From NCBI GenBank assembly GCA_029258925.1, contig JAPDJV010000032.1:1-47475 (forward strand): DNA of 47,475 bases. Reading direction: 5' to 3'. The notes under the pieces were generated by a model, which ran no database searches, was not told the origin of the DNA, and was given only the letters and a program-made list of their open reading frames with translations. Each line of letters opens with the position of its first letter. The first letter of the stretch is position 1. This stretch comes from Thermoproteota archaeon (GTDB lineage: Archaea; Thermoproteota; Thermoprotei_A; EX4484-217-1; JAPDJV01). This document shows positions 1 to 47,475 of this stretch, piece by piece. Made by a program: the position numbers and the translations under genes.

Positions 1-116
1 CTCCCACCTTCCAATGCTTCTTCTCTCAGTATTGGAGGTATTATGTCAAATTTTAATCCAAGTCTTTCTAGTAGAGCTCTTCTACCTTGAGACGTCGATG
101 CTAGTACGAGCTTCAA
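1..116 (-). CDS. maf: Maf-family nucleotide pyrophosphatase, N-terminal fragment
   Basis: Reading the minus strand from a TTG at 116 gives a protein that opens LKLVLASTSQGRRALLERLG and runs off the window edge. The LASxSxxR...LL..LG pattern is the N-terminal nucleotide-binding signature of the Maf/HAM1-like house-cleaning pyrophosphatases, which hydrolyse non-canonical or excess NTPs such as dTTP, UTP or modified nucleotides. About 38 residues are visible, so the catalytic part is outside the window. No better in-frame start lies upstream before the neighbouring CBS gene, which is read in the same direction and ends 20 bases away. The family call rests on the signature alone. Confidence 0.75.
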   Translation of the reverse strand, partial: MKLVLASTSQGRRALLERLGLKFDIIPPILREEALEGG

Positions 117-135
117 TGAGCGGGTCCCTATTTAA

Positions 136-999
136 CTATATTATTAGGTGTTTAGTGAACTCTTTTACGCCTAGTATTCTAGCCATTTTAACTACGACGT
201 CTCTCATGGTCACAATGCCTTCAATGCCCTTCTCCGATGAAACTAGGACGTTATCTACGAGACCTGTTTTAAGGAATCCTATTATGCTTCCCACATCTGA
301 ATTTTCATCTATTATAAAGCAATGCTTCTTCGAAACCACGCTGAGAACACTCATATCGCTGAACACTTCCTCCATGCTTTTTCCGAGGAAGAAAACTTCC
401 TCCATTCTCCTCTTATCGCAGAGTATCTTTGCTACTTCATCGCATCTCAGAGTACTGTAAACAGTTCTTCCTATGAAAACCGGCAACCTCTTTATTCTCC
501 TAGAAACCATGAGTGAGATGGCTTCTAACACTTCGTCATTTACGCTTATCTTAATTAGGGGCGTACTCATGATATCTTTCAGTTTCACACCGTACTTAGT
601 TACCTCCATGTAGCTTATTATACGCCCCTCCGTTACAATTCCCTTAATTGTTTTCTCCCCGTCTACAAGTACAACATACCCGATTCCTCCATCAACCATG
701 TTTTCGAGAACTTCACTTATACTTGAAGTATAGTGCATTGTGGGACATTCGACTTCGATCGATGAAACCCTATGTTCCAACAAGTCTTTCAGAGGCTTCT
801 TAGAGTTTCTCAAAAGATGGCCGTATACGTCGTAGGCCGATACAAATCCTTTAACCTTTAAATTCTCATCTACTACGGCGAACCTACATATTCCGGTTGA
901 TATGAGGAATACTGTTGCTAGTAGAGAAGACTTCTCATCTATTATGTGGAGCACATCTCTATATGCTATATCAATGGCTCTGCGCATCTCCCATCCCAC
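136..999 (-). CDS. CBS-domain protein (four CBS motifs)
   Basis: The 287-residue product consists almost entirely of four CBS units, near residues 10-65, 68-130, 135-195 and 205-285. Each has the usual pattern of a conserved threonine/serine region, a hydrophobic strand such as VVLVDG or LPVF, and a closing GIVT or GFVS motif. Tandem CBS pairs form Bateman modules that bind adenine nucleotides and act as energy or ligand sensors. No catalytic domain is attached, so its partner is unknown. The GTG at 999 gives the longest form. An in-frame ATG at 987 follows a TATA-like element near 1011-1022 at a distance that suits a leaderless message, so the true start may be 987. It is read in the same direction as the Maf fragment. 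Confidence 0.85.
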   Translation of the reverse strand: MGWEMRRAIDIAYRDVLHIIDEKSSLLATVFLISTGICRFAVVDENLKVKGFVSAYDVYGHLLRNSKKPLKDLLEHRVSSIEVECPTMHYTSSISEVLENMVDGGIGYVVLVDGEKTIKGIVTEGRIISYMEVTKYGVKLKDIMSTPLIKISVNDEVLEAISLMVSRRIKRLPVFIGRTVYSTLRCDEVAKILCDKRRMEEVFFLGKSMEEVFSDMSVLSVVSKKHCFIIDENSDVGSIIGFLKTGLVDNVLVSSEKGIEGIVTMRDVVVKMARILGVKEFTKHLII

Positions 1000-1060
1000 T
1001 TAAACAATAAGCTTATAGATTTAAGAGCTGTTTTCCATATAAAAACACTCCTAGAACACG

Positions 1061-1408
1061 GTGTCGGGCTTGGCTGGAGAAACTATTGGCATAGAAGACT
1101 TCGCCAAGATAGATTTGCGAGTTGGCAGGATAGTATCTGCTGAGAGAATAAGGGGTACGAGGCTTATCAAGCTCCTGGTGGATTTAGGCGAGCTAGGTGA
1201 GAGACAGATTATTGCAGGAATAGGCGAATTCTATGGCCCCGAAGATATTGTAGGGAAAAACGTCGTAGTTGTTGCTAACTTGAAGCCTAAGAGGATTAGG
1301 GGGTATGTTAGTGAGGGGATGATTCTGGCTGCTGGCTGCGATAAGGGCGAGAGGATTTGGCTTGTCGTCGTCGAAGGTGAACCTAGACCTGGGAGCAGGG
1401 TTTGCTAA
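1061..1408 (+). CDS. tRNA-binding (OB-fold) domain protein, MetG-C/CsaA-like
   Basis: A 115-residue stand-alone tRNA-binding domain. It shows DFAKIDLRVGRI near the N-terminus and, further on, VVVVANLKPKRIRG followed by SEGMILAA, the conserved path of the EMAP-II/Arc1p/MetG C-terminal OB fold. Such free domains bind tRNA in trans, either as a separate subunit for methionyl-tRNA synthetase or as a CsaA-like chaperone. The start is GTG at 1061. A TATA-like ATATAAAA at about 1037-1044 lies close upstream, suggesting a leaderless message. The gene ends one base before the stop of the convergent tRNA thiolase gene. Which synthetase it serves cannot be told from here. Confidence 0.88.
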   Translation: MSGLAGETIGIEDFAKIDLRVGRIVSAERIRGTRLIKLLVDLGELGERQIIAGIGEFYGPEDIVGKNVVVVANLKPKRIRGYVSEGMILAAGCDKGERIWLVVVEGEPRPGSRVC

Positions 1409-1409
1409 A

Positions 1410-2354
1410 TTAAACTCCAGTAATTTTTTCTATTATCTCACATACCTTACAGATATCCCTCCCATAACTAGTCGGTTCACCACATTTAATACATGTTGGC
1501 AACTCTCCGAGGTCTCCCCAAGGCCTCTTCTTATCTAATAGGCTATCGTAAACATCCATCATCCTCATAAGAGAGCCCGGCTTCTTCTCCTCGTAGGCGT
1601 AGAGAAATCTCCTCAGCTTAGCTCTGAGAGTAGGTCTTAAAGTAATGTATGGACACTCGTATGCCTGGAACCCGAATCCATTGAAGTACGCATATAGAGC
1701 TGTCTCCCACTCATATATTTTCCTAAGAGGCCTGATTCTCCGAACGAGCATTTCGTGTAGTCTGGGGCTCATGGGATGTATTCTAAAGAACCTATTGTAG
1801 TCTCCTCTCAGAACGTTGACTAGTAGAGTCTGCGACTCATCGTCTAAGTTGTGGGCTGTAGCAGTTTTATTAGCCCCTACTCTCCTAGCCATAGTGTTCA
1901 GTATTCTCCTCCTCAATACTCCGCAGAAAGTACATGGAGACTCCTTTACACCCTTTCTCGACGCCTGTGAAACAAGTTCTTCCAGACTGTAACCGATTTC
2001 CTCTTTGAAAGAGGTTGTAATATATTTGACACCTCTCTCCATGCAGTGTTCTTCAGTTCTCTCAATCTCAATTCTCCTATTATACCCCGTCACGCCCTCC
2101 ACTATTGTTAGAGCTATGAGATTCGATGGATTGTGGAGTTTCGATAAAACGTCTAGAAGCACGAAGCTGTCCTTACCCCCCGAAATCCCCATTAAAACGA
2201 GATCTCCGCTTTCTATCATATTGTACTTCTTAATCTGTTCTCTAACTCTCTCTACAATATCTTCTTCAAAACACTTCTTACATAAAACCCTACCTGTATG
2301 AGCCTGGTATACCTGGCCTACTCCACCGCACTTATAACACTTTGGAGCAACCAT
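1410..2354 (-). CDS. tRNA 2-thiolation enzyme, TtuA/Ncs6 (CTU1) family
   Basis: About 314 residues. The order is an N-terminal zinc ribbon with two CxxC pairs (CYKC and CKKC), the PP-loop SGGKDS near residues 58-63, a CTFC motif near 141-144, the TAHNLDDESQT loop, and a C-terminal zinc ribbon with CIKC and CKVC. This is the architecture of TtuA and Ncs6/NcsA, which adenylate a tRNA uridine and replace its 2-oxygen with sulphur; archaeal members carry a [4Fe-4S] cluster held by the CxxC and a further cysteine. It probably modifies U34 or U54, and the sequence alone does not decide which. I took the ATG at 2354 because the protein then begins MVAPKCYKC; ATG and TTG codons lie 6-9 bases upstream. 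It is convergent with the tRNA-binding protein gene. Confidence 0.88.
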   Translation of the reverse strand: MVAPKCYKCGGVGQVYQAHTGRVLCKKCFEEDIVERVREQIKKYNMIESGDLVLMGISGGKDSFVLLDVLSKLHNPSNLIALTIVEGVTGYNRRIEIERTEEHCMERGVKYITTSFKEEIGYSLEELVSQASRKGVKESPCTFCGVLRRRILNTMARRVGANKTATAHNLDDESQTLLVNVLRGDYNRFFRIHPMSPRLHEMLVRRIRPLRKIYEWETALYAYFNGFGFQAYECPYITLRPTLRAKLRRFLYAYEEKKPGSLMRMMDVYDSLLDKKRPWGDLGELPTCIKCGEPTSYGRDICKVCEIIEKITGV

Positions 2355-2402
2355 TAACATCAACGTCTTTAAAGTATTGAATAATATTCAGCTTGCTAAT
2401 GC

Positions 2403-2708
2403 TTACCCTTTAGGCATGGTCACTGTAGCTGGCTCAATAATTCTCTCCCCAACAACAACTTGGTCGACGCTATGTATTACTGCTCCTATCTCCTCTAAGG
2501 TCTCCTCTATTTTATCGTAATTTATGTCTGAGCCCTCTATAGTTATTATTAGACTCATAGTTTCCACGTCCACCTCGCTCACTATAACATTTACCCCTTC
2601 TATTCCAGGCAGGTCTCCAAGATACCTGGCGATCTCTATAACACTTGGCTCCTTTAATGGCTTAAGAACATCTAGTACAAGTCTCCTAATCCTACCCAAT
2701 CCAAGCAT
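2403..2708 (-). CDS. DUF211 family protein
   Basis: The 101-residue product matches the archaeal DUF211 family in length and pattern. It has an N-terminal IRRLVLDVLKP, a middle GVNVIVSEVDVETMSLIITIEG, and a C-terminal EEIGAVIHSVDQVVVGE. The family adopts a ferredoxin-like fold and forms oligomers; its cellular role is unknown, and metal or small-molecule sensing has been considered. There are no cysteines or catalytic motifs here. The gene is divergent from the Lrp regulator, with only 75 bases between their starts, so the two promoters share that gap. Confidence 0.85.
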   Translation of the reverse strand: MLGLGRIRRLVLDVLKPLKEPSVIEIARYLGDLPGIEGVNVIVSEVDVETMSLIITIEGSDINYDKIEETLEEIGAVIHSVDQVVVGERIIEPATVTMPKG

Positions 2709-2783
2709 TCACCCTCTGGGATAGAATAATGGTAACGTGTGATTTTTAAACCTTTTTAAAACTGAGAATATTGGTGAGACCAT

Positions 2784-3248
2784 ATGGTTAAGAGAGATCT
2801 AGATAAGTACGATGTGGAGATACTTTCAGCTCTAATAGAGAACTCTAGGACTAGTTTCAGAGAGCTTTCGAGAAAACTTAGGATATCTGTTAGCACAGTC
2901 CACAGCAGAATACAGAGGTTGATAAGTATGGGTGTTATTAAGGGTTTTACGACTCTAGTTAACCATAGGATGATAGGATACGACGTTACAGCACTAATAC
3001 TAATGAGAGTAGATGGGAAACACATTGTGGATGTGGAGAGGGAGCTCGCGACCGAAAGCAATGTTTGCGCAGTATACGATATAACTGGAGACTACGATGT
3101 AGCTGTTATAGCTAAGTTTAGGAATGTGAACGAGTTGAACAAGTTCATAAAGAAGATCCTTAAGAATCCCAATATAGAGAGAACGAACACGAGTATAGTT
3201 TTCAACATAGTTAAAGAAGATTTCAGACTTGAGATTCCAAGAGAGTAA
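2784..3248 (+). CDS. Lrp/AsnC-family transcriptional regulator
   Basis: A 154-residue regulator. Residues 1-60 form the AsnC-type helix-turn-helix: LDKYDVEILSALIENSR, FRELSRKL and a recognition helix STVHSRIQRL, followed by the GVIKGF hinge. Residues 65-150 form the RAM (ligand-binding, ferredoxin-like) domain with CAVYDITGDYDVAVIAKF. Members bind amino acids or similar effectors and assemble as octamers. A TATA-like CTTTTTAAAAC at 2751-2761 and an SD-like GGTGAG at 2773-2778 precede the ATG, a compact arrangement that allows autoregulation. The target is unknown; the divergent DUF211 gene is the nearest candidate. Confidence 0.9.
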   Translation: MVKRDLDKYDVEILSALIENSRTSFRELSRKLRISVSTVHSRIQRLISMGVIKGFTTLVNHRMIGYDVTALILMRVDGKHIVDVERELATESNVCAVYDITGDYDVAVIAKFRNVNELNKFIKKILKNPNIERTNTSIVFNIVKEDFRLEIPRE

Positions 3249-3298
3249 CTAATCGTCATGTTGAAGAAGATTTATTATTACGTTGACATTAATATGCC

Positions 3299-3544
3299 TT
3301 GGTGACCGAATTGGCCGGTGAAAAAGCAGTTGTTAAGATTCCTAGACTTCTACGCAGAAAATATTCTACTGTAAAGTTGAGAGAGGGGAGGGGGTTTAGT
3401 ATACCTGAGTTGAGGGAAGCAGGGTTAACTATTGCTGATGCTAAGAAGCTAGGTATACGTGTTGATAAGAGGAGGAGGTCTAAGCACGAGTGGAACGTTG
3501 AGAAGCTGAAGAAGATAGCTAGAGAACTCAGAGAGAACCAATAG
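3299..3544 (+). CDS. rpl13e: Ribosomal protein L13e
   Basis: 81 residues, strongly basic, with the [24 protein letters not shown] and [18 protein letters not shown] blocks of archaeal/eukaryotic large-subunit protein L13e (eL13). The short length fits the crenarchaeal form, which lacks the eukaryotic N-terminal part; the gene is absent from many euryarchaea. The start is TTG at 3299, followed directly by an in-frame GTG at 3302 that could be used instead. The coding end overlaps the convergent zinc-protein gene by 17 bases. Confidence 0.88.
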
Positions 3545-3791
3545 TTTTCCTATAACAATCTATACATACGTATTCTACAATAGACAGCTCCACAGAGCAG
3601 TCTTCACAGATTATTCTACCACAGATCTTACAGTAGCCTATAGACAGATTTCTCCCACATACACTACACAATGCTTCTTCACATATTCTACAAATATTTT
3701 GATTGAAATTGTAGTGCTTCCCGCAAACTCTTCTACCGCACAGCCTGCAGGTATTTGATGCTTCCTCCTCACCGCATATCTCACACAACAA
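3528..3791 (-). CDS. Small cysteine-rich zinc-binding protein
   Basis: 87 residues with at least sixteen cysteines, most paired as CxxC (CEIC, CRLC, CRIC, CSVC, CKIC, CIDC), and a CGKHYN histidine. This indicates three or four treble-clef or B-box-like zinc knuckles and little else. Such proteins usually mediate protein or nucleic-acid contacts. I recognise no named family. The TTG at 3791 gives a protein starting MLCEIC. Its 3' end overlaps the end of the L13e gene by 17 bases, which implies tail-to-tail transcripts. Confidence 0.72.
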
Positions 3792-3831
3792 TTATTATCC
3801 ACTTCCAAACTACTATAATTGGGCGTTGTAG

Positions 3832-4422
3832 TTGAGGACTGGGAGTACAGCTGGTAGGAGACTTGGATTCCTAATATTTATATTCATATTCGTACTGTAC
3901 TATGGGAGCTTCATGATAGGTCTTCTAGTGGGCTCTCTAAATCCATCCATATACCATGAGGTCTACGTCGATGCATATAGGTCTCTAAAGTCGTCGCCCA
4001 TCCTTGAAATATATAGGATGATATTTTTCGAACTGTATTCCGGCCACGAGATGACTGCGCTAATATACGCTATTGCTCTAGGTATTTCGAGCAGTATTTC
4101 AAGGGTTGTAATGAGTATAATACCGTTCGTCCCATCCTATAGCTTCTTCATGGATGGAGTGCTTTCCGCTCCTATTTCAAGACTCCAGTTAAACACCCTT
4201 ATACTTGTAATACCAGTGGAACTAGCAGGTATACTGGGGTACTCTATGGTCTCTACATCAGTAATAATGTTTGTGTTGGCGAAATTGTTTAACGTTAAAG
4301 GTCTGAATGTTGTTGAATACAGTGTTGTGGGTATAGTCTTAATATTCATATCCTCTATTCTCGAAGCAGTGCTTTCATCGCTAGTATTATTCCCCGTACA
4401 ACTCCTCCACTTAATGCCCTAG
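3832..4422 (+). CDS. Predicted multi-pass membrane protein, SpoIIM-like
   Basis: 196 residues. Hydrophobic segments lie near 11-34, 75-100, 120-152 and 160-190. The middle segment contains PVELAGILGYSM, which resembles the conserved glutamate-containing transmembrane helix of SpoIIM/DUF95 proteins (there typically E-x-P/A-A with an exposed Glu). Archaeal DUF95 proteins are common but uncharacterised; membrane remodelling or transport has been suggested. The start is TTG at 3832. The last 68 bases overlap the end of the convergent geranylgeranyl reductase gene. The SpoIIM assignment is tentative; the membrane topology is more certain. Confidence 0.6.
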   Translation: MRTGSTAGRRLGFLIFIFIFVLYYGSFMIGLLVGSLNPSIYHEVYVDAYRSLKSSPILEIYRMIFFELYSGHEMTALIYAIALGISSSISRVVMSIIPFVPSYSFFMDGVLSAPISRLQLNTLILVIPVELAGILGYSMVSTSVIMFVLAKLFNVKGLNVVEYSVVGIVLIFISSILEAVLSSLVLFPVQLLHLMP

Positions 4423-5545
4423 GAAACGTTCTCATCATGGAGAGAGTTTCAACGAAGTGCTTTGAAGCGAAGCGGACGATATTTTCTTCGTGGCGGTCAT
4501 ATTCTACTCCAATGCTTGAAAGCTTTCCGCCCACATCTAATTCGATTGCGTGCTCCCATATCTCGTCTTTGGCTTCATCGGGGATATTGTGTAGGAGATC
4601 TGCCATGATCTTCTGGAAGATTAGTCTTGAAATGATTCTCCTAGACTTAACCCTGTATTCTTCCACAGGGTTCTCGGAGTTAAATGCTTCAGCAAGAATC
4701 CTGGTGAGAATGCTGATAGTGTAGAGTCCACCCCCCGTCAAAGGCTTTGTTTGCCCAGCTGCATCCCCTATTACAATAATGTTGTCCCCGTATGTGCCTG
4801 CTGTAGGGTATTCTGAGACTATTAGTCCTCCAAAAAACCTCTTAACCCTACAGTTTCTAACGAACCCCTTTCTCTCAAGGAACTTCACGAATCCCCTAAG
4901 CCTCCTAGTGTTCATGGAGTTTACTGGCCCAGCTGTCCCCACCCTGATGACCCCGTCTCCTACTGGAATCATCCATGAAAAGAATTTTGGAGAATACTTT
5001 GATGAAAAGAATACTCTTACAGGATCCTCTGCTCTGGAATCTGCACATTCCAAGTCATATTGTAGTCCAACTATTCCAGGAGGCTTCTTCCCAAGAATCC
5101 TGCTTGTGATAAATCTAGAAGCCCCCTCGGCGATCACCAAGTATTTTCCTCTAACAACTTCTCCACTATCCAGCAGCGCTCTCCCCTTCGAAACAGCTAT
5201 AACCCTAGTGCCGAGGAGCACTCTTGCTCTCCCGCAGACCTCCCCATATAGGTACTCTTCCAACAGCACTCTATCTACTAGGCATGCTAGGGGAGATCCT
5301 GTTAAAACTATTTTTTTAAGTGATGGAGAATAGAGTTCCATGGTTCTAAACTTGTTCACAAGGCTCCTGAAGGCCGGAGACCCAATGCTTCTTAAGGCTT
5401 CAATACTTATTAAGCCAGCACAGTGCTGCGGAACCCCGACGCTCTCATGTTCCTCAATCACTAGAACCGAAAGCTTCTTTGAAAGCCTTGAAGCCAGCAT
5501 CAGGCCTGAAGGTCCGCCCCCAACTATTAGCACATCGTAGTTCAA
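4355..5545 (-). CDS. Geranylgeranyl reductase family FAD-dependent oxidoreductase
   Basis: 396 residues. An N-terminal Rossmann FAD motif (VLIVGGGPSG, near residues 5-14) is followed by VGVPQHCAGLIS, the second FAD motif VIGDAAGQTKPLTGGGL near 275, and a helical C-terminus. This is the archaeal geranylgeranyl reductase family, which saturates the isoprenoid chains of archaeal ether lipids; related members act on menaquinone or chlorophyll side chains. PQHCAG is typical for this group. The start is TTG at 5545. It overlaps the convergent membrane-protein gene by 68 bases. A UbiA prenyltransferase at 29506 would act earlier in the same lipid pathway. Confidence 0.85.
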   Translation of the reverse strand: MNYDVLIVGGGPSGLMLASRLSKKLSVLVIEEHESVGVPQHCAGLISIEALRSIGSPAFRSLVNKFRTMELYSPSLKKIVLTGSPLACLVDRVLLEEYLYGEVCGRARVLLGTRVIAVSKGRALLDSGEVVRGKYLVIAEGASRFITSRILGKKPPGIVGLQYDLECADSRAEDPVRVFFSSKYSPKFFSWMIPVGDGVIRVGTAGPVNSMNTRRLRGFVKFLERKGFVRNCRVKRFFGGLIVSEYPTAGTYGDNIIVIGDAAGQTKPLTGGGLYTISILTRILAEAFNSENPVEEYRVKSRRIISRLIFQKIMADLLHNIPDEAKDEIWEHAIELDVGGKLSSIGVEYDRHEENIVRFASKHFVETLSMMRTFPRALSGGVVRGIILAMKALLRE

Positions 5546-5618
5546 CGCCTACATCCCTCTGAAAAACATTTGTGAACCGTATCAAAATATTAATATGGTC
5601 CCTAAGTAAATTAGTGGG

Positions 5619-6071
5619 ATGATTGCCGTGTTCTCGGAGCCCAGGAAACTCATTTCAACCAACGTTTGCTCTAGGAGAATTAGAGATATTGGTAGATTGC
5701 TTCTTTACGGCTCTTGCATAGCAGACGAACATGCCGATATTTTGGAACAACTTTCAGAAAACAGAGTTCCACTATCAGTGTGCATGGAGGAGGAGCACTA
5801 TAATATGGTTGGTTTCAAGCTCCTGAGCATTATGGCTAGAGTTCGCTTGGAGGAAATAGCTGTTCTAACAGTTGATGGTTCTCCCCACTGTGTTCAACTT
5901 CACATGCTTGTAGAAGACTGTGCTAAAATGCTTGGGCTAAACAAGTTGAATATAAGACATTTTGTCGTGTATAAGGGTAAACTTATCGAAATTTCGGGGA
6001 GAGAGGTCAAGGTATCCAGGTATCTATCTAAAGTCAAGCGGTTAATGAGCGGAGAATCAAATATAGAGTAG
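5619..6071 (+). CDS. Hypothetical protein with dispersed cysteines
   Basis: 150 residues, soluble, not recognised. It contains six cysteines, mostly in short conserved-looking patches (TNVCSRR, YGSCIADEH, SVCMEE, SPHCVQLHM, EDCAKM) together with histidines, so binding of a metal or Fe-S cluster is possible. The C-terminal third, LNIRHFVVYKGKLIEISG, looks like a short beta-rich tail. The ATG at 5619 follows a weak SD-like GTGGG. It is divergent from the geranylgeranyl reductase gene and convergent with the SpeD gene. No function is proposed. Confidence 0.6.
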   Translation: MIAVFSEPRKLISTNVCSRRIRDIGRLLLYGSCIADEHADILEQLSENRVPLSVCMEEEHYNMVGFKLLSIMARVRLEEIAVLTVDGSPHCVQLHMLVEDCAKMLGLNKLNIRHFVVYKGKLIEISGREVKVSRYLSKVKRLMSGESNIE

Positions 6072-6080
6072 ACTAGGTAT

Positions 6081-6141
6081 GGCTGTCGCTAACATTTTTT
6101 CCGTTAGCCGCGGGGCAGACGGTGCATCCGTCCCCCCGAAC
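6081..6141. other. Two adjacent hairpins, the second GC-rich, between convergent genes
   Basis: Between two convergent stop codons, GCTAAC (6088-6093) pairs with GTTAGC (6103-6108) around a T-rich loop. Directly after it, GACGG (6118-6122) pairs with CCGTC (6127-6131), extended by flanking GGGG and CCCC tracts. The second hairpin is far richer in G+C than the surroundings. It could be a bidirectional terminator or a small structured RNA. The sequence does not settle which strand is transcribed. Confidence 0.5.
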
Positions 6142-6143
6142 AC

Positions 6144-6536
6144 CTAAACAGCATAGGATCTGTTGGCAGAGCCCTTCACGACGCGGCGAGCACCCAAACT
6201 CTTGACTATGTAGTTGAATGCTGCTTCAGGATCGGTGTGAGCACCGCACGAGTAAACGTCGACAGTTGCAAAGGAGTATTCAGGCCATGTATGGATTGCA
6301 ATATGGCTTTCAAGTATTATTGCTATAACACTTACTCCTTCACCAATCTTCCATGCCTTGCAGTCTAGCACCGTCATGTTCCCTATTATTGCAGCATTGA
6401 GGGTGATGTCCATTAGAGTATCGATGTTCTTCAATACACCTGTGTTGCACTCGTATAGATTCCCATAGACATGTCTACCTACAACTCTTCCCCCTAAACC
6501 TACCTTCCTCCTCCCAATACTCTGTACCATGTCCAT
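6144..6536 (-). CDS. speD: S-adenosylmethionine decarboxylase proenzyme (SpeD family)
   Basis: 130 residues, the length of the short archaeal/Bacillus SpeD class. The hallmark [20 protein letters not shown] carries the Glu-Ser bond where the proenzyme cleaves itself to create the pyruvoyl cofactor. The catalytic cysteine follows in CGAHTDP. The enzyme makes decarboxylated AdoMet, the aminopropyl donor for spermidine-type polyamines. Crenarchaea carry two SpeD paralogues, one of which became arginine decarboxylase. This copy has a C-terminus ([15 protein letters not shown]) unlike the ArgDC-type copy at 32315, so I assign it the original AdoMetDC role; that split is inference. The minus-strand TATA is near 6589-6596. 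Confidence 0.85.
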
Positions 6537-6806
6537 AGCTAACCCCTCACTTAATCATTAATTATCCGTTACCCCCTCCCCCCTAGAAAATATAAACTTT
6601 GCCCCCCCGCCTAAAATGGAATTTAAAATTTTACATAAAATTTCCGCGTCTGGAAGTTCCTCTAACATAAAACTGAGTATTAGTCTCGAGAGCCGAATTG
6701 GATGTATCTAGAGTCTTAGAGGACTCAGTTATCTGGATTCGAAATTATGAAGAGTCTAAAGTCTCTTAAGCTGTTCGTATGAGATTACACTGAATGGTGG
6801 TGCACT
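6537..6806. promoter_or_regulatory. 270-base divergent intergenic region with G-tracts and an inverted repeat
   Basis: This gap holds the promoter of speD on the minus strand: a TATA-like TTTATATT near 6589-6596, flanked on both sides by C-runs on the plus strand (6572-6576, 6578-6583 and 6602-6608). On the brxL side, AACTGAGT (6671-6678) is repeated inverted as ACTCAGTT (6723-6730), enclosing an inner hairpin GAGTC/GACTC (6711-6726). A further small hairpin, AAGAG/CTCTT, lies about 25 bases downstream. A TATA-like stretch near 6739-6750 could serve brxL with a leader of some 30 bases. No open reading frame is convincing here. Confidence 0.5.
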
Positions 6807-8234
6807 GTGTCGTCTCAATTGTCTAGCGAGGTTAGCGACTTAAGTAAGAAGCTTCTAAAAGCTTTCCCCGGTCTAATCGTGAACAAGAGGCTCTCGTCTT
6901 ACCAAGAAGTTTCAAGGCTTCCTAGATTCATATCGGAGTACCTTGTCTCCAAGTTCTGTGGATTAGACTACAATGAAGCCGGGTTTAAAAAGCTACTGGA
7001 ATTTGTCAGACAATACTATCCTGATCCCAGCGAGAAGAATAGGCATCTTCACAATTTAATGACAACGGGGAAGCTGACAATAATTGATGAGATAAAAGTT
7101 GAGATAGATATTAAGCGTGGAATACACAAAGTCGTCATACCTAGTCTAGGAATAGTTGATGCAGCCATAACCCCACCCTTATTGAAGAAGCATGAAAACC
7201 TCTTAACCACGGGAATGTGGGGTGTGGCAAAACTCCAATACGAGCCTTCTCTCAAGGAAGATAAGAGGACCCCCATAATACTGGTCGATTTCACTCCATT
7301 CCAAGTCTCTAAAATAGATTTAAACGCGTTCTTTGAAGGCAGAAGGTTGTTCAGCTTAGAGGAATGGATCGACGTGTTGATGAACACTATTGGCTTAAAT
7401 CCTGAGGTATATAGTGGGAGACAGAAACTTCTAACAATATCCAGGTTAATCCCGCTCATAAGTGCGAACGTTAACATGGTTGAACTAGGGCCTAGGGCGA
7501 CGGGGAAGACTTTCCTATACAGAAACACTTCCTACTACATTAGGATTATTAGCGGGGGTAGGATATCTCCAGCAATGTTGTTCTACAATATTGCAAGTAA
7601 AACCTACGGCCTGATAGCTGTAAAGGATGCCGTGATATTCGACGAAGTAAGTAGGATAGAGTTCTCTAACCCTGCTGAAACCGTTGGGAAACTCAAGGAT
7701 TACATGGAGAGCGGGATGTTTGAGAGAGGACCGAAGCAGGCTCAAAGCACTTGTAGCTTAGTGTTTCTGGGAAACATTGATTTAGAGGAGGTTGAAGACC
7801 AAGAATCCTATACTAAGCTCTTCCCGAAACAAATATCGGACTCGGCCTTCGTTGACAGAATACATGGACTACTACCTGGATGGGAGCTACCCAAGATCCT
7901 GTTGAGTGAAGTACACTTGTCCAAGGGCTACGGTTTTGTTTCAGACTACTTTGCGGAAATACTGCATAATTTGAGGAACATTGACTACCAGAGGATTATT
8001 GGAAGCGAAGTGGAGTTGACCGGGGAACCCACTATAAGAGACGAGAAAGCAATTTTGAGAACAGCTTCAGGCCTCATAAAACTCCTATTCCCCCATGGAG
8101 AGTACGATAAGAGAGAGCTTGCATTGGTCATGGATATTGCAGTTGAGCTAAGACAGAGAGTGGCTAGCTGGCTTTCAAAGATCTCTCCAACAGAATACCC
8201 CGAGAAGAAGCTTGGTTACATAGTGAGGGGGTAA
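6807..8234 (+). CDS. BrxL-type AAA+ ATPase lacking the Lon-like protease domain
   Basis: 475 residues that align by eye with the ATPase core of BrxL, the Lon-related protein of BREX phage-defence systems. Features in order: an N-terminal helical region; Walker A GPRATGKT near 228-236 preceded by NMVELG; ISGGRISPAMLFYN; Walker B AVIFDEV near 275-281; MESGMFERG; sensor-1 VFLGNID near 319-325; an arginine-finger block DRIHGLLPGWELPK near 350-363; and YGFVSDYFAEIL. Full-length BrxL is roughly 650-700 residues and ends in an S16 Lon-like domain with a Ser-Lys pair; that part is missing, and the protein stops after the helical region following the ATPase. The start is GTG at 6807 with GGTGGTG upstream. 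One base separates it from the next gene. None of the other BREX genes is present nearby. Confidence 0.8.
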   Translation: MSSQLSSEVSDLSKKLLKAFPGLIVNKRLSSYQEVSRLPRFISEYLVSKFCGLDYNEAGFKKLLEFVRQYYPDPSEKNRHLHNLMTTGKLTIIDEIKVEIDIKRGIHKVVIPSLGIVDAAITPPLLKKHENLLTTGMWGVAKLQYEPSLKEDKRTPIILVDFTPFQVSKIDLNAFFEGRRLFSLEEWIDVLMNTIGLNPEVYSGRQKLLTISRLIPLISANVNMVELGPRATGKTFLYRNTSYYIRIISGGRISPAMLFYNIASKTYGLIAVKDAVIFDEVSRIEFSNPAETVGKLKDYMESGMFERGPKQAQSTCSLVFLGNIDLEEVEDQESYTKLFPKQISDSAFVDRIHGLLPGWELPKILLSEVHLSKGYGFVSDYFAEILHNLRNIDYQRIIGSEVELTGEPTIRDEKAILRTASGLIKLLFPHGEYDKRELALVMDIAVELRQRVASWLSKISPTEYPEKKLGYIVRG

Positions 8235-8235
8235 G

Positions 8236-9957
8236 ATGAACAGCATTGTGGAAAAAATGATTCAAGAGCTCCCGGCAAAGGAGACTATGCTCGACGCACT
8301 CCTATACGCTAAGAAGAGCATTAGAGATGTTATAAAGGATTTCACTGAAAAACTTAGAAGTCTAGAAGTTGATCCGGAGGAAGCTAAAATAAGCGTCGTC
8401 AGATTGAGAGTTGAACCCGTAATGAGGCCTCCCGGCCTCAAACCTAGATACGGAGACCCAAAGCTACTTGCAGAGGAAGCAATATTCCTAGTGAAAATGC
8501 ACTACGGGGAGGAATGGGTTGCAAAAAATCCAGGTAGACTAGTTTTCCCGGGAGAGCAGAGGGAGTTCATAGGGAAGGCTGTTGTGGTGACGAGCAACTA
8601 TGGCCACCCTAGGAATGCAGGAGTGTATGTCTCACTGGACTGGACGATATCGTTTAGGATAGGGGATAAGGAAGGTGTTTTCAGAGTAGAGGAGTGGACT
8701 GGGAACTCCATAGTTGACATCCCTGAGATAAGCGTTGATGAAGCGGTTAGAATAGTTGAGCACTACATATCGAAACTGGGTCCTGAAGAAGATAAGGGTG
8801 TTGAGAGGAGTATTGACAGGATAATAGATGAACTAATGGGGATTGAGAGTAGGAGAGAGAAAGTTGAAGACCTTGGAAGCAAGCTTAGAGTAGTCATGGA
8901 GACAAACAGGTACATTGTTAGGGCAATCATTGGAAAGTATTCTGGGAAATTACTTCACATTAGAGTAGAAGTCAAGGAGGATGAAGCGGTTAGAATAGCT
9001 GAAAGAAACATTCCTCCAGGCAGCCAGATTATTGGGAAATACAGGATCGAGGATGAATACATATTCTTCTACAAGACCCTAGACGAACTCATAGCACTAC
9101 ATGTAGACGCTAGGACCGGGAAGGTTTCTAGGAGGAAGAGTTATCCGAGTATTGATGCAATAGACGAGAAAGTTAGGGAAACAGTTAGAGGCCTCTACTC
9201 GATATCTCTTGGAACTCTTTCTAGCTGGGAGATAATTCAGGGGAGGTTTATTGTCATGAAGTATACTGGCGGGGATGCCGAGGCAACGGTATCATATGAT
9301 TTAGAGTCGTCGAATACAACTCTATCAGACTTGAAATTAACGGCTTCAGGAGCTAAAATAATTGTGGCGAGCAAGACTGGAAAGAAGTGTATTGAAGCGA
9401 AATATGCTCCAGACAAGGGTGGCTACATTGTTTCAGCGGTCGACGACCTATACCAGTACACTTTCCTCGTAGATCTCAGTGGGAGGAAAATAGAGCAATT
9501 AGACTACATGGTTAAAGCAGAAGTAGCTGTTGAGAAGGCTAGGAGAATAGCTGAGAAATACGGTTTCAAAAAGGTTAGGGTCGGTGAGGCAAAGCTGGTT
9601 GACTATGGGTGGTTGGTGTCAGTGGACTCTGGACTTTGGAGACTAGATGTTCACGTAGATAAAGATACTGGGGAAATATTGATGGCTAAGCACATCTTAG
9701 TTAAGGAAAGGCTCAACAAGATTCTTCAAAAACACTTCGGGGAAGACGAAGTGGACATAGTTAAAGTTGTGAAAGTAGGGGATGATGCAACAAGGCTTTA
9801 TGTTAAAGCATTGTGCAATCAAGGATCAACAGCTATCTACGCTATGGTGGACACGTATTCTGGGGAAGTGTTGAAGTCCAATAAAACCAGTTTAACCGGA
9901 ATAATAGTGGGGAAGATAAGAGAGAAAATGCTGGATTCCGAGTACAAGGTTGCGTAG
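8236..9957 (+). CDS. Uncharacterised repeat protein coupled to the BrxL-like gene
   Basis: 573 residues with no signal peptide or membrane segment and no family I recognise. It shows several copies of a unit resembling PepSY domains: a helix with a DEAVRIxE or AVEKARRIAE pattern, then strands ending in VDARTGKV, VDKDTGEI or VDTYSGEV. Copies are visible near residues 165-180, 245-305, 425-490 and 490-555. A 19-base stretch is identical at 8737-8755 and 8980-8998, supporting recent internal duplication. The N-terminal 100 residues are distinct and include a helical start. The ATG lies one base after the BrxL-like stop with GAGGGGG just before it, so the two are almost certainly co-translated and probably act together. 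PepSY is usually extracytoplasmic; a cytoplasmic use here is odd. Confidence 0.7.
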   Translation: MNSIVEKMIQELPAKETMLDALLYAKKSIRDVIKDFTEKLRSLEVDPEEAKISVVRLRVEPVMRPPGLKPRYGDPKLLAEEAIFLVKMHYGEEWVAKNPGRLVFPGEQREFIGKAVVVTSNYGHPRNAGVYVSLDWTISFRIGDKEGVFRVEEWTGNSIVDIPEISVDEAVRIVEHYISKLGPEEDKGVERSIDRIIDELMGIESRREKVEDLGSKLRVVMETNRYIVRAIIGKYSGKLLHIRVEVKEDEAVRIAERNIPPGSQIIGKYRIEDEYIFFYKTLDELIALHVDARTGKVSRRKSYPSIDAIDEKVRETVRGLYSISLGTLSSWEIIQGRFIVMKYTGGDAEATVSYDLESSNTTLSDLKLTASGAKIIVASKTGKKCIEAKYAPDKGGYIVSAVDDLYQYTFLVDLSGRKIEQLDYMVKAEVAVEKARRIAEKYGFKKVRVGEAKLVDYGWLVSVDSGLWRLDVHVDKDTGEILMAKHILVKERLNKILQKHFGEDEVDIVKVVKVGDDATRLYVKALCNQGSTAIYAMVDTYSGEVLKSNKTSLTGIIVGKIREKMLDSEYKVA

Positions 9958-9998
9958 TAGGGAAGGGCTTCGTGCTTCCACACGGAGGGTGTAATGTT

Positions 9999-10490
9999 AT
10001 GATAGTTATTGGAGTAGATGCAGTAAAGTACGTAACTTGTCTATTAGGCGAAGCAGAACAATTGCAACCTGCAGGCATAGACTTGACTGTAGGGGATGTA
10101 AGAGTTTTTGAGGGCTCAGGCAGGCTATCGTTTAAATCCAGAACTCTGCCTAAAACAAGTAGCGTTCCTATGAGAAACGGTGTCTGGGATCTCAAGCCCG
10201 GATGCTATCAAGTAGTATATAATGAGGTTATTAGAATCCCGGGAGACTGTGCAGGAATAGTTTTGCCAAGGTCTTCACTGCTTAGATTAGGCGCTGATTT
10301 GAGGAGTGCATTGTGGGATCCTGGCTATGTGGGTAGGGGGATAGGTTTACTCATAGTGTTGAATCCCATGGGATTGAGGTTGGAGGAGAACGCTAGGATA
10401 GGTCAACTAGTCTTAATTAGACTTGAAAGAAAACCGCATAAACTATATGATGGATCATATCAATACGAAAACATTGGCGTCTCAAAATGA
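9999..10490 (+). CDS. dut: dUTPase / dCTP deaminase-family enzyme (archaeal Dut)
   Basis: 163 residues. LQPAGIDLTVGDV near the start, GIVLPRSSLLRLGA in the middle, then ALWDPGYVGRG and an ARIGQLV strand are the conserved motifs of the trimeric dCTP deaminase/dUTPase fold. The tyrosine-containing GYVGRG and the lack of the deaminase's typical extra residues fit the archaeal dUTP pyrophosphatase, which hydrolyses dUTP to dUMP and keeps uracil out of DNA. A GTG at 9972 gives nine extra residues, but GGAGGGTG at about 9984-9991 points to the ATG at 9999. The stop overlaps the next start as ATGA, so it is translationally coupled to the glycosylase-like gene. Confidence 0.85.
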   Translation: MIVIGVDAVKYVTCLLGEAEQLQPAGIDLTVGDVRVFEGSGRLSFKSRTLPKTSSVPMRNGVWDLKPGCYQVVYNEVIRIPGDCAGIVLPRSSLLRLGADLRSALWDPGYVGRGIGLLIVLNPMGLRLEENARIGQLVLIRLERKPHKLYDGSYQYENIGVSK

Positions 10491-11482
10491 TCAGATTAGA
10501 CTTAAATAATATATCGTTGGCCTCGGAGGAGTTCAGTAGAATAAGTTTTAAGCCCGACGAATTCACAGATCCGAGACTATATCCGCCTAAAGGTGATCCA
10601 AGAGAGAATGTTTTAAGATATTTCCTAGTCATGGTTGCGATGGACCATAGGACAAGTACTCCTCAAATAGAATTCAAGTCCATAATAGATGGAGCAACCT
10701 ATAGGGGAGCATATCTCCTTTATAGGCTTGGCATGTTGAAGTACTACAGCAATCCCGAATTCTTTTCACCTAGAAGACTCTCGGAAATAGGTATTGACGA
10801 AGTTAGGAACTGGTTGACGGTAAGGGATCCTAGGGGCAGAGAGGTGACGGTGAGAGACGTCGAATTAAGAACCTTACTGCTCAGAGACCTAGGGGTAAAA
10901 GTACTTAAATTATATGGTGGAGAAGTGTCTAAGATACTCGAGTTGTCGGGGAACAGGATTAAGGGTTTGAAACCTGGGATAGTTGATTTACTTAAGGATT
11001 TTAGAGCCTACCAGGACCCGGTTGAGAAGAAGGCCTTCCTCCTAATAAAATTCTTGGAGAGAAGAGGCCTTTTTACTCCGGTAGACTACGAAAATGCTGA
11101 AGTACCTGTGGACAACAGGCTGACTAGAATAGCTCTCAGACTTGGAATAGTTGTTGTCTCCGATGAGCTGAAAGAAAAACTTGTCGAATGGAAGCCTGTC
11201 TCCTACGAGGACGACGTAGTGATCAGGATTTACGTGAGGAGGGCATTCAAAATATTATCAAAGCTCTCAAACATCTCCCCACTAATACTCGATGACCTCC
11301 TATGGCTCATTGGAGCCACGTGGTGTAGGAGAGAGAGTCCTGAATGTGATGCTGTAAGAGACGTCGTAGAGCTCAATTTAAGATCTTCTAAGTGTCCTCT
11401 GCGAAACATATGTTACGCTTACAGAAACCTTGAGGCTAGGAAGCTTAAAGAACACAACTACTATGATACATGGTACTATTAG
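10487..11482 (+). CDS. AGOG-like HhH-family DNA glycosylase homologue with C-terminal cysteine cluster
   Basis: 331 residues. The middle resembles archaeal AGOG (8-oxoguanine glycosylase): DPVEKKAFLLIKFL matches the region of its catalytic lysine, VPVDNRLTRIALRLGI matches its catalytic-aspartate strand, and ISPLILDDLLWLIGA matches PPLxLDxLLWLAG. About 200 N-terminal residues and the C-terminal tail are not AGOG-like. The tail carries Cx6C followed 15 residues later by Cx5C, reminiscent of the [4Fe-4S] loop of EndoIII (Cx6Cx2Cx5C) with altered spacing. It could be a base-excision enzyme or a structural relative. The ATGA overlap with dut ties it to uracil and oxidised-base control. The comparison was made from memory, so specificity is open. 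Confidence 0.55.
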   Translation: MIRLDLNNISLASEEFSRISFKPDEFTDPRLYPPKGDPRENVLRYFLVMVAMDHRTSTPQIEFKSIIDGATYRGAYLLYRLGMLKYYSNPEFFSPRRLSEIGIDEVRNWLTVRDPRGREVTVRDVELRTLLLRDLGVKVLKLYGGEVSKILELSGNRIKGLKPGIVDLLKDFRAYQDPVEKKAFLLIKFLERRGLFTPVDYENAEVPVDNRLTRIALRLGIVVVSDELKEKLVEWKPVSYEDDVVIRIYVRRAFKILSKLSNISPLILDDLLWLIGATWCRRESPECDAVRDVVELNLRSSKCPLRNICYAYRNLEARKLKEHNYYDTWYY

Positions 11483-11617
11483 TATATATGAAGAAATTTC
11501 AATAAGCTGAAATGGGGATACCCTTTTAACCTAATCCAACATAGAGTATGATCACGCTATTAAGCAGTTAAGGAGTACCATTAATAGCTTTCACTATAGA
11601 TATGAGAGGTTCAGAGC

Positions 11618-11791
11618 ATGGGTAGGGTTGTAGTAATCTCCGTTAAAGTTCCTAGGGAGATGATAGAAGAAGTTGACAAACTTATTAGAGCAGGACTCTT
11701 CTCATCTAGGAGTGAAGCAATTAGGAGAGCCATAGCAATGCTCATTAAGGAATACTTCGACGGTCTTGATGAGAGAGTGGTCAAGCGGTGA
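11618..11791 (+). CDS. Ribbon-helix-helix (CopG-type) small DNA-binding protein
   Basis: 57 residues: a beta strand VVVISVKVP, then helix [13 protein letters not shown], the turn FSSRSEA and helix [13 protein letters not shown]. This is the classic RHH layout (strand-helix-helix) with the conserved S-R-S-E-A between helices. Such proteins dimerise and bind DNA through the paired strands, acting as repressors or antitoxins. The ATG at 11618 is preceded by GAGAGGTT. Its stop overlaps the GTG start of the next gene by four bases (GTGA), so the two are made together. No toxin is visible next to it. Confidence 0.85.
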
Positions 11792-12030
11792 GAAGTGATA
11801 TACGGAAGATTTTATCACAATATTCTCTAAGCGATGAAGAAAGAAGGGTTCTAGAATACTTCATTAAGAATATTTCCGTCGGGGAGATAATAGCAGAAAA
11901 AGAGCTCAAGCTGTTTGGAGTAGATGATCCCCTGAAGGTTATAAGAAATCTTATTGAAAAAAACCTCATAGAACATGGAGAAGGTTGTTTCAATCTTTCG
12001 AAGGAGATTAGGAAGATCGTACTATCTTAA
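11788..12030 (+). CDS. Small winged-helix-like protein paired with the RHH gene
   Basis: 80 residues starting with GTG in the GTGA overlap. Helices [24 protein letters not shown] and [16 protein letters not shown], followed by a short strand pair ([10 protein letters not shown]), suggest a winged helix-turn-helix. No named family is recognised. Together with the RHH protein it probably forms a two-protein regulator. Its target is unknown; the divergent promoters on either side are the first to test. Confidence 0.65.
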
Positions 12031-12141
12031 ATATTATAATTTAAAGTCAGATTCTTCAGACTTATTCGTAAGCCGGAGTTCAAACTTCGTTGCCGATCAT
12101 CTGGTATAATAGTTAGAGATCTTAAAGCAGTTAAGGACATG

Positions 12142-13104
12142 TTAAGTTCCGTAGAAGCCTACAATCTCCCCCATGGCAACTCTCACAATTTTTCCAGTAT
12201 TGTCTTCTAACAACAATTCCCCTCCTCTAGAAACACCTTTTTCAACACCTTTAACTATTTTCCCAGGATATAGCTCAACTGATACTTGTCTACCATATAA
12301 TACGTCGTACTCCTTCCACTCCTCTACTATCCTCCCTGGACTGGTGAAATATTTTTCAATACTGATAATGGTATTTGAGACTATATTTAGTAATAGTGGG
12401 ACTCTCGGTATTTGGTGACCTACTATTCTAGAAATGCTTGTAGCTATTTTGCCTACATTTTGAGGGAGTTTTTCTATAGGATTATTAACGTTTAAACCTA
12501 TTCCTACAGTAAACACCGTGCTCTCCTCAGAGACTAGGCTTTCTATGAGAATTCCTCCAACTTTCCTCCTATTCCAGACAATATCGTTTGGCCACTTCAA
12601 TCCCAATCTTAATAGTAGGGTTGCTTCTATTCCCTTAACTACTCCTAACCCTGTAGCTAGGCTGAGAGCTGGACGTAACCCCGTTTTATTTGGCTTCGAG
12701 AAACCTATCGAGAACCATAGTCCTCCATAGTCTGAGAACCATAGTCTACCGTATCTCCCCCTTCCCCTAAATTGTCTACCTGCTATAACTAGGGAGTAGC
12801 CGGATTGCTTCTCCGAGGCTAACTTCATTGAAATGCCCTGTGTTGAAGCGATTTCGTCGAAGTACTTGACTACCCCAATATTGAATGCTTTAAGCTTTGA
12901 AGCTATGTACTCCACGTTCCAAATGTCGTCTTTATTATTTAATACTGCTGTCTTATTTTTCAACTCGAAGAGTTCTTCAACAGAGACGCCGCCTCTCTGC
13001 ATAAGAGAGTTTCTAATGATATTTTCTTCTTCTAAACTAAGCTGGATAGTCTTGCTTGAAAGTATCTTTTTCAAAACATTTAGAATCATTATCGAGGGAT
13101 TCAT
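12142..13104 (-). CDS. birA: Biotin protein ligase (biotin--[acetyl-CoA-carboxylase] ligase)
   Basis: 320 residues. The catalytic core spans roughly 85-265, with the adenylate loop GRQFRGRGRYGR (family GRGRxGR), LKWPNDIVW and KVGGILIES. The C-terminal SH3-like domain follows with VSVELYPG and GGELLLED. The first 85 residues are helical and may be a degenerate DNA-binding domain as in BirA repressors, though no clear helix-turn-helix is seen. The enzyme makes biotinyl-AMP and biotinylates the carrier lysine of the BCCP encoded at 14770. It is divergent from the carboxylase genes it serves, with a 142-base shared promoter region. Confidence 0.92.
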   Translation of the reverse strand: MNPSIMILNVLKKILSSKTIQLSLEEENIIRNSLMQRGGVSVEELFELKNKTAVLNNKDDIWNVEYIASKLKAFNIGVVKYFDEIASTQGISMKLASEKQSGYSLVIAGRQFRGRGRYGRLWFSDYGGLWFSIGFSKPNKTGLRPALSLATGLGVVKGIEATLLLRLGLKWPNDIVWNRRKVGGILIESLVSEESTVFTVGIGLNVNNPIEKLPQNVGKIATSISRIVGHQIPRVPLLLNIVSNTIISIEKYFTSPGRIVEEWKEYDVLYGRQVSVELYPGKIVKGVEKGVSRGGELLLEDNTGKIVRVAMGEIVGFYGT

Positions 13105-13246
13105 ACTGTAACACCACTTGGTTATTCAACAGTGAAATCAATTCCCTTTAAGGTAAAATATATTACGATGTTTCTCGGGGATAATCTTTAAGAGGTGTAA
13201 TATAAGGGTACTACTAGATTTGAGGTGTAGAGTGGAGGAGAATATA
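13105..13246. promoter_or_regulatory. Divergent promoter region of birA and the biotin carboxylase operon
   Basis: The gap contains an A/T-rich TATA-like element (AAAATATATTAC, about 13154-13165) suitable for birA on the minus strand, and a TAATATAAGG element near 13198-13207 suitable for the plus-strand carboxylase. GTGGAGGAG just before 13247 is a strong SD site and fixes the carboxylase start. Both directions could be controlled from a single site. I see no clear palindrome. Confidence 0.45.
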
Positions 13247-14773
13247 ATGTTTAATAAGATTCTGATAGCTAATCGTGGTGAGATAGCTGTTAGAATCATT
13301 AGGGCTTGTCGTGAACTCGGTATTAAAACAGTTGCCATATATTCTGAAATTGATTCTAACTCCCTTCACGTATTATTAGCTGATGAAGCTTATCCCCTCG
13401 ACTCTAACCCCAAAACAGCTTATTTAGACGTTAAGGAAATTCTCAGGATTGCCGAAAGGGCTCAAGTAGATGCTATTCACCCTGGATATGGTTTTCTATC
13501 TCAAAACCCTAAGTTTGCCGAGCTTGTGGAGAAGGAAGGATTCACATTCATCGGTCCAAGAGCGGAGAACATTAAGCTTGCTGGAGACAAGGTTTTCGCT
13601 CGAAAAGTAGCTGAAAAAGCTGGCTTGAAAATAATTCCTGGGTCTCATGGAGCTTTGAGGAGTCTTAAGGCTGCAATTAAGGTTTCGGAGAAAGTGGGGT
13701 ATCCGGTGATAATCAAGGCAGCTCTTGGAGGCGGAGGTCTGGGCATGAGGATTGTGTGGAACGATGAGGAGCTAACCAGAGTATTCAATATTGCTAGGGA
13801 GGAGGCTAAGAGAGGCTTCGGAGTAGGCAAAATATATATTGAAAAATATTTGCCGAATTCGAGACACATAGAGTTCCAAATAGTGGCAGACAACTATGGT
13901 AATATTATCCACCTAGGTGAAAGAGAGTGTTCTATTCAGAGAAGATATCAGAAACTCATTGAGGAATCCCCGTCTGTAGTAGTAGACGAGGAGACACGCA
14001 GTAGGATAGGTGAGCTTGCAGTAAGATTTGCTGAGAGGACCGGGTACACTAATGTGGGGACTGTGGAATTCCTATATAATGATGGAGAATTCTTCTTCAT
14101 AGAGATGAACACCAGACTCCAAGTAGAGCATGGCGTTACGGAGATGGTTACGGGACTGGATTTAGTGAAGATGCAGATACAAATAGCTGGAGACAAGCCG
14201 TTGGATATAGATCAAAGAGACGTCTCTCTAAGGGGGTGGGCTATGGAGGTTAGAATAAATGCTGAAGACCCCCTCCAAGACTTTGCTCCAAGCCCAGGGA
14301 AAATAACCGACTACAGAGAGCCAGGAGGCCCTGGAGTTAGAGTTGACAGTGGAGTATATGAGGGATTCGAAGTATCCGACCTATACAATCCCCTAATAGC
14401 TAAGCTCATCGTCTGGGGAAGGGACAGGAGTGAGGTAATATCTAGGTTAAAGAGATCTCTAAAAGAATACGTCATATCCGAGATCAAAACTACAATACCA
14501 TTATACCTAAAAATAGTTGAGGACCCAGACTTCATAAGCGGGAACATTACAACAGAGTACCTAATTAGAAAGATGCCTCTATTCAAAGAGAGCATAGAGG
14601 AGGAAGCATTGAATATTGCTGCTGCTATAGCCATAGCTGTAACCGAGACGAAGCTTCCTATAACGCCGATGCCGATAGCTGCAGAGAAGAGTAGTGGGAG
14701 AAAAACATTAAAGAAAGTTCCCTCAGGGTTTAGCCCATGGTATCTAATGAAATGGTTGAAAAGGGTAAGGTGA
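13247..14773 (+). CDS. accC: Biotin carboxylase subunit of acyl-CoA carboxylase
   Basis: 508 residues beginning MFNKILIANRGEIAVRIIRA, the family N-terminus. Further motifs are GYGFLSQN, the glycine-rich ATP lid GGGGLGM preceded by PVIIKAALGG, RHIEFQIVAD, ERECSIQRRYQKLIEE and EMNTRLQVEHGVTE, with the catalytic arginine in RLQVEH. The ATP-grasp enzyme carboxylates biotin with bicarbonate, the first half-reaction of acetyl/propionyl-CoA carboxylase. The ATG at 13247 is chosen over an upstream TTG at 13220 because it matches the family start and has GGAGGAG before it. The tail extends past the usual end to about 508 residues and its stop overlaps the BCCP start. Confidence 0.93.
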   Translation: MFNKILIANRGEIAVRIIRACRELGIKTVAIYSEIDSNSLHVLLADEAYPLDSNPKTAYLDVKEILRIAERAQVDAIHPGYGFLSQNPKFAELVEKEGFTFIGPRAENIKLAGDKVFARKVAEKAGLKIIPGSHGALRSLKAAIKVSEKVGYPVIIKAALGGGGLGMRIVWNDEELTRVFNIAREEAKRGFGVGKIYIEKYLPNSRHIEFQIVADNYGNIIHLGERECSIQRRYQKLIEESPSVVVDEETRSRIGELAVRFAERTGYTNVGTVEFLYNDGEFFFIEMNTRLQVEHGVTEMVTGLDLVKMQIQIAGDKPLDIDQRDVSLRGWAMEVRINAEDPLQDFAPSPGKITDYREPGGPGVRVDSGVYEGFEVSDLYNPLIAKLIVWGRDRSEVISRLKRSLKEYVISEIKTTIPLYLKIVEDPDFISGNITTEYLIRKMPLFKESIEEEALNIAAAIAIAVTETKLPITPMPIAAEKSSGRKTLKKVPSGFSPWYLMKWLKRVR

Positions 14774-15345
14774 GAAAGCCCTTGAAGCCAGGTGTGGAGA
14801 AGAGTATTACTGTCAGTCTAGGTGACCATTGTTATGACATCGAAGTGCTCAAGAAAGTGTGTAGAGACGTCTATAAGCTTAAGATAGCTGGCAAAGAAGT
14901 AACTGCTAGAGTAAAGAAAATAGAGAAGGGTAGTAGGATAATAGTTGACCTCGATGGAAGAAAATATAAAATAGATATTGTAAATAAAAAGCTTCTAATT
15001 AACAGCGTTCCAATCACGGTCAAAATTGTCGAGAAGATTAGGAGGAGCGTTTCAACAGCCTCTTCGGTTAAGAGCAGACTTTTTAAAAAGGTGGCACACT
15101 TCGCTTCGAGGACGCGGAAGAGAGGCGAGTTTAGGGCACCTATAAGTGGGAGAGTTGTCGAAGTACTCGTGGAGAAGGGCAAAAATGTTAACAAAGGTGA
15201 TGTGCTACTAGTACTGGAGTCTATGAAAATGTTAAACCAATTAACTTCTCCCTACACTGGAGTTGTTACAGAGGTCCTAGTTTCCCCTGGGTCTGTGGTG
15301 AGGAAAGGCGATCTAATGATAGTCATTTCTAAAGAAAGACAGTAA
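14770..15345 (+). CDS. Biotin carboxyl carrier protein with N-terminal BT-like domain
   Basis: About 191 residues. Residues 1-85 form a beta-rich region like the BT domain of propionyl-CoA carboxylase alpha chains (YKLKIAGKEV, YKIDIVNKK). Residues 115-190 are the biotinyl domain with FRAPISGRVVEVLV, the biotinylation motif ESMKM and SPYTGVVTEVLVSPG. The lysine in ESMKM is the BirA target. The GTG at 14770 overlaps the biotin carboxylase stop as GTGA; an ATG at 14737 gives 11 more residues and cannot be excluded. The carboxylase and carrier are fused in bacterial PCC alpha chains; here they are separate, translationally coupled genes. Confidence 0.88.
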   Translation: MRKPLKPGVEKSITVSLGDHCYDIEVLKKVCRDVYKLKIAGKEVTARVKKIEKGSRIIVDLDGRKYKIDIVNKKLLINSVPITVKIVEKIRRSVSTASSVKSRLFKKVAHFASRTRKRGEFRAPISGRVVEVLVEKGKNVNKGDVLLVLESMKMLNQLTSPYTGVVTEVLVSPGSVVRKGDLMIVISKERQ

Positions 15346-15355
15346 TTGTTGATTA

Positions 15356-16900
15356 TTATAGTGGTATGTTTCCGTGTTTCTTCAGCGGAGTTTCCTCCCT
15401 CTTACCCTCAAGGGCTTCAAGGGCTTTTATAGCTATTATCCTAGTATACCTAGGTTCTATTACGTCATCTATTACTCCTAGCTCGGCTGCTTTATACGGG
15501 TTAGCAAACATTCTCCTATACTCCTCTGTAACGGCCTTAACAAACTCCTCGGGGTTCTTTGTTTTCGCAATTTCTCTCTTATACAATATTCTGACAGCGC
15601 CTTCAGGTCCCATGACAGCTATTTCCGCTGTTGGCCAAGCATATACGAAGTCTGCTCCAAGACTCTTACTTCCCATGGCGATGTAAGCTCCTCCATAAGC
15701 CTTCCTCAATACGAATGTTATTTTAGGAACTGTGGCCTCCTGATACGCATACAGTAGTTTTGCTCCATGCCTAATTATCCCGCCATGCTCTTGGTCTACT
15801 CCCGGAAGGAAGCCCGGTACGTCGACTAAGGTGATTATTGGTATGTTGAATGCGTCCAGGAATCTTACGAATCTAGAGGCTTTATCCGATGCGTCTATAT
15901 CTATTGATCCAGCTAGGTGTGCTGGCTGATTTGCAACTACTCCAACTGTTCTCCCCCCTAGCCTCCCGAAGCCTACGACAATGTTTGGTGCAAAGTTTTC
16001 GTGGACCTCAAGGAATTCCTCGTCATCCAGGATCTTGCATATTACTTCTCTCACATCATATGCCGACATCGGGTCAACTGGGACAATTTTCTCTAACTCA
16101 GGTACTTCTCTTTCAGCTGGATCTTCTGTCTCAACTATTGGAGGCTCACTCATATTGTTTGGGGGAAGATAGCTTAGAAGCTTTTTTAAAATTACGAAGG
16201 CCTCCTCCTCGTTTTCAGCTATGAAATGGGCTACACCGCTTTTAGTAGCATGTACTTCTGCTCCCCCGAGCTCTTCGAATGTTACGTCCTCGCCCGTAGT
16301 TGCTTTAACAACTCTTGGCCCTGTGACGAACATGTAGGATGTTTCCTTAACCATTATGACGAAATCCATTAGTGCAGGACTATATGTTGCGCCACCGGCA
16401 CATGGCCCCAATATAACAGCTATTTGGGGAATAACGCCCGAGGCCTTTACATTAGCTGCGAAGACTTTACCGAATCCTTCAAGAGAAGCAACACCCTCCT
16501 GTATTCTAGCTCCACCAGAATCATATAATCCTATGACTGGAACCCCCACTTTCAGTGCAGACTCTATGGTTCTAACTATTTTGAGAGCGTGCATTTCTCC
16601 AAGACTTCCACCAATAACTGTGAAGTCCTGCGCGTAAATGAACACTAGTCTCCCATCTATTTTACCGTAGCCTGTTATAACTCCGTCACCGTAAAACCTC
16701 ATCTTATCCATTCCGAAATCCGTGGCTCTAGGTAAAACAAAGCTCCCCATTTCAACGAAGGTCTCCGGATCCACCAGTAATTCAAGTCTCTCTCTAACAG
16801 TTAGCTTCCCCTTAGCGTGCTGTACCTCTATTTTCTTCGGCCCTCCACCCATGTAAGCTTTCTCTCTAAGTTCCCTCAACTTCTCTATAAGCTCCTCCAA
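15356..16900 (-). CDS. pccB: Carboxyltransferase subunit (propionyl/acetyl/methylmalonyl-CoA carboxylase beta)
   Basis: 514 residues from a TTG at 16900. It carries crotonase-like N and C halves: GKLTVRERLELLVD, QDFTVIGGSLGEMHA, GLYDSGGARIQEGV and GPCAGGATYSPA in the first; PIITLVDVPGFLPGVDQE, RKAYGGAYIAMGS and WPTAEIAVMGPEGA in the second. The two glycine-rich oxyanion pockets are intact. It transfers CO2 from biotin to acyl-CoA. The frame stays open 45 codons upstream, but that segment is unlike the family, while GGAGGT followed by TTG (LEELIEKLRELREKAYMGGG) gives the usual N-terminus and length. It is convergent with the BCCP gene, leaving 10 bases between stops. The acyl substrate is not decided by sequence; Na+-pumping decarboxylases use the same subunit. 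Confidence 0.92.
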   Translation of the reverse strand: MEELIEKLRELREKAYMGGGPKKIEVQHAKGKLTVRERLELLVDPETFVEMGSFVLPRATDFGMDKMRFYGDGVITGYGKIDGRLVFIYAQDFTVIGGSLGEMHALKIVRTIESALKVGVPVIGLYDSGGARIQEGVASLEGFGKVFAANVKASGVIPQIAVILGPCAGGATYSPALMDFVIMVKETSYMFVTGPRVVKATTGEDVTFEELGGAEVHATKSGVAHFIAENEEEAFVILKKLLSYLPPNNMSEPPIVETEDPAEREVPELEKIVPVDPMSAYDVREVICKILDDEEFLEVHENFAPNIVVGFGRLGGRTVGVVANQPAHLAGSIDIDASDKASRFVRFLDAFNIPIITLVDVPGFLPGVDQEHGGIIRHGAKLLYAYQEATVPKITFVLRKAYGGAYIAMGSKSLGADFVYAWPTAEIAVMGPEGAVRILYKREIAKTKNPEEFVKAVTEEYRRMFANPYKAAELGVIDDVIEPRYTRIIAIKALEALEGKREETPLKKHGNIPL

Positions 16901-17095
16901 ACTATCACAACCTCCGACTACTCTTGCTATGTATCGAGCTAAGCTAATATTTAATTTTTTAATAAACTCTCTTAGGCAATACGCAAAATGCTTATAATGA
17001 TAGAATACACTATCTTCATAGGAACGCTCGGTCACTTATTAGAGTGGCAGTATGGGCAGAGAACACAGTATATCTATATCGAGGGGTTTTCGAGA

Positions 17096-17356
17096 ATGCC
17101 TAGTAGAGTAACTGAAGTGTTTAGAAGAGCTTACGGGAGGATTACTTCTAGTATAAAAACTCTGGGTAGGAGAACCCGGCTCAGAGGTCGTAGGAAGAAG
17201 GGGACTGAGGTAAGTGAGGAGGCTTGGAGAGAAGCGGACTGCTATTACTTCAGAGAAGGCTACTGTCTTCTATACGGGTTATCTGTTAGAGGCGAGTCCA
17301 GTCCATGCAAGATGTTTAAGAGAGTTGAGCAGGAAAGAGAGAGGGCTCCTATATAG
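17096..17356 (+). CDS. Small basic protein with a conserved-looking cysteine motif
   Basis: 86 residues from an ATG at 17096 preceded by GAGGGG. The first half is strongly basic (RRTRLRGRRKKG) and the second has DCYYFREGYCLLYG followed by a third cysteine in SPCKMF. Cysteine spacing of this kind (Cx7C then Cx13C) may hold a metal. It opens a cluster read in the same direction as the RecA-like protein and the secretion ATPase, so a pilus-related or regulatory role is possible. The reading frame extends 36 codons further upstream with no sign of coding. Confidence 0.5.
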   Translation: MPSRVTEVFRRAYGRITSSIKTLGRRTRLRGRRKKGTEVSEEAWREADCYYFREGYCLLYGLSVRGESSPCKMFKRVEQERERAPI

Positions 17357-17373
17357 CCTGTGGGTGGCATGGT

Positions 17374-18012
17374 ATGCCGGAATTCTTTCTCATAGGGATA
17401 CCTGTTCTTCAAGAGCAGGTCGGTCCTATTCTGTCGAGGGGGATTATTGTTTGGGAGGGAAGTCCTTCATGCTATCCTGAGCACTTCATGTACGCATCCT
17501 TAGCTAGTAGCTGTTCTAAGGGGGAGAAAATAGCTTTAATCACCTTGTTCGGTCCCCCCGACTCTATAAGAGAGACTCTTAGAAGAGTTAAAATAAATAT
17601 TGATGTATTTGAGGGAGCTGGGAGATGGATTATCGAGGAACGTCATTCCTCTGAAGAAGCCATAGTTGCCGCTATGAAAATGATCGAGGAGGGGTGGACT
17701 GTCGGTTTAGACTTGGCTGGATCTCCTCTCTCACTTAGTCTAGAGGACATTCGAAGCCTTTCTATGAAGGCTTTTGAAAATAAGTCAATAATCCAGATAA
17801 CTATTTCTCCAAGTATAGTCGAAAGAAGTCTTCTATTGTTCTTAGAGAGGATGGCAGAAATAGTGTTCAGCCTCGAAATGGATATAAGGGAGGGAATGCT
17901 TTTTAGATACATATTTCTGAAAAGATCGAGACATTTGCCTAAAAGAGACATGTTGGCAACATATAGCATGACTCCGAGCGGACTAGTCGTAGAAGCCACG
18001 CGTAGAGTATGA
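17374..18012 (+). CDS. RecA/KaiC-like protein without a recognisable P-loop
   Basis: 212 residues with the alternating strand/helix rhythm of RecA-superfamily proteins such as ArlH/FlaH. IIVWEGSPS sits where Walker A should be but lacks the GxxxxGKT residues; KIALITLFGPP, WTVGLDLAGSPLSLS and SIIQITISPSI look like later strands. The C-terminal TYSMTPSGLVVEATRR resembles the final beta hairpin of KaiC-like proteins. Loss of the P-loop suggests a pseudo-ATPase that regulates or scaffolds. It lies 61 bases upstream of the pilus ATPase gene in the same direction. The assignment is by fold pattern only. Confidence 0.5.
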   Translation: MPEFFLIGIPVLQEQVGPILSRGIIVWEGSPSCYPEHFMYASLASSCSKGEKIALITLFGPPDSIRETLRRVKINIDVFEGAGRWIIEERHSSEEAIVAAMKMIEEGWTVGLDLAGSPLSLSLEDIRSLSMKAFENKSIIQITISPSIVERSLLLFLERMAEIVFSLEMDIREGMLFRYIFLKRSRHLPKRDMLATYSMTPSGLVVEATRRV

Positions 18013-18021
18013 GGACCGAAA

Positions 18022-18073
18022 TTATAAATATTAAAACGAACTTTCTTTTAATATATTCTCTGGTGTATAGAAA
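18022..18073 (+). promoter_or_regulatory. Probable promoter of the secretion ATPase operon
   Basis: Two TATA-like stretches are present: TTATAAATATTA at about 18022-18033 and TTTTAATATATTC at 18045-18057. GGTG at 18062-18065 can serve as the SD site for the TTG start at 18074. The second TATA would place transcription start almost at the start codon. Confidence 0.4.
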
Positions 18074-21000
18074 TTGGAAGAAAAAACGGCAGCGCCGATT
18101 ATTCCAGTACTGAACCACTACGTTCTTAAGGATTTCTACAGCGTTAACCCACCATACGCCCACGTGGCCATATACTACGACGAGGAGAGAGGGGTAACAA
18201 GGTATCAGATAATAGAACCATTCTTATCTGGCAGGGAAGTTGACATCCTTAACGATATAAAGGAGATAATTCTGGAGGAGGCAAGTCTTGAAGCTGCATC
18301 TATAAGAGATGTGGACTCCGCTAGGAGAATTGTTGAATCGGAGATCAGGAGGATTGTGAGGGAGTACGGGATACCTGTTCACCCCGCCTCTATGGGTAAG
18401 ATAGTCTACTATATCGTAAGGGACTTCATAGGCTATGAGAGAATAGATCCGATATATAGAGATCCTTATGTAGAGGATATAGTATGTCTCCCCGGCTTCG
18501 AAGAAATAGTGTTAACTGACGACCCCGTCAAAGTACCAATTAAGAAAATATTCGACGACACCTCGTTCCCTAAGATCATGCCCAGAAGAAATAGCCTAGC
18601 AGAAGTTCTTTCCCTAGACGCTTCCAAACTAATACCGGGCAAATCTAAGGTTATCGCTGTCTCGAGGAGGGAGTGCTGGGAGCATTCACTTATTGAAATA
18701 GAAGACAATGAAGGGCACTCTATATCAGTAACACCTGGCCATCCGCTTCCACTATTAACTTCCAGGGGGATAGAAGTTAGGAGAGCACAGGATATTCGAA
18801 GAGGAGACCGTCTTCTAAGGATTGTATGCAATGGGGGGAAGTCCACTAGAGTGGCTTCTGCGACTGTGAAGAGAATTAGAGATGTTCAATACTCCGGATA
18901 CGTTTACGATTTAAAACTGGATCCAAAACCATACTTCACTTCTTCTAGCGGCATAGTATTGCATAATTGTGATGGTGTTAATATTCCGATATACGTCTAT
19001 CACCGTGTCTACGAGTGGGTTCCAACAAACGTGATATTCCCTGAATGGGAGAAACTAGAGAGGTTCATTAGGAGACTAGCTTTTAAAGCAGGTCAGAGCA
19101 TAACTTATGCCAGGCCCATAGTCGAAGGCCCACTTCTACCAGAAGGCTTCAGAGCACACCTAACTTTAAAAGAGGTGTCTAGGAGAGGTGCAACTTTCAC
19201 TATTAGAAAGTATAGTGAGGAACCATATACTATAGTCGACCTCATAAACTTCAACACGATTTCCCCAAGAATCGCAGGCTACTTGTGGGTTGTAATAGAT
19301 GCTATAATAGGTATGCTCATAGCTGGTCCCATGGCAAGCGGTAAATCCGTGAGCGGAGACGAATATACGTTAGTTACGGTTAATGGTATTCCAAGAGTAC
19401 TAACATTTGATGAATTGTGGAGATTGTTTGCACATGATGTTAAGAGGATTAAAGAGTTTGATGTAGTTGAGCCATTAAACGCTTACACTTACTCACTTAA
19501 TTTTGAGGATTGTAAGCTAGATAGTACGCCAGTGGGCTTACTGATTAGACATAGAGCACCTGGGAAGCTATATTTAATAAAAACGAGACTCGGTAGATGC
19601 GTCAAGGTTACAGGGGACCACTCGCTAATAGTATTAGACGGTGAGACAGGAAACATTACGGTGAAAACACCTAAAGAAATCAGAGTCGGCGTAGACTATT
19701 TGCCGTCAATCGGTAAACTAAACTTGCAGGAGAGAAGGGTGACACTCTGCGAAATAGTTGAGGAGCTTATTAGGAATGATGTTGGAGATAGGATATACGT
19801 TGCCGTGACTAGTGACGTAAAGAGAATAGTAGATGAGGCTACTAAAAATAGTGGAGCAGGAGGACTGCGGGAAATACTTAAAACAAGGAGTAATAGGGTT
19901 GAGGTTATTAAGCTAAGAACGCTGTACGACCTCATCAAGCTAACGGGTATTAAGCCTAAGAATATAATGATAAGAGGTGAAAAAAGCACCTCTCCAATGT
20001 ACGATTTAGAGGAGATAGTAAATGACGTCGACTTTGCGAGGTTAATAGGCTACTACATGGCTGAGGGACATTTCGACGGGGACAACATCGAGATCGTAGG
20101 AGCAGACTGGAATGTAATAAGTGATATTATTGGTATATGCGAGAAACTAGGAATACCCTACGATGTAGTTAAACGCGATAACGAAGTTCCAGTAGTGAAT
20201 GTGAAATCCGTTATTAAATGGGTTATAATTGGTCTTGATGTTGGAAAGGTTGCTGAGGAGAAGGCTCTACCGTCCATATTCTTCGTAATGCCGAAGGAGT
20301 GGAAAGCCAATTTACACAGAGGCTACTTTAGTGCCAATGGTATTGTAAGTAGTGGAGGCAGTATTGATGTATCTACTACCAGCAGGAGGCTTGCATATCA
20401 ATTAATATATGCTCTAGCAGTATTCGGTATACACCCCCAGGTCTCAGTTAAGAATGGTAAGCATTATAGACTAAGTTTATCACCACACTATGCTAAGATG
20501 TTTGTTAGCGAGATAGGTCTCACTCAAGAAAATAAGAACGAGAGGATAATAAAGCCGTCTATGGAGAAATATTATGGAGCAGAGCACGGTGTTGTACCGA
20601 AAATACGGTTTAAGAAGTATGGTGAGCTGTCAGGGAGCGGACTTATAATAAAGAACATTCTAAGCGAATGTGATGGTGGAGGAGTAGAGCTAGAAGATTT
20701 ATGGAAACTTGTCGAACCTGACATAATATTCTCTGAGGTTACAAGTATTGAGGAGGTAGAAAATAAGAGCAGTTGTCACGTTTATGACTTTGAAATACCA
20801 TTATATCAGAACTTTATTGCTGGAGGAGGGATAATAGTACACAACACTACGCTGTTAAACGCCGTCTCAATGCTTATACGTCCAGAAGTTAAGATAGTTA
20901 CAATAGAGGATACCCCAGAGCTCCGGTTACCCCATGAAAACTGGGTTCCAATGATTACTAGGCCCAGCTTTGAGCCGGGAGTCCAGGATGTGACATTGTT

Positions 21001-22978
21001 CGACTTATTGAAGAGTGCTTTAAGGCAGAGACCCGAATACATAATTGTTGGAGAAATTAGAGGCGAAGAAGCGTACACGTTCTTCCAAGCAATGGCTGTA
21101 GGCCACGGTGGTATGTGTCTGCCAGGTTATGAAAGAATACCAGCAATAGTTGATGGGAAAATAGGTCTATATAGAATCGGTGATGTTATCGATAACTTAA
21201 TTGATGGTAAGATAAAGGACGTTAAGGTGTTAGCTTACGATGTGGAGAAACAGAGGGCTTCGTGGTATCCTATAACCGGATTTATTAAGATGAGGGAGAG
21301 TAATAGGTTTATTAAATTTAAGCTTGATGGAGACATTGAATTAACTGTTCATGAAAACCATCCCGTCATCGTAGCTTCGAGAGGAGGCTTCACTAGGAAG
21401 TTAGCAAAAGATGTTAGCATAGGCGACTACATACCGATACTGAAGAAGATACCCGTTCCTGAAGAAGTAGAGGAACTAGACTTAATAGAGTTCTTCGCAA
21501 ACAACAAGAATGAATATGAGATAAACGTTGTTGGTGTGGAGAAATTCTTCAAGAATGCTTCCGAGAATGAATATGAGATACTAGATGCATCGGAGTACTG
21601 TCCTCATGACTACCGAAACGGCCCGGCTATTCCACTTAAGTACTACTTGGTAGTCGAAAAACTATATGATGGCCATGTTAATATAAAGGAGTTCAGGAGA
21701 AAACTGCGATTAAAATATGGTGCAGGAGCTGGACAGACAATACCAGCAATTATACCCTTATCGCGGGGGCTTGGCTACATTATAGGCTTATTCCTAGCTA
21801 GTGGTAGCGTCGACTGCTATGGGGAAAATCGTTTACCAAGGAGAGTAGTATTTCACTTGAGTAAGAAGCTACGTGATAAAGTTATCAGCGTGATTAAATC
21901 TATCGGATTTGATGATGAAGCAGTAAGTATGAGATGTTACAGTAAATCAACGGCGCCCCACATAGTAATAGATAATGAAATGTTCGCGATACTGCTCTGC
22001 GAGTTGGTGGATGGTAAAATTGAAAGCGAAAATAGAACTATACCACTAAATATAGCCTTGAAGGCGCCAAGAGAGTTTAGAGAGGGAATACTTGAAGGTT
22101 ACTGGGACGGCAATAGAAGTGTTGTTCATGGGGATGAAAACGCTTGCAATATTATAGCTATAAATAGAGATCTCGCCGAGAGCATAGTTTTGTTAGCTAA
22201 GAGTCTTGGAATGGACGTCTCAATACATGAAATTAATAATGGAGGGGGATTTGAAGGTGGGTCAGTAATCTACGCATTGAAATTCTTAGATAGTGATCTA
22301 ACTGAGGGAATGAATATAGTAGATCCAGCGGCCAATATTGTAGTAGCTAAAAGGCCATTGGAGCGTGGGTTAAAGGTTAAATCGACATGTAACATACTAT
22401 ACGGTAAAGTGTTATCTATAGACAGATTCACCGACGACGTCGATGTCTATGATTTCGAGGTAGCGCCTCATGGTAATTTTGCTGTTACGAGTAGATGCGT
22501 TATTACTAGTAATTGTACTATTCACGGAGAAAGCATTGAAGGGGTTATAGCTAGACTTGAGGGGAAGCCTATGAACATTCCTAGAAACATGATTCCATTA
22601 GCCAAACTAGTGTTGCTCATGAGTAGGGTTAGGAGGGAGAAGGGGCCTGCTAGGAGGCTTGTGTCTGTAACCGAGATAGCGGGCTACGATCCGAGAAACG
22701 ATGAAATAATAATCAACGAGGTTTTCAAATGGGATCCCGTTAAGGATTCGTGGAATTATAGCGGTAGGAGCATATTATTGGAGGAAATATCTAAGAAGAT
22801 TAATAGGCCTCTTGAGGAAATTTTAGAGGATTGGAAAAGGAGATCTGTTGTATTGAATTGGATGGCTAAGTCTAAGCTTAGAAAATTCCAGTATGTAGCC
22901 GACATAACAAGGAAGTTCCATGCTAACCCCGATAGAGTTTACGAAATGGCTGTTTCAGAGGTGGGTGAGAGTGTTTAA
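18074..22978 (+). CDS. Type IV pilus/secretion ATPase (GspE/ArlI-type) interrupted by three inteins
   Basis: A single 1634-codon frame. Removing three inteins leaves about 507 residues, the normal size for an archaeal GspE/ArlI/TadA ATPase. The host shows the N-terminal domain, [26 protein letters not shown], Walker [14 protein letters not shown], Walker B region [14 protein letters not shown], the His box [14 protein letters not shown], and a C-terminal [17 protein letters not shown]. The protein powers assembly of pili or a related surface structure. Inteins sit at EDIV/CDG, inside the P-loop, and at the His box. Each boundary restores a family-like sequence, so splicing is expected to be needed for activity. 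The start is TTG at 18074. Its 3' end overlaps the first platform gene by 8 bases. Confidence 0.92.
18485..18967 (+). other. Intein 1 (161-residue mini-intein)
   Basis: It begins with Cys ([13 protein letters not shown]) and ends IVLHN followed by Cys+1 (CDGVNIP). The block B motif TPGHPLPLL and block [13 protein letters not shown] are present. At 161 residues it contains only the Hint splicing domain and no homing endonuclease. Removal rejoins EDIV and CDGVN in the N-terminal region of the ATPase. Confidence 0.88.
19346..20845 (+). other. Intein 2 (500 residues) in the Walker A P-loop
   Basis: It begins with Ser ([10 protein letters not shown]) and ends IIVHN followed by Thr+1, so excision creates GPMASGK-TTLLNA. 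Block B is [20 protein letters not shown]-type insert is visible: motif 1 [10 protein letters not shown] keeps its acidic residue, while motif 2 HRGYFSANG has Asn where the catalytic Asp is expected. The GK/T P-loop is a common intein site in ATPases. Confidence 0.88.
21116..22513 (+). other. Intein 3 (466 residues) at the His-box site
   Basis: It begins with Cys ([11 protein letters not shown]) and ends VITSN followed by Cys+1 (CTIHGES). The penultimate residue is Ser rather than the usual His. Block B HENHPVIV and block [13 protein letters not shown] are intact. LAGLIDADG-like motifs [11 protein letters not shown] and [10 protein letters not shown] lack the expected acidic residues at both catalytic positions, suggesting an inactive endonuclease. 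Excision restores GHGGM-CTIHGES. Confidence 0.87.
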
Positions 22979-23852
22979 TGGTCTCGGTAAAGTGCTATAC
23001 AGGTTTCTAAGTAAAACAAAGTTTTTCGAAGAATTTTCTAGAAGACATCTATGGTTGAAGAAGTATATTGAGTCTTCCGGTCTAGGAGTATCCTATAGGC
23101 TCTATGTTCCATCCCTAATATTCCTTCCAGTAATCTCCTTCATCATATTGACAATAGTATCTCTACCCATACATCTTGTCATAATTAGAAACTACGCGTT
23201 TTCCATAATAGCTTCTCTAGCCTTGGGCTTAGCCGGATCATTTGTATCATACGGACTCTTAATGTATTATCCTGTTCTGAAAGCTAGGCTTAGGAGGGAG
23301 AAGCTTAAGGTTCTACTACCCTATACTGTTTCCTATCTAAACATTCTCGCGACTGCAGGCTATAGTACTGAGACAATTATAGCTAAGTGCTACGAGAAAT
23401 CTGATTTAATAGGGTTCAAAGAGGAATTCAAGAAAGTTTATAGAGAGACTTACTTTGTGGGCAAGGACATAGTTACTGCTTTAAGGGAGGCTAGTTCCTC
23501 CACTCCTGTACCACAATTCTCAATAATCCTCTACAGTCTAGCTAATCTAACTCAGACAGGTGGAGATATTGGAACGTACTTGAAGAGGGAACTTGAATAC
23601 TTGATGATGGAGAGAGAGGCAGCTATGAGGGAGGCTCTTAACAGCATGGGGATGGTTATGGAAGTATTTGTTTCAGGCCTCATAGTCTTCCCTCTAACGT
23701 TCATAATCGTGATGTCGATAATATCTTCTATAGGAGGCTTCCCCGTGGACCCCTTATCACTAATATTCCTAGTGATATTCGGAGGAGTCCCGCTCATTGG
23801 CCTCATACTGTTTCTTCTAGTAGACTCGATAATGTCTAAGATAATAGGGTGA
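22971..23852 (+). CDS. Type IV pilus platform membrane protein (TadC/T2SF domain), first
   Basis: About 293 residues. Two hydrophobic segments lie near the N-terminus ([18 protein letters not shown] and a following [13 protein letters not shown]), then a cytoplasmic helical T2SF region with [18 protein letters not shown] and [11 protein letters not shown], then two C-terminal membrane segments. This is the inner-membrane platform on which the ATPase works. The GTG at 22971 is chosen because GAGGTG at 22958-22963 lies seven bases upstream; the frame is open to an ATG at 22920, but that would overlap the ATPase gene by 59 bases. The platform is split over two genes here, whereas ArlJ combines two T2SF domains in one protein. 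Confidence 0.85.
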
Positions 23853-23856
23853 TTCA

Positions 23857-24759
23857 ATGAGTGCGGAAAAGAGTAGGTTTCTCAGATATAAATGGATCAT
23901 ACCCATTACAATTATAACGCTATTCTCCATACTATTCATTAAGATGTTCTTGGTAGGAATAGATACGAAGTACGTTCTCATAGGAGGCGTTGTTCCCTTC
24001 GTCTACAGTATTGACTTCATAAATACTTTAGCTCTCTCTATCATAATCCTAGTTACACCAATAAGTATTCTAGTCTACTTGGATGTAAGACGTAAGAAGA
24101 TGGTCGAATATAACATGGCTAGATTCCTACTTGACTTATCCGAATCCGTGAGGACGGGTTTAACTTTATTAAATGCACTAGATGATGTTTCCCATAGAGA
24201 CTATGGCCCCCTTACGAAGATCATTAAAAGAATAGTGATGAAAGTAAATGTTGGAATAGATTTAGAGGAGGCTATTGAAAGCGAGATTAAAGACCAGAGC
24301 AAGAATACTAAGAGGCTCTTTTCAATGGTTGCAGAAGCGTATGTGAGCGGAGGTAGGGCTTCTATGGTTCTCAGAGAGGCATCTAGATTCGCTCTAATGC
24401 TCCAGATGTTCGAGGAGGAGAGATCTAGAAACCTGAAGGTCTATGTTTGGATAGCATACATGTCTATCCTCGTTTTTCTAGCAACGTCTGCAATACTCGT
24501 TTACTTGACTTTAACGATATATGAGAGTGCTCAAGGCCCTACGGCAATTTTTCTCAAGGGATTTCTCCCCCCGGATATTGTGGCGGCACTGCTGTATTAT
24601 ACTGGGATATTGATATCATTGTTCTCCGGAATAATTATTGGAAAGGTTCTAGGGGGCAAAGTGGTTTATGGAGTTACCCACATGCTGATACTAATTATAA
24701 TTAACATACTCTTCTTCAATAATATAGGTCTCGTTGTAACCGTCATGCCCATGTTCTAA
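23857..24759 (+). CDS. Type IV pilus platform membrane protein (TadC/T2SF domain), second
   Basis: 300 residues with membrane segments near 13-30, 50-72, 200-222, 240-262 and 270-295. The central cytoplasmic domain has LLDLSESVRTGLTLLNAL and AEAYVSGGRASMVLREAS, the T2SF pattern. The ATG follows GGTGATTCA at the end of the preceding gene, so they form one operon. It is likely to pair with the first platform protein. Its end overlaps the convergent TackOD1 gene by four bases. Confidence 0.85.
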   Translation: MSAEKSRFLRYKWIIPITIITLFSILFIKMFLVGIDTKYVLIGGVVPFVYSIDFINTLALSIIILVTPISILVYLDVRRKKMVEYNMARFLLDLSESVRTGLTLLNALDDVSHRDYGPLTKIIKRIVMKVNVGIDLEEAIESEIKDQSKNTKRLFSMVAEAYVSGGRASMVLREASRFALMLQMFEEERSRNLKVYVWIAYMSILVFLATSAILVYLTLTIYESAQGPTAIFLKGFLPPDIVAALLYYTGILISLFSGIIIGKVLGGKVVYGVTHMLILIIINILFFNNIGLVVTVMPMF

Positions 24760-25745
24760 ATAACACCCTTCTCCTCTACTTCCTCTACTGGAGTGAGGAA
24801 TTCTCTTAATTTTAAAGAGATTTCCGAGGCAGTTTCAGCTTCTAAAAGCTTGACCTGATGTGCTTCAGATATTCTTCGGGCCTCTACAGGCGCCCTCCTC
24901 ATTACGATAATATACTCATCGACTCTGGCATCCATGACCTTTGACATCATCGATAGAAGTTCCGGTAAGACGTTTTCCTCCTGTGCTAGAACATCTATAG
25001 CAATAACCTCTCCATCTCTCTTAGCAACTATGTCGAATCTATGTTTTATACCTGACATACCCACTACATGGGAGTCCTCCTCTACAGCATAACCCATCTC
25101 TCTCAGGGTTCTCACTATTGGAAGTCTCATAACCAAGCCTTTGGAGACTATCTGTCTCCCCAGCTCCGAAAGCGCGTAGGCGTATATGGGATCGTATATA
25201 GCCTCTTTATAGGTGAAGTTTGTTCCACAGTCAATACACTCATGCTCTATATTTGGTCTATCCATTCTCCTCTTGCAATCTAAGCACTCAAAAACTGTTC
25301 CAATGATGATATAGTCTATTCCCGGTGTTCTAAGGCGCATATTGCAGTTGGGGCAAACAAGTTCCCCATATTTCTCGAATCGAAGCCTTGTGCTAGTATA
25401 ACCACATATCGTGTGGTTTATTATGTCCGTTTTGACTACATTAAAGCTGTTGCAGTAAACGCATTTATATAGTGTTTTGACGTGCGTGCTTCTACAGCTT
25501 GGACACCTGATTATTCTACCCATTATCCTCCTATCTATCAAGCCGTCTCTTAGAAGCTCCTCTATTACTCTGACCCAATTATCTATGTTTGAAAAATCCA
25601 TATATATTATTCCTGCATCAAGCTTTACTATGGGCTCTACTTCCCCCTTACTAGCTATGACATCGAATACTTTCCCAGCAACCTCATCCTCTACCAGCAA
25701 CCTCAATATCTCCGGATCGATTGATGCCAAAACCAGTTGCCTCAC
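24756..25745 (-). CDS. TackOD1-type zinc protein with C-terminal nuclease-like domain
   Basis: 329 residues. Residues 1-85 are helical. Residues 90-190 carry a string of zinc motifs (CPSC, CVYC, CGY, CPNC, CLDC, CIDC) laid out as in TackOD1, an archaeal output domain often attached to signalling or pilus-linked proteins. Residues 200-329 look like a PD-(D/E)xK restriction-like fold: RFDIVAKRDGEVIAIDVLAQEE, then EYIIVM. The conserved core reads D-(x)n-D-V where a nuclease would usually have E-x-K, so it may be inactive or bind nucleic acid only. It overlaps the second platform gene tail to tail. A signalling role for the secretion system is inference from this proximity. Confidence 0.65.
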   Translation of the reverse strand: MRQLVLASIDPEILRLLVEDEVAGKVFDVIASKGEVEPIVKLDAGIIYMDFSNIDNWVRVIEELLRDGLIDRRIMGRIIRCPSCRSTHVKTLYKCVYCNSFNVVKTDIINHTICGYTSTRLRFEKYGELVCPNCNMRLRTPGIDYIIIGTVFECLDCKRRMDRPNIEHECIDCGTNFTYKEAIYDPIYAYALSELGRQIVSKGLVMRLPIVRTLREMGYAVEEDSHVVGMSGIKHRFDIVAKRDGEVIAIDVLAQEENVLPELLSMMSKVMDARVDEYIIVMRRAPVEARRISEAHQVKLLEAETASEISLKLREFLTPVEEVEEKGVI

Positions 25746-26007
25746 GTATTAGATGTACCATGGTATTAAATAGTCATTTTTATTACGATTAATCTGTAGT
25801 ATATAACGTTTTTTCCACAGAAAAATATTTCTCAAATTCAAAGTTTATTTATCTGTTTTGAGCATTTGCTAGACATTCAACTTGAAATTAGCGTTATAAA
25901 TATTCCCATAACTCACCTACTGGAATCCTCGATGAATTATTGTAGTGGACTCCAGAAGGGTCTCCTTTTTAATGATTCTTCGAATAAAGTAGGTTATGTG
26001 AATTACG
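25746..26007. other. AT-rich gap, no gene seen
   Basis: 262 bases between two minus-strand genes. It is A/T rich, with TATA-like patches and an A/T-rich upstream element for the TackOD1 gene. A short frame on the plus strand (25866-26078) has no recognisable content, no SD site, and runs into the next gene antisense. I see no tRNA or strong hairpin. Confidence 0.4.
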
Positions 26008-26757
26008 TTAATATTGTTGTCCTAGAATTTTCTCTATTAAAGACAGTATTCTTTTTTGCTCTTCCAGTATTTCACTGATGGTTTCAACGATACCCTTCTT
26101 AAACGTCACTATTAGAGCATACTTTTTCAATTCCCGATATCTTCTGCAGTATTTTGGAATAGCTCCTTTATCAACTAAGCTCTTTATTCTTGATAATAAT
26201 TCCTCAATACTCATGTTAAGAGTTCTCGCTGCTTCGGCCGGCGAGCTAGACTTGGCCACTGCTTCGAATATCCTCAGCTCCTCCACTCCCAGCTTAGATG
26301 TTGGTGTAAGCATCAGACTCATGTATTCATCCATTACTCTCCTAACAGTGTTCCCCACAATTACCTCCAGTTCCTCCGCTGACACTAGGTAGTAGTCGCT
26401 TGCTTCAATAACTTTAACGTTAAGTTCCCTCGCTAACTCTCTTGCAGCATCGTCGGCAAAAGCTTTGCAGACTACTAGTGGTTTAAGTCCTAGTAGCATT
26501 GCATTAGTATAACTCTGCCTAATGCCTCCCACATCTAATCTTCCAGCTTTGACTTCGACAGCGTAAGTCTCTCCCTCAGGATCTCTGGCAACTAAGTCTA
26601 CTTCCCCAACCTCTACTCCCCTTATAATTATCCTCTTATGTTTCTCGATGACAGTATACCCTAGTTTCCTCAGCAATTCCTCAGCTATTCTCTCACTGCT
26701 TCTCCCCTTAGATCTCCCTGAAAGCTCCTGCATTGCTCCCCACATATTTATACTCAT
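26008..26757 (-). CDS. Restriction endonuclease-like protein with helix-turn-helix region
   Basis: 249 residues. Residues 15-75 are a PD-(D/E)xK fold: SSERIAEELLRKLGYTV, then VGEVDLVARD and TYAVEVKAGRLD, supplying the E-V-D and E-V-K catalytic pattern of RecB/Hjc-like nucleases. KPLVVCKAFADDAARELAREL continues the fold. Residues 160-215 contain LRIFEAVAKSSSPAEAARTLNMSIEELLSRI, a helix-turn-helix. Archaeal proteins of this type are annotated as RecB-like nucleases of unknown target. It is divergent from the P-type ATPase; about 50 bases separate the starts. A TATA-like element (TTTAAAG on the minus strand) at about 26770-26776 suits a leaderless ATG at 26757. Confidence 0.7.
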   Translation of the reverse strand: MSINMWGAMQELSGRSKGRSSERIAEELLRKLGYTVIEKHKRIIIRGVEVGEVDLVARDPEGETYAVEVKAGRLDVGGIRQSYTNAMLLGLKPLVVCKAFADDAARELARELNVKVIEASDYYLVSAEELEVIVGNTVRRVMDEYMSLMLTPTSKLGVEELRIFEAVAKSSSPAEAARTLNMSIEELLSRIKSLVDKGAIPKYCRRYRELKKYALIVTFKKGIVETISEILEEQKRILSLIEKILGQQY

Positions 26758-26809
26758 CGAAGTAAACTTTAAAGGTCTCTCGCACTACATAAACGACGGT
26801 AAAATCATC

Positions 26810-29479
26810 ATGGCGAACGAGGGCTGGCACTCTAAGAGCATTAGTGAAGTCGTAGTGGAGCTAGGTGTATCCATTGATGAAGGCTTAAGCAATTTAGAGG
26901 CACTGGCTAGACTAGAGAAATATGGTTATAATGAGATAGTCGTGAAGAAGAAGAGGACTCCGCTGAGAATTCTCTTGGATCAGTTTGCAAATTTCCTCGT
27001 AATAATATTGATAATTTCAACTATTATTTCCTTCGTTTTAGGAGAGGAGAAAGATGCGCTATCTATTCTCGCAATAGTTTTCTTAATGGCTGTACTGGGC
27101 TTCGTACAAGAGTATCGAGCTGAGAAGTCTATTGAAGCTCTCAAAAAGCTCGCCAGTCCTAAAGCAAAGGTGATCCGCGAAGGAGTTGTTCAAGTTATTC
27201 CAGCTAGACTGGTTGTTCCAGGAGACATAGTCATGCTTGAAGAGGGCGACAGAGTTCCAGCAGATGCTAGGCTCGTGGAAACAGTTGATCTATATGTTGA
27301 CGAATCTATGTTGACTGGCGAAAGCTTTCCTGTTTTAAAAAACGCCAACATAGTGCTTCCCGAAAACACTCCTTTAGCGGAAAGAGTCAACATGGTGTTT
27401 ATGGGGACTTATGTTACTAGGGGTAGAGGTAAAGCTGTTGTCACGAATACTGGAATGAATACCGAGATGGGTAGGATAGCTAGGGAGATAAGTGAGGCGG
27501 AGATCGAGAGAACTCCTCTCCAAAAACAGTTGGAGATTCTCGGAAGACAAATAGGCATGATAATACTCTTAATAACAGGAGTAATATTCGTAACAGGCCT
27601 CCTTATGAGAGAAGGAACTGTTATAGATCTGCTTATAACTAGCATAGCATTAGCAGTAGCAGCAATACCAGAAGGGCTTCCAGCAATAGTCACAGTTATA
27701 CTAGCATTGGGAGTTTGGAGACTTGCCAAGAGAAACGCTATTGTGAGAAGACTCTCAGCTGTAGAGACGTTAGGAGCGGCAACAGTGATATGTACTGATA
27801 AAACAGGCACCATAACGAAAAACGAGATGACTGTTAGAAAAATATTGTTGGGTAGTGGGGAGGTAATCAACGTAACTGGTGAAGGCTTTAGTATCGAAGG
27901 CAGACTTGTGGGTGAAGGAGGAGATTTAACCGTAGGAGACAATAGCTGCTTAAGACTCCTACTATTAGGGGCAATATTATGTAATAATGCTAATGTTAGG
28001 GTTGAAGGGAGTAATGCAAGTGTTGTTGGAGACCCTCTTGAAGCATCTCTTCTAGTGCTCGGATTAAAGGCTGGCATGGACGTTGAGGAGGAGAGGAAGA
28101 AGTATGTGAGATTGAAGGAGATACCCTTTAGCAGTAAGAGAAAGAGGATGACAACAGTGCACAAGTACGATGGGAGGAAAATAGTTTTCATGAAGGGTGC
28201 ACCCGAAATAGTCCTAGAGTTATGTGATAAAATACAAGAAGGTGACAACGTATTGGAACTGGACTATGAGAAAAAGAGCATTATTTTGAGAAACGTGGAG
28301 GAACTAGCTGAGAGAGCTCTGAGGGTACTAGCTTTCGCATATAAGATATTTGATGATAGCGACGATGAAGATATTGAATCCAACCTCATATTCTTGGGAA
28401 TAGTTGGCATGATGGATCCGCCTAGGAGGGGTGTTAGAGAGGCTGTTGAAAAAGCTAGGAGAGCTGGAGTAAAAGTTGTAATGGTTACTGGAGACCATGT
28501 TAAAACAGCTATCGCCGTGGGGAGGGAGATAGGGCTGGAAGTCGATAAGGGCATTGTATTGACGGGCAGAGACTTGGATTCATTGAGTGATGAAGAACTT
28601 AATGATTTAATTGAGGACATAGTTATTTTCGCGAGAGTCTCACCTGAACATAAGAGTAGAATAGTTAAAGCCTATAAGAGCAGGGGACATATAGTGGCTA
28701 TGACGGGGGACGGAGTGAACGACGCTCCAGCACTGAAGCTAGCTGATATAGGAGTTGCCATGGGGGAGAGGGGGACCGACGTTGCTAGGGAGGCAGCTGA
28801 CATGATACTTGCGGACGACAACTTTGTGACTATTGTAAATGCCATCGAGGAAGGTAGGGTTATCTATGACAACATTAGGAAACCTATAAGATATCTTCTT
28901 TCATGTAACATAGCTGAAGTTTTAAGCATATTCTTAGCCCAGATAATAGGTTTAGGCCTAATATTGAAACCCATTCAAATATTGTGGATGAACCTCGTCA
29001 CAGACTCTCTTCCCGCAGCAGGCTTAGGAGTAGAGCCCCCGGAGCCGGGGATCATGGAGAGGCCTCCTAGGAAGCCTGGTGAAAGAATTTTAACTAGAAG
29101 AACTATGGCGCACTTAGCACTGACAGGCCTCATAGGAGGACTGCTTGCAATATTACTTTATAGAATGTTTGAGGTGAAAGGAGTATTCTATGCATCTACG
29201 GTCGCGTTCTCCTTCCTAGTATTCTTCCAATTACTCCACTCGTTGAATTGTAAGAGCGAGAGCTTATCTCTCCTAAAAGTTGGCGTGCTATCGAATAAAT
29301 ACCTGCTTTTATCCATCTTTATTAGTTGGCTTCTCCAATTGATGGCAATATATGTGGCTCCATGGTTCTTCGAGACTGTTTATCTGAGCATCACAGATTT
29401 CATGGCAATAACGTTGTTTGGAGCAGTGATTATATTGGTTGAAGAATTGAGGAAAGCTGTTGGTGTAACTGTTAAATGA
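26810..29479 (+). CDS. Calcium-type P-type ATPase (SERCA-like, P2A)
   Basis: 889 residues from the ATG at 26810; 54 further codons are open upstream but are antisense to the divergent gene and unlike the family. The N-terminal WHSKSISEVVVELGVS matches cation-ATPase N domains. TGES lies in the actuator domain, IPEGLPA in transmembrane helix 4 (a Ca2+/Mn2+ site), DKTGTITKNE with the phosphorylated Asp at about residue 330, KGAPE in the nucleotide domain, and TGDGVNDAPALKLADIG before the membrane bundle. The C-terminal region has four to six helices. It likely exports Ca2+ or Mn2+ from the cytoplasm. The 3' end is coupled to the UbiA gene. Confidence 0.92.
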   Translation: MANEGWHSKSISEVVVELGVSIDEGLSNLEALARLEKYGYNEIVVKKKRTPLRILLDQFANFLVIILIISTIISFVLGEEKDALSILAIVFLMAVLGFVQEYRAEKSIEALKKLASPKAKVIREGVVQVIPARLVVPGDIVMLEEGDRVPADARLVETVDLYVDESMLTGESFPVLKNANIVLPENTPLAERVNMVFMGTYVTRGRGKAVVTNTGMNTEMGRIAREISEAEIERTPLQKQLEILGRQIGMIILLITGVIFVTGLLMREGTVIDLLITSIALAVAAIPEGLPAIVTVILALGVWRLAKRNAIVRRLSAVETLGAATVICTDKTGTITKNEMTVRKILLGSGEVINVTGEGFSIEGRLVGEGGDLTVGDNSCLRLLLLGAILCNNANVRVEGSNASVVGDPLEASLLVLGLKAGMDVEEERKKYVRLKEIPFSSKRKRMTTVHKYDGRKIVFMKGAPEIVLELCDKIQEGDNVLELDYEKKSIILRNVEELAERALRVLAFAYKIFDDSDDEDIESNLIFLGIVGMMDPPRRGVREAVEKARRAGVKVVMVTGDHVKTAIAVGREIGLEVDKGIVLTGRDLDSLSDEELNDLIEDIVIFARVSPEHKSRIVKAYKSRGHIVAMTGDGVNDAPALKLADIGVAMGERGTDVAREAADMILADDNFVTIVNAIEEGRVIYDNIRKPIRYLLSCNIAEVLSIFLAQIIGLGLILKPIQILWMNLVTDSLPAAGLGVEPPEPGIMERPPRKPGERILTRRTMAHLALTGLIGGLLAILLYRMFEVKGVFYASTVAFSFLVFFQLLHSLNCKSESLSLLKVGVLSNKYLLLSIFISWLLQLMAIYVAPWFFETVYLSITDFMAITLFGAVIILVEELRKAVGVTVK

Positions 29480-29505
29480 TCGGGTTCGAGAGTATAGGTG
29501 GTATG

Positions 29506-30363
29506 ATGGAGAAATTTAAGGGATTTTTAATGCTCATTAGATTACATAATGTTATAATAGCGTGCATAGCCTGTTTCACAGGATACGTTGTTTCGGCTAG
29601 AGCTATTATATTATCTCAACACCTATATTTGTCTCTTCTAACAGTTGCAATGGTTTCGGCTGGGGGTTATGTTATCAACGATTACTTCGACATAGATATT
29701 GATAAAGTAAATAAGCCCTACAGGCCTCTTCCTTCAGGCCTCTTCACCCCCAAGTTCGCCTATAATCTTTCAATGATTTTCTTCATAGTGGGCATTCTTT
29801 CCTCTATTCCTTTAGGTCCAATATGCCTTATTTTAGCGATATTAAATTCGCTATTAATGTACTATTATTCGAAGCGTATTAAGAGCCTGGGCTTTCCCGG
29901 AAACATGGTCATAGCCTTCTCTAGCTTCAGCAGTATATTATTCGGTGGGCTTGCATATGCTCAGAGAGTTGGCGAACTTACGTATGCCGCCCCCTCCCTC
30001 CTACCAGGCTTCTACGCTTTCATGATAATTCTCGGGAGAGAAATTATTAAGGGAATCGAAGATGTTGAGGGAGACCGTATTAGGGGGGTTAAGACTCTTG
30101 CCATAATCTTAGGAGAAGAGAAGGCGGCAATAATAGCGTCTATTATAATGTTCTTCGTAGTACTAATCTCTCCCATACCCTACATTACAGGATTATATGA
30201 TATTAAGTATTTGTTAACTGCTCTTATAGGAGTTGACATACCCATAGTTTTCTCGATTACAGGCGTCCTAAGAGACGCTAGGTCTTTTTCCCCAACGGCC
30301 AGAAGCATGTTGAAGTTTTCTCTATTTTTCGGGCCAGTATCCTTCCTTTTGGGCATAATTTGA
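29506..30363 (+). CDS. UbiA-family prenyltransferase, likely DGGGP synthase
   Basis: 285 residues, nine or so membrane helices. GYVINDYFDIDIDKVNKP carries the first aspartate-rich motif (NDxxDxxxD) and GIEDVEGDRIRGVKTLA the second. This is the archaeal (S)-2,3-di-O-geranylgeranylglyceryl phosphate synthase group, which adds the second geranylgeranyl chain in ether-lipid synthesis. I took the ATG at 29506 because AGGTGGT lies just upstream and the protein then begins MEKFKGFLMLIRLHN as in the family; an ATG at 29476 overlaps the ATPase stop as ATGA and is also possible. The geranylgeranyl reductase at 4355 would act later in the pathway. Confidence 0.85.
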   Translation: MEKFKGFLMLIRLHNVIIACIACFTGYVVSARAIILSQHLYLSLLTVAMVSAGGYVINDYFDIDIDKVNKPYRPLPSGLFTPKFAYNLSMIFFIVGILSSIPLGPICLILAILNSLLMYYYSKRIKSLGFPGNMVIAFSSFSSILFGGLAYAQRVGELTYAAPSLLPGFYAFMIILGREIIKGIEDVEGDRIRGVKTLAIILGEEKAAIIASIIMFFVVLISPIPYITGLYDIKYLLTALIGVDIPIVFSITGVLRDARSFSPTARSMLKFSLFFGPVSFLLGII

Positions 30364-30401
30364 TTGCTGACTGTTTATAACAATCTTTGAATGCAATTAG
30401 G

Positions 30402-31460
30402 TTAAGATGGTGGATTTAAGTTGAATGTTTCCATCCATCTTCTCCCCATCCTCACCCATACTATTCTCAGAGACAGCTTTCTCCTATCTTTATTTCTAAG
30501 CGGGATTTTTACGCTGACCTCCTCTTTTGGATCCACGCTATTCAGTACCTTCCTATAAAATGGGACTCCTGACTCTACAGCTAGAACTATTATTTTATCT
30601 GGAGGAACCTCTCCAACATTGGATATGAACACCTCGTACGCGTTTTCCTCGTCAAGATATTCGTACTTGGTAACCGTTATCTTAGGTGTCATTATCTTCA
30701 TCGATGATAGGATAATGCTCATTATCTTCAAGTGTTTGGGATAATAGGGGTGTTCAGCTTCATGGTGCTTGATTTTTATAATTGCCCTCTCATCTTCGAT
30801 GAGTACATCATCGAACTTCATTTCATGCAAGCCCACATCTCCTTCAACTGTCGTTAAAAGTCTGTTGTTCATACTTAGGCTTACCTTCGCCGATCTCGAA
30901 GGAATGAAACTTAACACATGTAGTTCTCCGACGTCGCTGACTTTTCTGGGTAAATTTATTTCAATTTCCCTCTCGGATCCCGGATCGAGTAGGAGGATTC
31001 CAGCGTGATAAGCGTACGATAACTCGCTTGCAGGATCTTCGTAGACGGCTATGAGTGAAGCATTGTCAATTATCAGCTCCTCTGACCCCTCATACAACAC
31101 TACTAGTGTATGACTGCCTCTACTTATCCTCATTATTGGAGTTACATCATATAGGAGTCTAGAATAATATTTCTCCTCGTGACACCATATGAACTGAGGT
31201 CTGAATTCTCTAGTAATCGAGAATCCATTAAACCATAGCTTCCATCTTACATGTTCAGCCTTCTCTCTGCTCGTGGTACTGATATCGAGAATTGCACACT
31301 TAATGCTCTCTCCGTATATCTCAGGCATCTCCAAGACTACTTTCTGGGACTTCGGGTTTCCATGGCCCCCTAGCTTCATGGGGCCTGAGGTGTATAATAG
31401 AAGATCTCCTTTAATATAATCCGCTTTAATGGGACTTATTGATCCTATACAAGTCATCAC
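30402..31460 (-). CDS. Hypothetical beta-rich protein
   Basis: 352 residues with no signal peptide, membrane segment or cysteine cluster. The sequence alternates short strands, for example KVVLEMPE, KCAILDIST, TLVVLYEG, EREIEINLP and KIMTPKITVTKYEY, consistent with two or three beta-sandwich domains, the last resembling CARDB-like domains of surface proteins. KLWFNGF and YDVTPIM recall carbohydrate-binding jelly-roll folds. I do not recognise a family. The start is GTG at 31460 (ATG follows) with GGTGAT upstream. It sits only 19 bases from the divergent gene at 31480, so the two share regulatory sequence. Confidence 0.6.
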   Translation of the reverse strand: MMTCIGSISPIKADYIKGDLLLYTSGPMKLGGHGNPKSQKVVLEMPEIYGESIKCAILDISTTSREKAEHVRWKLWFNGFSITREFRPQFIWCHEEKYYSRLLYDVTPIMRISRGSHTLVVLYEGSEELIIDNASLIAVYEDPASELSYAYHAGILLLDPGSEREIEINLPRKVSDVGELHVLSFIPSRSAKVSLSMNNRLLTTVEGDVGLHEMKFDDVLIEDERAIIKIKHHEAEHPYYPKHLKIMSIILSSMKIMTPKITVTKYEYLDEENAYEVFISNVGEVPPDKIIVLAVESGVPFYRKVLNSVDPKEEVSVKIPLRNKDRRKLSLRIVWVRMGRRWMETFNLNPPS

Positions 31461-31479
31461 ATATCACCGTGAGCTTTTA

Positions 31480-31788
31480 ATGGACCGTACAGCTTACATT
31501 ATATTAAGTGTAGAATTCATATTAAACGGTGACTCTAAAAAGCGTTGTGTTGGGATCATTATGAAGAAGCCTTATCCCTCCTCTAGAGACATACTTGAAG
31601 CAGTTAAGGAGGCTGCGATGAGATTTTACGCCATTCACCCTCAGGACTTCCCAGACATAGTGTTGGAGATCTTGGAGTCGAAGGGATTTGATGTGAGACA
31701 TGTTACTGTAAAGAGGATTTGGAGGATCTACGAGAAGCTGGTGAGAGAAGGGAGAATGCCGGATACTCTAGGAGTAGTAGAGTGGTGA
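31480..31788 (+). CDS. Hypothetical small protein
   Basis: 102 residues from the ATG at 31480. A strand pair (YIILSVEFI, CVGIIMKKPYP) is followed by helices (DILEAVKEAAMRFYAI and FPDIVLEILESKGF) and VKRIWRIYEKLVREGRM. No family is recognised and no cysteine or catalytic motif is obvious. The longer frame to 31429 would overlap the divergent gene's start and is less likely. Confidence 0.55.
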   Translation: MDRTAYIILSVEFILNGDSKKRCVGIIMKKPYPSSRDILEAVKEAAMRFYAIHPQDFPDIVLEILESKGFDVRHVTVKRIWRIYEKLVREGRMPDTLGVVEW

Positions 31789-31849
31789 TTGAGAACACTT
31801 TAACTCTTATATTGGTTTTAGAAAAAGTTTATTTTGATCTCCCTGAACT

Positions 31850-32119
31850 CTAATATTTTTTAGGACGAGTTCTAGGCCTTAACTCCGCTGGCTCGAAAAC
31901 ATCTTCAACATTGTCTTCTCCCTTCAACAATTCGACGAAGTCCTCGTCTATTAACTTCCTCTCTCTAGCATACTCTATGAAATACTTCTCTTCCAATTCG
32001 TTGAGCTTCCTTGGCTCATTTAAATCAACTCCCCTCTCTGTGAGCCAGTTGAGAAAGTCTTCTAAGAGGCCTCCGTCCATTATTATCGACAGTACCTCAC
32101 TCTTCGATAACATTGACAT
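31850..32119 (-). CDS. Small acidic hypothetical protein
   Basis: 89 residues, largely helical and acidic (NELEEKYFIEYAREKK-like region, LLKGEDNVEDVFEPAEL), ending in a basic tail RPRTRPKKY. It has no motif I can name. The gene stands alone, with an AT-rich gap of about 195 bases before the ArgDC-type gene. Confidence 0.5.
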   Translation of the reverse strand: MSMLSKSEVLSIIMDGGLLEDFLNWLTERGVDLNEPRKLNELEEKYFIEYARERKLIDEDFVELLKGEDNVEDVFEPAELRPRTRPKKY

Positions 32120-32314
32120 AAAAATCGTCTCCGATCAGCTCTCCATAAATTATTCTATATTTTAAAGGACTATTAAAAATCTATGTAAAGGCTTCCTTTT
32201 AAAACTTTATCTGCAAAAAGTTTTTAACACCTTGCTTAACCAATTAAAGAAAAGCTTTTATCCCAACGCTGTTAATAGAGCACGCAAATCAAGTATCCTG
32301 GTGGAATCTTAGAG

Positions 32315-32692
32315 ATGAGGAGGCATACTGGAGGAGAGGGTAGGATAATAGGGAGACATGTTTACGGCAATCTCTATGATTGCCCGAGGGAGCTAATAAG
32401 CGATGAACGTTTCCTAGTGGAGGTTGTAAAAAAGTCTGCTGAACTAGGGAGTTTTCAAGTCTGGGACATCAAGTCCTGGAGTTTTGGAGGAGACAAGGGT
32501 GGTGTGAGTATTATAGCATTAGTTATTGAAAGCCACATAGCGATACATACTTGGATAGAATACAATTACGCTACAGTTGACGTATATACTTGCGGGGATA
32601 AAGCTGACCCCGAAAAGGCCTTCGACTTCATAGTATTATCACTTAAGCCCAAAGAATACACTAAACACTATGCTGATAGGTCTAGTCGTTAA
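32315..32692 (+). CDS. Pyruvoyl-dependent arginine decarboxylase proenzyme, ArgDC-type SpeD paralogue
   Basis: 125 residues. The cleavage and catalytic region [23 protein letters not shown] is preserved, so it self-cleaves at Glu-Ser. The block SWSFGGDKGGVSIIAL and the C-terminus KPKEYTKHYADRSSR match what I recall of the crenarchaeal ArgDC branch, which evolved from AdoMet decarboxylase and converts arginine to agmatine. The paralogue at 6144 lacks these. A GGTGGAATC SD site precedes the ATG, and a TATA-like CTTTTAT lies about 55-60 bases upstream. The paralogue assignment is by sequence memory and would need a tree. Confidence 0.78.
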   Translation: MRRHTGGEGRIIGRHVYGNLYDCPRELISDERFLVEVVKKSAELGSFQVWDIKSWSFGGDKGGVSIIALVIESHIAIHTWIEYNYATVDVYTCGDKADPEKAFDFIVLSLKPKEYTKHYADRSSR

Positions 32693-32762
32693 CGTAGTTG
32701 CCTCCAAATTTTCTTAGGTAACCTTATATCTTTTTACGCTAGAATATAGTAGGGTAAAGCTT

Positions 32763-32981
32763 ATGGTTAAAATAAGCGTAGTCGATGTTGGCATGGCAGC
32801 CCCAAATCTAATAGACGTTGTTGTTGAGAAAGAAAGGTTTGAAGAAGTCTTGGGTGCAATATTGGGAAAGTTCGATGTGATTTTTGTAGCCAAGGGTAAG
32901 GCACTACTGCTTCATCCTTCAGGAACGGTTATCTGTTTAAGGGTTTTCGAGGAGAGAAAGACGCCTAGCGTAATACGTTAG
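32763..32981 (+). CDS. Small hypothetical protein
   Basis: 72 residues from an ATG at 32763 with ordinary codon use. Pattern: strand VKISVVDVG, helix RFEEVLGAILGK, strand FDVIFVAKGKALLLHP, then TVICLRVFEE. It looks like a compact alpha-beta domain. No family recognised. Its stop touches the convergent DMT transporter stop with no gap. Confidence 0.5.
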   Translation: MVKISVVDVGMAAPNLIDVVVEKERFEEVLGAILGKFDVIFVAKGKALLLHPSGTVICLRVFEERKTPSVIR

Positions 32982-33845
32982 TTAGAAGAATACTGCAATG
33001 AATATACTGGCGAAAACTAAAATTGAACTTGCAAGTGTTTTTACGGTTATCTTTTCGTAGGCTATTGTCTTGGAGAGAACTTGGTTGACTAGAGGAGTTA
33101 TTGCGCTCACTATTACGGTCTCCGCGACTCCTATGACTTGTATTGCTTTAAGGAAAAACAGTGTTCCCATCCCTATTCCAATAAACCCTGCCAGACCCGC
33201 ATTTAACAATAGTTTACTGCTTACCCCCTCAAACAGGCTTCCCTCAAATGTAACTATAGCGGAGAATACTATTGATAAAAACATTGTTCTAATAAATGCT
33301 ACAAGTATTAAGTTAAGATAGCCTACGAGATAGCCTAGAATAATGGAGGAAGTAGCCCATAAAAAGGGGATCGATGCTAATACAAGTATTAGGCTTAGTG
33401 ATAGATTTTCCGAGTTACTTGAATCACTCCATAGTCCAATGTAGATTCCAGCAACGCTAACAAAACCTCCAACTGCCAACCACAAGTCAACATGTTCTCC
33501 TAAGAAGAGTTTTGCAAGAAGTTGTGCCACTATAATATATGTGTATGCGATTGGAGTGGCCTTCGAGGACCCAATGCTCCTAATTGTATAGAAATACAGG
33601 TAGTCTCCGAGGCCCGGACCTATTATGGCTGCCAACATTATTAAAAGATAGTCGTAGAGTGAAACATTGAATGTTCCGCCTGCTAGCAAAACCACTACTC
33701 CTAAGAATATCGTTGCCGAGATAGTTCTTATTGTAATGACCTTTCTCACACTCCTAGTTTCCCTAAACGATGTGCTTATGAGAGCTGGAGCAGTAGCCCA
33801 GCATAGTGATGCAAAAACCGCTGATATTATTCCACCGCTCATCAT
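32982..33845 (-). CDS. DMT-superfamily (EamA) transporter
   Basis: 287 residues with about ten membrane helices and the two-fold EamA repeat. The first repeat starts ISAVFASLCWATAPALI and has AAIIGPGLGDYLYFYTIRSIGSSKATPIAYTYI; the second has SIPFLWATSSIILGYLVG and TLFFLKAIQVIGVAETVIVSAITPLVNQ. The family exports or imports amino acids, nucleotide sugars and other small metabolites, and the substrate is unknown. The ATG at 33845 matches the normal N-terminus; an open stretch to 33914 is antisense to the neighbouring promoter region. Confidence 0.85.
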   Translation of the reverse strand: MMSGGIISAVFASLCWATAPALISTSFRETRSVRKVITIRTISATIFLGVVVLLAGGTFNVSLYDYLLIMLAAIIGPGLGDYLYFYTIRSIGSSKATPIAYTYIIVAQLLAKLFLGEHVDLWLAVGGFVSVAGIYIGLWSDSSNSENLSLSLILVLASIPFLWATSSIILGYLVGYLNLILVAFIRTMFLSIVFSAIVTFEGSLFEGVSSKLLLNAGLAGFIGIGMGTLFFLKAIQVIGVAETVIVSAITPLVNQVLSKTIAYEKITVKTLASSILVFASIFIAVFF

Positions 33846-33922
33846 ACTTATACTGGCACCTAGGCTTTCATTTCTAAAACATATAATCTTTAAATCTTGT
33901 TGTTGAGAAATCATCTTGGGGG

Positions 33923-34510
33923 TTGGGAGAGAAAGTGTACGCCTTGTTGTTCATGGGCGATACACACATTCCTACTAGAGCTAGGAGAGTACCTCCACAG
34001 TTTCTAAAAGTAATAGAGGAAAATGAGCCCTATGATGCAATTTTCTTCACAGGGGATCTTGAGTCGGGGGAGGTATTGGAATGGGTGAACTCTATTAAAG
34101 CTAGAAAACACTGTATTGTTGAGGGGAACATGGATTATCTACCCCTTCCTCAATTCTGTATTGTAGAGTTGGGGGATTGTAAGATAGGTGTGATTCATGG
34201 ACACCAAGTGTATCCTAGGGGGGATAAGAAGAGGCTGGGGGTGCTTGCGAGTAGACTGGATGTTGATGTATTAGTTAACGGTCACACTCACAGCCCGTTC
34301 GTGGAAGCACGCGTTATCAATGGGAAAAGCATACTTCTATTAAATCCTGGCTCCTTAACTGGAGTTTGGGGTGGGGGAGGAGGATCGTTGATACCTAGCA
34401 TGATGATAGGTGTATTGGAGGCTAGAAGTTTAAAATTAGATCACTTCGAGCTATATAAAGGATCACTGAGAAGGAGGATCTTCAACATCGAACTCCCCTG
34501 TACTTCTTAG
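33923..34510 (+). CDS. Metallophosphoesterase, YfcE/MJ0936 family
   Basis: 195 residues with all calcineurin-like motifs: GDTHIP (DxH), FTGDL (GDxx), VEGNMD (GNxD), VIHGH and VNGHTHSP (GHxH), then LLNPGSLTG. This is the small phosphodiesterase family related to Vps29 and YfcE, hydrolysing model phosphodiesters with two Mn2+ or Ni2+ ions. A glycine-rich loop GVWGGGGGS is slightly long. The start is TTG at 33923 with GGGGG immediately upstream. It overlaps the convergent PAPS-reductase-like gene by 48 bases. Confidence 0.9.
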   Translation: MGEKVYALLFMGDTHIPTRARRVPPQFLKVIEENEPYDAIFFTGDLESGEVLEWVNSIKARKHCIVEGNMDYLPLPQFCIVELGDCKIGVIHGHQVYPRGDKKRLGVLASRLDVDVLVNGHTHSPFVEARVINGKSILLLNPGSLTGVWGGGGGSLIPSMMIGVLEARSLKLDHFELYKGSLRRRIFNIELPCTS

Positions 34511-35836
34511 CCTGTAATCCAAGAACTCTCTCAAGCATGGAAGCCCCCTTATTTTGTTCCAAACCCTACTGTTATCAGTCATGATCATTACTTCCCAGCT
34601 TCTCAACGCTGGACAGATATAGCATCCTATTCTATAAAATCCCTCCTCGTACAAGGGATTTGATGGGATATTGTTTGCTGTTAAATATAGTTGAACTTGT
34701 AGTCCGCTCCACATCTTCAACGGTGCGATTTGATGAAATTCCTCGTGGGATCTAGTAAAAGGTCTTTTACCCCTTAAAAGGCTCTCAGCATCTCTATCTC
34801 CAACAACAATTAGAACTCTATCCCCCCTACTGCACTCATCTCTAATGCAATTATATAGTGCTTTGATCTTGTACTTAGTACACCACCTATTATCATGCGT
34901 TGGCAAGCCGTGCTCTCTTAATCCCTCTCTAACTCCACTATATGTTACCACGACATCTACTCCAAGGATTTTAGACGTTTTCTCCACGTATTCGATATTG
35001 AATGGGAAGTCAACGCCTGTGTCCACAAATACTGCCTTCATCTTTTTTCCTCCAAAAGCTTTCTTCGACAATATCACTGCTGCAGTGCTGTCTTTTCCGC
35101 CGCTCCATGGAACGAATATCCTATCATATTCCCCGCTAACATTCTTCATGTTTTCGACAGCTATGTTCTCGTATACTCTAATAACATCCGCGTTTTCTCT
35201 TAGAATGCTTTTAAGATCGACATCGTATTCTTCAGCAACTTCTTTGACCACTCTTAACCAAGGTTTACCAGTATCTGGAATATGTAGTTCACCCACCATT
35301 ATTGGTCCATAGAACAAGTAGTTCGATGCCCCAAGACCCTTATATACGAGTAGTGGTAAGGGAACGTGTTTGTCCGTGAGACTCCCCAGCGCCTCATGGA
35401 ATCCTTCACCGTACGCAAGGTACACGTCGAATGCGGGATTGTATGCTTCGCGGATCAACGGCTTTATTCTAGGGTAGAGAATATACGTATTATTCCACTC
35501 TACGTGGTTTCTGAAAACTGCTTTAGCTCTCTCAATTTCGTGGTATATCATTTCTATTCTAGCATTTCTAACCTTACTTCTCTTAACAATGTGTACTACA
35601 GCGTTTGGAGGAAGCTTTTCCTCCACTTCTCTCCACGAAGACTCTTGAAGACCTACTAATACTATGTTGTAGGCTAGTGGATCTATTAGCTCGCTTATTT
35701 TCTCTAATGCTTTCCAAGGATCTCTAATGCCTTTAACTGTTGATACGCTAATGTTCCAGTCTGGGTAAAATGTTCTAATAGTAGCTTTAACAGCATCTGA
35801 GTCTCTCTTAGCTCTAACAATTATCTTCAGCTTCAT
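34463..35836 (-). CDS. PAPS reductase-like PP-loop protein with N-terminal extension
   Basis: 457 residues. Residues 1-235 are an archaeal extension of mixed alpha-beta pattern, with IRVYENIAVENM before the PP-loop. Residues 240-435 form the PP-loop ATPase: SGGKDS at 245-250, VFVDTGVDFPFN, and THDNRWCTKYK. Cysteines at about 319, 405, 408 and 434 can hold an Fe-S cluster, as in APS/PAPS reductases, but the archaeal members of this COG0175 branch are probably not sulphate-assimilation enzymes; RNA or cofactor thiolation is also possible. HQIAPLKMWSGLQVQLYL matches the family. It is convergent with the phosphoesterase, sharing 48 bases. Confidence 0.8.
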   Translation of the reverse strand: MKLKIIVRAKRDSDAVKATIRTFYPDWNISVSTVKGIRDPWKALEKISELIDPLAYNIVLVGLQESSWREVEEKLPPNAVVHIVKRSKVRNARIEMIYHEIERAKAVFRNHVEWNNTYILYPRIKPLIREAYNPAFDVYLAYGEGFHEALGSLTDKHVPLPLLVYKGLGASNYLFYGPIMVGELHIPDTGKPWLRVVKEVAEEYDVDLKSILRENADVIRVYENIAVENMKNVSGEYDRIFVPWSGGKDSTAAVILSKKAFGGKKMKAVFVDTGVDFPFNIEYVEKTSKILGVDVVVTYSGVREGLREHGLPTHDNRWCTKYKIKALYNCIRDECSRGDRVLIVVGDRDAESLLRGKRPFTRSHEEFHQIAPLKMWSGLQVQLYLTANNIPSNPLYEEGFYRIGCYICPALRSWEVMIMTDNSRVWNKIRGLPCLREFLDYRLRSTGEFDVEDPPSQ

Positions 35837-35914
35837 AAAGCAACACGTTTTCTACTACATGAAACTTTAATATAATTTACCCTGAAAACTCTATATATGT
35901 GTGAACTGGTTTAA

Positions 35915-36391
35915 ATGGGGTTTAAGGGTTTGGATAAGGGTAAGTTTAAGAAGCTGGGTTTTCAGAGGGAGAGAAACTTAGTATTGTCTCTTTGGAAACT
36001 CGGATTTGCATGTATTAGAAGTCCTGCGAGCGGCTCCAAGACTAGGAGAGTAATATATCCCGATATAGTGGCCTTGAAGAAAGGGACTATTATAGTTATA
36101 GAGGCTAAGACCTCCGAGAAACGGAGGACCATTTATGTTAGAAGAGAGCAGGTCGATAGGCTTAAGGCTTTCGCCGAGAGAGCTGGAGCTCTGGCGTTTA
36201 TAGGAATAAACTTCATTGATGGAACCGGATGGAGGTTTATACCAGTTAGCGACCTTGTTCCCACAAAGGGAGGTAACTACAAGATTAGTCTACAGGTAGT
36301 GGAGGAGAAGGGACTGGATATTACAGATCTTGATAAAATTGCTAGAAGAGATATTCCTCTCGACAGATTTCTTACTAGAGTTAAAGCGTGA
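35915..36391 (+). CDS. hjc: Holliday junction resolvase Hjc
   Basis: 158 residues. The PD-(D/E)xK active site is complete: E19 in FQRERNLV, D50 in VIYPDIVAL, then E63 and K65 in VIEAKTS. SPASGSK and REQVDRLKAFAERAGA are typical Hjc segments. The enzyme cuts four-way DNA junctions symmetrically in homologous recombination. It exceeds the usual 120-140 residues through a short C-terminal tail. The ATG at 35915 is preceded by a TATA-like TTTAATATAATTT. It is divergent from the PAPS-reductase-like gene. Confidence 0.9.
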   Translation: MGFKGLDKGKFKKLGFQRERNLVLSLWKLGFACIRSPASGSKTRRVIYPDIVALKKGTIIVIEAKTSEKRRTIYVRREQVDRLKAFAERAGALAFIGINFIDGTGWRFIPVSDLVPTKGGNYKISLQVVEEKGLDITDLDKIARRDIPLDRFLTRVKA

Positions 36392-36438
36392 TCCGTGTCA
36401 GAGCTGATGGTTTAATTTGCCTAAGTTCAATTATTCAT

Positions 36439-37989
36439 CTACGTCTCTAAGCTTATCTTTATACTTATACCATACCTGTCTTCAAGTTTTCTCACACGCC
36501 TTATTTTTCTACCAATATTCTTCTTTTGCGATCTCGGAACAATAACGTTCACTATTCCATCCTTTATCTCCACTTTGGCTCCAGGCCACAGTTTCTCCAA
36601 TTCTCTAATCACCTTTGCTTCAATACTAATACCCTTAACCTTCCTCACGGGTATTACGACTGTTTGTTCTCCAAATGTGTAGATTTCGTATTCTAGTTCT
36701 CCGGTCAGGAAGTTCCTTACTTCTATTACTGGTCTAGCTAGGTCTGCCTCCCTTAGACCTGTAGGTAACTTTACCGTCATTCTTATCTCGTAAACTTTTG
36801 CAACCTCTCCTTTATCTATGAAGATGACAGTATCTATTATGCTGGGAATGATCCCCAGCTCTACTCTACCTATAAATCTTTGAATTGCATCTATAGGAGA
36901 AGTCGCGTGGACTACACCTATCATACCTATACCTGCAAGCCTCAGATCCGTGTAAAGCGCGAAGTCTCTGCTATCTCTCATTTCATCAAACACTGTGTAG
37001 TCGGGTCTGCTTAACAACAGTATGTCGTGTAGTTCCTCGCTCGTAGCGTATGTCTTGGAGTATTGTGTTATTTCGGCGGGTAGCTGCATGTCTCTAGGCG
37101 ACTCTATTGTTTTGACAATTCTTCCCTCTCTAGAATAGAATTCCGCTAGTGCTTGAGCAAACGTCGTTTTCCCCATACCGGGTGCTCCGGCGATGAGTAT
37201 TCCCTCAGCTCTCTCTCTAATCCTGTCCACAAGCTTTTTAGGCAAGTTATAGTCTTCTAATTCGAGTCTCACCACAGGTTTTACAGCTGTTATCTCTATA
37301 CCGTCCGATAGAGGGGGTCTTGTTATCACTATTCTGAACCCTGCTAACTGGATTATTGTAGAGCCTCTCCTGTCTATTTCTATGAAACTATCTCTTCTCA
37401 TCTTTGCAGCTTCTATAAGCTCGTTTGCCATTTGCTCAAGCTCCTCTGAAGTCAATATGTGGTCGTCTATAGTGCTGAAGTACCACCTTCCCGGCAAACC
37501 CTTTTTAGCCTTCGGCGGACAACCCTCCTTAAGGTGCACGCTCATAGTGTCCTTATCGAAATATTTCTCTATCGAAATCCTTTCCACTCGTCTAGGCTCT
37601 ATGAAAAGTATTCTCACGCCCATAGCCTCAGCAACCTTGGCTTGAACCCTATCACTAGTGACGAGTACTGCTCCAAGCTCCCATGCAAGCTCCCTTATTA
37701 TTGCATCTATTGCTCCCCTCTTGGCCATCGCTATTTCCCTATCTCTTGGGAGCCGGCCTAAGACTTCGTAGTGTACTTCATATTTTTCTGCAAGCTCCTT
37801 TATCCTCTTAACCTCCTCTAATCCAGCGAAACCTATCGCCATGCCCCTGTTTGCCTGGCTCTCCAGCTCCGCTAGTACGGCTCTCGGAATAACTATTCTA
37901 CCCCTTATTTCCCCTCTCTCCATCATCTTCGAAACTGCTCCCTCTATTATGACACTAGTGTCAGGAACGTATGTCTCCTCCTGCTCCAT
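36439..37989 (-). CDS. PIN domain - ATPase - KH domain protein (PilT-like, COG1855)
   Basis: 516 residues. An N-terminal PIN nuclease domain (acidic residues about D10, E41, D95, D113: VPDTSVII, VLAEL, AIDAII, LVTSDR) is followed by a secretion-type ATPase with P-loop GAPGMGKTT near 268-276, FDEMRDSRDF and GVVHATSP. A KH-like RNA-binding region closes the protein (KDGIVNVIVPRSQKKNIGRK). This fusion is widespread in archaea and its job is unknown; RNA processing driven by a ring ATPase is inferred. I took the ATG at 37989 because AGGAG lies five bases before it; the frame opens 8 codons earlier at a GTG. Confidence 0.88.
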   Translation of the reverse strand: MEQEETYVPDTSVIIEGAVSKMMERGEIRGRIVIPRAVLAELESQANRGMAIGFAGLEEVKRIKELAEKYEVHYEVLGRLPRDREIAMAKRGAIDAIIRELAWELGAVLVTSDRVQAKVAEAMGVRILFIEPRRVERISIEKYFDKDTMSVHLKEGCPPKAKKGLPGRWYFSTIDDHILTSEELEQMANELIEAAKMRRDSFIEIDRRGSTIIQLAGFRIVITRPPLSDGIEITAVKPVVRLELEDYNLPKKLVDRIRERAEGILIAGAPGMGKTTFAQALAEFYSREGRIVKTIESPRDMQLPAEITQYSKTYATSEELHDILLLSRPDYTVFDEMRDSRDFALYTDLRLAGIGMIGVVHATSPIDAIQRFIGRVELGIIPSIIDTVIFIDKGEVAKVYEIRMTVKLPTGLREADLARPVIEVRNFLTGELEYEIYTFGEQTVVIPVRKVKGISIEAKVIRELEKLWPGAKVEIKDGIVNVIVPRSQKKNIGRKIRRVRKLEDRYGISIKISLET

Positions 37990-38080
37990 CATTTCTCCTA
38001 CTCTAATCGTCACTCTACATCATCTCATCTCCATTTTACCTTGAAGGTTTAATCCGCATTCAACTTAATAAAATTTAATA

Positions 38081-38100
38081 GTGTGCACACAAGATTTATA
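38081..38100 (+). promoter_or_regulatory. Perfect palindrome next to a TATA box
   Basis: GTGTGCACAC (38081-38090) is a perfect 10-base palindrome. A TATA-like TTTATA follows at 38095-38100, so the palindrome covers the BRE position of the promoter for the gene at 38156. It is a plausible operator for that gene or the divergent PIN-ATPase gene. Confidence 0.4.
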
Positions 38101-38155
38101 GTGCATGCTGTGAGATTTCGTAGTGAAAAATCTTTTGTTAAAGGTGTATTAATAC

Positions 38156-38371
38156 ATGGGGAGGGTTAAGAAGGGAGAATTGTGCAGTGTTGATAATTGC
38201 AGCGAGAGTGCTATTAGATCTATTAGCCTGCCTGAAGCAAAAATTCTAGAAGAAAAGGGGTTAAAGTTAACACCTTCACATGGAGCAGTCTACTTGTGTA
38301 AGACCCATTATAAGCTGTTTAAGAAGCTTGTTAAAAAGGAGAGTAAGCTCATGAAGTGGAGAATGAAGTAA
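38156..38371 (+). CDS. Small basic protein with a Cys/His motif
   Basis: 71 residues: an N-terminal CSVDNC, and LCKTHYKLF near residue 50, giving a Cx5C...Cx2H arrangement that could bind zinc. The rest is basic (KKLVKKESKLMKWRMK). The form resembles small archaeal zinc proteins near translation genes. The ATG at 38156 has a TATA-like element 56-61 bases upstream. It lies 60 bases before leuS in the same direction, so joint expression is possible. Confidence 0.6.
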   Translation: MGRVKKGELCSVDNCSESAIRSISLPEAKILEEKGLKLTPSHGAVYLCKTHYKLFKKLVKKESKLMKWRMK

Positions 38372-38431
38372 GTAATTCTTAATAGGATGTTAATCTTTTA
38401 GCCTATTCTAGTATCTAGTATAAAAATTTCA

Positions 38432-41359
38432 GTGGTGAAATGGGTGTCTGCAACGTCTCGCCACGAGTTCACGAAGTTCCTTGTAGAAATATCCTATAAG
38501 TGGCAAAGGAAGTGGTATGAGGAGAAGATATTTGAAGCTAGTCCAGATGTTGAGAAAAAGAAGTTCTTCATAACAGCTGCTTTTCCATATCCAAACTCTC
38601 CACTCCACTTAGGACATGGGAGAACCTATACTATTGCAGATGTGTATGCTAGGTTTATGAGGATGAAGGGCTTTAACGTTCTCTTCCCCATGGGATTCCA
38701 CTACACTGGTACGCCGATAATAGCTATGTCGGACCAAGTGAAGAAGGGGGATGAGGAGTTAATAGACCTGTTTGTAAACCTTTACCATATCCCAGAGGGG
38801 GATTTAGAGAAGCTCAAAACGCCTCTCGGAATGGCAAGGTATTTCCATGAAAACATGAAGAGAGGTATGATTAGAGCTGGATTTAGCATTGATTGGAGAA
38901 GGGAGTTTACGAGCATAGACCCGCTTTTCAGTAAGTTTGTTCAATGGCAATTCGAGGTTTTGAGAAAGAAGGGGTATATCACTATTGGTACACACCCGGT
39001 GGGTTGGTGTCCAGTAGACAATAATCCTGTTGGAATGCACGATACCAAGGGTGATGTAGAGCCTGAGATAGGGGAGTTCACGTTAATACTGTTCGAAGGC
39101 GAAGACGGATTCAAGTATCCTTGTGCTACGTTGAGACCTGAGACGATATTCGGCGTCACGAATATTTGGATTAAACCGGAAGCAGAATACGTTAAAGCTG
39201 GAATTGGAGACTTAAAGTGTATTTTAAGCCCAAAGGCTGCATGGAAGCTGGGTTTCCAGGGAATGAACGTGGAAATTATTGGAAAAGTTCTGGGAAGAGA
39301 CCTCATAGGAGTGAAGGTTAGAAATCCTATGTCCGGCGAGGTTATTCCCGTTCTTCCAGCAGAATTCGTTGATCCAAATAGTGGTTCTGGAGTAGTCATG
39401 AGCGTGCCTGGGCATGCTCCATACGACTACGTAGCTCTTAGAGAACTTATTTCAGAGAATAAGGAGCTTTTAGCTAAAATCGGGGTAGACTGCGAGAGCC
39501 TTAAACCCATATCAATAATAAGCGTCAAAGGATTCTCGAATATACCTGCGGAAGATGTAGTGTTAAAATACGGAGTGACTTCTCAGGTAGATAAAAAACT
39601 CGATGATGCTACGAGAGAACTCTACTTGCTCGAATATAGTAAAGGTGTTATGAAGGAGAATTGTGGTAGATATTCGGGTTTACCGGTGAGAGAAGCTAGG
39701 GAACTCGTAAAATCCGACCTTCTTAGCACAGGTAAAGCTCTAATAATGTATGAGATCACGAATGGACCAGTCTACTGTAGGTGCGGTGCCGAAATAGTTG
39801 TTAAAATACTGGAAAACCAGTGGTTTCTGAATTACGGCGACGAGACGTGGAAGAGTGCCGTTAGAGAATATATTAAAACTCTGAAAATAATACCAGGCGA
39901 ATTGAAGAGAGAGTTCCAACAAGTTGTGGAATGGCTTAGTAGGAGGGCTTGTGCTAGGCAGAGGGGTCTTGGAACACCTTTACCGTGGACTAAAGGATGG
40001 ATCATAGAGTCTCTCAGCGACTCAACCATATACATGGCTTTCTATACTATAAACTACTTGCTTAAAGCATTCAACGTGAAACCTGAACAACTAAGTAAAG
40101 AAGTCTTCGACTACATATTCCTCGGGATAGGGAAAGCTGAAGAGATCTCCAGAAATACTGGTATCCCGGTTGAGGCACTTAGAATCTTCAGGAGAGAATT
40201 TGAATACTGGTATCCTGTTGACAGTAGACATAGTGGCAAAGATCTTATTCCAAACCACTTAACGTTCTACGTGTTCAACCACGTTGCAGTATTTCCTAGA
40301 GAATACTGGCCAAAGCAAATAGTTGTAAACGGCTTCGTCCTCTACGAAGGGAAGAAGATGTCCAAGTCTCTTAGAAACGTTGTACCCCTTCTCGAAGTAA
40401 TAGAGGAGTATAGCCCCGATATTGTGAGGCTCTCGCTGCTGTCTTCGGCTGAGATAGGCCAGGACGCAGACTTCAGCTCAAGCATTGTGATGGGAATTAC
40501 AGAGAAATTGAGGAAAATACACGGCTTTTTAACCAGTATTGTTTTGGAAGGAGAGTCCGGACACGCCAGCAGAGAGCCTGACTTCATGGACGAGTGGCTA
40601 TTAAGCGTGTTGCAGTCTAGGGTCAAGTCTGTTACCGAGAGCATGGAGAATTTGAGGATAAGGGACGCGTTGAACATAGTTCTCTATATAATACCGCAGG
40701 ACTTGGAGTGGTATTTGAGTAGAGTAGAGGGATGTGTCAATAGGAGGGTTGTTAGAGAGTTCTTTGAGACGTGGGTGAAGCTTATTGCACCATTTGCACC
40801 ACATTACGCTGAAGAAGTTTGGAGCATGATGGGCTATAAAACCTTCGTATCGCTGGAGAAGTGGCCTGAGCCTAGGGAGGAACTCGTTAGATTAGATGTC
40901 GAAGCTACTGAGGAATATTATAGGAGGATACTTTCCGACATAAAAGAAATCCTCCAGGTCACTGGGAGAGCTCCTAAGAAGATAGTATTCTACCTAGCTC
41001 CTGAATGGAAGGTTAGGGCGTTCAAGAAGGTAGCGGAGGTTATAGTAAATGGAGGAGGTCCAAGCGATGCTTTAAGAGCTGTAATGTCGATACCAGACAT
41101 TAGAAAGTATGGAGAAGAAGCAGTTAATGCAACTAAGAGGATGTCTTCTATAATAATGAGCCTTCCAGAACACATTAGAGAGTATCTTGCTGAGAACGCT
41201 ATAGATGAAGAAGAGATGCTTATGAGAAACATAGATGCCATCAAGAAATACTATAATGTAAGTGAAATCCTTGTGTTCCGTGCTGAAAAAGCTGAATACG
41301 ATCCAATGAACAAGGCTAAACAAGCATTACCATTCAAGCCCGCAATATTTGTAGAGTGA
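38432..41359 (+). CDS. leuS: Leucyl-tRNA synthetase
   Basis: 975 residues, the archaeal/eukaryotic size. The HIGH-type motif HLGH appears in FPYPNSPLHLGHGRTYT, and KKMSKSLRN is the KMSKS signature. The CP1 editing domain lies between them, with TLRPETIFGVTNIW and GSGVVMSVPGHAPYDY, whose aspartate binds the leucine amino group for editing. The C-terminal region is of the archaeal type that contacts the tRNA long arm. The start is GTG at 38432, followed by a second GTG. Its end is 34 bases from the sRNA candidate on the other strand. Confidence 0.95.
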   Translation: MVKWVSATSRHEFTKFLVEISYKWQRKWYEEKIFEASPDVEKKKFFITAAFPYPNSPLHLGHGRTYTIADVYARFMRMKGFNVLFPMGFHYTGTPIIAMSDQVKKGDEELIDLFVNLYHIPEGDLEKLKTPLGMARYFHENMKRGMIRAGFSIDWRREFTSIDPLFSKFVQWQFEVLRKKGYITIGTHPVGWCPVDNNPVGMHDTKGDVEPEIGEFTLILFEGEDGFKYPCATLRPETIFGVTNIWIKPEAEYVKAGIGDLKCILSPKAAWKLGFQGMNVEIIGKVLGRDLIGVKVRNPMSGEVIPVLPAEFVDPNSGSGVVMSVPGHAPYDYVALRELISENKELLAKIGVDCESLKPISIISVKGFSNIPAEDVVLKYGVTSQVDKKLDDATRELYLLEYSKGVMKENCGRYSGLPVREARELVKSDLLSTGKALIMYEITNGPVYCRCGAEIVVKILENQWFLNYGDETWKSAVREYIKTLKIIPGELKREFQQVVEWLSRRACARQRGLGTPLPWTKGWIIESLSDSTIYMAFYTINYLLKAFNVKPEQLSKEVFDYIFLGIGKAEEISRNTGIPVEALRIFRREFEYWYPVDSRHSGKDLIPNHLTFYVFNHVAVFPREYWPKQIVVNGFVLYEGKKMSKSLRNVVPLLEVIEEYSPDIVRLSLLSSAEIGQDADFSSSIVMGITEKLRKIHGFLTSIVLEGESGHASREPDFMDEWLLSVLQSRVKSVTESMENLRIRDALNIVLYIIPQDLEWYLSRVEGCVNRRVVREFFETWVKLIAPFAPHYAEEVWSMMGYKTFVSLEKWPEPREELVRLDVEATEEYYRRILSDIKEILQVTGRAPKKIVFYLAPEWKVRAFKKVAEVIVNGGGPSDALRAVMSIPDIRKYGEEAVNATKRMSSIIMSLPEHIREYLAENAIDEEEMLMRNIDAIKKYYNVSEILVFRAEKAEYDPMNKAKQALPFKPAIFVE

Positions 41360-41392
41360 TCATGAAGTGGAAGCCCAGCATATTGAAAAGGC

Positions 41393-41456
41393 TTATTCAT
41401 AACCACTTTAGATCATCATCTCCATCTCAGCGGGCTGAGACCTAATCATCATATAA
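41393..41456 (-). ncRNA. Candidate box C/D guide sRNA
   Basis: On the minus strand, two exact C-type boxes ATGATGA lie at 41452-41446 and 41419-41413. A CTGA D' box is at 41430-41427. The stretch between C' and the position expected for box D is exactly 12 bases and is followed by ATGA (41400-41397), a one-base variant of CTGA. TTAT before box C pairs with ATAA after box D, as required for the terminal stem of the kink-turn. The D' guide spacer is 15 bases, longer than the usual 12. The targets would be rRNA or tRNA positions for 2'-O-methylation; I cannot identify them here. Confidence 0.55.
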
Positions 41457-41549
41457 AATAGCGGGTGAAAACACTAATAAGTTGTGTGGACTTGATTTGA
41501 GGAATGTTTATCATAGGTGAACCATGCATCACGTTAGCGGAGGTATAGG

Positions 41550-42266
41550 ATGGAGTATGATTGGATAAGTGATGTTAGAAAAGTTTTCGGAGCCTTTACT
41601 TCAACACCAATAATAGCATGTGTAGAAATTGAATGGGTTAAGCAGGTGACGGTGTTCATAGTTGCAAAAGCTGTATTGAATAGAAGAACAATTATTTGGG
41701 ATCCCTGTGGCAGGCTAAGAGTAATTCCGCTTAACTTCTTGACTGACGACATACTAGAGAAAATCCACATTATTACAGGTATGGGTGTGGAAACTGCACT
41801 ACTCAACTACGATAATTTGATTGTCTACGTACCAGCTTTCCTCGAAGAAGTCGAACCTATTTTAAACACGGCCATGTATATGGCTTCTAGGAGGAGACCT
41901 GTCGTCGTTCTAGATAAGAGGAGGAGAATTTACACCGAGAGAGCAAGGAGATTCCTCAAAGTATATATTAGGAGGGTAAGAGACAACGTCTTCCAGTTTA
42001 GGTCGAAGCTACATTCATGTCTCCTCGAAATCACTGGTAGAGATGTGAAGAGACACCATATTAGGTTATCGAGAATAGAGAAAACGGTTCTTGATATTAT
42101 TAGGAGAACCCTGATTGAGTATGGTCCACTGTCCAAGAACGACATCATACCGGTGATCGAACACGAAACAGGATTAAGGAGAGGAAAGATACAGGAGATT
42201 ATTCTAAGCCTTATTAGGAAGGGTGCATTGGTGAAGGAAGGCAATTCAGTATATCCTATTACATGA
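41550..42266 (+). CDS. Hypothetical protein with C-terminal winged helix
   Basis: 238 residues. The N-terminal 130 residues have an alternating strand/helix pattern (IIACVEIEWVKQVTVFIVAK, RVIPLNFLTDDILEKI, LIVYVPAFL) with no known family. Residues 165-235 are a winged helix: IRLSRIEKTVLDIIRRTLIEYGPLSKNDIIPVIE and KIQEIILSLIRKGALVKEGNS. The ATG at 41550 has GGAGGT five bases upstream. It immediately precedes the secreted-protein/pilin-like cluster and may regulate it; this is inference from position. Confidence 0.6.
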   Translation: MEYDWISDVRKVFGAFTSTPIIACVEIEWVKQVTVFIVAKAVLNRRTIIWDPCGRLRVIPLNFLTDDILEKIHIITGMGVETALLNYDNLIVYVPAFLEEVEPILNTAMYMASRRRPVVVLDKRRRIYTERARRFLKVYIRRVRDNVFQFRSKLHSCLLEITGRDVKRHHIRLSRIEKTVLDIIRRTLIEYGPLSKNDIIPVIEHETGLRRGKIQEIILSLIRKGALVKEGNSVYPIT

Positions 42267-42318
42267 AGTAGTGTTACTTCAATGCGTTTTTTAAGCTCTT
42301 TATAGAATCGGAGCAGAA

Positions 42319-44364
42319 ATGTTAGAGAAGAAAATTGCTATACTGCTATTAATAGGCACTATGGTTACTTCAATATTTTCGATCACATTATATGCTACTA
42401 GAGCTCAAGCCCAGTTAACTTTCGCTACAAAATCTTACAGTACTGGGAATAATAGATATTTTGCTCCAGACTGCTACCCTATTGGCGTCAAGGTCAGCAT
42501 TAGAGATTTTAGAGGAAGCACTACAATCATTGAAGCACCTACAACAATAAGGCTTTCCCCTGGTACATATTATTTAACTGTGAACAATACTTTCACCGAC
42601 GATTTCGGAGTGAACTTCTCGTTTTACAGGTGGACTGTTAGAACATCTAGTTCAATAAGATATTATTATACTAATACTATCTTATTGAATGTTGGAAGCG
42701 GTGAAGTACTTAGGTTAACCATAGAATTTAATACGGATACATGTCTATGGAGGCTAATATTATACTTTAATTTGAGAGATGGAACGCCAATATCCCCCCC
42801 GGAACGCTCTGTTCAGTTGATTAGGGAGAAAGTTGATTATGGTACGAATTATGCTTCATCGACTTCAATATATCAATGGATTATTTGTCCTCTGAAAAAC
42901 TCTTCAATAAGCATTAGGGCATACTACTTGTGGGAGAGCAATTATGCTGTTATCCCTCCAAAATACATAGTACTGGATGATGGATATGTTGCATCGTTTA
43001 GAATGTGGAGTGATGGATCATATAATAGAATAAAGCAGCTCCCCCTGAATTCAGATACAAGATTTTACGTTATATACGATAAAGTACCTCAAATAACAAT
43101 AACGCCCACAACACTATATACGGAAGTCCCAAAGAATTCCAGCAAAAACCTAGCTTTCACAATACACAATACAGTGTATGATGGAGACCTTTCGTTAAGC
43201 TACATTCTCGCTAGGGACGATGTCCAAATTGATCCTAAAGATTTCGGTTTAAATGTTTCAATAATTAACAGTAATGTTAGTCTCTCACCCGACGAATCTA
43301 GTACAGTAGAGGTTTCCTTCAATGCACTAGTCAATGCATCAACAGGAGTATATAAGCTGAAGGTTGTCCCACTAAATAACATAACCTACGACTCTGTGCC
43401 TTTAACTATAAACGTGACTCCAACACATGTGATAATCGTTGAGAACATAACTATGTTAACTATGAGAAACAAGCCTTCTCAATTATTTCTGCCTCTAGAA
43501 AAAGCTGTTTTAGGGTTATGGTTGAAAGTGAACATGCTAGTCTCCGGATCCAGCTATCCGGATGTCGAAATAGGGGTATCAGACATTGTTCCGAAGAAGT
43601 CTGTTAAGTGCATTTATCCCATGGATACAGTCTTAGAGCCAAATAGTGACGGGGAAGTAATATTTAATGCAACCATAGTTTTCTCAAATTACACAGGACT
43701 TGTTGAACTTAAGCTGACCGCTTCAACTATTGAGGTCTCTAGGAATATCAGTATTGTTGTGGAACTAGATGTTCCCAAGATATACTCAATAACGCACTAC
43801 TATGAGGATCATGTGATCATCGAATTGCAGGCATTATTCAACAACACTGGAACCCCTATTACGGGTAGAGGTGGAATGCTATCCTTCTGGATTCCGTACA
43901 TGCTAGAAACTTACCTAGTAGACGATGAGGGGATGTCCGCCATTGTACTCTATAAAAAGGACCTCAAGTCTCTGCCAAGCTCTCTAGAGATTTACTTGAA
44001 CTATAATCCAGCTGGCTTGATAGGTGTTCAATGTAGACTGGACATAGTCGTAGTCCATGCAGTTACACTGATACATTCGTATAGTAGAGCAGGGGAACTG
44101 GTAATTATTAAGGGTAGACTATTAGAGTTTGAAACATTTAATCCAATACCCAATGCAACAATTAAAGTCCTTGAGATCAACGGTTCGACGTGGATTGAAG
44201 CAACTAGTAATAGCACGGGCTTCTTCGAAATCAGTATTCCAATAGAACTTGTGGAGCATACTACAATATTAAAGGTCATTCCTCAAGATACTCCAAATAA
44301 AGTGGTCCTACTAGGCGACCTGGCTGAAATATTTTTGTCCTTGAACTTGCTGGAAGAGGTGTAA
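42319..44364 (+). CDS. Large secreted or surface protein with beta domains
   Basis: 681 residues. Signal peptide: KK then ILLLIGTMVTSIFSITLYA, with a likely cut near TRAQA-QLTF (about residue 32). The rest is beta-rich and full of N-x-S/T sequons, more than a dozen, as for glycosylated archaeal surface proteins. Segments: a domain with PGTYYLTVNNTFTDDFGVNF, a domain with NLAFTIHNTVYDGDLSLSY and LSPDESSTVEVSFNA like CARDB/DUF11, and a C-terminal carboxypeptidase-regulatory-like domain (PIPNATIKVLEINGS and TGFFEISIP). It has no C-terminal membrane anchor. TTTTTTAA at 42287-42294 is a good TATA for a leaderless start. It heads the row of small pilin-like genes. Confidence 0.7.
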   Translation: MLEKKIAILLLIGTMVTSIFSITLYATRAQAQLTFATKSYSTGNNRYFAPDCYPIGVKVSIRDFRGSTTIIEAPTTIRLSPGTYYLTVNNTFTDDFGVNFSFYRWTVRTSSSIRYYYTNTILLNVGSGEVLRLTIEFNTDTCLWRLILYFNLRDGTPISPPERSVQLIREKVDYGTNYASSTSIYQWIICPLKNSSISIRAYYLWESNYAVIPPKYIVLDDGYVASFRMWSDGSYNRIKQLPLNSDTRFYVIYDKVPQITITPTTLYTEVPKNSSKNLAFTIHNTVYDGDLSLSYILARDDVQIDPKDFGLNVSIINSNVSLSPDESSTVEVSFNALVNASTGVYKLKVVPLNNITYDSVPLTINVTPTHVIIVENITMLTMRNKPSQLFLPLEKAVLGLWLKVNMLVSGSSYPDVEIGVSDIVPKKSVKCIYPMDTVLEPNSDGEVIFNATIVFSNYTGLVELKLTASTIEVSRNISIVVELDVPKIYSITHYYEDHVIIELQALFNNTGTPITGRGGMLSFWIPYMLETYLVDDEGMSAIVLYKKDLKSLPSSLEIYLNYNPAGLIGVQCRLDIVVVHAVTLIHSYSRAGELVIIKGRLLEFETFNPIPNATIKVLEINGSTWIEATSNSTGFFEISIPIELVEHTTILKVIPQDTPNKVVLLGDLAEIFLSLNLLEEV

Positions 44365-44371
44365 ATGTGAT

Positions 44372-45025
44372 ATGGGGATACAAATAGCTTTAAACAAGCT
44401 TCTAATCACAGTGGCATTCACAATGATATCGTTAACAATAATTGCCACAAGTACGCCGATATTTAATAGTCTCTCACAAGAAAGTGAGCGTAATTTACTG
44501 AAAATACGGGAAGCATCATCGACAGCGCTTAACACCGGAGGGATAGTGCTTAACCCACCTATAGATGTGACGGGCCTGCACTTAGAGAAGCTAGCGGTAA
44601 ATATGAGTGTGGTGATGGGGGAAGATACAATCAACATATTTCTTCCATTAACTATATTGAGTTCATCGCCAAAACATTTAGCTCTCAACGTCTCAAATAT
44701 GCTAGGTGACGAGCCTAAATTACATTGTCCTCCCCCATATAACGTCATATATCCGTCGATGTCTATAAGGTCGTCTTTAAATAGTATAGGTAGCAGGGAG
44801 AAAACCATAACAATAGTTCTCCCAGCATTCAAATTGGAGTGTACTAGGTGGGTTGACGAAATACTTGTCGAGCGGGATCTTTGGGAGACTAAGAGAATGC
44901 TCGTAAACTCTACTAAGGTAACAGTATATGTAAATAACACTGTTTTAATAGAATCCTATGTTCAGAGGGGCTCTATTGTAGTAGTGGAAGTGGTAATATA
45001 CTCGATTACTTTAGTTGGGGGATAG
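44372..45025 (+). CDS. Membrane-anchored protein with pilin-like N-terminus
   Basis: 217 residues. A hydrophobic N-terminal helix (LLITVAFTMISLTIIATSTPIF, about 10-31) is followed by a polar domain with N-glycosylation sequons (NMS, NVS, NST, NNT). The layout matches archaeal pilin-like proteins, but no clear class III prepilin cleavage site is visible, so it may stay as an anchored minor subunit. ESERNLLKIREASSTALNTGG begins a helical stem. It lies 7 bases after the secreted-protein gene and 2 bases before the next. Confidence 0.6.
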   Translation: MGIQIALNKLLITVAFTMISLTIIATSTPIFNSLSQESERNLLKIREASSTALNTGGIVLNPPIDVTGLHLEKLAVNMSVVMGEDTINIFLPLTILSSSPKHLALNVSNMLGDEPKLHCPPPYNVIYPSMSIRSSLNSIGSREKTITIVLPAFKLECTRWVDEILVERDLWETKRMLVNSTKVTVYVNNTVLIESYVQRGSIVVVEVVIYSITLVGG

Positions 45026-45027
45026 CT

Positions 45028-45432
45028 TTGGATTCCGTGGTTACAAGTGTCCTTTTATCTATTTCAATAGCAGTTTCCCTCCTACTAATGGGCTTCACGG
45101 CTGCAAACAACTATAATAAGCTAGTTGCGTTAGAGACATATTACTTAGAAGAGAAATCAGTCCTAGAATTCGTCAACGCGTTATATGATTTAGCATACTA
45201 CAGTGTTTCAATTAAACCCAACTCAAGTAACATTATCATCATTAAGACGTCTCTACCAGTGAGCATAGTATATCTGAATACCACGGCCATAAAAGTTTCC
45301 TGCGGTCCCTGTTATAGGATAACGCATGTTCCGGAAGGACTGGAGTTCGTGGAATTCACTGTAATGAAAACGAGGATGGTTTTGGTGGAAATCGGGGGAG
45401 GCCGAATAAAGTTTACTCCCCTTCTCTCATAA
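45028..45432 (+). CDS. Small protein with N-terminal membrane helix, pilin-like
   Basis: 134 residues beginning MDSVVTSVLLSISIAVSLLLMGF, a membrane helix at the extreme N-terminus, then a helical stem with YNKLVALETYYLEEKSVLEF. The C-terminal half is beta-rich with an ESxS-like strand. One short CGPC motif (about residues 92-95) could form a disulphide outside the cell. The start is TTG at 45028, 3 bases after the previous stop. The size and layout match minor pilins. Confidence 0.6.
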   Translation: MDSVVTSVLLSISIAVSLLLMGFTAANNYNKLVALETYYLEEKSVLEFVNALYDLAYYSVSIKPNSSNIIIIKTSLPVSIVYLNTTAIKVSCGPCYRITHVPEGLEFVEFTVMKTRMVLVEIGGGRIKFTPLLS

Positions 45433-45470
45433 GGGCTTTTTTAAAAGCAACGTATTATTAAGGGGTATAA

Positions 45471-45827
45471 TTGGACACTCTCCTAGACAATGTAATCGGA
45501 TTTGCTACGATAATAGCAATTTCAATACTATGTTTAGGGGGAGTTCTAGAATTTCAGAGCAGGATAATTGCCAATACCACTAAATATAATGCTTTAATGG
45601 AGAAGGCAGTTAACTTAAAGAAAATACTCTACACTACTAGCAGGCTAAACCATGCGGAGATTACGAATTTATTATCCAATGCCTCAGCAAACTCCTACAT
45701 ATTATGTAAGATAAACAATAGTCTTGAGCTTGAAGTAGTTGAAGGGAAAACGCCTCGAAAACCATATGCTGATCGCCTAGTGGTTCCCGTAGGAAAAAGC
45801 ATGATACTAGTAGTATTCTTATGGTGA
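45471..45827 (+). CDS. Small protein with N-terminal membrane helix, pilin-like
   Basis: 118 residues. The N-terminal NVIGFATIIAISILCLGGVLEF (about 7-28) is a membrane helix leading into SRIIANTTKYNALMEKAVNL, a stem helix. The C-terminus is beta-rich. The start is TTG at 45471. A TATA-like TTTTTTAAAAG at about 45437-45447 lies at the right distance for a leaderless internal promoter, and AGGGG at 45461 could also act as an SD site. The gap from the previous gene is 38 bases, the widest in the cluster. Confidence 0.6.
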   Translation: MDTLLDNVIGFATIIAISILCLGGVLEFQSRIIANTTKYNALMEKAVNLKKILYTTSRLNHAEITNLLSNASANSYILCKINNSLELEVVEGKTPRKPYADRLVVPVGKSMILVVFLW

Positions 45828-45833
45828 TTTATT

Positions 45834-46232
45834 ATGTATTTGAGGAGGGCCCAGGCCAGAACATTTGAAGCTTTACTGGGATCAATACTCATAATACTTG
45901 TAACTGCAAGCATTATTGGAGGAGCCCTGTATTCTCAGAAGAGTAGCAGGGATAAAAGAATTGAGGCATCAATATTCATGAAAGTGTTAATGTACGAGGG
46001 GTACATCGAAGACTTGATTCAAACAGGAAATCCAAGTAAAGTTGAAAGTGTTGCGGAACTAGTCCTAGGAAACACTTCCTGGAATCTTAAAGTAGTATCC
46101 ATTGCAAATAGAAGCATTATAGTGGAGGTTGGCGATAGTGTTGTTGAAGAAAACATAACTTTATGGAGTATTTATCCCGGCATCAAAGGTTCGTTTGATC
46201 CTCTTAATGTAACAATAGCCGTTAGAAGGTGA
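45834..46232 (+). CDS. Pilin-like protein with prepilin-type start
   Basis: 132 residues. MYLRRAQARTFEALLGSILIILVTASIIGGAL: a short basic leader, then a glutamate before a membrane helix, the layout of type IV prepilins (Glu about 5 residues into the mature protein). The polar domain has N-x-S/T sequons. GGTGATTT precedes the ATG. It is read as part of the same run, with a 6-base gap to the previous stop. Confidence 0.62.
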   Translation: MYLRRAQARTFEALLGSILIILVTASIIGGALYSQKSSRDKRIEASIFMKVLMYEGYIEDLIQTGNPSKVESVAELVLGNTSWNLKVVSIANRSIIVEVGDSVVEENITLWSIYPGIKGSFDPLNVTIAVRR

Positions 46233-46238
46233 ATTGGT

Positions 46239-46904
46239 TTGAAGGGACAAATTATAATATTATCCTCAATACTCGTTTCGCTGGCAATACTATTTTACTC
46301 TTCAACTTATCTCATTATACCCACTAGTCGGATAACAGTTAGTAAGGGGGATTTAGGGGAACTTACAAGTATTTTATTATTAGAGCAAGCAGTAATATAT
46401 GCATCAAACTACTCATACTCAACGGGCAACTACAGTTATTTCGAAGACAGCGTTATAAACTACTTGAAAAACTGCTCTAATAATCCGTTTATATGTGGAG
46501 TAGATGCTGGGGGCATTGTTGTAGAATGCAATTTTTCAAGTACTGTCAACCTAGGGTCAAATACTAGGATGGTGGCAAACGTTTTCAGTGTAAACCATAG
46601 TTGGTTGAAGTATTCTATAATACTTGAAGTTGAAGCACGTTCTAATAGCACGGGGACAGCTTACGGTGCTCTGGTAATTAGAGTGAATGGTACGAAGATA
46701 TTTAACGACTACATTGCTTCAGTTCACTTCACTAAGGTAAGTGTAAAAGAATCCTCCTCTAACACTGTCATACCCACCGTTTACTATTACGATAGCGTGT
46801 ACGGCTTCACGGTAATAGTACCCTATCTAGATTCTCCTCAAAATGTTAGCGTAGTTATTGAAGACGTTAAGGGATTAAAACTATGGTTCAAGGTGATATG
46901 TTGA
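46239..46904 (+). CDS. Pilin-like protein with KG-Q leader
   Basis: 221 residues. The start MKGQIIILSSILVSLAILFYSS has a KG followed by a hydrophobic stretch, resembling class III prepilin leaders cleaved after Gly. The domain after residue 30 has many N-x-S/T sequons, and three cysteines that could form disulphides (CSNNPFIC and CNFSS). TTG at 46239 follows AGGTGAATTGGT, a strong SD site. It overlaps the next gene. Confidence 0.62.
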   Translation: MKGQIIILSSILVSLAILFYSSTYLIIPTSRITVSKGDLGELTSILLLEQAVIYASNYSYSTGNYSYFEDSVINYLKNCSNNPFICGVDAGGIVVECNFSSTVNLGSNTRMVANVFSVNHSWLKYSIILEVEARSNSTGTAYGALVIRVNGTKIFNDYIASVHFTKVSVKESSSNTVIPTVYYYDSVYGFTVIVPYLDSPQNVSVVIEDVKGLKLWFKVIC

Positions 46905-47341
46905 AAGCATCATATCAGGCAATAACATCAGTAATTTTACTAGCATCAGTTCTAGCAATCTCCATAGCATTATATTCTTTCGCATTTATGGAAATATCTA
47001 GCCTTCTTAATGAAACTCGTTCGAACACTATTAGTGAGTGCATATTATTATTACATGGTGGTATCGAGGCAGCGTACTCCAATAACAATAGTGTTGTAGA
47101 AGTGGTTATCAGCATTCCTGGGGGATCATGGTTAGAGATCAAAGGAAACTCCATAACATTTCCTGGAACACCCCCCAATATTAGAGATCCTCATCTAATA
47201 GTTGAAGAAATTAGAGTAAACAGTATAACGTATAAGATAACATTTATTACCGAAAAAGAACTTCTTGACCCAGGAACATACATAGTTACTCTTAGAGCGT
47301 TAAATTCAACTCATATTAAAATAGAATTTGATGAGATATAG
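46898..47341 (+). CDS. Archaeal type IV pilin-like protein
   Basis: 147 residues beginning MLKASYQAITSVILLASVLAISIALYSF, with a basic K-A leader followed by a hydrophobic helix; this is close to the archaeal pilin N-terminal pattern (DUF1628-like). The mature part is beta-rich with sequons (NET, NNS, NST). The ATG at 46898 is chosen because AGGTGAT overlaps it; a longer ATG at 46883 is open. It overlaps the preceding gene by 7 bases. Confidence 0.65.
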   Translation: MLKASYQAITSVILLASVLAISIALYSFAFMEISSLLNETRSNTISECILLLHGGIEAAYSNNNSVVEVVISIPGGSWLEIKGNSITFPGTPPNIRDPHLIVEEIRVNSITYKITFITEKELLDPGTYIVTLRALNSTHIKIEFDEI

Positions 47342-47475
47342 TGCAAAACGATACGGAGGCTCCTAGTTTGTTTAAAACATTAGAAGAGGAGAAACTATTT
47401 AAGACTCTGGCACGAGCGAAGGTCTCAGATCCGCTTTACGGAACAGGGAGAATTCTGAGCTCCATGTACACGGTA
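47341..47475 (+). CDS. MfnA-like PLP-dependent decarboxylase, N-terminal fragment
   Basis: 45 codons from a GTG that overlaps the previous stop (TAGTG) run to the window edge. KVSDPLYGTGRILSSMYTV resembles the N-terminal strand of archaeal tyrosine/aspartate decarboxylases (group II, MfnA), where YxSGxILGSMCTxP lies before the first active-site segment. The PLP lysine is outside the window. It would make tyramine or beta-alanine in cofactor synthesis. The placement after the pilin-like genes may be chance. Confidence 0.45.
   Translation, partial: MQNDTEAPSLFKTLEEEKLFKTLARAKVSDPLYGTGRILSSMYTV

Follow-up and report, generated by a model that had tools for sequence, protein, structure and literature searches.

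A short-form BrxL ATPase and a soluble PepSY-repeat protein: a probable two-gene module in Thermoproteota

How might a BrxL ATPase operate when none of its customary BREX companions adjoins it, and what is a soluble protein with PepSY-like repeats doing immediately downstream? The work consulted on BrxL dealt with the protein inside multi-gene systems. The locus of interest here lies in a contig of 47,475 nucleotides from a Thermoproteota archaeon, hereafter referred to as the window. Its relevant features are as follows.

6807..8234, + strand: short-form BrxL AAA+ ATPase, 475 residues (TIGR02688, 521 bits, E = 1.7e-156)
6861..7241, + strand: BrxL N-terminal DNA-binding region, residues 19-145 (PF20442 BrxL_N, 104.7 bits)
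7278..8210, + strand: BrxL AAA+ ATPase domain, residues 158-468 (PF13337 BrxL_ATPase, 385.2 bits)
7488..7511, + strand: Walker A motif, GPRATGKT, residues 228-235 (from the sequence; GP..TGK is invariant in the BrxL alignment)
7632..7646, + strand: Walker B motif, VIFDE, residues 276-280 (from the alignment with Acinetobacter BrxL)
8236..9957, + strand: soluble PepSY-repeat partner, 573 residues, ATG start (PF03413 match; homologues directly follow BrxL at loci L013/L016 and L030)
8734..9930, + strand: approximately six units of a helix plus four strands, partner residues 167-565 (AlphaFold2 model)
8977..9126, + strand: the single unit reaching the Pfam PepSY cut-off, partner residues 248-297 (PF03413, 30.9 bits versus a cut-off of 24)

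The brxL reading frame begins with a GTG codon and ends with a TAA stop at position 8234. Its TIGR02688 score of 521 bits lies well above the cut-off of 329, and because the match spans model positions 3-449 of 449, the protein is complete by that model rather than truncated. It is also matched by five PADLOC BrxL models, and both BrxL Pfam domains (PF20442 and PF13337) score above their cut-offs. The N-terminal region of BrxL has been read as a helix-turn-helix-like element followed by an OB-fold (PMC12839542). The only solved relatives found were the two Acinetobacter BrxL structures (PDB 8EMC and 8EMH), and residues 7-471 of that protein (8EMC, 679 residues) align end to end with residues 10-472 of the 475 in the window BrxL. 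Glu 280 of the window protein aligns with the catalytic Glu 280 of the Acinetobacter enzyme, the replacement of which with a glutamine abolishes restriction (PMC10164562). An initial description of the locus had regarded the AAA+ core as intact and, with the Walker A motif and the Walker B Glu 280 in place, this is indeed the case. With respect to the residues lining the DNA pore, Arg 104, Ser 264, and Arg 265 of the Acinetobacter protein correspond to Lys 103, Ser 264, and Lys 265, respectively, and pore residue Lys 287 is a serine in the window BrxL. The interface leucine, Leu 134, is retained as Leu 133 (roles of the pore and interface residues as in PMC10164562). Thus the window protein resembles the Type-1 BREX BrxL of Acinetobacter in its N-terminal region, AAA+ domain, Walker motifs, and most of the tested DNA-pore residues, but it lacks the C-terminal Lon/RadA-like domain that provides the tail-to-tail interface between rings.

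The preliminary description had drawn attention to the absence of this Lon-like half. The absence itself stands. That it is remarkable does not, because the domain of the long form is a dead pseudo-protease, and both the Type-4 BREX protein and nearly all Thermoproteota BrxLs are without it; the curated TIGR02688 family is likewise a short one. Specifically, the C-terminal domain of BrxL is devoid of a Lon active site or protease dyad (PMC10164562, PMC12839542), the Type-4 BrxL is entirely without a C-terminal extension, and in 1030 of the 2913 Type-1 taxa with BrxL a nuclease domain replaces it (PMC12839542). Among 398 sampled Thermoproteota genomes, BrxL was present in 29, and the intact loci encode proteins of ∼470-507 residues with one exception of ∼682 residues, which follows a frame that by its sequence appears PglZ-like. 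The short form is the rule for Thermoproteota BrxL. It was already known, and it is the pairing that constitutes the new part of the finding.

A single base, at position 8235, separates the BrxL stop codon from the partner ATG at 8236, and the ORF coordinates thus agree with the earlier statement that the second gene begins one base later. The same description had noted no other BREX genes nearby, and this holds as well. None of the ORFs surrounding the pair was recognised as BrxC, BrxA, BrxB, or a PglX methylase, and PglZ (PF08665) was not detected in the window genome by a search that gave matches in control genomes. The BrxL gene therefore differs from its Type-1 BREX counterparts in having no PglZ, BrxC, PglX, BrxA, or BrxB alongside. 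The similarity to the Type-4 BREX/TIGR02688 protein, namely an N-terminal DNA-binding region and an AAA+ domain with no C-terminal extension, does not extend to the neighborhood: the Type-4 PAPS reductase BrxP (often fused to DUF4007), PglZ, BrxC, and DUF4007 do not adjoin it. A PAPS reductase at 34463-35836 was considered as a possible BrxP and rejected, as it is an ordinary archaeal PRK08576 protein (434 bits, cut-off 290) located 26 kb away. A methylase adjoining the pair was not found, the neighbors at 6144-6536 (- strand) and 9972-10490 (+ strand) being of other kinds, and a Type IIG methylase query gave no match in the window genome in a search that had no positive control.

Downstream of the pair, at 9972-11482 on the same strand and separated by short gaps, lie a dCTP deaminase/dUTPase-family gene and a gene weakly similar to AGOG DNA glycosylase, which may be co-transcribed with it. 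The idea that the former is a defence deaminase of the same module is unsupported: in the second family carrying the pair (see below) it does not adjoin the pair, and the window genome has two DCD-family genes. Elsewhere in the window are a secretion-ATPase reading frame of 1634 residues with apparently several inteins (18074-22978, + strand), one of which seems to split a Walker A motif (ASGKS ... HNTTLLNA), and a protein that combines an Mrr/UPF0102-like nuclease domain with a helix-turn-helix region (26008-26757, - strand).

The window partner shows neither a signal-like start nor a transmembrane-like stretch upon sequence inspection, and its contents of acidic and basic residues are equal. 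An AlphaFold2 model built from four homologues has a mean pLDDT of 74, rising to ∼80-93 at residues 240-440. From residue 167 onward it displays some six repeats of a helix plus four strands, with the N-terminal part before this point being poorly predicted. The pTM of 0.49 means that the mutual arrangement of the units is not to be trusted. Pieces of the partner profile compared with one another matched weakly, with a best probability of 30%. A fold search with the model yielded no meaningful PDB match (TM ∼0.1), and the Foldseek matches to β-propellers and other folds were discarded given a TM of ∼0.1 and rmsd values exceeding 20 Å across hundreds of columns. The homologue in one related genome, G080, had no Pfam match at an E of 0.01. 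The protein is akin to the PF03413 PepSY family in that one unit passes the Pfam cut-off and the model repeats the helix and four strands; it differs in being soluble, in apparently carrying about six units in tandem, and in lacking any protease or membrane portion. Elsewhere, PepSY domains are known chiefly from proteins outside the cytoplasm, and no precedent was found for a PepSY role in DNA work.

Is the pairing fortuitous? Within the 229 genomes of the class, BrxL is found in 12 and the partner in four: the window genome itself and, within a family designated f14, three of its four members. The partner is absent from the other 225, including the three others in this set from the same order as the window genome. 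Among 98 relatives, the one other genome with a partner was G080, where it adjoins BrxL. The two genes are adjacent in the window genome (G000), G080, and G423. In the wider scan, the BrxL gene runs up to or into that of the partner in JALVFK010000039 (Desulfurococcales archaeon A1 bin.023; taken as G423). The contig ends inside BrxL in JALUDQ010000117 (taken as G425), and in G424 the partner lies at a contig end, with the contig breaking off inside its gene. The f14 sample comprises these four draft genomes (G080, G423, G424, and G425), in three of which a contig breaks inside the pair. Wherever contigs allow a look across the 229 genomes, the partner directly follows BrxL and is never found apart from it. 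Weak matches in G305 (E = 3e-4) and in contig C63 of G423 (E = 2e-4) were classed as single PepSY-like stretches rather than whole-protein homologues. In f14 the pair occupies one fixed place, with cysS beside BrxL in three genomes and the genes following the partner common to G080 and G423. The two lineages belong to different orders, and their loci are unrelated, yet the gene order within the pair is the same, with a gap of one to a few bases or an overlap. The earlier suggestion that the two genes act together is thus supported by their being neighbors again in a distant family, where the surrounding locus is unrelated. No description of a BrxL-PepSY pair was found in the open-licence PubMed Central literature, and the two genes probably constitute a real, undescribed two-gene module.

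Between the two pair-carrying lineages, the BrxL proteins are 57% identical and the partners 28%, and with identities this low between two families the link between the two genes is old. Between the f14 genera the corresponding values are 68% for BrxL, 42% for the partner, and 81% for cysS, and within an f14 genus BrxL and the partner are each ∼97% identical. The dN/dS values within that genus are 0.089 for BrxL (275 residues), 0.07 for the partner, and 0.046 for cysS; therefore, both genes of the pair are kept by purifying selection in f14. In the BrxL tree, for which alone the two ends of the G423 BrxL, which lie on separate contigs of the same assembly, were joined in one row, the group formed by the paired sequences also takes in L025, a BREX BrxL on a long branch (97/95). 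That the paired BrxLs form one clade by themselves is not rejected (p-AU 0.356), nor is it shown by the tree.

The partner evolves faster than the ATPase, and this, together with the tight spacing of the two genes, would be expected if it were an inhibitor or antidote whose PepSY units keep BrxL switched off as long as no invader perturbs the complex, in the manner of a toxin-antitoxin defence. PepSY domains are classically part of the inhibitory propeptides of peptidases. Such inhibition is known for proteases, however, and BrxL is not a protease; it is, moreover, the first gene of the operon. We consider this explanation improbable.

The base composition and codon use of the pair are native to the window genome and give no sign of a recent horizontal transfer, although an older one may have taken place. 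Carriage of the pair by mobile elements was likewise rejected, as the searches made for the partner gave no match among plasmids, phages, or viral collections and contigs. BrxL alone was seen in 320 plasmid and six phage records, all at less than 60% identity. The native codon use and the lack of partner matches on mobile elements, along with the fixed chromosomal place beside cysS in f14 and the dN/dS of 0.07-0.09 as compared to 0.046 for cysS, are in keeping with a domesticated DNA-maintenance module. In it, the PepSY protein and a former defence BrxL with an MCM-like fold would jointly serve the host in restarting replication, in repair, or in handling the chromosome. Indeed, MCM is the closest fold of the BrxL ATPase (PMC10164562). 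One would expect a core DNA function to be more widespread, however, whereas the partner is missing from 225 of the 229 class genomes, and its divergence between the f14 genera (42% identity versus 81% for cysS) is fast. A maintenance role is somewhat unlikely, but it is a serious rival to the defence reading.

Short BrxLs keep varied company elsewhere. Of 30 BrxL loci tallied in the phylum sample, 13 follow a Type IIG-like methylase, seven (all from family f37) follow a small membrane protein, two are with the PepSY protein, one lies in a DUF1156-methylase cluster, one is with PglZ, and six are fragmentary or unclear. The gene of the first group, ∼1220 residues and resembling a Type IIG methylase-nuclease, is situated immediately before the short BrxL gene, with which it frequently overlaps; this layout occurs in many archaea as well as in bacteria of the Thermotogaceae (L009, L010, L011, L019, L020, L023, L024, L028, and further loci). 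That at L009, the one tested, belongs to PADLOC family PDLC03630 (1230 bits). Such loci are possibly an undescribed two-gene restriction module of their own. They share with the window the two-gene layout and a relative of its BrxL, but there the Type IIG enzyme is upstream, whereas the PepSY partner is downstream. In f37 (L057, L061, L062, L063, L064, L067, and L071) the short BrxL directly follows a membrane protein of ∼250-294 residues with four predicted helices, a PH-like strand domain, a disordered linker, and a conserved C-terminal tail, (R)NRIERLL, which could be a docking peptide; no methylase was seen beside these BrxLs. At L012, L079, and L080 an HmaC-like protein of ∼1100 residues precedes BrxL and genes of ∼280 and ∼170 residues follow it, with L012 additionally carrying a DUF1156 methylase before BrxL. 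The best hint in our data that BrxL is an effector with exchangeable control comes from this diversity of partners.

Given how often the short BrxLs of Thermoproteota come after a methylase (13 of the 30 loci), the pair might be considered what is left of a BREX or methylase-BrxL system after the loss of its other genes, with the PepSY adjacency carrying no functional meaning. Degraded BrxL copies do exist, at L065 and L066, the former (1468-2859, - strand) decaying in three frames beside a RadA-like ATPase gene. In the pair, by contrast, both genes are intact and, in f14, under purifying selection, and the same two genes in the same order recur at two unrelated loci in different orders. A remnant is therefore very improbable.

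The reading we prefer, albeit with slightly less than even confidence, is that of a stand-alone BrxL module outside of BREX, in which the PepSY protein serves as an adaptor or regulator in place of the BREX partners, most likely against invading DNA. The Acinetobacter protein forms a ring and binds DNA, and its ATPase activity is needed for restriction (PMC10164562). By analogy, the N-terminal region and AAA+ domain of the window BrxL would allow it to assemble into an ATP-dependent ring on double-stranded DNA. As it has no C-terminal domain to couple one ring to another in tail-to-tail fashion, the PepSY protein is probably the binding partner of the ring, either docking on it or acting as its gate. 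It may take over the contacts made by that domain in the long BrxLs, or gate loading, and in either case would decide when and where the ring loads. The choice of target would come from the partner and not from methylation, and the most likely purpose of the loaded ring would be to stall replication or transcription of the invading DNA.

The company that BrxL relatives keep with restriction-type partners speaks for such a stand-alone anti-invader module. Against a defence reading, no self/non-self mark, be it a methylase or phosphorothioation, is associated with the pair, and thus the sparing of the host DNA is unexplained. In addition, f14 carries the pair at a fixed place amid housekeeping genes, the composition of the pair in the window is native, and the partner was not seen on mobile elements in the searches made, unlike mobile defence genes. 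Fixed location and purifying selection nevertheless fail to separate defence from housekeeping. A more specific proposal, which is possible but rather doubtful, is that of a non-BREX immune module in which a soluble PepSY-repeat sensor aims the BrxL ring at invading DNA without relying on a DNA modification to mark self, this being one of several partner-swapped archaeal BrxL modules.

The pair would represent a natural, minimal BrxL module from hyperthermophiles, free of a methylase or PglZ, such that two stable proteins would suffice for the study of ring loading and its control. The variety of partners seen at other loci, in turn, suggests that BrxL is a general effector that has been reused across several systems.
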